A DNA stretch of 29,647 nucleotides from positions 1 to 29,647 of IMG/VR virus record IMGVR_UViG_3300035181_000678; one strand, 5' to 3'. The notes under the pieces were generated by a model that saw only the letters and a list, made by a program, of their open reading frames with translations, made no database searches and was not told where the DNA came from. Origin of the DNA: a virus. Both the position numbers and the translations under genes were made by a program. Below, in pieces: positions 1 through 29,647 of this stretch. Within the stretch, counting starts at the first letter, position 1. Each line of letters starts with the position of its first letter.

Positions 1-1
1 G

Positions 2-2644
2 AAACGCAAGAAGAGCCTCGATTTTAAGGAGATGGCCGATGCGCTGTTGGCACGAGCCGAAACGCTGGTGCCGCAATGGCTGCCGGCCGGCAAGCGGCGC
101 GGTCATGAGTGGGTCTGTGGCTCGCTGAACGGCGGCGAGGGCCATTCGACCAGCGTCAACCTGGTGACCGGCCGCTGGGCTGATTTCTCAGGTGACGATG
201 CTGGCGGTGACCTGCTGTCGCTCTACGCGGCGATCCGTGGCCTGAAGCAAGTGCCGGCCGCGCGTGAGCTGCAGGCCGACATGGGCTGGCAGGCGCCGAT
301 CCCGGAGGCCACACCGAACAAGCCGAAGAAGCGCCGCAGCCTGTGGCGAACTTTCGACATGGTGCCCTCGCATGCGCCAGCCCAACTGACCGAGTGGAGC
401 TACAAGGACGACACGCAGAACCGCTGGGTCAAGCTGCAGGCGGTGCGCTCGTGGGCTTATCGGTTCAACGGTCAGCTGTGGGGCCATGTGTCGCGCTTCG
501 AGCGCATCGACAGCAAGGGCCAGTTGGTCAAGGACACGTTGCCGCTGACCTGGTGCGTCGATGAGTCGGACGACCAGCAGACGTGCACATGGCGCTGGAA
601 GATGTGGGAGGGCGCGCGGCCGCTGTACGTGCCGGCTGGGCGGATCAGCGCGGACCTCGGCACACCGGTCGTGGTGGTCGAGGGCGAGAAGTGCGCCGAA
701 GCGCTGTGGCAGCTGCTCGGGGATGAGTTCAATGTGGTGAGCTGGCCGGGCGGCGTGAACGGCTGGGTCAAGGCGCACTGGGAGTGGCTGGCGGGCCGGC
801 CGGTCGTGCTGTGGGCTGACACGGACAGCAAGCGCGTCAAGCTGACCAACGCGCAGCGTGAGGCTGGGGTTGATCCTGAGTCGATGCCGTACCTGCCGTG
901 GGCGGAGCAGCCCGGGGCGGCCGCCATGCTTGGCATCGGCCAGCTGCTGCAGCGCGAGCATGGCTGCACCGTGACGATGTGCCTGACCGAAGCGCCGGGC
1001 GTGATGCCCGACGGCTGGGACGTGGCCGATGCGATTGCCGATGGGTGGGATGCCGACCGTGTGCGGGCATTCATCGCTGATGTTGGGCCCGCTTTCGGCG
1101 AGGTTGATCGGCTCAAAACTGAGCCGATCTCCACGGCCGCCAGCGCCGCGCCGCCGTGGGTCGATGCCGACATACCGCTTGATGAGCTGACCGCCGCTGC
1201 CAATGCGCCGATCAGCCTGCCTGCTGTGGTGGCGCAGGAACCCCCGCCAGAGGGGGAGGGCAAGAAGCAAAAGCACAAGGAGCGGCCTGAGGGCTTCTGG
1301 CCGCTCGTGGACGATCTATCGGACCGGTTCACCTTGATCTACGGCACCGAGTCGTGCTGGGATGCGACGACGTCGATGCTGATCAAGGTGCCGCACATGC
1401 GGCTCGCCTTCGGCAAGGATCCGGTGAACATGTGGCTGTCGCGGCCGAGCCGGCGGATGATCAATCTGACCGACCTGGTGTTCGAGCCCGGTGTGGAGGT
1501 GGGTGAGCACCAGGTCAACATGTTCGAGGGCCTGGCCCTGGAGCCAGTGCCGTGCGTGCCGGCTGATGTCGATCCGATGTTGAAGCTGCTGCGCCATCTG
1601 TGCGCCCAGTCAGCCGAGCATGCGGATGAGGTGGACGAAATCGTGCACTGGCTGCTGTGCTGGCTGGCCCTGCCGCTGCAGCAGATCGGCACCAAGATGG
1701 CGACCGCACTGATCATGCATGGACCGCAGGGCTCCGGCAAAAACTTGTTCTTCGATGCCTGGCGCGACTTGTACGGCCACTACGGCAAGACCATCGGCCA
1801 GACCGAGATCGAGGACAAGTTCAACGAGTGGATCAGCTGCAAGCTGGCGTTTGTCGCCAACGAGGTGGTTAGTCGGCAGGAGATGTATCACCGCAAGGAC
1901 GCCCTCAAGATGATCGTGACCGAGGGCAAGGACTTCCCGATCCGGGGCATGCACACGCCGACTCGGTGGGAGCGCAACGCCGCGAACATCGTGTTCCTGA
2001 GCAACCAGCGTGTGCCGCTGGCCCTGGACGATGGCGACCGCCGGCACGTGGTGATCTACACGCCGCTCGCGGCTGACGATGAGCTGTACCGCGAGGTGCT
2101 GGCCTTTTTGGCGGCCGGCGGGCTGGCGAAGTGGCTGTACTACCTGCAGCACTACGACGTGGGCGACTTCCACGCCCATACCAAGCCCCCGATGACGCGC
2201 GACAAGCAGCGGCTGATCCAGGCGAGCTGGAAGGCCCCGGCCCGGTTTGCGCACGAGTGGATGGAAGGCTATCTGGAGCTGCCGGTGCGGGTGTGCAGTG
2301 GCGATCAGCTCTACCGGGCTTTCCAGCGCTGGTGCACGCGCTCAGGCGAGCGGTTTCCACCGAACCGGGACACGTTCACTGAGGAGGTGCACCGCTGGGC
2401 GGCCGAGACGGTCGAGCGTGATCTGGTGACGGGGCGCAGGGTGCCGCCGTGCATCGAATGCAAGCCGGTGCAGCACAAGGACGCGACGGGCAAGCGCAAG
2501 AGCATCCGCACCTGGATTCCGCATTCGTGCGAACCGCCGGACGGCACGAGCATGGGCGCGTGGGCGTTCGAGTCGGCGGCGATGTTCCAGTCTGATCTGG
2601 ACAAGTTCTGCCGTCAGCTGGGCTTCGGGGAGTCGGACGAATGA
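2..2644 (+). CDS. Phage primase-helicase (TOPRIM plus SF3/DUF5906-type helicase), 5' partial
   Basis: Replication initiation protein that should prime and unwind the phage origin. Counted from the in-frame ATG at 32, an N-terminal primase-like region is followed by a TOPRIM domain with VEGEK at about 216-220 and the acidic DTD at 263-265. The C-terminal superfamily 3 helicase domain has a Walker A GPQGSGKN at 564-571, a Walker B-like stretch (LAFVANEV) near 605-612, and a sensor asparagine in FLSNQ near 655-659. The frame is open to the left edge, and the codons before ATG 32 read KRKKSLDFKE. The apparent AAGGAG touches that ATG with no spacer, so the true start probably lies just outside the window. 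A Pro/Ala-rich linker near 365-415 separates the two halves. The stop lies just before a large inverted repeat that may be its target. Family assignment is firm; the exact subfamily (P4 alpha-like or DUF5906) is less certain. Confidence 0.9.
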   Translation, partial: KRKKSLDFKEMADALLARAETLVPQWLPAGKRRGHEWVCGSLNGGEGHSTSVNLVTGRWADFSGDDAGGDLLSLYAAIRGLKQVPAARELQADMGWQAPIPEATPNKPKKRRSLWRTFDMVPSHAPAQLTEWSYKDDTQNRWVKLQAVRSWAYRFNGQLWGHVSRFERIDSKGQLVKDTLPLTWCVDESDDQQTCTWRWKMWEGARPLYVPAGRISADLGTPVVVVEGEKCAEALWQLLGDEFNVVSWPGGVNGWVKAHWEWLAGRPVVLWADTDSKRVKLTNAQREAGVDPESMPYLPWAEQPGAAAMLGIGQLLQREHGCTVTMCLTEAPGVMPDGWDVADAIADGWDADRVRAFIADVGPAFGEVDRLKTEPISTAASAAPPWVDADIPLDELTAAANAPISLPAVVAQEPPPEGEGKKQKHKERPEGFWPLVDDLSDRFTLIYGTESCWDATTSMLIKVPHMRLAFGKDPVNMWLSRPSRRMINLTDLVFEPGVEVGEHQVNMFEGLALEPVPCVPADVDPMLKLLRHLCAQSAEHADEVDEIVHWLLCWLALPLQQIGTKMATALIMHGPQGSGKNLFFDAWRDLYGHYGKTIGQTEIEDKFNEWISCKLAFVANEVVSRQEMYHRKDALKMIVTEGKDFPIRGMHTPTRWERNAANIVFLSNQRVPLALDDGDRRHVVIYTPLAADDELYREVLAFLAAGGLAKWLYYLQHYDVGDFHAHTKPPMTRDKQRLIQASWKAPARFAHEWMEGYLELPVRVCSGDQLYRAFQRWCTRSGERFPPNRDTFTEEVHRWAAETVERDLVTGRRVPPCIECKPVQHKDATGKRKSIRTWIPHSCEPPDGTSMGAWAFESAAMFQSDLDKFCRQLGFGESDE

Positions 2645-2648
2645 GCCG

Positions 2649-2878
2649 CTGTTTCACCCCTGTTTCGATAGCGTTTCGCTGTAAGTCCTTGATGTTACTG
2701 ATGTTTCGCCTGTTTCGGGGGTCTCCTCGTGTGCGTGTGTGCGCAGGTGCGGGCGCGTGTGATTCACCACCAGCACACCACTTCTTTTTTTCATACGTGA
2801 GGACCTCCCCGAAACACCCGAAACATCAGTGACATCAACAACTTACGTCGAAACAGCGTCGAAACACCCCTGAAACAT
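2649..2878. repeat. Imperfect 80-bp inverted repeat built from TGTTTCG units (candidate replication origin)
   Basis: The left arm (2649-2728) and the reverse complement of the right arm (2799-2878) align without gaps, with about 61 of 80 positions identical. Each arm carries five GTTTC units, and the blocks TGTTTCGA, GTAAGT, TTGATGT and ACTGATGTTTCG are conserved. The 70-bp centre is GT-rich and then has a T-run with CATACGT. The arms could pair as a long cruciform or RNA hairpin, or act as oppositely oriented iterons for the replication protein encoded immediately upstream. This fills most of the 265-bp gap before the next gene. The repeat is directly visible; the origin role is inference. 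Confidence 0.8.
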
Positions 2879-2909
2879 CACCTCATTTCCTCAAGAAAGA
2901 AGAGAAAAA

Positions 2910-3206
2910 ATGGAAGAGAAGCAGGTAGATCAGAAAAAGCGCTGGGATTGGCTGCCGGCTCATATGCCGAAGGTCGCCCAGTTGATGGCCGAGCGCCGCG
3001 AGCAGCACGGTGCAGCATGGGTGGCAGAGTGCTGGAAGCGCTCAATGCAGGGCGAGCCGGGCTTTTTGTGGGCCGCTGAGGGGCCGATTGCGATCGGCAC
3101 GCCGGTGGATGGCGACCTGGTGCTGAAGCATTACGCGATTGCCGCCAAGTTCCCGGGCACGGCCACGCTGGTGCTGGCTGACCCGGTGCCCACGGGGGCT
3201 GCATGA
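2910..3206 (+). CDS. Small phage protein of unknown function
   Basis: This 98-residue protein has a charged, Lys/Glu-rich N-terminus (EEKQVDQKKR), then a Trp-containing stretch (WDWLPAHMP) and an Ala/Gly-rich C-terminal half. I recognise no domain, signal peptide or membrane segment. An A-rich purine tract (AAGAAAGAAGAG) ending shortly before the ATG can serve as ribosome binding site. Its stop overlaps the start of the Q-like gene by four bases (ATGA), so the two are probably co-translated as part of the delayed-early block between replication and late control. Codon use matches its neighbours. Confidence 0.75.
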   Translation: MEEKQVDQKKRWDWLPAHMPKVAQLMAERREQHGAAWVAECWKRSMQGEPGFLWAAEGPIAIGTPVDGDLVLKHYAIAAKFPGTATLVLADPVPTGAA

Positions 3207-3595
3207 GCGACCGCCACGCATGGGTCAAGGAGGCGCTGACGCAGTGGGCGGCATGGGCCGATGCGCGGGACAAGGGAGCGCTGGGCTACCCGTCGGTCAA
3301 CCTGCTGGCCCGATCTGGCGGCCGGAGCGCTTCGACGGACCATATTCCGGTGGGGCTGCAGCAGGCTGAGTCGGTCGATGCGGTGGTGCGCCAGCTGCGG
3401 CAGCACGACGGCGCGTTGTGGTGCGTGCTGATGTGTGCGTACCTGGGTGATCCTCGGGTGCGCCAGCACCGTCGGCGCGTGCTCGGCACTGCTGACATCG
3501 GCAGGGTGCTGCACATGCACCGGGACACGGTGCTGCGCAAGCTGAGGCAGGCGGAAGAGTGGATTGGCACTGCGCTGTGCACGATCCGCAGATGA
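3203..3595 (+). CDS. Phage antiterminator Q-like late regulator
   Basis: This 130-residue basic protein probably controls late transcription. The N-terminus (HAWVKEALTQWAAWADAR, then GYPSVNLLARSG) has the layout of PF06530-type Q antiterminators: a Trp-rich first helix followed by a GYP segment. Residues about 96-123 (GTADIGRVLHMHRDTVLRKL) form a convincing helix-turn-helix followed by an AEEWI helix, as in sigma-like Q proteins. The position supports this: it is the last gene before the long late operon and is followed by an AT-rich leader and a hairpin. It is translationally coupled to the preceding gene through ATGA. The family call rests on motif resemblance and position; a RinA/PhiLH-like late activator is the main alternative. 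Confidence 0.7.
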   Translation: MSDRHAWVKEALTQWAAWADARDKGALGYPSVNLLARSGGRSASTDHIPVGLQQAESVDAVVRQLRQHDGALWCVLMCAYLGDPRVRQHRRRVLGTADIGRVLHMHRDTVLRKLRQAEEWIGTALCTIRR

Positions 3596-3656
3596 GGTGG
3601 TTTTTTCCAGATCTTTTTTCCGCTACATTTCAGGCAAATTCAGATTCGTGTGTCTG

Positions 3657-3685
3657 CAGCCCGGTCGGCCTTGTCGCCCGGGCTG
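3657..3685 (+). terminator. GC hairpin in late-operon leader, candidate Q-controlled terminator
   Basis: A perfect 8-bp stem (CAGCCCGG with CCGGGCTG) and a 13-nt loop are followed by TGTTTGCTTTG, a weak U tract. It lies between the Q-like gene and the first late gene, downstream of an AT-rich stretch (3598-3650). This matches the promoter-terminator-late gene order of lambda pR'-tR'. No convincing -35/-10 pair could be fixed by eye. It also argues against starting the next gene upstream of the hairpin. Confidence 0.5.
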
Positions 3686-3706
3686 TTTGCTTTGTGGAGT
3701 GCGGCG

Positions 3707-4372
3707 GTGTTCAGTGCGAAGAGCAGCTTCGAGACGATGCTGAAGCAGGTGCAGCAGGTGCCCAAGCAGGCGGCGTTTGCGTTTGCCTCGGCGCTGACCG
3801 AGCAGGCTCGGGCCATTGCCAACGAGCTGCCAGGACAGATGTCATCAGCACTTGATCGCCCGACGGCGTTCACCTTGCGCGGTGTGTTCTTCACCCGGGC
3901 CCAGAAGGACAACCTGCAGGCAGTGGTCGGGATCAAGGATGCGCAGGCCGAGTATCTGCAGTGGCAGGTGGATGGCGGGGTGCGTGCGCCAACCCGCCAG
4001 GCGCTGAAGCTGCCGGGTGATGTGCAGCTCGATGGCTACGGCAACATCCCGCGCTCGCTGATCAAGCAGTTGGTCGCCCGCGCGCAGGCTGGGCGCCGTG
4101 CAACGAAGAGCCAGCAGCGGCGGTTCGGCGTGAGCCGCGAGGTGGATCTGTTCTACGGCGAGCCGGGTGACGGTCGGCCGGCTGGCATCTACAAGCGGGT
4201 GCGGGTCAACGGTGACCGTGGGCACCTGGTGCCGGTGGTGGTGTTCCCGAAGACGTCGGCTACCTACCGCCAGCGCTTCGACTTCTGGGGCGTGTGCAAC
4301 CAGCAGGCGCTGGCCGAGCTGCCGGGTCGGCTCGACGATGGGCTGGATCGGGCGATGGCCTCGGCGCGGTGA
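3707..4372 (+). CDS. Unknown phage protein at the head of the late operon
   Basis: This 221-residue protein has no function I recognise. It opens with VFSAKSSFETMLKQVQQVPKQAA, a helical start of the kind seen in small virion or tail-associated proteins, and continues with a basic, Arg/Lys-rich middle (QAGRRATKSQQRRFG). There is no signal peptide or membrane segment. The frame is open further upstream, but GTG at 3707 is preferred: GGAG at 3696-3699 sits 7 nt before it, whereas the earlier GTG at 3650 lies before the hairpin and has no ribosome binding site. Its TGA overlaps the ATG of the HAD-like gene (TGATG), so the two are coupled. It sits upstream of the terminase genes. Confidence 0.7.
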   Translation: MFSAKSSFETMLKQVQQVPKQAAFAFASALTEQARAIANELPGQMSSALDRPTAFTLRGVFFTRAQKDNLQAVVGIKDAQAEYLQWQVDGGVRAPTRQALKLPGDVQLDGYGNIPRSLIKQLVARAQAGRRATKSQQRRFGVSREVDLFYGEPGDGRPAGIYKRVRVNGDRGHLVPVVVFPKTSATYRQRFDFWGVCNQQALAELPGRLDDGLDRAMASAR

Positions 4373-4701
4373 TGGGCAGGCAAAGGTATGAGCCGACGCG
4401 GTGCATTGCAGTCGATGTCGATGGCACGTTGCAGATCAATGGAAGGCGCAATGACGTGCTCATTGATTGGTGCAGGGATCGGCGTTTGGATGGGTACTCG
4501 ATCCTCCTGTGGAGCGCACGAGGTAAAGAGCACGCGCGCTCGGTGGCTGACGCGTTCGCGTGTGCTGATGTCTTCGATGTGATCTTGGCAAAGCCGGGCT
4601 ACATCGTGGATGACTTGGGGTGGAGTTGGATCAAGTACACCCGGGTGATCGATATGGGTGACCTCCAAAACACGGATGAAAAGGTACTCCCTGGGGGTTA
4701 G
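4372..4701 (+). CDS. HAD-superfamily phosphatase-like protein
   Basis: This small 109-residue HAD-fold protein may be a phosphohydrolase; the substrate is unknown. All four HAD motifs are visible: motif I VDVDGTL with D15 and D17, motif II Ser48 in LLWSARG, motif III Lys74 in ILAKPG, and motif IV the DD pair 80-81 in YIVDDLG. It is short for a HAD enzyme, with almost no cap domain, similar to minimal phosphatases of the polynucleotide-phosphatase or MDP type. An in-frame ATG exists at 4294, but the start at 4372 is preferred because it overlaps the upstream stop (TGATG) and the D15 motif then falls near the N-terminus as in the family. Located between late control and terminase; whether it acts on DNA ends or nucleotides is unknown. 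Confidence 0.75.
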   Translation: MGRQRYEPTRCIAVDVDGTLQINGRRNDVLIDWCRDRRLDGYSILLWSARGKEHARSVADAFACADVFDVILAKPGYIVDDLGWSWIKYTRVIDMGDLQNTDEKVLPGG

Positions 4702-4758
4702 GAGGCCGGGGGTCATTCGCGAGCTTGCTTTTCACGCGCTGGCAGGGTTTCGGGTGGG

Positions 4759-4799
4759 GTAGTCAGGTAGTCGAGTAGTCAGGTAGTCGGGCGGTAGTC
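4759..4799 (+). repeat. Five GTAGTC direct repeats just upstream of terminase
   Basis: GTAGTC occurs at 4759, 4767, 4775, 4783 and 4794, with spacings of 8, 8, 8 and 11 bp, and ends one base before the terminase small-subunit ATG. Adjacent units read mostly as AGGTAGTC. The regular short spacing beside a Nu1-like terminase suggests binding sites for packaging initiation (cos or pac region) or a translational leader element. No Shine-Dalgarno is evident for the gene that follows. The 99-bp intergenic stretch 4702-4800 contains nothing else I can name. Confidence 0.7.
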
Positions 4800-4800
4800 A

Positions 4801-5376
4801 ATGGCGTTGATGGGGTATCGAGAGTACGCGCGGCATCGCGGCGTTGCTCTGCGCGCAGTGCAGAAGGCGATCGAGGCCCGCCGAATCACGGTGATCGATG
4901 TCGCTGGCAAGACCAAGATCGACAGCGACCAGGCCGACCGAGACTGGACCGCCCACACCGACCCCGTCGCCAGGTCGCCGCTGTTCAGCGCTGGCCCGTC
5001 GGCGCCGCCTGCCGCCCCGGCTGGCGCCGATGAAGATGAGGTGGATGACGGCACGGCCGAATACCGCGAGGTACGCACCGATGCCGCCAAGATCAAGCGC
5101 GACCGCGAGCGCCTGGAGCTGCAACGCGATCTGGGTGAGGTGGTCAGCCGCGCCGAAGTGGCCCGGCTGCGCTTCACCGAGTTCCGTGCCTTGCGTGATG
5201 CGCTGGGCAACCTCGGGCCGCGCCTGGCGCCGCTGGTCGCTGTGGAGTCGGACCCGATCCGCTGCGAGCAGCTCTACCTGGATGCCCTGGCGGATGTGCT
5301 GACCGCCTTTGCCGACCAGGTGCTCGTGCGCGACGTGCTGCAAGACGTGGACGATGACGACGACGCAGCCGATTGA
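4801..5376 (+). CDS. Terminase small subunit, Nu1-like
   Basis: DNA-recognition subunit of the packaging motor, expected to bind the packaging site and recruit the large subunit. Residues about 4-40 (GYREYARHRGVALRAVQKAI then an Arg-rich wing) form the winged helix-turn-helix typical of Nu1-type small terminases. Residues about 85-150 are a charged helix region (IKRDRERLELQRDLGEV, VSRAEVARLRFTEFRALRD) likely used for oligomerisation. The acidic tail (VDDDDDAAD) overlaps the large-subunit start by 23 nt, consistent with a contact surface. Length of 191 residues is close to the lambda protein. ATG 4801 is chosen, although ATG 4810 is possible; neither has a clear ribosome binding site because the GTAGTC repeat block occupies that position. 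Confidence 0.88.
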   Translation: MALMGYREYARHRGVALRAVQKAIEARRITVIDVAGKTKIDSDQADRDWTAHTDPVARSPLFSAGPSAPPAAPAGADEDEVDDGTAEYREVRTDAAKIKRDRERLELQRDLGEVVSRAEVARLRFTEFRALRDALGNLGPRLAPLVAVESDPIRCEQLYLDALADVLTAFADQVLVRDVLQDVDDDDDAAD

Positions 5377-7501
5377 CTCGGTCCGCCGCGCCATCGCCGA
5401 CGCGATGCGGCCCGACCCGAAGGTGCTGGTGGATGAGTGGGCTGAAGACAACCGGGTGTTGCCGCCTGACACCCCCGAGCCCGGGCCATACCGCAACGCC
5501 CGCACGCCGTACCTGATCGACATCCAGCGCACGATGTCGCCCGGGTCGCCCTGGCGCGAGGGCTGGTGGATGAAGCCGCACCAGGTGGGTGGGTCGGTGT
5601 CGGGCGAGAACATGATCGGCGCCTGGGTGAGCACGGCTGCCGGTTCGATGCTGGTGGTGTTCCCGACCTTGGAGGCTGCCAAGCAGTGGGAGCTGAGCCG
5701 CTTCGAGCCGATGCGCCAGAACACCCGCGCGCTGCGGCGGCGGATCAAGGCGGCCGACAAGAAAGGCAGCGACAACACCAAACTGCGCAAGCGCTACCCG
5801 GGCGGCGTGATGCGGCTGATCGGTGCGAACCGGGCAGCCTCGGCCAAGTCCGCGACGATCCGGTACGTGAAGTTCGAGGAGTGCGATGAGTACCCGCAGG
5901 ACGTCGAAGGGCAGGGCTCGCTGATCAAGCTGGTGATCGGCCGGACCAGCAACTTCGGCCGGCGCGCCAAGATCTTTGGCGACTCGACGCCGACGATTGC
6001 CGGCCAGAGCATGATTGAGCAGCAGGTCGAGCGTGGCGACAAGCGCAAGTGGCACCTGCACTGCCCGGACTGCCAGCATCCCCAGGTGCTGCGCTGGGAG
6101 CAGCTCAAGTACATCGACAGCAGCCCGGAGACCGCGCGCTACGAATGCGAGGCCTGCGGAGTGCTGGAGACTGAGGCCAACTGGAAGCGCGGCAACTACC
6201 GACCACGGCCGCGCGGCATGACAGAAGAGCAGGCCAAGGCCAGCGGCCGGGCGTACTGGGAGCCGACAGCAGTCGGTGAACCTGGCGTGGCGAGCTGGTG
6301 CGATTTTGGCGCGCTGAACGCGCCGGTCGGCTGGCGGCCCTGGCCCGAGCTGGTGCAGGAGTGGCTGACCGCGCAGCAAGCGCTGCAGGCCGGCGACGAT
6401 GGCCCGCTGATCACGTTCACGAACAACATGCTTGGGCGCTGCTACGAGCTGAAAGTGCGCAGCAGCGTCGGTGCCGAGCTGCTGCAGCAGCGCGCCGAGC
6501 GGTACGAACTGATGACCGCGCCGCGCGGCGTGCTGGCGATCACGGCGGGGGTGGACACGCAGGACAACCGCCTGGCGGTCGTCATCCGAGGTTGGGGGCG
6601 CGGCGAAGAGTCCTGGGGTATCTGGCACGGCGAGATTTACGGCGATCCGTCGCTGCCGGATGTGTGGAAGAAGCTGCGCGAGCTGCTCGACACGCCGGTG
6701 CGACACGAGTCGGGGCAGTCGATGCGCATCGACGCAGTGGCGATCGACAGCGGCGGCCACCACCGCGAAGACGTCTACGCGTTTGCCCGTGACGCGCAGC
6801 TGCGCGGCAAGCACTGGTTCGCCATCAAGGGCGCATCGAGCTACGACGCACCGAAGCTCGGGCGCCCGAAGACGCAGGAATTCACCTGGCGCGGCCAGCC
6901 CGTGCTGGGCGGCGCCGAGCTGCGCCAGATCGGCACGCAGGCGATCAAGACGCTGATCGACGGCCGGCTGAAGCTGGGGGTGCCGGGCGGTGGCTACTAC
7001 CACTTCCCGCTCGGCTTCGGCGCCGACTATTACAAGCAGATGCGCTCAGAGCGGCGCATCTGGAAGCGCGACAGCCGTGGCGTGAAGCGGCTGTTGTGGG
7101 ACGAGACGAGCCAGCGTAACGAAAGCTGGGACTGCGAGGTTTACGCCTATGCGGCGCTGCTGTACGCCATGAGTGGCCGGCATGCCGAGACGGTCTGGGC
7201 GGCGCGCGAGCAGATCTACGGCACGCAGACACAGCCTGGTCTGGACTTCGCCGGCTCGCCGGTGGGCGTATCGGCTGCGGCAGCCCCGGTGCGAGTGGCG
7301 CCCGTAGCTGAGCCGCCGCGCGCTGAGGTCGAGGCAGTGAAAGCGCCTGATGGGCCGGATCCTCCCCCAGTGGTGGATGCCCTGGTAGCAGACGAACCGC
7401 CGGCCGACGTGCTGGTGCAGCAGATCGCGGCGCGCCGCGCTGCGAATGTGACAAGGATGCGCCGCCCTGGAAGGGGCGGCTTTGTGCAAGGATGGCGATG
7501 A
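5354..7501 (+). CDS. Terminase large subunit, GpA family
   Basis: ATPase-nuclease motor that cuts and translocates phage DNA into proheads. The N-terminal ATPase has the GpA-type Walker A region QVGGSVSGEN at 77-86, a Walker B region (VKFEECDEYP) near 172-181, and a coupling motif GDSTPT near 209-214. A CPDC...CEAC zinc ribbon follows at 237-268. The C-terminal nuclease shows acidic GVDTQDNRL and AIDSGGHH segments and GFGADYYKQM. ATG 5354 gives MTTTQPIDS and 715 residues, normal for the family; the frame extends further upstream only through a TTG inside the small-subunit gene. The Pro/Ala-rich C-terminal tail (after about residue 640) is probably the prohead-docking extension. Overlaps terS by 23 nt and the next gene by ATGA. 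Confidence 0.93.
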   Translation: MTTTQPIDSVRRAIADAMRPDPKVLVDEWAEDNRVLPPDTPEPGPYRNARTPYLIDIQRTMSPGSPWREGWWMKPHQVGGSVSGENMIGAWVSTAAGSMLVVFPTLEAAKQWELSRFEPMRQNTRALRRRIKAADKKGSDNTKLRKRYPGGVMRLIGANRAASAKSATIRYVKFEECDEYPQDVEGQGSLIKLVIGRTSNFGRRAKIFGDSTPTIAGQSMIEQQVERGDKRKWHLHCPDCQHPQVLRWEQLKYIDSSPETARYECEACGVLETEANWKRGNYRPRPRGMTEEQAKASGRAYWEPTAVGEPGVASWCDFGALNAPVGWRPWPELVQEWLTAQQALQAGDDGPLITFTNNMLGRCYELKVRSSVGAELLQQRAERYELMTAPRGVLAITAGVDTQDNRLAVVIRGWGRGEESWGIWHGEIYGDPSLPDVWKKLRELLDTPVRHESGQSMRIDAVAIDSGGHHREDVYAFARDAQLRGKHWFAIKGASSYDAPKLGRPKTQEFTWRGQPVLGGAELRQIGTQAIKTLIDGRLKLGVPGGGYYHFPLGFGADYYKQMRSERRIWKRDSRGVKRLLWDETSQRNESWDCEVYAYAALLYAMSGRHAETVWAAREQIYGTQTQPGLDFAGSPVGVSAAAAPVRVAPVAEPPRAEVEAVKAPDGPDPPPVVDALVADEPPADVLVQQIAARRAANVTRMRRPGRGGFVQGWR
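7461..7480 (+). terminator. Short GC hairpin at the 3' end of the large terminase gene
   Basis: GCCGCCC (7461-7467) pairs with GGGCGGC (7474-7480) across a 6-nt loop, followed by TTTGTG. It lies inside the last codons of the terminase gene, just before the coupled start of the next gene. The U tract is too short for a strong terminator. It could attenuate transcription or protect an mRNA end between packaging and virion genes. Confidence 0.35.
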
Positions 7502-8052
7502 GCGACAACACGGTTCTGAACCCGGGCGCTGGTGGCGATGTCATTGCCGCTGACGATATCGGCGGCGTCAAGGTGCAGCGCATCAAACTGATGCTGGGTC
7601 CTGACGGCGTCAACGATGGCGACGTGAGTGCGGACAATCCTATGCCCGTGGTCGCTACAGGCGGTGCCACTGAGGCAGCACAGGTTGCTGGCAATGCCAG
7701 CTTGTCGAGCATCGACAGCAAGCTGCCGGCTCTTGCGGGCGGCAAGCTGCCGGTCAGCGACCCGAGTAATTTGCCATTGCCTGACGGCGCGGCTACGAGT
7801 GCTGCACAGCTCGGTCACGACGATCGCATGGACCTGATGCTGTACTTCCTGAGCGCGATCCTCGAAAAAATGCCGACACCGGACAACGCTGACCGGATGC
7901 GGGTCAACCTGGAAAGCAGCACGCAGACCCAGATGGGTATCTCGGGCATTTCCAACCCATCGACGGGTGCACTCACTCCCATCAACAGCATGCCGTTTGA
8001 CCTGCCCAACATGGGCTCGTCGCGTCTGTACGACCAGGTGGTGTTCTCATGA
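7498..8052 (+). CDS. Probable virion-associated protein, function unknown
   Basis: This 184-residue protein has the low-complexity, Ala/Gly/Asp/Ser-rich style of phage fibre or decoration proteins. Stretches such as VSDPSNLPLPDGAATSAAQ recall linker segments of phage virion proteins, and a short helical part follows (MDLMLYFLSAILEKM). No catalytic motif or signal peptide is seen. ATG 7498 is preferred over ATG 7492, because AAGGA ends 5 nt before it and it overlaps the terminase stop as ATGA. Its own stop overlaps the next start in the same way, so it probably works with the propeller protein that follows. Its placement between terminase and portal is unusual. Confidence 0.75.
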   Translation: MSDNTVLNPGAGGDVIAADDIGGVKVQRIKLMLGPDGVNDGDVSADNPMPVVATGGATEAAQVAGNASLSSIDSKLPALAGGKLPVSDPSNLPLPDGAATSAAQLGHDDRMDLMLYFLSAILEKMPTPDNADRMRVNLESSTQTQMGISGISNPSTGALTPINSMPFDLPNMGSSRLYDQVVFS

Positions 8053-9491
8053 CCATGCTCAGCAAGCTTCGCAAGAAAGTCCACCGCAAGTCGTGGGAGA
8101 TGTGCACGGCGCTGCCGTCTGTACCGACCGCTGGCAGTTTTGTGGACTGCCTGTCCGATGCGGTGTTCCCCGATAACGTGTTCATGGTCAACGGGGTCAA
8201 CAGCATCTGGTCGTACACCGCGAAAGAAGACTCCTGGGCGCAGTTGCCAAACTCTGGTGTGGCAGGCGCTTACGGCGCCGGGTCATGCGGCAAAGCGTGC
8301 GAGATCGGCATGCTCGGCGGGTCAATCACCAACACGCCCACGGCTGGCACAACCAATACCCTGACCACCAGCAGGACGATCGTGCGCAGCCTCGCAGGCG
8401 CTGCAGTGTGGGTGGTCAGCGGCACGGGTGTCGGCTACATCGGCACGGTGGCGAGCAACACACTGGGCGCCAACTCGGTCTTCACCGTGACGCCGGCCAG
8501 TCTCGTGCCGTTCGATACCACCACGACCTTTCAGGTGTTCAGCGGCAGCCTCTGGTTCTTCAACGCGGGCACCAGTGCGGTCGGATTCAGCGTGTACGAC
8601 CGGGCCACGAACGCCTGGACGGCCAAGTCCGTGACCGGGCTGCCCACGGCCTGGGGCACCTGTGGCCAGCTGATCAGCACCGGCAGCAAAGAGGGGGTGT
8701 TCGAGAGCGGCACCGCCTCGGCGGGCAGCTCGACCACGACTCTGGTCACGAACAAGAACTGGGCGGCTGCCAACTGCTACACCAACAACCAGGTGCGGAT
8801 CGTCACCGGCACCGGGGCGGGTCAGGTCCGCACGATCGCCTCGAACACCACGAACACACTGACGATCTCTGCGCCATGGACCGTCACGCCCGACGCCACC
8901 AGCACCTACGTGATCGAGGGCAACGATGACAGCATGTACTTGCTGGGCAACAACGCGGGCTCGCTCTACAAGTACAGCATCAGCGGCAACACCTGGGCCA
9001 CACCAGCGCCTGGTGTAGCGCGGGCAGCAGTGATGGGTGCCGGCGGGTCGGCCGACTGGGTCAGCTCTGTGGATGCCTGGCCGGTCGGCACGACCACGGC
9101 CGCCATCGGTGGTAAACAGCCTGGTCGGTTCATCTACAGCATGCGCGGCGCAGGCTCGTCAGCGCTGGACGTCTATGACATTGCGCTCAACACCTGGCAG
9201 GCGATTTCCTACGGCGGCCAGCAGGAGACGTTCACCACTGGCAGCTGCTCGTTCTACGATGGCCACGGTTCGACCTACTTCATGAAAGAGGCCACTGGGC
9301 GGTTCTTCAAATTCGACATCGATCGGAACACGTTGCATGGACTGGCCGTCAATCCCTACCCGCAATCGACGACGCTGGCAGCTGACATGTTCTGGATTGA
9401 CACCTACACCGACCCAGGTGGCGGCAGTCTGGATTTCCTGTACCAGTTCCAGCACAGCCGTGTTGAGCTGCTGCGCATGCTGCTGGTGTGA
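8049..9491 (+). CDS. Kelch-like beta-propeller virion protein with duplicated insert module
   Basis: This 480-residue protein is probably a capsid decoration or fibre component; its role is inferred. Kelch-like blades are visible: SIWSYTAKEDSWAQLP near 52-67, FSVYDRATNAWTAKS near 180-194, SLYKYSISGNTWATPA near 305-320, and a later VYDIALNTWQAIS. Between blades sit two related modules, about 103-167 and 230-292. Both contain a G-x-G/V-x-IA/VASNT segment, then a TVTP segment and a TT/STxxV ending, a pattern I associate with phage structural proteins. The C-terminus is hydrophobic (VELLRMLLV). No signal peptide is seen. It is coupled to the preceding gene through ATGA. A sugar-binding role is possible; no enzymatic motif is evident. 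Confidence 0.72.
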   Translation: MTMLSKLRKKVHRKSWEMCTALPSVPTAGSFVDCLSDAVFPDNVFMVNGVNSIWSYTAKEDSWAQLPNSGVAGAYGAGSCGKACEIGMLGGSITNTPTAGTTNTLTTSRTIVRSLAGAAVWVVSGTGVGYIGTVASNTLGANSVFTVTPASLVPFDTTTTFQVFSGSLWFFNAGTSAVGFSVYDRATNAWTAKSVTGLPTAWGTCGQLISTGSKEGVFESGTASAGSSTTTLVTNKNWAAANCYTNNQVRIVTGTGAGQVRTIASNTTNTLTISAPWTVTPDATSTYVIEGNDDSMYLLGNNAGSLYKYSISGNTWATPAPGVARAAVMGAGGSADWVSSVDAWPVGTTTAAIGGKQPGRFIYSMRGAGSSALDVYDIALNTWQAISYGGQQETFTTGSCSFYDGHGSTYFMKEATGRFFKFDIDRNTLHGLAVNPYPQSTTLAADMFWIDTYTDPGGGSLDFLYQFQHSRVELLRMLLV

Positions 9492-9497
9492 TCCGCC

Positions 9498-9734
9498 GTG
9501 CTGCTGACACTTCAGCTGCTGCTGGACACGCGAGATACTTTTACGGCCGATGGCGTATCCAGAATAGGAATAACTCCGGCCATCGATATGAAAGACAGGA
9601 TTGGCGCAGTATCTGCGGCCGCCATGCTTAGACAGATCAGAGTGGAATCGCCAGCCGCTGATGCTGGCCGTGTTGGAAACATTACCGCTGCAGCCGGTAT
9701 TTCCCGCATCGGCGAGCGACATTTTAGGGCCTAG
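9498..9734 (+). CDS. Small unknown phage protein, in frame with the next gene
   Basis: A 78-residue reading frame starts with GTG six bases after the propeller gene. It begins MLLTLQLLLDTRDTFTADG and then has two similar ISRIG/VSRIG segments, but no recognisable domain. Local base composition is more AT-rich than the surrounding head genes. It ends with a single TAG at 9732-9734; the same frame stays open from there into the next gene, so the two could be halves of one ancestral gene or a readthrough pair. No clear ribosome binding site is seen. It fits the tight gene packing but could be a chance frame. Confidence 0.5.
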   Translation: MLLTLQLLLDTRDTFTADGVSRIGITPAIDMKDRIGAVSAAAMLRQIRVESPAADAGRVGNITAAAGISRIGERHFRA

Positions 9735-9758
9735 AAATGTCGCGCCACTCCTGCGCCA

Positions 9759-10313
9759 ATGCTGTTCATGCAACAGCAGCTCATTGCCGGCGACACCCTG
9801 AACTTCGCGACCGCCGTCGCGCAGTACCCACCCACAGATGGGTGGGTGCTGAAGTTCCGGCTGGTGCCGCGCACCACTGGTGGCGTCGCCATCACCCTGA
9901 CCAGCGCGGCCGACGGCACTGACCACCGTGTCCAGGCTGCCGCCTCGACTACCAGCGGCTGGGCCGCTGGGCCTTACAGCTGGTCGAGCTGGGTCGAGAA
10001 GGCAGGCGAGTCCTACACCGTCGAGTCCGGCCAGATCACCATCCTGCCGGATCCGCGCCAGGTGGCCGCAGGCCTCGACTCACGCAGTCAGGCCGAGCAA
10101 GCCCTTGATGCCATCAATGCCAAGCTGGCAGGCAAGGCCAGCGATGCCATCGAGCGCTACACGATCAACGGCCGCGAGATCCGCTACTACCCGCTGGCTG
10201 ATCTGATCAAGCTGCGCAGCCACTTCGTGCAGCAGGTCGCCATCGACCGCAAGGCAGCCGGCCTTGAGAAATCGACCGGTGCCGTGCGCCGCATCCTGGT
10301 GAGGACCGCATGA
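9759..10313 (+). CDS. gpW-like head-tail joining protein with extra N-terminal beta domain
   Basis: This 184-residue protein is probably a head completion/head-tail joining protein. The C-terminal part (about 108-170) has the gpW pattern: a helix rich in Ala (QAEQALDAINAKLAGK), then YTINGREIRYYPLADLIKLRSHF and a second helix. The location directly before the portal gene is where lambda W lies. The N-terminal half (GDTLNFATAVAQYPPTDGWV, then a Val/Thr-rich stretch with alternating polar residues) looks like an added beta domain, making it much longer than lambda gpW (68 residues). ATG 9759 and ATG 9768 both lack a ribosome binding site. The stop overlaps the portal start as ATGA. The gpW relation is motif-level only. 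Confidence 0.65.
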   Translation: MLFMQQQLIAGDTLNFATAVAQYPPTDGWVLKFRLVPRTTGGVAITLTSAADGTDHRVQAAASTTSGWAAGPYSWSSWVEKAGESYTVESGQITILPDPRQVAAGLDSRSQAEQALDAINAKLAGKASDAIERYTINGREIRYYPLADLIKLRSHFVQQVAIDRKAAGLEKSTGAVRRILVRTA

Positions 10314-12004
10314 CGCGCGGCCTCGACTACGGCAAGCTGGCCACACCAGGCAGCCCGATCCTGACCGCCTGGAAGGCTGACCGCGAACGCCAGCGCCGCG
10401 AGGAGGCTTCACAGGCTGAACTTCGCAAGGCCATGGCTGCCATGCGTGGCCATGCACTGCGCTCCGCACCGCGCCGCGCCAAGGCAGCGCCGACATATAT
10501 CCCTGAACCGGCGTTCGGCATCGTCAGCGGCGAGCGGGCCTTCACAGCAGGCGAGTCCGATCGCATCACCTCAGGTTGGACCAGCTACAGCACCGGCATC
10601 AATGCCGACCTGGAGCGCGCACTGCCGACGCTGCGCGCCCGCAGTCGCGACTGGGCGGTGAACACCGACTCCGGCCGGCGTTATGTGCAGCTGGTCAAAG
10701 ACAACGTCATCGGATCCAAGGCGCCACGCCTGCAGGTCCGCGCCACGCTGGCCAACAGCGACACGCTCGACGAGATCGCCAACACCGCCATCGAAACCCA
10801 CTGGGAGCGCTGGTGTGAGCGCGGCTTGTGCGATGTCAGCGGGATGCTCAGCTTCACGGACCTGTGCCGGACAAATGTGGCCGCAGCCGGCCGCGACGGC
10901 GAGTTCCTCGGCCGCCATGTACGCGATCGCAATCTGCCCTACGGCTACGCGCTGCAGGCGCTCGACGTCGATCGCCTCTACCCTGGCAACGGCGCGCTGT
11001 CGCAGGCGCAGGGTGACAACCTGATCCGCCTGGGCGTAGAGATCAACAAGTATGGTCGCCCGCAGGCCTACCACCTGTACAGCGCCCATCCTGGCGACGG
11101 TGCTGCCGGCCTGGCGCCGAAGCCCATGGCCGAGCGTGTCCCGGCGAGCGAAATCTGGCACGGCTACGTCGTTGAGCGGCCAGAGCAGGTGCGCGGCTAC
11201 CCGTGGACTGCATCGATCCTCAAGAGCGCCAACATCCTCGACAAGTACAAGGAATATGCCCTGGTCGCGGCCAAGATCGGCGCAGGCAAGATGGGCTTCT
11301 ACATCACCGACAAGGATGCCCCCAGCGGCGAGCCGCCCGACTTCGAAGACTACAAGGACGCCACCGGCGCGCTGGTCCAGGACGTCGAAGCCGGCATGCT
11401 CGAAGCGCTTCCGCCTGGCGTCACCTTTGAGACCTTCGATCCGGATTACCCGCACCAGAACTTCGGCAGCTTCGTCACCACGGGCCAGCACGGTATTGCC
11501 GCCGGCCTGAACGTCGCCCATCACAACCTGACCGGCGACATGACCGGCGTGAACTACAGCTCGGCGCGCATCGCTGAACTGGCTGAACGCGAGCACTGGC
11601 GCGGCCTGCAGCTGTGGTTCATCGAAGTGTTCGTACGTCCGGTGTTCCTGGAGTGGCTGCGCATGGCTCTGCTGACCCGCAGCATCACGCTGCCCAGCGG
11701 CGCAGCCCTGCCGGCCGATCGCTTCGACAAGTTCGCTCAAGCGGCCAGCTTCCAGCCACGTGGCTGGGCCTGGGTGGACCCGGAAGCCGACATCAAGGCC
11801 AGCTCGATGGCCATCGCCAACAACCTGCGCAGCCATCGCCAGATCACTGACGAACAGGGCGTAGATCTGGACACCGTCCTGACCGACGAAGCCGCGTTCT
11901 ATGCCCGCCGCAAGGCGTTGGGGCTACCCGACTTGGCCACCCAGACGCATGTGCTCAACACCCCTGCCGCAGCGCCCGCACCGGCACCGAAAGAAGCCCC
12001 ATGA
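10310..12004 (+). CDS. Portal protein, lambda B family
   Basis: This 564-residue portal is expected to form the dodecameric DNA channel at one capsid vertex. Family hallmarks include an N-terminal helical region, then SRDWAVNTDSGRRYVQLVKDN (about 112-132), an aromatic WERWCERGLCDVSG segment, AAGRDGEFLGRHV, and ALDVDRLYP. The C-terminal HHNLTGDMTGVNYSSARIAEL motif is characteristic of the PF05136 portal family, where it is followed by the FIEVFVRPVFLEWL helices. The Pro/Ala-rich end (TPAAAPAPAPKEAP) is disordered. Position after gpW-like and before protease/capsid genes is canonical. It overlaps both neighbours by ATGA, so expression is translationally coupled. Confidence 0.92.
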   Translation: MTRGLDYGKLATPGSPILTAWKADRERQRREEASQAELRKAMAAMRGHALRSAPRRAKAAPTYIPEPAFGIVSGERAFTAGESDRITSGWTSYSTGINADLERALPTLRARSRDWAVNTDSGRRYVQLVKDNVIGSKAPRLQVRATLANSDTLDEIANTAIETHWERWCERGLCDVSGMLSFTDLCRTNVAAAGRDGEFLGRHVRDRNLPYGYALQALDVDRLYPGNGALSQAQGDNLIRLGVEINKYGRPQAYHLYSAHPGDGAAGLAPKPMAERVPASEIWHGYVVERPEQVRGYPWTASILKSANILDKYKEYALVAAKIGAGKMGFYITDKDAPSGEPPDFEDYKDATGALVQDVEAGMLEALPPGVTFETFDPDYPHQNFGSFVTTGQHGIAAGLNVAHHNLTGDMTGVNYSSARIAELAEREHWRGLQLWFIEVFVRPVFLEWLRMALLTRSITLPSGAALPADRFDKFAQAASFQPRGWAWVDPEADIKASSMAIANNLRSHRQITDEQGVDLDTVLTDEAAFYARRKALGLPDLATQTHVLNTPAAAPAPAPKEAP

Positions 12005-14010
12005 GCATCTTCTCCCGATCGCACACGTACTGGTCGCGCTCCGATGCCCGTGGCCGCACTGAGCTAAGCACCGCACTTGCTGGCCTCAAGGTCGGCCAGC
12101 GCCTGCGTGTGGCCGATGTGCTCGGCCAGCTGCCGCCCCAGGTGGCCGCAGGCGCTGAGCGCGCCGACTTGCCCCCACCGCTGGTCGGATCGATCAGCAC
12201 AGCCATCCGTGCCGGCAGCATCGATACCGAGACTCGCGAGTGCCAGCTGAGCTTCAGCAGCGAGGAACCCTACGAACGCTGGTGGGGGATCGAGATCCTC
12301 GGTCATGACCCTGGCGAGGTGGACATGTCCTGGATCGCTTCCGGACGCGCGCCATTCCTGTCCGACCACGATACCTGCGAACAGATCGGCGTCGTCACCC
12401 GTGCTTGGATCAAGAACAAGCGCGGGTGCTCCGTGGTCCGGTTCAGCCGCAGCGACGAAGGCGAAGAAGAGATGCAGGACGTCATTGACGGCATCCGCGT
12501 CAACGTCAGCGTCGGCTATGAGATCCGAGAACTTGAGCTCGTCAAGAGGGACGGTGATCAGAGCACCTACCGAGTCACTGACTGGATGCCGTTGGAAAAC
12601 AGCCTGGTCGCCATCCCTGCCGACATGACTGTTGGCGTCGGCCGCAGCGCAGCGGCATCCATCCCAGCAACCCCGAAGGCCAAGGAGCCACCCATGCCCA
12701 CCGCTACCGCAGAGCCGAAGACCGGCGATCAAGCCTACCGCGACAACGTCGCGGCCATCATGACCTTGGCAACCAGCTACAGCCAGTTCATCAAGCCCGC
12801 CGATGTCGCGCGCGCTGTCAGCGAAGGGGCTGACGCCTTCAAGTTCCAGGAGCTGATCCTGCAGCGCATGCAGTCTGGCAGCACCGACGTGACCACTACC
12901 GCCGCACTGGGCGCCTCCCGCAAGGAGACTTCCCGCTACAGCTTCATGCGCGCGCTGCAGTCGATGATCCCCGGCAGCGGTGTCGATGGTGGCCTGGAGC
13001 GCGAGATGTCGCAGCAGATCGCAGGCACGCTCGGCCGCTCGGCCGAAGGCATCTTCATCCCGAGTGACATCTTCGCAGGCCGTCAGGTCAGCGCCGGGCC
13101 GGCCGATGCCAGCGGCCGCCGCGATTTCACAGTTGGCACCTCGACCGAAGCCGGCAACCTGGTGCAGACCGATGTCGCTGGCCAGCTCTTCACCGACGTG
13201 CTGCGCCCGGCGCTGGTGCTCGGCCGCCTCGGCATCACCATCCTGCCGGGTCTGCGCAGCAACCTGCTCATCCCGCGTAAGTCGGTCGCCGGCACGCTGG
13301 CGATGCTGACTGAAGTAGCGGCCGCGACCGAGACGCAACCCAATACCACGCAGGTCACGATGTCGCCCAAGCGCATCAGCGCCTTCGTCGATCCGAGCAA
13401 GCAAGCCATCATCCAGTCCGAGATTGGCATCGAAGGGATGATCCGCGATGACCTGCTCAGCGGCGCCGCAGTACTGATCGAGAGCCAAGGCATCAACGGC
13501 TCAGGAACCAGCCCGAATACGCGCGGCATCCGCAACGTCAGCGGCGTCGGCTCAGTGGTCGGCGGCGCCAACGGCGCCAATCTGGTCTGGTCGCACGTCA
13601 CGGGCCTGGAAGCGGCCTGCGCCAATGCCAATGCGGCCAGTACCGATCGCGCGGGTTACCTGATCAATACCAAGGCCGTCAATACCAGCAAGAACACCCA
13701 GAAGGCAGCCAACCTGCCGTTCATCTGGGACAACGGCGCGGCCCCCCTGAACGGCTACCGCGCAGGCATCTCCAACAACGTGCCGAGCAACTTGACAAAA
13801 GGCACCAGCTCGGGCGTGTGCTCGTCGGCCATCTTCAGCTCGGACTGGTCCATGTTTGTGCTGGGCCTGTTCGGTGGCCTCGACATCACGGTTGACCCGT
13901 ACACCCTGGCCACAACCGGCCAGATCCGCATCACGTTGAACCAGTTCATCGACTTCGCTTGCCGCCAGCCCGGTGCCTTTGCGGTGATGGATGACGCGCT
14001 CACGCCGTGA
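12001..14010 (+). CDS. Prohead protease fused to HK97-fold major capsid protein
   Basis: One 669-residue frame carries two head-morphogenesis activities. Residues 1 to about 215 resemble HK97-type (U35) prohead proteases: His123 in FLSDHDTCEQIG, Ser170 in VNVSVGYE, and the ENSLVAIPAD motif near 199-208 are all present. Residues from about 232 to the end are an HK97-fold major capsid protein. Typical features are an N-terminal scaffold-like helical region, then RPALVLGRLGITILPG, SNLLIPRK, the E-loop-like FVDPSKQAIIQ segment, the long helix region with GINGSGTSPNTRGI, and the C-terminal FIDFACRQPGAFAVM. An excellent Shine-Dalgarno and ATG at 12694 could give the capsid alone. The start overlaps the portal stop (ATGA). 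The fusion should self-process or be incorporated at low copy into proheads. Confidence 0.9.
   Translation: MSIFSRSHTYWSRSDARGRTELSTALAGLKVGQRLRVADVLGQLPPQVAAGAERADLPPPLVGSISTAIRAGSIDTETRECQLSFSSEEPYERWWGIEILGHDPGEVDMSWIASGRAPFLSDHDTCEQIGVVTRAWIKNKRGCSVVRFSRSDEGEEEMQDVIDGIRVNVSVGYEIRELELVKRDGDQSTYRVTDWMPLENSLVAIPADMTVGVGRSAAASIPATPKAKEPPMPTATAEPKTGDQAYRDNVAAIMTLATSYSQFIKPADVARAVSEGADAFKFQELILQRMQSGSTDVTTTAALGASRKETSRYSFMRALQSMIPGSGVDGGLEREMSQQIAGTLGRSAEGIFIPSDIFAGRQVSAGPADASGRRDFTVGTSTEAGNLVQTDVAGQLFTDVLRPALVLGRLGITILPGLRSNLLIPRKSVAGTLAMLTEVAAATETQPNTTQVTMSPKRISAFVDPSKQAIIQSEIGIEGMIRDDLLSGAAVLIESQGINGSGTSPNTRGIRNVSGVGSVVGGANGANLVWSHVTGLEAACANANAASTDRAGYLINTKAVNTSKNTQKAANLPFIWDNGAAPLNGYRAGISNNVPSNLTKGTSSGVCSSAIFSSDWSMFVLGLFGGLDITVDPYTLATTGQIRITLNQFIDFACRQPGAFAVMDDALTP
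12694..14010 (+). CDS. Nested in-frame product: major capsid protein alone
   Basis: AAGGAG at 12682-12687 sits 6 nt before an in-frame ATG at 12694, exactly at the boundary between the protease and capsid domains. Initiation there would give a 438-residue capsid protein starting MPTATAEPKTGDQ, near the usual HK97-fold size. Most other starts in this operon have weaker sites, so this sequence is notable inside a coding region. The arrangement parallels lambda C/Nu3, where a smaller protein arises from an internal start in the protease gene. The signal is directly visible; its use is inferred. Confidence 0.65.
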   Translation: MPTATAEPKTGDQAYRDNVAAIMTLATSYSQFIKPADVARAVSEGADAFKFQELILQRMQSGSTDVTTTAALGASRKETSRYSFMRALQSMIPGSGVDGGLEREMSQQIAGTLGRSAEGIFIPSDIFAGRQVSAGPADASGRRDFTVGTSTEAGNLVQTDVAGQLFTDVLRPALVLGRLGITILPGLRSNLLIPRKSVAGTLAMLTEVAAATETQPNTTQVTMSPKRISAFVDPSKQAIIQSEIGIEGMIRDDLLSGAAVLIESQGINGSGTSPNTRGIRNVSGVGSVVGGANGANLVWSHVTGLEAACANANAASTDRAGYLINTKAVNTSKNTQKAANLPFIWDNGAAPLNGYRAGISNNVPSNLTKGTSSGVCSSAIFSSDWSMFVLGLFGGLDITVDPYTLATTGQIRITLNQFIDFACRQPGAFAVMDDALTP

Positions 14011-14064
14011 ACCATCAGCTGAGCTGATCCAGACGTCCACACCAGCCCAATCGAGGAACTTGCA

Positions 14065-14256
14065 ATGTCCGATCCCAAAACTGTCAACCTGCTGGTCATC
14101 AATGCCTGCAAGGTTGAAGGCCAGCACATCGCCGTCGGCGAGATCCTGACCGATGTCGAGGCCGAACTGGCCATGGAACTGACCGGCGCCGGCCGCACCC
14201 GCGTTGCGACCGACGAAGAGATCAAGGCCGCCATCGACAAGCAAGCCAAGAAGTAA
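14065..14256 (+). CDS. Small acidic phage head-region protein
   Basis: This 63-residue acidic/basic mixed protein has no membrane segment. The pattern KTVNLLVINACKVEGQHIAVG followed by an AELAMELTGAGR segment and a Lys-rich end resembles short conserved proteins found between capsid and head-tail joining genes. There it may be a head completion or stabilising factor, but the function is not established. GAGGA at 14053-14057 lies 7 nt before the ATG, a strong ribosome binding site. The preceding 54 bp (14011-14064) carry no other feature. Confidence 0.75.
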   Translation: MSDPKTVNLLVINACKVEGQHIAVGEILTDVEAELAMELTGAGRTRVATDEEIKAAIDKQAKK

Positions 14257-14265
14257 GGCGCGGCG

Positions 14266-14547
14266 ATGTTCACCGAGGATCTCAGCGTGTTCTTCGCCGA
14301 ATTCGGCGACGATGCCCAGCTCGCCGGCCAGCCGGTGCGCGGGTATTACTCCGACGCCTACAGCCATGCCCAGCTGGGCTATCTGTCCGTGTCGGGCGCT
14401 GCGGCCTCGTTCGAGCTGCCGACGGCAGCGGTACCAGCTGAGCCCATCGGTGCAGCTATCCATATTGCTGGGAAGGGCGCGTTCTCAGTCCAAGAGCACC
14501 GCCCGGATGGCAGCGGCATCAGCGCATTGATCCTGGAGCGCACATGA
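14266..14547 (+). CDS. Head-tail joining protein, lambda FII-like
   Basis: This 93-residue protein should finish the head vertex to accept the tail. It matches the PF05354 pattern: an N-terminal DLSVFFAEFGDDAQLAGQPVRG helix-turn, a YYSDAY loop, and a C-terminal beta region with EHRPDGSGISALILER, where family members end with a PDG...L-L-E motif. Size is close to lambda gpFII (117) and the position between capsid and tail terminator is canonical. AAGG lies upstream of the start. Its stop overlaps the next start through ATGA, linking it to the tail terminator. Confidence 0.75.
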   Translation: MFTEDLSVFFAEFGDDAQLAGQPVRGYYSDAYSHAQLGYLSVSGAAASFELPTAAVPAEPIGAAIHIAGKGAFSVQEHRPDGSGISALILERT

Positions 14548-14987
14548 CCCTGCACACCCAGCTGCTCGACCTGGTGCAGTCTGCGTTGGCATCAGTTCCA
14601 GCCGTGGCGCCCGTCATCCACCGGCACCGCACCCGGCCCATGCCACCCCAGGTCGCCCAGATGCTCACGCTGCGCCTGGTGCGCAGCCTGGGCGAGCCGA
14701 TCTACTTGTCCGGCCCAGATGCACTGCAGTGGACCAGCATCGTTGCCATCGAGTACCTGGCGCGCGTTCCGGTCGGCGTCGAAACCGATGCCGCCGTGGC
14801 CGACATGCTCAGCACCGGCCACCAGCGCCTGCTGTCCGACGCGGTCCTGCAGGCGGCCGGCGTGCGCATCGAGCCGCGCTACCAGCTCGACTGGGACCAG
14901 GACGAGCTCGATGAGCGCATCGGCGCCGTCACCGCCCTCTACACCATGCGCCACCAGGGCGACCTCACCACTCTCTCATCCACCTGA
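14544..14987 (+). CDS. Probable tail terminator / minor tail protein U-like
   Basis: A 147-residue protein in the position of lambda U, between the head-tail joining protein and the tail tube. The N-terminal HTQLLDLVQSALASVPAVAPVI and the later RIEPRYQLDWDQDELDERIGAVTALYTMRHQ segment fit proteins that cap the tail tube and stop polymerisation. An Ala/Leu-rich central beta region (TLRLVRS, YLARVPVG) fits the terminator fold. No other domain is seen. The assignment rests mainly on synteny and general sequence style. Confidence 0.65.
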   Translation: MTLHTQLLDLVQSALASVPAVAPVIHRHRTRPMPPQVAQMLTLRLVRSLGEPIYLSGPDALQWTSIVAIEYLARVPVGVETDAAVADMLSTGHQRLLSDAVLQAAGVRIEPRYQLDWDQDELDERIGAVTALYTMRHQGDLTTLSST

Positions 14988-14998
14988 CTGGAGCCACC

Positions 14999-15649
14999 AT
15001 GTCCATCACCCTCGCTGTCGGCACCGCCGTTGCCATTGCCAGCACCTACGGCACCTCGGTCACGATGACCGCCATCACCAACGCGGCCGAGGCCGTCGCC
15101 ACGCTGGCAGCCGGCCATGCCTGCGCTGTGGGCGATTACCTAGAGGTGACATCCGGCTGGGATCTGCTCAACAGCCGCATCGTGCGCGTCAAGACGGTCG
15201 TGACCAACGACGTGACGTTCGAAGGCATCATCACCAGCAGCACCACGCAATATCCGACTGGCACCGGTGCTGGCAGCATTCGCCGCATCACGGCCTGGAC
15301 CAATCTCTCGCAGCTCACGGCTGACATCAACGTCAGCGGCGGCGACCAGCAATACGCCGACGTCACCGGCCTGGCCGACAAAACCCAGAAGCAGATCCCG
15401 ACCCGCCGCAGCCCTGTCCAGACCACGCTGGGTGTTTTTGACGATCCATCGCTGTCCTGGGTGCCGATCGTCCAGGCTGCCTCGGATAGTGCCGTAGCCA
15501 CTGCCGTGCGGTTCACCTACCCGAATGGTTCCAAGAGCGTCGGCAATGCGTTCTGGTCGATCGGCGATCTGCCGACCATCAACGACAGCACGCTGCGCAA
15601 CTCGATCTCGCTGAGCTACGTCGCCAAGTCCACCCGCTACGCGACCTGA
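14999..15649 (+). CDS. Major tail tube protein
   Basis: A 216-residue beta-rich protein, Ser/Thr/Val-rich with no signal peptide, in the position of the tail tube gene. Features consistent with tube proteins include the N-terminal TLAVGTAVAIASTYGTSV, a central GDYLEVTSGWDLLNSR segment, and a conserved-looking KQIPTRRSPVQTTLGVF region before the C-terminal strands. It should form stacked hexameric rings around the tape measure. GGAG a few bases upstream of the ATG gives good translation, appropriate for a major structural protein. Followed by the chaperone pair, as in siphoviruses generally. Confidence 0.8.
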   Translation: MSITLAVGTAVAIASTYGTSVTMTAITNAAEAVATLAAGHACAVGDYLEVTSGWDLLNSRIVRVKTVVTNDVTFEGIITSSTTQYPTGTGAGSIRRITAWTNLSQLTADINVSGGDQQYADVTGLADKTQKQIPTRRSPVQTTLGVFDDPSLSWVPIVQAASDSAVATAVRFTYPNGSKSVGNAFWSIGDLPTINDSTLRNSISLSYVAKSTRYAT

Positions 15650-15688
15650 TCCTGATCAGCCGCCAGCACCACCCACTGAGCCAGCTCC

Positions 15689-16042
15689 ATGACCATCCGC
15701 ATCAACATCAACCCGGCGCCCACGTTCACCGTCCCGGTACTCATCTCCGTGCCGGGCGCTGAGCCTGCCAAGATCAGCGTCACGTTCCGCCACAAGGGCC
15801 GTAAGGCGTTGGATGCCTGGATCAAGCGCCCGGCCGAAGCCAAGACAGCCGGCACCGAGATCGCCGATGCCGACTACCTGGGCGAAATCATCGCCGACTG
15901 GGCCGACATCGGCGCCGACGATCGCCCGGTGCCGTACTCGCGCGATGCGCTGGCTGACCTGCTCGATGCCTACCCGACCTCAGGCACTGAACTGTTCAAC
16001 GCCTATCTGAAAGCGTTGACTGAGGCCCGCGAAAAAAACTGA
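15689..16042 (+). CDS. Tail assembly chaperone, upstream frame (G-like)
   Basis: A 117-residue acidic protein expected to bind the tape measure during tail assembly. It has an N-terminal beta part (TFTVPVLISVPG, ISVTFRHKG) and a helical C-terminus (LTEAREKN), with ADYLGEIIADWADIGADD typical of phage tail assembly chaperones. It ends right after the slippery sequence A AAA AAC (16033-16039), where ribosomes can slip -1 into the following frame. The frame-0 product ends at TGA 16040-16042. The ribosome binding site is weak. Confidence 0.78.
   Translation: MTIRININPAPTFTVPVLISVPGAEPAKISVTFRHKGRKALDAWIKRPAEAKTAGTEIADADYLGEIIADWADIGADDRPVPYSRDALADLLDAYPTSGTELFNAYLKALTEAREKN
16033..16039 (+). other. 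Canonical -1 programmed ribosomal frameshift site (A AAA AAC)
   Basis: The heptamer lies with its codons in the zero frame (AAA 16034-16036, AAC 16037-16039) directly before the TGA stop. Slippage by one base puts ribosomes in the frame that continues from 16039 as CTG ACT GCG, with no stop, through to 16380. The fused product would be about 230 residues. This is the layout of lambda G-GT, including the chaperone-before-tape-measure context. No downstream hairpin was clearly established by eye. Confidence 0.85.
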
Positions 16043-16062
16043 CTGCGGCGGTCCAGGCGCTC

Positions 16063-16380
16063 ATGTCCGGGCCGCCGCAGCTGACGCAGCAGGACCGCGA
16101 GAACATGGAATTCCTCGGCCTCACTCAGGCCGACCTGGCGCCCCCCGTCAGCGTCATCGATCTGTGGCCCTGCCTGGCCCCGGCCTTTGCCCTCTACCGC
16201 GCCATGCAGACGCAGTGGCGCATGGGGTTCAGTGGCCCGACCGGGCTTGATTACAACGCGCTGCCCGTCGTCGAGCAGCGCCTCGGCATCAGTCCCGATG
16301 ACGCAGCCGAGCTTTTTGGCGACGTGCAGGCCATGGAAGCCGCAGCGCTACTGCATCTGTCTACCAGCAGGCCCAAATGA
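16063..16380 (+). CDS. Tail assembly chaperone extension, DUF1799-like (T-like)
   Basis: A 105-residue frame beginning at the first ATG, but probably expressed mainly as the C-terminal part of a -1 frameshift fusion entered at 16039. It carries the DUF1799 (PF08809) signature: VIDLWPCLAPAFALYRAMQTQW then MGFSGPTGLDYNALPVVE and ELFGDVQAMEAAAL. The ATG at 16063 has no ribosome binding site, supporting fusion expression. The fusion product would recruit tape measure and tube. It overlaps the tape measure start by four bases (ATGA). Confidence 0.8.
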   Translation: MSGPPQLTQQDRENMEFLGLTQADLAPPVSVIDLWPCLAPAFALYRAMQTQWRMGFSGPTGLDYNALPVVEQRLGISPDDAAELFGDVQAMEAAALLHLSTSRPK

Positions 16381-19300
16381 CCCAGCAGCTCACTTTCGCC
16401 CTCGGTCTCGACAGCAGCCAGTACGATGAAGCGCTGGGGCGCGCCGAGCGCAGCACACGTGCATTCGGGGCTACCGCACAGCAAGCTGGCGCAGGCGCTG
16501 AGCGCTCGATGGCCGGCATCGGCCCGGCAGCCCAGCAAGCGGCCGATGCACAGCAGCGCTTCATGCGGTCGCTGCAAGACCAGCTGACCACGCTCACCAT
16601 GGGCGACACGCAGCTGCTGCGCTACAAGGCCAGCCAGCTCGGCATCGCCTACTCGGCCGGCACGCTGATCGACAAGCTATCCCAAGCTCGCGAGGCAGTG
16701 CAAGCCAAGGCGGCAGCCGATTCCATCGCTGCCACTGCGGCGCGCCAGCAGGCTGCGGCCGCTGAACAGCAGGCGTCTGCACAGCAGCGCTTCCTTGCTG
16801 CGCTGCGCGAGCAGTCGGCTACGCAGGGCATGTCGCCCGACCAGCTGCTGCGCTACCGTGCGGCGCAGCTCGGGGTCGGCGAGCAAGCTGAGCACCTGAT
16901 CACCCAGCTGCATGCGCAGGGCAAAGCCGGTACCGCATCTGCTGCACAGATCAATGCCGCCATGCGCACCGTACCGGCGCAGTTCACCGACATTGTGACC
17001 AGCTTGCAGGGAGGGCAAAACCCGCTCACAGTGTTGCTGCAGCAGGGAGGACAGCTCAAGGACCAGTTCGGGGGCGTCGGCACCGCAGCCAAGGCGCTCG
17101 GCGGGTATGTGCTGGGGCTCATCAACCCTGTGACTGTTGCAGCCGCCGCTGTGGCCGCCCTTGGCGTTGCCTACGCCAGTGGTGCAGCCGAAGCGACCGG
17201 CTACAGCCGCGCATTGATCATGAGCGGCAACGCTGCCGGCCTCACTGCATCGCAGATGGGCGACATGGCGGCGCGCATTGACGGCGTTGCCGGCACGCAA
17301 GCCAAAGCCGCCGAGGTGCTCACGCTGCTGGCTGGGCAGGCCGGCACATCAGCAGCTGGCATCGAGCGCATGGCGCAGGCAGCCATCCTGCTGGAGCGCT
17401 CCGGCGGCCCGGCCGTTGAAGAGACCGCTGCCGCATTTGCCCAACTGGGCAAAGAGCCGCTACAAGCCTCGATCAAGCTCAACGAGGCGACCGGCTACCT
17501 CACCATGTCGGTCTACCAGCAGATCAAAGCGCTGGAAGACCAAGGCCGCACGGTTGAAGCCGCTGCGCTGGCGCAGGAATCCTATGCCAGCGCAATGACC
17601 CAGCGCGCGATGCAGCTGGAAGGCCAGCTCGGCCTGCTGCAGCGCGCCTGGCGCGGCATCAAAGATGGTGCCGCCGAGGGCTGGGATGCCATGCTCAGCA
17701 TTGGCCGGGCCGACACCGCGACCGACAAGATCAAGAAGCTCAGCGAGCAAATCGAGCACCTGCAGCTCGTGCAGTCCAAGGGGCTCGGTGGGCAGTACGG
17801 CAACTCATCATCAGCCTCGATCGATCGCCAGCTGGCTGCGCTACAAACCCAGCGCGCCGCCGCCGAAGAAACTGACCGCCTTGCACAGCGCTCGGCCAAT
17901 GCGCTGGCTGAACAGGCGCGCCAGGTCAAGGCCCGCGTCGAGTGGGACAAGACCGGCACCGAGTTCATGAGCAAGCAGGCCAAGATGGCCCAGGAGATTG
18001 CCAAGGCCCAAAATATCGGCTCGGCGGCGGGCGCCTCGCAAGCCGAGATCGATGCCCGCCTGGCCGAGATCCGCGCCAAGTACACCGAGAAGAAGACCGA
18101 AAAGAAAGACCCGCGAGACGAAGCCGGCCAGCGGCTGCTCGAACAAGTGCGTGACCGCCTGGATGCGGCCCGCATGGAGGCCGACCAGGAAGTCAAGCTG
18201 ACCGATGTGCAGCGCCTGAGCCTGAAAATCATGGAGCAGCTGCGTGATGGCAAGGCCAAGCTCAGTGAAGCGCAGCGCACGCTGATCGGTACCCAGCTCG
18301 AAGAAATCTCGGCTGCTGAAAAGCTGGCCGCTCAGCGTGCGGCTGACGCGGCCTGGATGCTCGAATCAGCCACCGCCAACAGCGCGGCACAAGATGCTGC
18401 AGCCAAGCGTGTCACCGATCTGCAAGCCCAGGTCCAGGCCCAGCAAGATGCCAATGCACAGGCACGCCTTGGGGCGGCCGCGCTGGCTGACCTGCAGGCG
18501 GCCCGGCTTGACGAAGCGGCTGCCACAGCCGAGCAGCGCGCACGGTGGGCCGAAGAGTCGCTGCTCAGCACCGACATCGTCGAGACCTACCGCGCGCAAG
18601 CTCAGGCGCTGCGCGACCTGGCCATTGCCAAAACAGATGGCGCGAACATCAAGCTCGACCAGGACAACCAGAAAGCCCGTGACAAAACCGTCGAGGACTA
18701 CCTCAAGTCCGGCAGCAAGATCGACCTCACGGCCGGGTTTGACAGTGCAAGCCAAAGCCTCGGCAAGTTCGTGCAGACATTCTCGATGCTGGTCGAGCAG
18801 CAGCAGGCCTACAACAAGGCCCGCGCTGACGCCATCGGCAACGCGGAAAAACTGGCCTCAGTCGAAGCCACGCACGTAGCCCAGCAGCTGGAAGGCTACG
18901 CTGGCCTGATCGGTGCCGCCAAGAGCTACGCCAAGTCGGGCAGCAAGGATTACAAAGCGCTGGAGGCAGCGGAGAAGGCCTTTCGGGCGGTTGAACTTGG
19001 CATTGCCATCATGACTGCAGCGCGCAAGATTGGGCTGATTGGGTCTGTCACTGCCGCCACAGTCGCCGGCTCCGCGCAGCAGGCTGCAGCGGCCACCGCA
19101 AGCATCGGCCCGCAGCTGGCAGCCGATGCTGTCAAGGGATCCAGCGCTGCGGCTGTGGGCGTGGCTGAACAGGCTCAAGGGGATCCATACACCGCTTTGC
19201 CGCGCATGGCGGCAATGGCTGCCGTCATGGCCGCGCTGGGCTTTGCCACAGGCGCATTTGGTGGCGGCGGCCATACTGTAGATCCCGGAAACACCGGCAC

Positions 19301-21269
19301 CGGCACGGTCCTTGGTGACAGCGGCGCCCAAAGCGCGAGTATCAGCAAGGCCATTGAAGACCTTGGCCGCGTGGACACGATGACCATGCGCTACTCAGCG
19401 CAAATGCTTAACAGCTTGCGCTCAATCGAAGACAGCATGTCCGGCCTGGCAAATATTGTCGCGCGGTCCACAGGGGTTGATGTCGCAGCGCTTGGAATCG
19501 ACACCAGCACAAAACTCAGCAATGTCGCCGAGTTCGTCAAGAAGTTTGACCTGATTGGCAATATCGCCAGCTCGGTTCCGCTGATCGGTGGCATTCTGGG
19601 CCGTGATGCTGACCGCCTGGCAAGCTTGCTTGGCAGCAGCTCCACCAGCATTGACGCATCCGGCCTGTATGCAGCCAGCCAAAAAGCTGGCGACATCATT
19701 GCTCGTGGCATACAAGTGCAGCAGTATGCTGACACGACTACCACTGAAAAAACATTCGGAATCAAAACCGGTAGCAGCAGCGATACTGTTTACGGTGCAG
19801 CCTCTGCTGAAATAAAGCAGCAGTTCACAACCATCATCAGGGGGTTTGCGGATTCCATCGGTGCCGCTGGTCAAGCACTTGGCTTGACTGCTCAGGATGT
19901 GAGCCAGCGGATTGCTGGTGTCGGCATTGATCTTGGCAAGATCAACCTGCAAGGGCTCAGCGGCGCCGACATCCAGGACCGGCTGTCGGCCGTCTTCAGC
20001 TCCGCCGGCGACCGGCTGGCCGCTGCCGCGCTGGGTGGCCTTGAGCGGTTCCAAAAAGTCGGTGAAGGCTATTACCAAACGCTGGTCCGTGTTGCCAGCG
20101 GCACTGAGGAAGCGCAGGTTGCACTGGACCGCCTCGGCGTTGCCGCGATCAGCTACACCCAGATCACGCGGGCGCAAAGCGACGTCGCAGCCGAGATCGT
20201 GCGCCAGAGCATCCAAGCCCGTGAAGGGCTCAGCGGCATTGCCGACATCATCAGCACGCTTGGCGGCAGCGCAGCTGACCTGGGATCGGCCTACAGCATG
20301 CTGACCGGCATCAGGACGCAGCTGCAGGCCATCGGTATCCAGGGTGATGCTGTAGGCCGCTCGCTGATCACTGGAGCCGGCGGTCTGCAGGAACTGCAAG
20401 ATGCGGCAGCTGCATTTGCAGACCGGTTCGGGTCAGCACAAGGCCAGTTGCGCGGCCAGGTCAGCACACTGACGGCGCAGTTCGGTGCACTGGGCTACGC
20501 CCTCCCGAGCAGCGCCAATGATTTCCGCAGCCTGGTCTCGGGCATCGATACCAGCACCGAAGCGGGCCAGAAACTGCTCGGCCAGGTGCTGCGGTTGAGC
20601 AGCGGGTTTGGTGACCTGCTCGATGCCATTCAAGCCGCCACGGGCGGCCTCACAGCCGAAATTGAACGTATCCGTGCGCTGCAGGCCGGCGGCGCAGATC
20701 AAAGCACAGCGGCTCTGCAGGCCCGGTTCGCGGTGCAGACAGCCGCAGCCCGGGCCGGCGACCAGACAGCACTGGACGCGCTGCCACAGATCAGCCAGGC
20801 GCTGCTCAGCGCGGCTGAGAGCAGCGCAAGCAGCGCGTTGGAATTGGCCCGCATCCGCGCCTCGACGCTCACGAGCCTGCAGGCTACGCTGGACACCATC
20901 ACGACCACTGCGGGTCTGCCCAAGACATCGATCCCCGGCTACGCCGCCGGAGGCAACTTCCCGGGCGGCCTGCGCATCGTCGGCGAGCGAGGCGCCGAAC
21001 TGGAAGCCACAGGGCCGGCCCGCATCTACCCGGCGGCACAGACGGCAGCCATGCTGCGCGGCGGTGGCGGGCAAGACCAGATGCTGGACGAACTGCGTGC
21101 CCTGCGCCTTGAACTGGCTGCGCTGCGTGCTGACCAGATTTCCGCCAGCGTCCAGATCGCCACCAACACCGGCCGCATGCAACGCACGTTGGATCGCGTT
21201 GCGCCCGAGGGCGATGCGCTGCAGATCCGGCAGATCTCCGGCGAAACCATCGCCACGGTAGCGGGGTGA
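16377..21269 (+). CDS. Tail tape measure protein
   Basis: This 1630-residue protein scaffolds tail assembly and fixes tail length. A PF06791-type region is visible near 188-240 (INAAMRTVPAQFTDIVTSLQGGQNPLTVLLQQGGQLKDQFGG). Two similar blocks near 59-105 and 136-180 (LLRYKASQLGI and LLRYRAAQLGV) show an internal duplication. Long charged helical stretches fill much of the middle, with Ala/Gly-rich hydrophobic segments near 240-270 and about 870-930. The C-terminus (NFPGGLRIVGERGAEL, then ARIYPA) is a common tape-measure ending. The N-terminus lacks a signal peptide. The start overlaps the preceding stop (ATGA). Confidence 0.93.
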   Translation: MTQQLTFALGLDSSQYDEALGRAERSTRAFGATAQQAGAGAERSMAGIGPAAQQAADAQQRFMRSLQDQLTTLTMGDTQLLRYKASQLGIAYSAGTLIDKLSQAREAVQAKAAADSIAATAARQQAAAAEQQASAQQRFLAALREQSATQGMSPDQLLRYRAAQLGVGEQAEHLITQLHAQGKAGTASAAQINAAMRTVPAQFTDIVTSLQGGQNPLTVLLQQGGQLKDQFGGVGTAAKALGGYVLGLINPVTVAAAAVAALGVAYASGAAEATGYSRALIMSGNAAGLTASQMGDMAARIDGVAGTQAKAAEVLTLLAGQAGTSAAGIERMAQAAILLERSGGPAVEETAAAFAQLGKEPLQASIKLNEATGYLTMSVYQQIKALEDQGRTVEAAALAQESYASAMTQRAMQLEGQLGLLQRAWRGIKDGAAEGWDAMLSIGRADTATDKIKKLSEQIEHLQLVQSKGLGGQYGNSSSASIDRQLAALQTQRAAAEETDRLAQRSANALAEQARQVKARVEWDKTGTEFMSKQAKMAQEIAKAQNIGSAAGASQAEIDARLAEIRAKYTEKKTEKKDPRDEAGQRLLEQVRDRLDAARMEADQEVKLTDVQRLSLKIMEQLRDGKAKLSEAQRTLIGTQLEEISAAEKLAAQRAADAAWMLESATANSAAQDAAAKRVTDLQAQVQAQQDANAQARLGAAALADLQAARLDEAAATAEQRARWAEESLLSTDIVETYRAQAQALRDLAIAKTDGANIKLDQDNQKARDKTVEDYLKSGSKIDLTAGFDSASQSLGKFVQTFSMLVEQQQAYNKARADAIGNAEKLASVEATHVAQQLEGYAGLIGAAKSYAKSGSKDYKALEAAEKAFRAVELGIAIMTAARKIGLIGSVTAATVAGSAQQAAAATASIGPQLAADAVKGSSAAAVGVAEQAQGDPYTALPRMAAMAAVMAALGFATGAFGGGGHTVDPGNTGTGTVLGDSGAQSASISKAIEDLGRVDTMTMRYSAQMLNSLRSIEDSMSGLANIVARSTGVDVAALGIDTSTKLSNVAEFVKKFDLIGNIASSVPLIGGILGRDADRLASLLGSSSTSIDASGLYAASQKAGDIIARGIQVQQYADTTTTEKTFGIKTGSSSDTVYGAASAEIKQQFTTIIRGFADSIGAAGQALGLTAQDVSQRIAGVGIDLGKINLQGLSGADIQDRLSAVFSSAGDRLAAAALGGLERFQKVGEGYYQTLVRVASGTEEAQVALDRLGVAAISYTQITRAQSDVAAEIVRQSIQAREGLSGIADIISTLGGSAADLGSAYSMLTGIRTQLQAIGIQGDAVGRSLITGAGGLQELQDAAAAFADRFGSAQGQLRGQVSTLTAQFGALGYALPSSANDFRSLVSGIDTSTEAGQKLLGQVLRLSSGFGDLLDAIQAATGGLTAEIERIRALQAGGADQSTAALQARFAVQTAAARAGDQTALDALPQISQALLSAAESSASSALELARIRASTLTSLQATLDTITTTAGLPKTSIPGYAAGGNFPGGLRIVGERGAELEATGPARIYPAAQTAAMLRGGGGQDQMLDELRALRLELAALRADQISASVQIATNTGRMQRTLDRVAPEGDALQIRQISGETIATVAG

Positions 21270-21270
21270 C

Positions 21271-22170
21271 ATGATGCTGTTCGGCTACATCCGCCCGATC
21301 GAAATCACCGATGCCATGCTGGTTTCGCACAGCGTGCCTGAAAACGATTACCCGGCCTGGTCGGTCGGGACCACGTATGCCATTGGGGCCAGGGTCATCC
21401 TGGTATCCACTCACAGCGTCTACGAATCGCTCGTCGGGAGCAACATCGGCAACAACCCTGCCACCGCCACACAGTGGCAACAGGTCGGCCCAACCAACCG
21501 ATGGGCCGCTTTTGACAAAGCGCGCGGCACGGTCACGACCTCGGCGGCCGACACAATGACCATTGTGCTGACCATTCCTGACCTCGTCAGTGGCATCGGT
21601 TTGATCGATATGGATTGCGAGTCGCTGCATGTCACCATGACAGTGGACGGCGCCACGGTGTATGACAAGGATTTCCCAGCGACATATTCGGCCGCCAACG
21701 TGATCGACTACTGGAGCTGGTGTTTCGAGAGCATCGAGCCACAGGGCATGGCCATCATGACCGACGTGCCGCCGTTTCGCGGAGCACAGATCACGATCAC
21801 ACTCACAAAAACTGGTGGCCCATCAGTCGGGACAGTAGTCATTGGTCCTAAATATGATTTGGGGATACTGATGTCACGGGTATCAGTTGGATTCGTCAAC
21901 AAATCCAAAAAAACAGAAAACGCCTGGGGCGCATTAAGCATCCGAAAAAGCGGGGTTGTTGACACGATGCGCGGTACGCTGGCTATTGAAAATGCTACAG
22001 TCGATATCGTCAAGCGCCGCATGCAAGAAGTCAAAGACATTCCAGTGCTTTTCTACTCTGTCGGCAACTTCGAGTCAATGAATGTGTATGGATTTCCATT
22101 TGATGCGGAAATAGAGATTGCTACGCCAGTTGTTTCGTACATGTCTTTTCGGATTGATAGCTTGATTTGA
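21271..22170 (+). CDS. Distal tail protein with CBM5/12-like N-terminal module
   Basis: A 299-residue protein immediately after the tape measure, probably at the tail tip. Residues about 29-75 (WSVGTTYAIGARVILVSTHS, then YESLVG and WQQVG) resemble small carbohydrate-binding modules of the CBM5/12 type, with the conserved aromatic pattern. The rest is a beta-rich structural region ending MSFRIDSLI, with no enzyme motif. From about 21840 the base composition turns markedly AT-richer inside the gene (AAAAA, GGATTTCC, GATAGC), a likely recombination junction with the AT-rich tailspike that follows. It starts at ATG one base after the tape measure stop. Function in host surface attachment is inferred. 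Confidence 0.7.
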   Translation: MMLFGYIRPIEITDAMLVSHSVPENDYPAWSVGTTYAIGARVILVSTHSVYESLVGSNIGNNPATATQWQQVGPTNRWAAFDKARGTVTTSAADTMTIVLTIPDLVSGIGLIDMDCESLHVTMTVDGATVYDKDFPATYSAANVIDYWSWCFESIEPQGMAIMTDVPPFRGAQITITLTKTGGPSVGTVVIGPKYDLGILMSRVSVGFVNKSKKTENAWGALSIRKSGVVDTMRGTLAIENATVDIVKRRMQEVKDIPVLFYSVGNFESMNVYGFPFDAEIEIATPVVSYMSFRIDSLI

Positions 22171-22179
22171 GGTTTGTAA

Positions 22180-23874
22180 ATGACAATAAGCCATATTACA
22201 CCAGCACCAAATGCGCCAAACAGGATTACAGGTGTTTCTACATTTAACGCTGACATGTCTGCATTTTTGTTATGGATGCAGAATAATTCAGTTGAAATAA
22301 ATAATTTTATTGATTTGCTTAATGCTGGTGATACGTCAACAGCATTAGCCGGGCGACTGGCATCTGCGGCTACTGGTGATGGCGCAAATATGGTCGCAGT
22401 GCCACCACCAATGACTGATGCTGTTCCAAGAACAGTATATCTAAATCTCCTTCACTGCAAAAACCTAAATAATTGGTGTGACGGGAATGGCGCCGACGAA
22501 ACAGTGCAAATTGCAAAAGCATTTGCAGCCTGCAATGCGGCTGGGGTTCAGGTGCTTGAAGGCAAGACTGATGCAAATTATGTCTGGACCGGTGTGCAAA
22601 CGCTGGCTGACCGGCTTAGTATTGCTGGAAATGGCTGCACTTTTACACCGGTAAATGATGGATTCAAAACAATTGGCGGCGCCAATGACATCGGCAAAAC
22701 ATTTTACCGTGATTTCGCAATGCTGGGTGCCAGCAGCGCGGCCAATAGTGGGATTGCGATTGCACAAAACACGACGCTTGCGCGCACGCGCGGGATTGAG
22801 TTCCGCAATGTGCTGGTTGACAGATTTCTAAATGCAATAACTGCGCGCAGCATGTGGGACGGTGTGATTGACGGGTGCCACATCTACCGGAGCAAGTTCG
22901 GAGTTTCATTTGTCGGCCAGTGCGTCAGCAATGTCATCCGAAATTCCCATATCCTAAGCACAGTCGCAACGCAAGGGGATGGGTCCGTAGGTGTGTATGT
23001 TGATCAATACACTTATGCCGATGCAACGGCTCGCAGACCGGAAGCAATACTGATCGATGGTGAAACTCGTGTATATGGCTTTGATACCAATGCGTGGGTT
23101 AATCGCTGCCTAAAATTTTCTGCTATTAACTCTGATTTTGATGCGGCGCTGAAGTATGGTATCCGCGCAACAACTGTTGATTCCAAAATTGTAATTGCAA
23201 ACAATTACGTTGCATGCATCGGGGGGGCGGTGCCAGGATATGGTATCCACATCGATGATTTAGGGTCTGCAAATTCATCCGCGCTGCTTGTTGCAGATAA
23301 TGATATATGGGGTGTCGGTACGATGCCATCGGGTAGCGTAGCGCTGTACGTCGGTACAAACCGCACCGGCAAAAAAGTTATCTCGCGTAATACTCTTGGA
23401 GCTGGCGTGCCATTTGACTATGGACTACAGCTTGCCACGGTCAGCAATGCGGATGTTGAATACAATACAATAAACGGTGTAAATGGGTCATTACTTGCGC
23501 AAAATGGCGGAAGCAACAAATACACCCGCAATGACTTCAATGTGCCGATCCAGCGCAGCGGGACGCGAACAAAGGATGAGTTTGATCACAATAGCGGAAC
23601 TGCCGTCACGTGCTTTCACGGCCTCGTCGTCTATCCGGCTACGGTCACAACAACAACCCTGTCAGATACTACTGACCTCGGCCTGAGTGCGGCAATTGTG
23701 ACCGGTGCTCCTGCAAATCTGCTTAAATACTGTAAAGTAACGCAAGTCACTGGCGCAACGAGCATGGGATTTATCCGCGCCAGAGATAGCGGGGCAGGTG
23801 GCGTAATTATCGATCGGACTGTCGCGCTTGGTGGGGCTAGTGCAGATATATGGCTCGACATGGAGTCGTATTGA
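22180..23874 (+). CDS. Tailspike, right-handed beta-helix, receptor-binding
   Basis: A 564-residue protein that should bind and perhaps cut host surface polysaccharide. Residues about 1-60 form the particle-anchoring part, with a helix FNADMSAFLLWMQNNSVEINNFID. From about 95 on, repeated strands (LSIAGNGCTFTPV, GIEFRNVLVDRF, GVIDGCHIYRSKFGVSF, NVIRNSHIL, SKIVIANNYVA, LLVADNDIWGV, KKVISRNTLG, ADVEYNTING) give the ladder of a pectate-lyase-like solenoid. The C-terminal part after about 480 is a separate beta cap. Codons are clearly AT-richer than in surrounding genes, a sign of acquisition. Catalytic residues cannot be assigned from sequence alone. GAGG lies about 7-9 nt before the ATG. Confidence 0.8.
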   Translation: MTISHITPAPNAPNRITGVSTFNADMSAFLLWMQNNSVEINNFIDLLNAGDTSTALAGRLASAATGDGANMVAVPPPMTDAVPRTVYLNLLHCKNLNNWCDGNGADETVQIAKAFAACNAAGVQVLEGKTDANYVWTGVQTLADRLSIAGNGCTFTPVNDGFKTIGGANDIGKTFYRDFAMLGASSAANSGIAIAQNTTLARTRGIEFRNVLVDRFLNAITARSMWDGVIDGCHIYRSKFGVSFVGQCVSNVIRNSHILSTVATQGDGSVGVYVDQYTYADATARRPEAILIDGETRVYGFDTNAWVNRCLKFSAINSDFDAALKYGIRATTVDSKIVIANNYVACIGGAVPGYGIHIDDLGSANSSALLVADNDIWGVGTMPSGSVALYVGTNRTGKKVISRNTLGAGVPFDYGLQLATVSNADVEYNTINGVNGSLLAQNGGSNKYTRNDFNVPIQRSGTRTKDEFDHNSGTAVTCFHGLVVYPATVTTTTLSDTTDLGLSAAIVTGAPANLLKYCKVTQVTGATSMGFIRARDSGAGGVIIDRTVALGGASADIWLDMESY

Positions 23875-23875
23875 C

Positions 23876-24280
23876 ATGGGCATGCCACAAATAGACCCCA
23901 CTACAGCGGCTACAGCAGCGGCTACCATCATCTGGGGACCGGAGCTTGCGGCGCTGGCGGGGCCGTACGCCGTGATCATCTTCGGTGCTGCAGTCGGTGC
24001 AGCGTGGGCGCTGGGGCGCAGCGTGCCGACGTCGCGGCTGTGCGCGGGGCTGACTGTGCTACGGCTGATCGCCACGGCCGTGCTGCTGGCTGTCGCGGTC
24101 GAGCAAGGCCTGGTGCACGTCGGCGCGCTGGCGCCTGATGCTCATTGGGCGCTCGGCCTGATCGCACTGCTGATCGGCGGTATCGGCGACGACTGGCCCA
24201 GCATCGCGCGCTGGGCGCTTGGCTTGGCGGGGCGAGCCATCGCGCGACGCGTTGGAGATGATGCCGGAGACCGGACATGA
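23876..24280 (+). CDS. Holin-like membrane protein
   Basis: A 134-residue hydrophobic protein starting at ATG 23876, one base after the tailspike stop (GTG further upstream would overlap the tailspike). Hydrophobic segments are visible near 14-45 (IIWGPELAALAGPYAVIIFGAA), 57-80 (VLRLIATAVLLAVAVEQGLV) and 90-105 (ALGLIALLIGGIG), followed by a basic tail (GRAIARRVG). This profile fits a holin with two or three membrane spans. The location at the end of the late region, before another membrane protein, supports a role in lysis. The stop overlaps the next start by ATGA. Exact holin class is uncertain. Confidence 0.65.
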   Translation: MGMPQIDPTTAATAAATIIWGPELAALAGPYAVIIFGAAVGAAWALGRSVPTSRLCAGLTVLRLIATAVLLAVAVEQGLVHVGALAPDAHWALGLIALLIGGIGDDWPSIARWALGLAGRAIARRVGDDAGDRT

Positions 24281-24639
24281 TGCTGACCCCTCACTTGATC
24301 GACGCCGACCAGCTGCGCATTGCGCTGGCCGGCGTGCATGCGCTGCTGTGCCTGGGCATTGCCGGGGCCGTCGTCTGCCGGCTCAATGTCACGCATCGCG
24401 GCACGCGGCCGGACGTCCGTGCGCAGTTCGCGGCGCTTTTCGGCGGCGCAGTGGCGTCCGGGCTGCAGCCGGTGCTGTGGAGCGAGTGGCCGGGCTGGGG
24501 GTCGGTCACGCTGGCAGCAATGCTGCTGGTGTACCTCGTGCTCGGCTGGCAACGCTGGCGCCACGGCGCGCCGCCTGGCACGGCATCGGACTGGATGGGG
24601 CTGTCTGCGCCTGAGCATCCAGCCGAGCCGGCGCCGTAG
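24277..24639 (+). CDS. Second small membrane protein, holin/antiholin candidate
   Basis: A 120-residue protein with hydrophobic segments near 15-34 (ALAGVHALLCLGIAGAVVC), 52-66 (ALFGGAVASGLQPVLW) and 75-90 (VTLAAMLLVYLVLGW), and a Pro-rich C-terminus. It is coupled to the upstream membrane protein (ATGA). Two adjacent small membrane proteins are typical of a holin with its antiholin or partner. No periplasmic enzyme domain is present. Which of the two is the pore former cannot be told. Confidence 0.6.
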   Translation: MMLTPHLIDADQLRIALAGVHALLCLGIAGAVVCRLNVTHRGTRPDVRAQFAALFGGAVASGLQPVLWSEWPGWGSVTLAAMLLVYLVLGWQRWRHGAPPGTASDWMGLSAPEHPAEPAP

Positions 24640-24642
24640 CCT

Positions 24643-24738
24643 GTGGGGTGGCGCTGGTGGGTCCGCTACGCGGTGGTGCTGGTCGTGCAGGGGATCGTGC
24701 AGCTGCTCATCGCGTGGGCGCTCGGGCTGTGGCGGTGA
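24643..24738 (+). CDS. 31-residue single-span membrane peptide (candidate)
   Basis: A short GTG-started frame four bases after the previous stop encodes a basic Trp-rich start (GWRWWVRY) and one hydrophobic span (AVVLVVQGIVQLLIAWALGLW) ending in Arg. This fits a tiny membrane peptide of a lysis cassette. There is no ribosome binding site, so coupling to the upstream gene would be required. It may equally be chance in GC-rich DNA. Confidence 0.35.
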   Translation: MGWRWWVRYAVVLVVQGIVQLLIAWALGLWR

Positions 24739-24905
24739 TACCTGATCGATACAGGCTAGCCAATCTCCTTATGCGCGCGTCCCCTTGAACTACGGCGAGC
24801 GGGACGTCCCAGACCGGCATTCTAGCCGTGCCATCTCTATGTGAAGCTCATCCCGTTTATGCTGCACTCATGTATTCGGTGATACGCGCCGATATGGCGT
24901 ATCAC
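24735..24905. promoter_or_regulatory. Three GTGATAC motifs upstream of integrase, one pair as a hairpin (possible attP arm or regulatory sites)
   Basis: GTGATAC occurs at 24735-24741 and 24879-24885, and its inverse GTATCAC at 24899-24905. The last two belong to a 9-bp perfect inverted repeat (24879-24887 with 24897-24905, spacer 9). They surround the otherwise gene-free 184-bp region before the integrase. Arm-type integrase or excisionase sites of attP, or an int operator, would fit. Core sites and a host tRNA end were not identified. Confidence 0.4.
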
Positions 24906-24922
24906 TGGCATGAGGAACAAGC

Positions 24923-25960
24923 ATGGCAAGCATCATCAAGGTGGGCAAGGGCTGGCGGGCACTGATCCGGCGCAAGGGGTTCCCATCCTACTGCAAGACG
25001 TTTTCGACCAAGGCGCAGGCTGATGCCTGGGCGCGCCAGGTCGAGACCGACATCGATCGCGGCCGCGCGCCGTCGGCCACGGCGGTGATGGGGCGGGTGC
25101 TGCTGCTGGCGGATGTGATCACGGCCTACCGTGACCTGCGCGACCGCTCCCGGCCGATCAGCGACAGCAGCAACGAGCACTACATGCTGCGGCATCTGGC
25201 CGATGGCCTGGGCGAGCGCGATGCCATGACGATGACCCCGCACGACCTGGTCGGCTACTGCCAGATGCGCCGCGAGGAAGGCGCCGGCCCCTACACCTGC
25301 AACATGGAGATCAGCAAGCTCGGCACGGCGATGCGCTACGCCGGCGCAGGGCTGAAGGTGACGCTGCCGGACGTGGTGGCCGCAGCGCGGCCGCTGCTCA
25401 ACCACCTCGGGCTGATCGGCGGCGGAGGCCGGCGCGAGCGGCGCCCGACCGATGACGAGCTGGTCCAGATCACCGTGTGGATGGCCGAGCAGAAGGGCGC
25501 GCTGTTCGCTGACATCATCCAGTTCGCGGTGGCCACCGCGATGCGGCGCGGCGAGATCGCGCGCCTGACCTGGGGCGACCTGGACCAGGAAAAGCGCCTG
25601 GTGCTGGTGCGCAACCGCAAGGACCCACGGCGCAAGGCTGGCAACGACCAGTGGGTGCCGCTGCTGGGTACGGCCTGGGAGATCGTGCAGCGGCAGCCGC
25701 GCCAGGATGACGAGTCGCGGATCTTCCCGATCGGCGAGCAGACGGTCAGCAAGTACTTCACCGAAGGCTGCAAGGTGCTGGCCATCCCAGACCTGCACTT
25801 CCACGACCTGCGCCACGAGGGCACGTCACAGCTGTTCGAGCAGGGCTTCGAGATCCAGCAGGTTGCCCTGGTCACTGGCCACAAGGACTGGCGCCATCTG
25901 CGACGCTACACGAACCTCAGGCCCGAGGATCTGCATGTAGGGCCCGGCAAGGACCGGTGA
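24923..25960 (+). CDS. Tyrosine site-specific integrase
   Basis: Recombinase that should integrate and, with an excisionase, excise the phage genome. The N-terminal arm-binding part (IIKVGKGWRALIRRKGFPSY) is followed by a core-binding domain and a catalytic domain with the full set of active residues: Arg208 in TAMRRGEI, Lys233, His294 and Arg297 in HDLR, His320 in TGHKDW and the nucleophile Tyr329 in RRYTN. At 345 residues it is normal for the family. GAGGA about 7 nt before ATG 24923 marks the start. The stop lies only 3 bases from the end of the opposing - strand operon, so converging transcripts overlap. The upstream GTGATAC motifs may be its sites. Confidence 0.95.
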   Translation: MASIIKVGKGWRALIRRKGFPSYCKTFSTKAQADAWARQVETDIDRGRAPSATAVMGRVLLLADVITAYRDLRDRSRPISDSSNEHYMLRHLADGLGERDAMTMTPHDLVGYCQMRREEGAGPYTCNMEISKLGTAMRYAGAGLKVTLPDVVAAARPLLNHLGLIGGGGRRERRPTDDELVQITVWMAEQKGALFADIIQFAVATAMRRGEIARLTWGDLDQEKRLVLVRNRKDPRRKAGNDQWVPLLGTAWEIVQRQPRQDDESRIFPIGEQTVSKYFTEGCKVLAIPDLHFHDLRHEGTSQLFEQGFEIQQVALVTGHKDWRHLRRYTNLRPEDLHVGPGKDR

Positions 25961-25963
25961 CGG

Positions 25964-26497
25964 CTAAATTCTGTTGTGCTGCAAGTCCCGCCATTCGTGG
26001 CGCTCCACGCTTTCAGTCCAGCGCACCATCACCTGCTGCGCCTTGCCGCACCACAGACACGCCCGCGTGTCGCCGTCCTGCGTCCAGCGCGTGTCGTCGC
26101 CAACAAAGTATTCGCGGTGCCGCGTGTCAATGGCGCAGCGGCCATCGGCAACGTAGCGCGGCCAGAAGTCGGCCACTTCCACCAGGCCGCGCAGGTTCAC
26201 CCAGCAGCAGCTTTCCGCCTTCGTGCCGTAGCACAGCACGTTCATCAGCCGCGCGCCAATGAGGTCGCCTAAGTCCAGCATGCCAATCCACAGCGTGCCG
26301 CTTTCGTCGCGGTACACGCGGCTCGTCCAGGCGTGGTGCTTCTTGCTGCGCATCGTCAGCCAGCGGTGCAGGTTCGGGCTGTACTTCGCGCCGTTGCGCG
26401 GGTCCACGGCCCGCACGTCCAGGCCGGTGGGTTGCAGCACAACCCCTCGCTCAAGCCGACCCGCGTCGGCGTTCGGCAGTGTGGTGTCTTCCATCAT
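25964..26497 (-). CDS. Unknown phage protein, last gene of the - strand operon
   Basis: A 177-residue soluble protein with no identified domain. It is rich in Trp/Arg and has a C-terminal CLWC pair (Cys147, Cys150) and an adjacent Cys pair (97-98) that could bind metal, but only one CxxC is clear. Clusters such as YSPNLHRWLTMRSKKH are basic and could contact nucleic acid. GGAGG lies 7 nt before the first ATG (an ATGATG pair), and the start overlaps the upstream stop as ATGA. It runs convergent to the integrase with a 3-base gap. Confidence 0.75.
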   Translation of the reverse strand: MMEDTTLPNADAGRLERGVVLQPTGLDVRAVDPRNGAKYSPNLHRWLTMRSKKHHAWTSRVYRDESGTLWIGMLDLGDLIGARLMNVLCYGTKAESCCWVNLRGLVEVADFWPRYVADGRCAIDTRHREYFVGDDTRWTQDGDTRACLWCGKAQQVMVRWTESVERHEWRDLQHNRI

Positions 26498-26712
26498 GGG
26501 GCCGCCTCCTTGGTCGGCTTAGCTCGAACGTTGGGCCTTCCATACACCTCCCAGCAGGGCACCCTGCCGCCGTTGACCAGTGCAGTCGGCGCCGTCGGCA
26601 CCAGCCGCGTATAGGCTTCGTAGTGCTCATCACCGGTCCTTTCTGGTTTGCATGCTTTTGTGTATCCACGCCAGCACCTTGATTGGGCAGACGGCGTAGT
26701 TCTTCGATCCAT
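26494..26712 (-). CDS. Small unknown protein with doubtful start, probably frameshifted
   Basis: The frame yields 72 residues from ATG 26712, but the first 27 overlap the preceding gene by 83 nt, unlike the 1-4 nt overlaps elsewhere in this operon. The part from HYEAYTRLVPTAP to PTKEAAP reads like a genuine small phage protein, and its stop overlaps the next start as ATGA. A coupled TGATG start exists at 26630-26628 in the next frame, and one missing base there would join it as M-(E/K/Q)-HYEAY. I favour either a frameshifted 45-residue gene or the long alternative start. Function unknown. Confidence 0.5.
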   Translation of the reverse strand: MDRRTTPSAQSRCWRGYTKACKPERTGDEHYEAYTRLVPTAPTALVNGGRVPCWEVYGRPNVRAKPTKEAAP

Positions 26713-26863
26713 CTGTGCCGACGCTCAGCAGCTCACCACGGGGAAAGCCTGCGGGCCGATTGCCTCGCGCAGAGATGGTCATGGTTTTCTGCCCGCTGAT
26801 GATGGCATAGCAACTTTGCATTACTAGATCAACCAGGGGTTCAGCGATATGAGCGGTTTTCAT
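26630..26863 (-). CDS. Small conserved-looking phage protein of unknown function
   Basis: A 77-residue protein starting MKTAHIAEPLVDLVMQ, with a GNRPAGFPRGELLSVG segment that suggests a compact beta-rich fold (ASCH- or PUA-like shape is possible but unproven). ATG 26863 is chosen because it overlaps the upstream HTH gene stop as ATGA; a longer frame extends into that gene. Its stop overlaps a further ATG as TGATG. It is part of the - strand early operon. Confidence 0.7.
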   Translation of the reverse strand: MKTAHIAEPLVDLVMQSCYAIISGQKTMTISARGNRPAGFPRGELLSVGTDGSKNYAVCPIKVLAWIHKSMQTRKDR

Positions 26864-27087
26864 GCCGCCCGCGCCTGTTCCCGGCACTTGTCCAGGTAGT
26901 CAGCGACATCGCGGTAATCGGCCCAGCGCTTGCCGGCATCCAGGTAGGTCAGCACCGGGAAGGTGCCGGCGCTGATCTGGTTGTAGAGGGCACCCTTGGT
27001 GAGGCCCATGACCTCGGCGAGCTGCTCGGTGTTGAGGCGCACGCCATAGCGCTCGGCCACGATCATCTGGGTGACGATGCTGCTCAT
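26860..27087 (-). CDS. HTH DNA-binding protein, excisionase/AlpA-like candidate
   Basis: A 75-residue protein with a MerR/AlpA-style helix-turn-helix: LNTEQLAEVMGLTKGALYNQI (about 19-39) and a wing with FPVLTYLDAGKRWADYRDVADYLD. Small proteins of this type bind attP or a phage promoter. With a nearby convergent integrase, an excisionase role is plausible; a transcriptional regulator of the operon is the alternative. Start overlaps the stop of the 181-residue upstream gene by ATGA, so it is coupled. Confidence 0.7.
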   Translation of the reverse strand: MSSIVTQMIVAERYGVRLNTEQLAEVMGLTKGALYNQISAGTFPVLTYLDAGKRWADYRDVADYLDKCREQARAA

Positions 27088-27629
27088 GGTTGGCTCCGGT
27101 ACAGCTCAGCGCCGGCGACGTCGCCGGGCTCGGTGGTCTGGGTCTGGATGCGATGGCCAAGCCAATCGGCATCATGGCGCAGCTCGATGGCCAAGCCGGC
27201 ATGCGCGCTGACCAGGTCAGCAGCCTCGCCGACAGCTTGCTCGATGGCCATGGCGTAGCGCTCGTTCCAGCGGTAGCCGGTCAAGGCCATCTGGTGCACG
27301 CTGCGCAGCGCGCCGTGCAGGCGACGTGTGAGCAGGTCAGCCGGACCACACAAGCGCATCTGGACACTCGCGCCGAGACCGATCTGCCAGGCCAGTTCAG
27401 CCAGGTCGCCCGGCACTTTGGCGCCATGCTCCAGGCAGTACACCGCGATGCGGGTAGTGCGCACTTGGCTGCGCATAGCCTCATCGACCTCGGCCAGCGT
27501 GCGGGCCCGCTGGAGCCACTGCGGGCGTAGATCGGCAGCAGTGACGCCTAGCGGGTAGGGCGATGCAGCAGCTGCGCCCAGGCAAGCCTGGGCGGCGCTG
27601 CTGAGGGGGCTCAGCTGCCGGCGGGTCAT
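27084..27629 (-). CDS. Unknown phage protein coupled to the ParB-like gene
   Basis: A 181-residue mostly helical protein with no domain I recognise. ATG 27629 (MTRRQLSPL) overlaps the stop of the ParB-like gene as ATGA and is preferred; the frame continues upstream only as an antisense-like extension. Ala/Arg-rich helices (QWLQRARTLAEVDEAMRSQV, ARTTRIAVYCLEHG) and a basic C-terminus suggest a regulatory or nucleic-acid-associated role. Its stop overlaps the HTH gene start. It may be a partner of the ParB-like protein because of the strict coupling. Confidence 0.75.
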   Translation of the reverse strand: MTRRQLSPLSSAAQACLGAAAASPYPLGVTAADLRPQWLQRARTLAEVDEAMRSQVRTTRIAVYCLEHGAKVPGDLAELAWQIGLGASVQMRLCGPADLLTRRLHGALRSVHQMALTGYRWNERYAMAIEQAVGEAADLVSAHAGLAIELRHDADWLGHRIQTQTTEPGDVAGAELYRSQP

Positions 27630-29398
27630 TTCACCAGCCCCGCGACAAAATCGTTGAGGCTGCCACCGGCATCTATCTCGGCCCGGAGCCACTTCGGCAT
27701 CAAGCCCTTGCCGCTCCAGGCCTCACCGGTGTCCGGATGTCGGTACGCGACAGGGCGAGACTGGCTTCCGGCCGTGGCCTGCGGCCAGCGTAGTTCGATC
27801 TGCTGCACGACTTCTTCCAAGTGCCCGCCGTCATCAGTCCAGAGCAAAGCTTGGCTGATGGCGCAAGCCACAGCGATGCGGCCGAGTTCGTCGGGAGATA
27901 GGTCTGCCAGCTGCTCGATGATGTCTTGGCACACCAAGACACCGCCAGTGGTGTCCAGGCCGATGAGTTCCTGGGTACTGCGGCGCGATGTGCAAGCCAG
28001 CGCAGCGCAGACCCAGACCAGATCAACCGTTTCACGGCCATCTCGGCTGCGCAGCACTCTGTGCGCCAGGCGGTCCAGGATGGCGTTCGTTGCAACGGCT
28101 GGATCATCGCCACTGTCGATTTCCCCCGCCCCCCCGTCGTGTTCCTGCGCGTCAGTTTTCTTGCCATCGATGACTGTGACAGGGCCACTGGATTCCAGAC
28201 TGTGGTCCCGCGCAAGCGCGGGGTTATCCAGTTCGACACTTCCGGCCTTACGGCCGGATTCAGCCAGGGGTTCGACGTGGGTTCGGTAAAGTGAAACGAG
28301 TTTGTCCGCTTGATCCGTTGAAATCATTTGAATGATCTGCGGGGGCATGAACGGATGCTTGGTATTGTTGATAAGCACATAAGTCAGCAAATGCTCGTAT
28401 TCGCTGGCGTCTGCGGACGATGCCATAAGCCGATCGCGCAGCACGTTGTACGAAAGCATGCCGGGCCGGTTGTTCCAGGTGCGCCAATACCCAGTAGCAT
28501 CGTTTTCTGATTCAAATTCAAGAATGTCAAACCCTTGGGCGGCATGCTCTCCAAGTTTCCCTCTGAAATGGGCCAGGCGTTTTTGCTTGAAGCAGTCGAT
28601 GTTCGTGCAGACGTCTGGATTGCCTCCGGTGTCGGTCGGGTCGTTGCCGCTGCGATACCTGCATGAAAAGCAGTCTCCAGCCGACTCCAGCAAGGTGGCA
28701 TCTTTCATATCCCAGCCGGCGTGGCGCTTGAGGTCGGTGGCGTAGTCGGCAGCAATGCGCTGCTGCGCAATGCGGAAGCTCACGCCCTGCAAGTCAGCTG
28801 CGGCCTTGATCTGCAGCTTGGGGCTGGCGATGCGGGTGATGAGCAGGGCCACTTCAGCATCAAGCTTGCCGCTGCGTTGCATGGACTTGACTTCAGGGGT
28901 CAGCTCGGCAGCCATGCGCATGCGGCCGTAGACGTAGCTGCGCGTCTTGCCGGTGCGGGCCATGATCTGCTCGGCGGTCATGCCGTGCTGCTGCTTGAGG
29001 TAGAGCATCGCAGCACCTTCGTCCACGGCTGCGACGCCTTCGCGCTCCAGGTTCTCGTGGATTTGAGCCTCAACGACTTCGGTCTCAGTCATCGCCTTGA
29101 CCATGCAAGGGATGGTGTCCAGCCCTGCGCGTTTGGCGGCCATCCAGCGGCGGTGGCCGAACACGATTTCATAATCTGGTGCGGTGTTTACACCAATTTC
29201 ATCATCTTCCGCATATCTGGCGATATTGATTTGCAGCAGGGGCCGCACCAGGATGGGTTCCATGATGCCCTGGCTCAGGATGCTGTTGGTCAGCTCGTCA
29301 AGCGACTCGTCGCTGCAGGACTGGTGGTCGGGTGAGCGCGGGTTGTACCGCGATGGCGCCAGGCGCTGCGGGTGGATGTAGGTGATGGTGGTCGTCAT
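27626..29398 (-). CDS. ParB/RepB/Spo0J-family protein with cysteine cluster
   Basis: A 590-residue ParB-fold protein. The N-terminal domain has the nucleotide-binding GHRRWMAAKR box (81-90) and ENLERE box (115-120), which in ParB proteins bind CTP. A KorB-like helix-turn-helix (HGMTAEQIMARTGKTRSYVYGRM, about 138-160) follows. A four-Cys cluster (243, 246, 264, 269) fits a zinc site seen in plasmid ParB relatives. Beyond about 290 the protein is helical, with an acidic linker (KKTDAQEHDGGAGEIDSGDD) and a long C-terminal domain of unknown role. No ParA partner lies in the window, so it may partition a plasmid-like prophage or act as a regulator or nuclease. The start ATG 29398 overlaps the upstream gene as ATGA. 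Confidence 0.88.
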   Translation of the reverse strand: MTTTITYIHPQRLAPSRYNPRSPDHQSCSDESLDELTNSILSQGIMEPILVRPLLQINIARYAEDDEIGVNTAPDYEIVFGHRRWMAAKRAGLDTIPCMVKAMTETEVVEAQIHENLEREGVAAVDEGAAMLYLKQQHGMTAEQIMARTGKTRSYVYGRMRMAAELTPEVKSMQRSGKLDAEVALLITRIASPKLQIKAAADLQGVSFRIAQQRIAADYATDLKRHAGWDMKDATLLESAGDCFSCRYRSGNDPTDTGGNPDVCTNIDCFKQKRLAHFRGKLGEHAAQGFDILEFESENDATGYWRTWNNRPGMLSYNVLRDRLMASSADASEYEHLLTYVLINNTKHPFMPPQIIQMISTDQADKLVSLYRTHVEPLAESGRKAGSVELDNPALARDHSLESSGPVTVIDGKKTDAQEHDGGAGEIDSGDDPAVATNAILDRLAHRVLRSRDGRETVDLVWVCAALACTSRRSTQELIGLDTTGGVLVCQDIIEQLADLSPDELGRIAVACAISQALLWTDDGGHLEEVVQQIELRWPQATAGSQSRPVAYRHPDTGEAWSGKGLMPKWLRAEIDAGGSLNDFVAGLVK

Positions 29399-29647
29399 GC
29401 AGGGCTCCAGTGCCGCAAGTGGTGCAGCTCGATGTGGTCGGGGTGAATCAGCTCGATGTGGTCACGACGTGTCAGCAGGCCGGCGCCGTGAACGGTGACC
29501 TCGGTACCCTGGCGCAGGCGCAGCATCAGGCTGCGTGCGGCGAAGTGGGCTGCGTTCGTCGCTTCGATGGGCCGGCGCGCGAGGACTGGGGAGCAGTCCG
29601 GTCGCGTGCTGAGCGAGAGCACGAGCCAGCCCGGCGAGCAGTCGGGG
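29395..29647 (-). CDS. Unknown small protein, 5' partial at the right edge
   Basis: The - strand frame is open to the window edge, so the first codons are missing. The visible part has two PDCSP segments, an Arg-rich stretch, and a beta-type tail with TEVTVHGAGLLTRRDHIELIHPDHIELHHL containing a His/Ile pseudo-repeat. No domain is recognised. A GTG at 29622 could be a start but lies inside an uninterrupted frame. It is coupled to the ParB-like gene by ATGA and is the first gene seen of this operon; its promoter must be beyond the edge. Confidence 0.6.
   Translation of the reverse strand, partial: PDCSPGWLVLSLSTRPDCSPVLARRPIEATNAAHFAARSLMLRLRQGTEVTVHGAGLLTRRDHIELIHPDHIELHHLRHWSPA

Follow-up and report, generated by a model that had tools for sequence, protein, structure and literature searches.

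The window, by which we mean the whole stretch of DNA analyzed, is a 29,647-bp IMG/VR viral record. It encodes terminase gpA, portal, capsid, tape measure, and minor tail proteins as well as an integrase, an excisionase-like protein, and a ParB-like protein. The record is a phage, not a satellite, and the PICI-as-satellite criterion (no full structural gene set) is not met. At positions 12001-14010 (+), a 669-aa protein carries its capsid domain in the C-terminal half only, and its N-terminal half may be a fused maturation protease. The ParB-like protein (27626-29398, -) is an unusual fusion, in which ParB_N and HTH_ParB are joined to an H-NS DNA-binding domain (PF00816) at the C terminus. The primase-helicase gene has a reading frame open to the left edge of the window (Table 1). 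Its product comprises a TOPRIM-like N-terminal half and a DUF5906/PF19263 superfamily-3-type helicase half beginning at about position 1289, and the helicase meets the family criterion with a PF19263 match of 58.5 bits against a curated cutoff of 27.6. A large inverted repeat adjoins the stop codon of this gene, and on its 3' side are a small gene and then a Q-like antiterminator gene. The related phages VarioGold and H4907 likewise have a Q-type gene a short distance beyond the array.

Table 1. Coordinates of the features at the primase-helicase gene and the adjoining inverted repeat
Feature	Position	Strand	Basis or remark
Primase-helicase gene	32..2644	+	PF19263 E 1.3e-15; PHROG DNA primase families; presumed initiator
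Helicase C-terminal domain (helices and beta hairpin)	2219..2641	+	AlphaFold pLDDT 89.6; proposed iteron-reading domain
Left arm, six unit slots	2640..2728	+	Arm alignment
Iteron slot L1, TGTTTCA	2650..2656	+	Slot scan
Iteron slot L2, TGTTTCG	2661..2667	+	Slot scan
Iteron slot L3, CGTTTCG	2672..2678	+	Slot scan
Degenerate iteron slot L4, TGTTACT	2693..2699	+	Full unit in L023, L026, L029
Iteron slot L5, TGTTTCG	2702..2708	+	Slot scan
Iteron slot L6, TGTTTCG	2711..2717	+	Slot scan
Core between iteron sets, 92 bp	2718..2809		Gap between innermost units
Alternating tract CGTGTGCGTGTGTGCGCA	2729..2746		Longest such tract in whole window
T7 tract in core	2785..2791	+	Sequence
Right arm, six unit slots, mirrored	2799..2887	-	Arm alignment
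Iteron slot R6 (CGAAACA on +)	2810..2816	-	Slot scan
Iteron slot R5	2819..2825	-	Slot scan
Degenerate iteron slot R4 (AGTGACA on +)	2828..2834	-	Slot scan
Iteron slot R3	2849..2855	-	Slot scan
Iteron slot R2	2860..2866	-	Slot scan
Iteron slot R1 (TGAAACA on +)	2871..2877	-	Slot scan
Q-like antiterminator	3203-3595	+	PHROG 79; two genes downstream of array

The original prediction described two 80-bp arms aligning at 61 of 80 positions, each with five GTTTC units in fixed spacing. Both statements were borne out, and the ungapped inverted repeat in fact covers 89 bp per arm (68/89 matching), extending back into the primase stop codon. GTTTC starts at 2651, 2662, 2673, 2703, and 2712 in the left arm, and GAAAC at 2811, 2820, 2850, 2861, and 2872 in the right arm. 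A sixth, degenerate slot (TGTTACT at 2693 on the left, TGTCACT at 2828 on the right) joins the five TGTTTCG-like slots of each arm and completes a spacing of 11-11-21-9-9 that is mirrored in the opposite arm. At 10.5 bp per turn, we infer that this spacing places all slots on approximately the same face of the helix. The palindrome score of 47 was the best in the 1-kb neighborhood; the highest score among 100 Markov shuffles was 16, and the second-best score across the whole window was 17. Folding prediction, which had been suggested as a check, gave a strong fold, with z-scores of -9.9 (RNA) and -11.0 (DNA). The two arms agree at 34 of 35 unit positions and at 34 of the 54 others. The differences thus cluster between the units, as had been claimed, but the spacers still match at 63%, well above chance, so that in the window's clade the palindrome exceeds the units alone.

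Loss of the palindrome in close relatives had been named as an outcome that would refute the prediction. Two of the closest loci (L001 and L002) have a helicase identical to that of the window, and in L003, whose helicase is 90% identical, the whole array is kept. In the alignment with L003, the unit sites are unchanged except for the last base of an outer slot (TGAAACA versus CGAAACA), and the substitutions are confined to the spacers and the core. The left-arm spacers at 2687-2688 and 2709-2710 differ from L003, where TG and GG complement the right arm; this complementarity suggests either occasional sequence exchange between the arms or weak selection on pairing, which could not be distinguished. 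The same arrangement was found with TGTTACGCG units in L004 (51%) and with GGGTGTCGC units in L006 (35%), and a distinct, phage-specific unit follows immediately on the primase gene in Stenotrophomonas phage S1, Pseudomonas phage Meadow, and phages H4907, PG1, pAN, Mcat4, and KT1.

With an alignment query, 160 further loci were collected, giving a total of 165, some of which are near-duplicates. Arrays were identified by a blind 7-mer search of the 320 bp after the stop codon, with significance at p<=0.05. A significant array 3' of the DUF5906 gene was present at 150 of the 165 loci, with both orientations in 143. At least five copies of a 7-mer occurred at 127 of the 165 loci; no window in the four control sets (146 to 172 loci each) had as many. 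The filtering out of two-letter words is the sole reason why two loci (L014 and L017) fail the 7-mer test, and their arrays are evident in the sequence and in a motif scan. In the window the array begins right at the stop codon of the primase gene, and in relatives it begins no more than about 100 nt away. The 11-11-21-9-9 spacing is shared, within 1 bp, by TGTTTCG in the window, TGTTACGC in L023 and L029, and TCTCCCG in L026, and the TGTGCGGG group has a 9-12-12-32-9 frame. Six was the commonest number of sites per arm among 100 well-defined arrays (left in 43, right in 39). Divergence was 7.8% in the units versus 18.3% at the other positions of the region. At the level of sequence, then, the unit varies by lineage while the layout persists. 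This retention of the layout with other units at about 90% of the 165 loci favors the predicted protein-binding iterons, although there are no binding data. When PF19263 members were sampled independently and more broadly, from other classes and bacterial groups, significant arrays were found in 16 of 46 cases.

Many arrays (L013, L014, L017, L093, L150, and others) have a single reversed unit between the outer and inner groups, which gives small local hairpins and is possibly a second conserved feature. VarioGold (L010, 7141-7490) and Aval (L011, 7295-7519) have a similar TOPRIM half and a different, VapE-looking helicase half; 3' of the gene, they carry short opposed repeats (TGTCCAC and TCCAGG) and alternating CG-rich runs.

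The helicase half was modeled with a pLDDT of 89.5. The model matched the NrS-1 C-terminal region (E 5e-19; 6k9c is the closest solved structure) and the SaPI5 primase-helicase (E 1.6e-9). A fold search with the isolated C-terminal domain gave no significant match, only weak ones of winged-helix type with E values above 0.1. We divided the helicase into four parts (D5N, AAA, middle, and C-terminal) and regressed unit similarity between loci on the identity of each; in a partial Mantel test, too, unit sequence tracked the C-terminal domain. The regression, like the core and tract-position statistics given below, used 137 loci with less than 95% helicase identity or subsets of these. The C-terminal domain was the only part with clear weight (standardized beta, 0.34; bootstrap interval, 0.25 to 0.43), and the intervals for the D5N, AAA, and middle parts included zero. 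However, the C-terminal domain also evolves fastest among these parts, which may favor it in such a test, and the regression is therefore support rather than proof. We propose, without binding data, that the C-terminal domain reads the iteron units.

The most unusual part of the locus is the alternating purine-pyrimidine core, which the original prediction missed. Across loci, the steps of the tract are mostly CG, TG, and CA. At 109 of 135 loci (3.4 expected), the longest alternating tract of the fetched locus was the one in the core, 40 to 220 nt after the stop codon. In 71% of the arrays there was an alternating run of at least 16; the corresponding share of the 3646 control windows was 0.27%, and the 73 non-coding-like gaps had none. 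In 28 close pairs, we counted 64 transitions and 10 transversions within the tract, versus 31 transitions and 39 transversions in alternating runs of neighboring coding sequence (Fisher p 8e-8; 2e-8 with roles reversed). Since transitions keep alternation and transversions break it, this pattern indicates that alternation itself is maintained. Alignment in simple sequence is a caveat for such counts, but an alignment error that keeps phase would still imply that alternation is kept. The window and L003 have no substitution in the 18-nt tract in their alignment, but one insertion. Across the family, the long alternating tract is under selection and satisfies the sequence criterion for a Z-DNA element, while the formation of Z-DNA is itself inferred. 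The tract is short in some members, e.g., L015, and absent from the satellite EcCICFT073. Runs of at least 12 were found in 14 of 46 members of the PF19263 sample from other groups, compared to 5% in controls, so that the tract is neither confined to the window's clade nor universal.

Other properties of the core were considered as well. An AT-rich core was expected but not found; the mean core AT was about 0.43 (aligned on the right-hand unit), slightly above the AT of the locus. A T-tract near the right arm seemed promising as a family-wide feature, but only 31% of the cores have at least five T. There was little support for AT-rich DNA replacing the tract in low-GC phages (Spearman 0.13, p 0.13).

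An origin beside the replication gene had been proposed at the outset, and this is supported by a tested origin with the same layout and helicase family. A rep-ori segment of EcCICFT073, an E. coli satellite, sustained plasmid replication, and its origin has two iteron sets flanking an AT-rich region (PMC6092414). In EcCICFT073, we found a PF19263 helicase (5e-10) and opposed TGTCTACC units in the gap 3' of the helicase gene. When the window helicase and the EcCICFT073 protein were compared directly, the similarity was weak by BLASTP (0.006 over 37 residues, a single comparison) and by hhalign (probability 0.9%, E 0.058), and the kinship therefore rests on the shared above-cutoff match to PF19263. 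In SaPI Rep and Cch2, a C-terminal domain binds iterons downstream of the protein's own gene (PMC7581432). GC skew across the window fragment showed no turn at the array, and no binding or replication data for these phages were found.

We conclude that the inverted repeat is very probably the phage's replication origin, of a SaPI/PICI-like kind with opposed hexamers and a Z-prone core; both origin function and Z-DNA are inferred. Facing sets of about six putative landing sites around an alternating core recur, with different site sequences, in well over a hundred related viruses. In the proposed mechanism, the primase-helicase encoded upstream would bind the TGTTTCG units via its C-terminal domain, and the six roughly helically phased slots of each arm would seat one hexamer, placing two opposed hexamers on either side of the core. 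This seating is inferred from the fit of six sites per arm and two arms. The alternating core, which is predicted to be prone to Z-DNA under negative supercoiling, may serve as an opening or torsion-absorbing element and stands where SaPI/PICI origins have an AT-rich segment. Both helicases would then load onto the opened strands, with forks departing bidirectionally.

The palindrome could instead be a transcribed RNA hairpin or an extruded DNA cruciform that regulates the Q-like antiterminator and the late genes. The antiterminator gene is just downstream, the predicted fold is very strong (z about -10), and matching extends to the spacers within the window's clade (33/54 in L109, similar to the 63% of the window). 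In distant relatives, however, the spacers are not palindromic (8/59 in L013, 5/26 in L089, and 7/24 in L009) and unit orders vary, e.g., >>><>><<<<>>> in L014. A long hairpin is therefore not the conserved feature, whereas units, spacing, and core are kept. Given also that an Rfam search of the region was without a match and that the unit sequence tracks a helicase domain, we consider regulation by a hairpin or cruciform very improbable. Phased repeats are typical of operators and centromeres too, and the window encodes the ParB-like protein with an H-NS-type C-terminal domain, so that the array, rather than being an origin, might be the operator of a transcription or partition factor such as this one. 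We find this hardly credible, as the array accompanies the DUF5906 gene in many phages and satellites, the units follow the helicase C-terminal domain, and the tested EcCICFT073 origin has the same layout in the same place.

A further possibility accepts the origin but takes its alternating core as a GTG priming zone for the primase rather than as a Z-DNA element. It competes with only one part of the preferred explanation, and our estimate for it is not exclusive of the others. The NrS-1 and pRN1 prim-pols recognize 5'-GTG-3' (PMC8718748), and GTG exceeds CAC in the tracts (200 versus 119). However, the 64:10 ratio shows tolerance of transitions, which may abolish a GTG while leaving alternation intact, and not of transversions. 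The tract also accompanies both types of primase half, TOPRIM in the window and Prim-Pol in L014. Maintained alternation points to a structural role, for which Z-DNA formation is an inferred candidate, more than to GTG priming, which we regard as unlikely but still deserving of consideration.

Returning to the origin with facing hexamers, we suggest, with somewhat more doubt than confidence, that it represents a widespread class of phage origins with head-to-head hexamers, six-site arms, and lineage-specific units that the helicase C-terminal domain reads, opening at a selected Z-DNA-forming tract and not at an AT-rich element. In the literature searched, which left out most subscription journals, we found no description of an alternating origin core or of this origin type in phages. 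The layout occurs in many full-size Proteobacteria phages, and a single rule suffices to locate it, namely to search the DNA just beyond the 3' end of the DUF5906 gene. Its numerous natural pairs of unit and C-terminal domain are a ready data set for a DNA recognition code, and the selected alternating core makes the long-standing question of whether Z-DNA has a part in replication initiation directly testable in small phage origins.

Several known systems share parts of this arrangement. In the SCCmec Cch2 origin, too, iterons follow closely on the helicase gene and are recognized by its C-terminal domain, but these are three direct repeats, and opposed six-site arms and an alternating core are not described in the part of that source available to us (PMC7581432). 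The NrS-1 primase-polymerase is the nearest in solved structure to the window helicase half, but its proposed initiation is at two TTTGGTTA copies in the genome center and not at a 3' iteron array. In plasmid iteron origins of the RepA/RepE type, the initiator likewise binds phased short repeats, but these are usually in direct orientation next to an AT-rich element, and the helicase is a separate host protein. The window differs from these in its opposed arrays and in an initiator that is itself a helicase.

The PICI/SaPI origins (EcCICFT073, SaPIbov1, SaPI1, and SaPI5) share the site directly 3' of the initiator helicase gene and opposed sets of short iterons around a core, with an element-specific iteron sequence. 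The 3' location agrees with these origins, and the two opposed iteron sets are seen in the mirrored slots of the window and at the 143 loci with both orientations. The head-to-head arrangement is thus present as predicted but is not, as had been supposed, unlike known origins, since SaPI/PICI origins have one. The initiators are also alike, being of PF19263/D5 type in EcCICFT073 and matching the window helicase structurally in SaPI5. The window-type arrays differ in occurring in full-size tailed phages and prophages, in having six sites per arm most commonly across the set of loci, and, in the window's clade, in their very regular spacing and mirror symmetry with spacers that are palindromic too. 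The criterion of an AT-rich region between the iteron sets (PMC6092414) was tested and not met, as a selected alternating, G+C-rich tract is found there instead. We therefore suggest that the origin would work like a PICI origin but do not file it as a member of that group.
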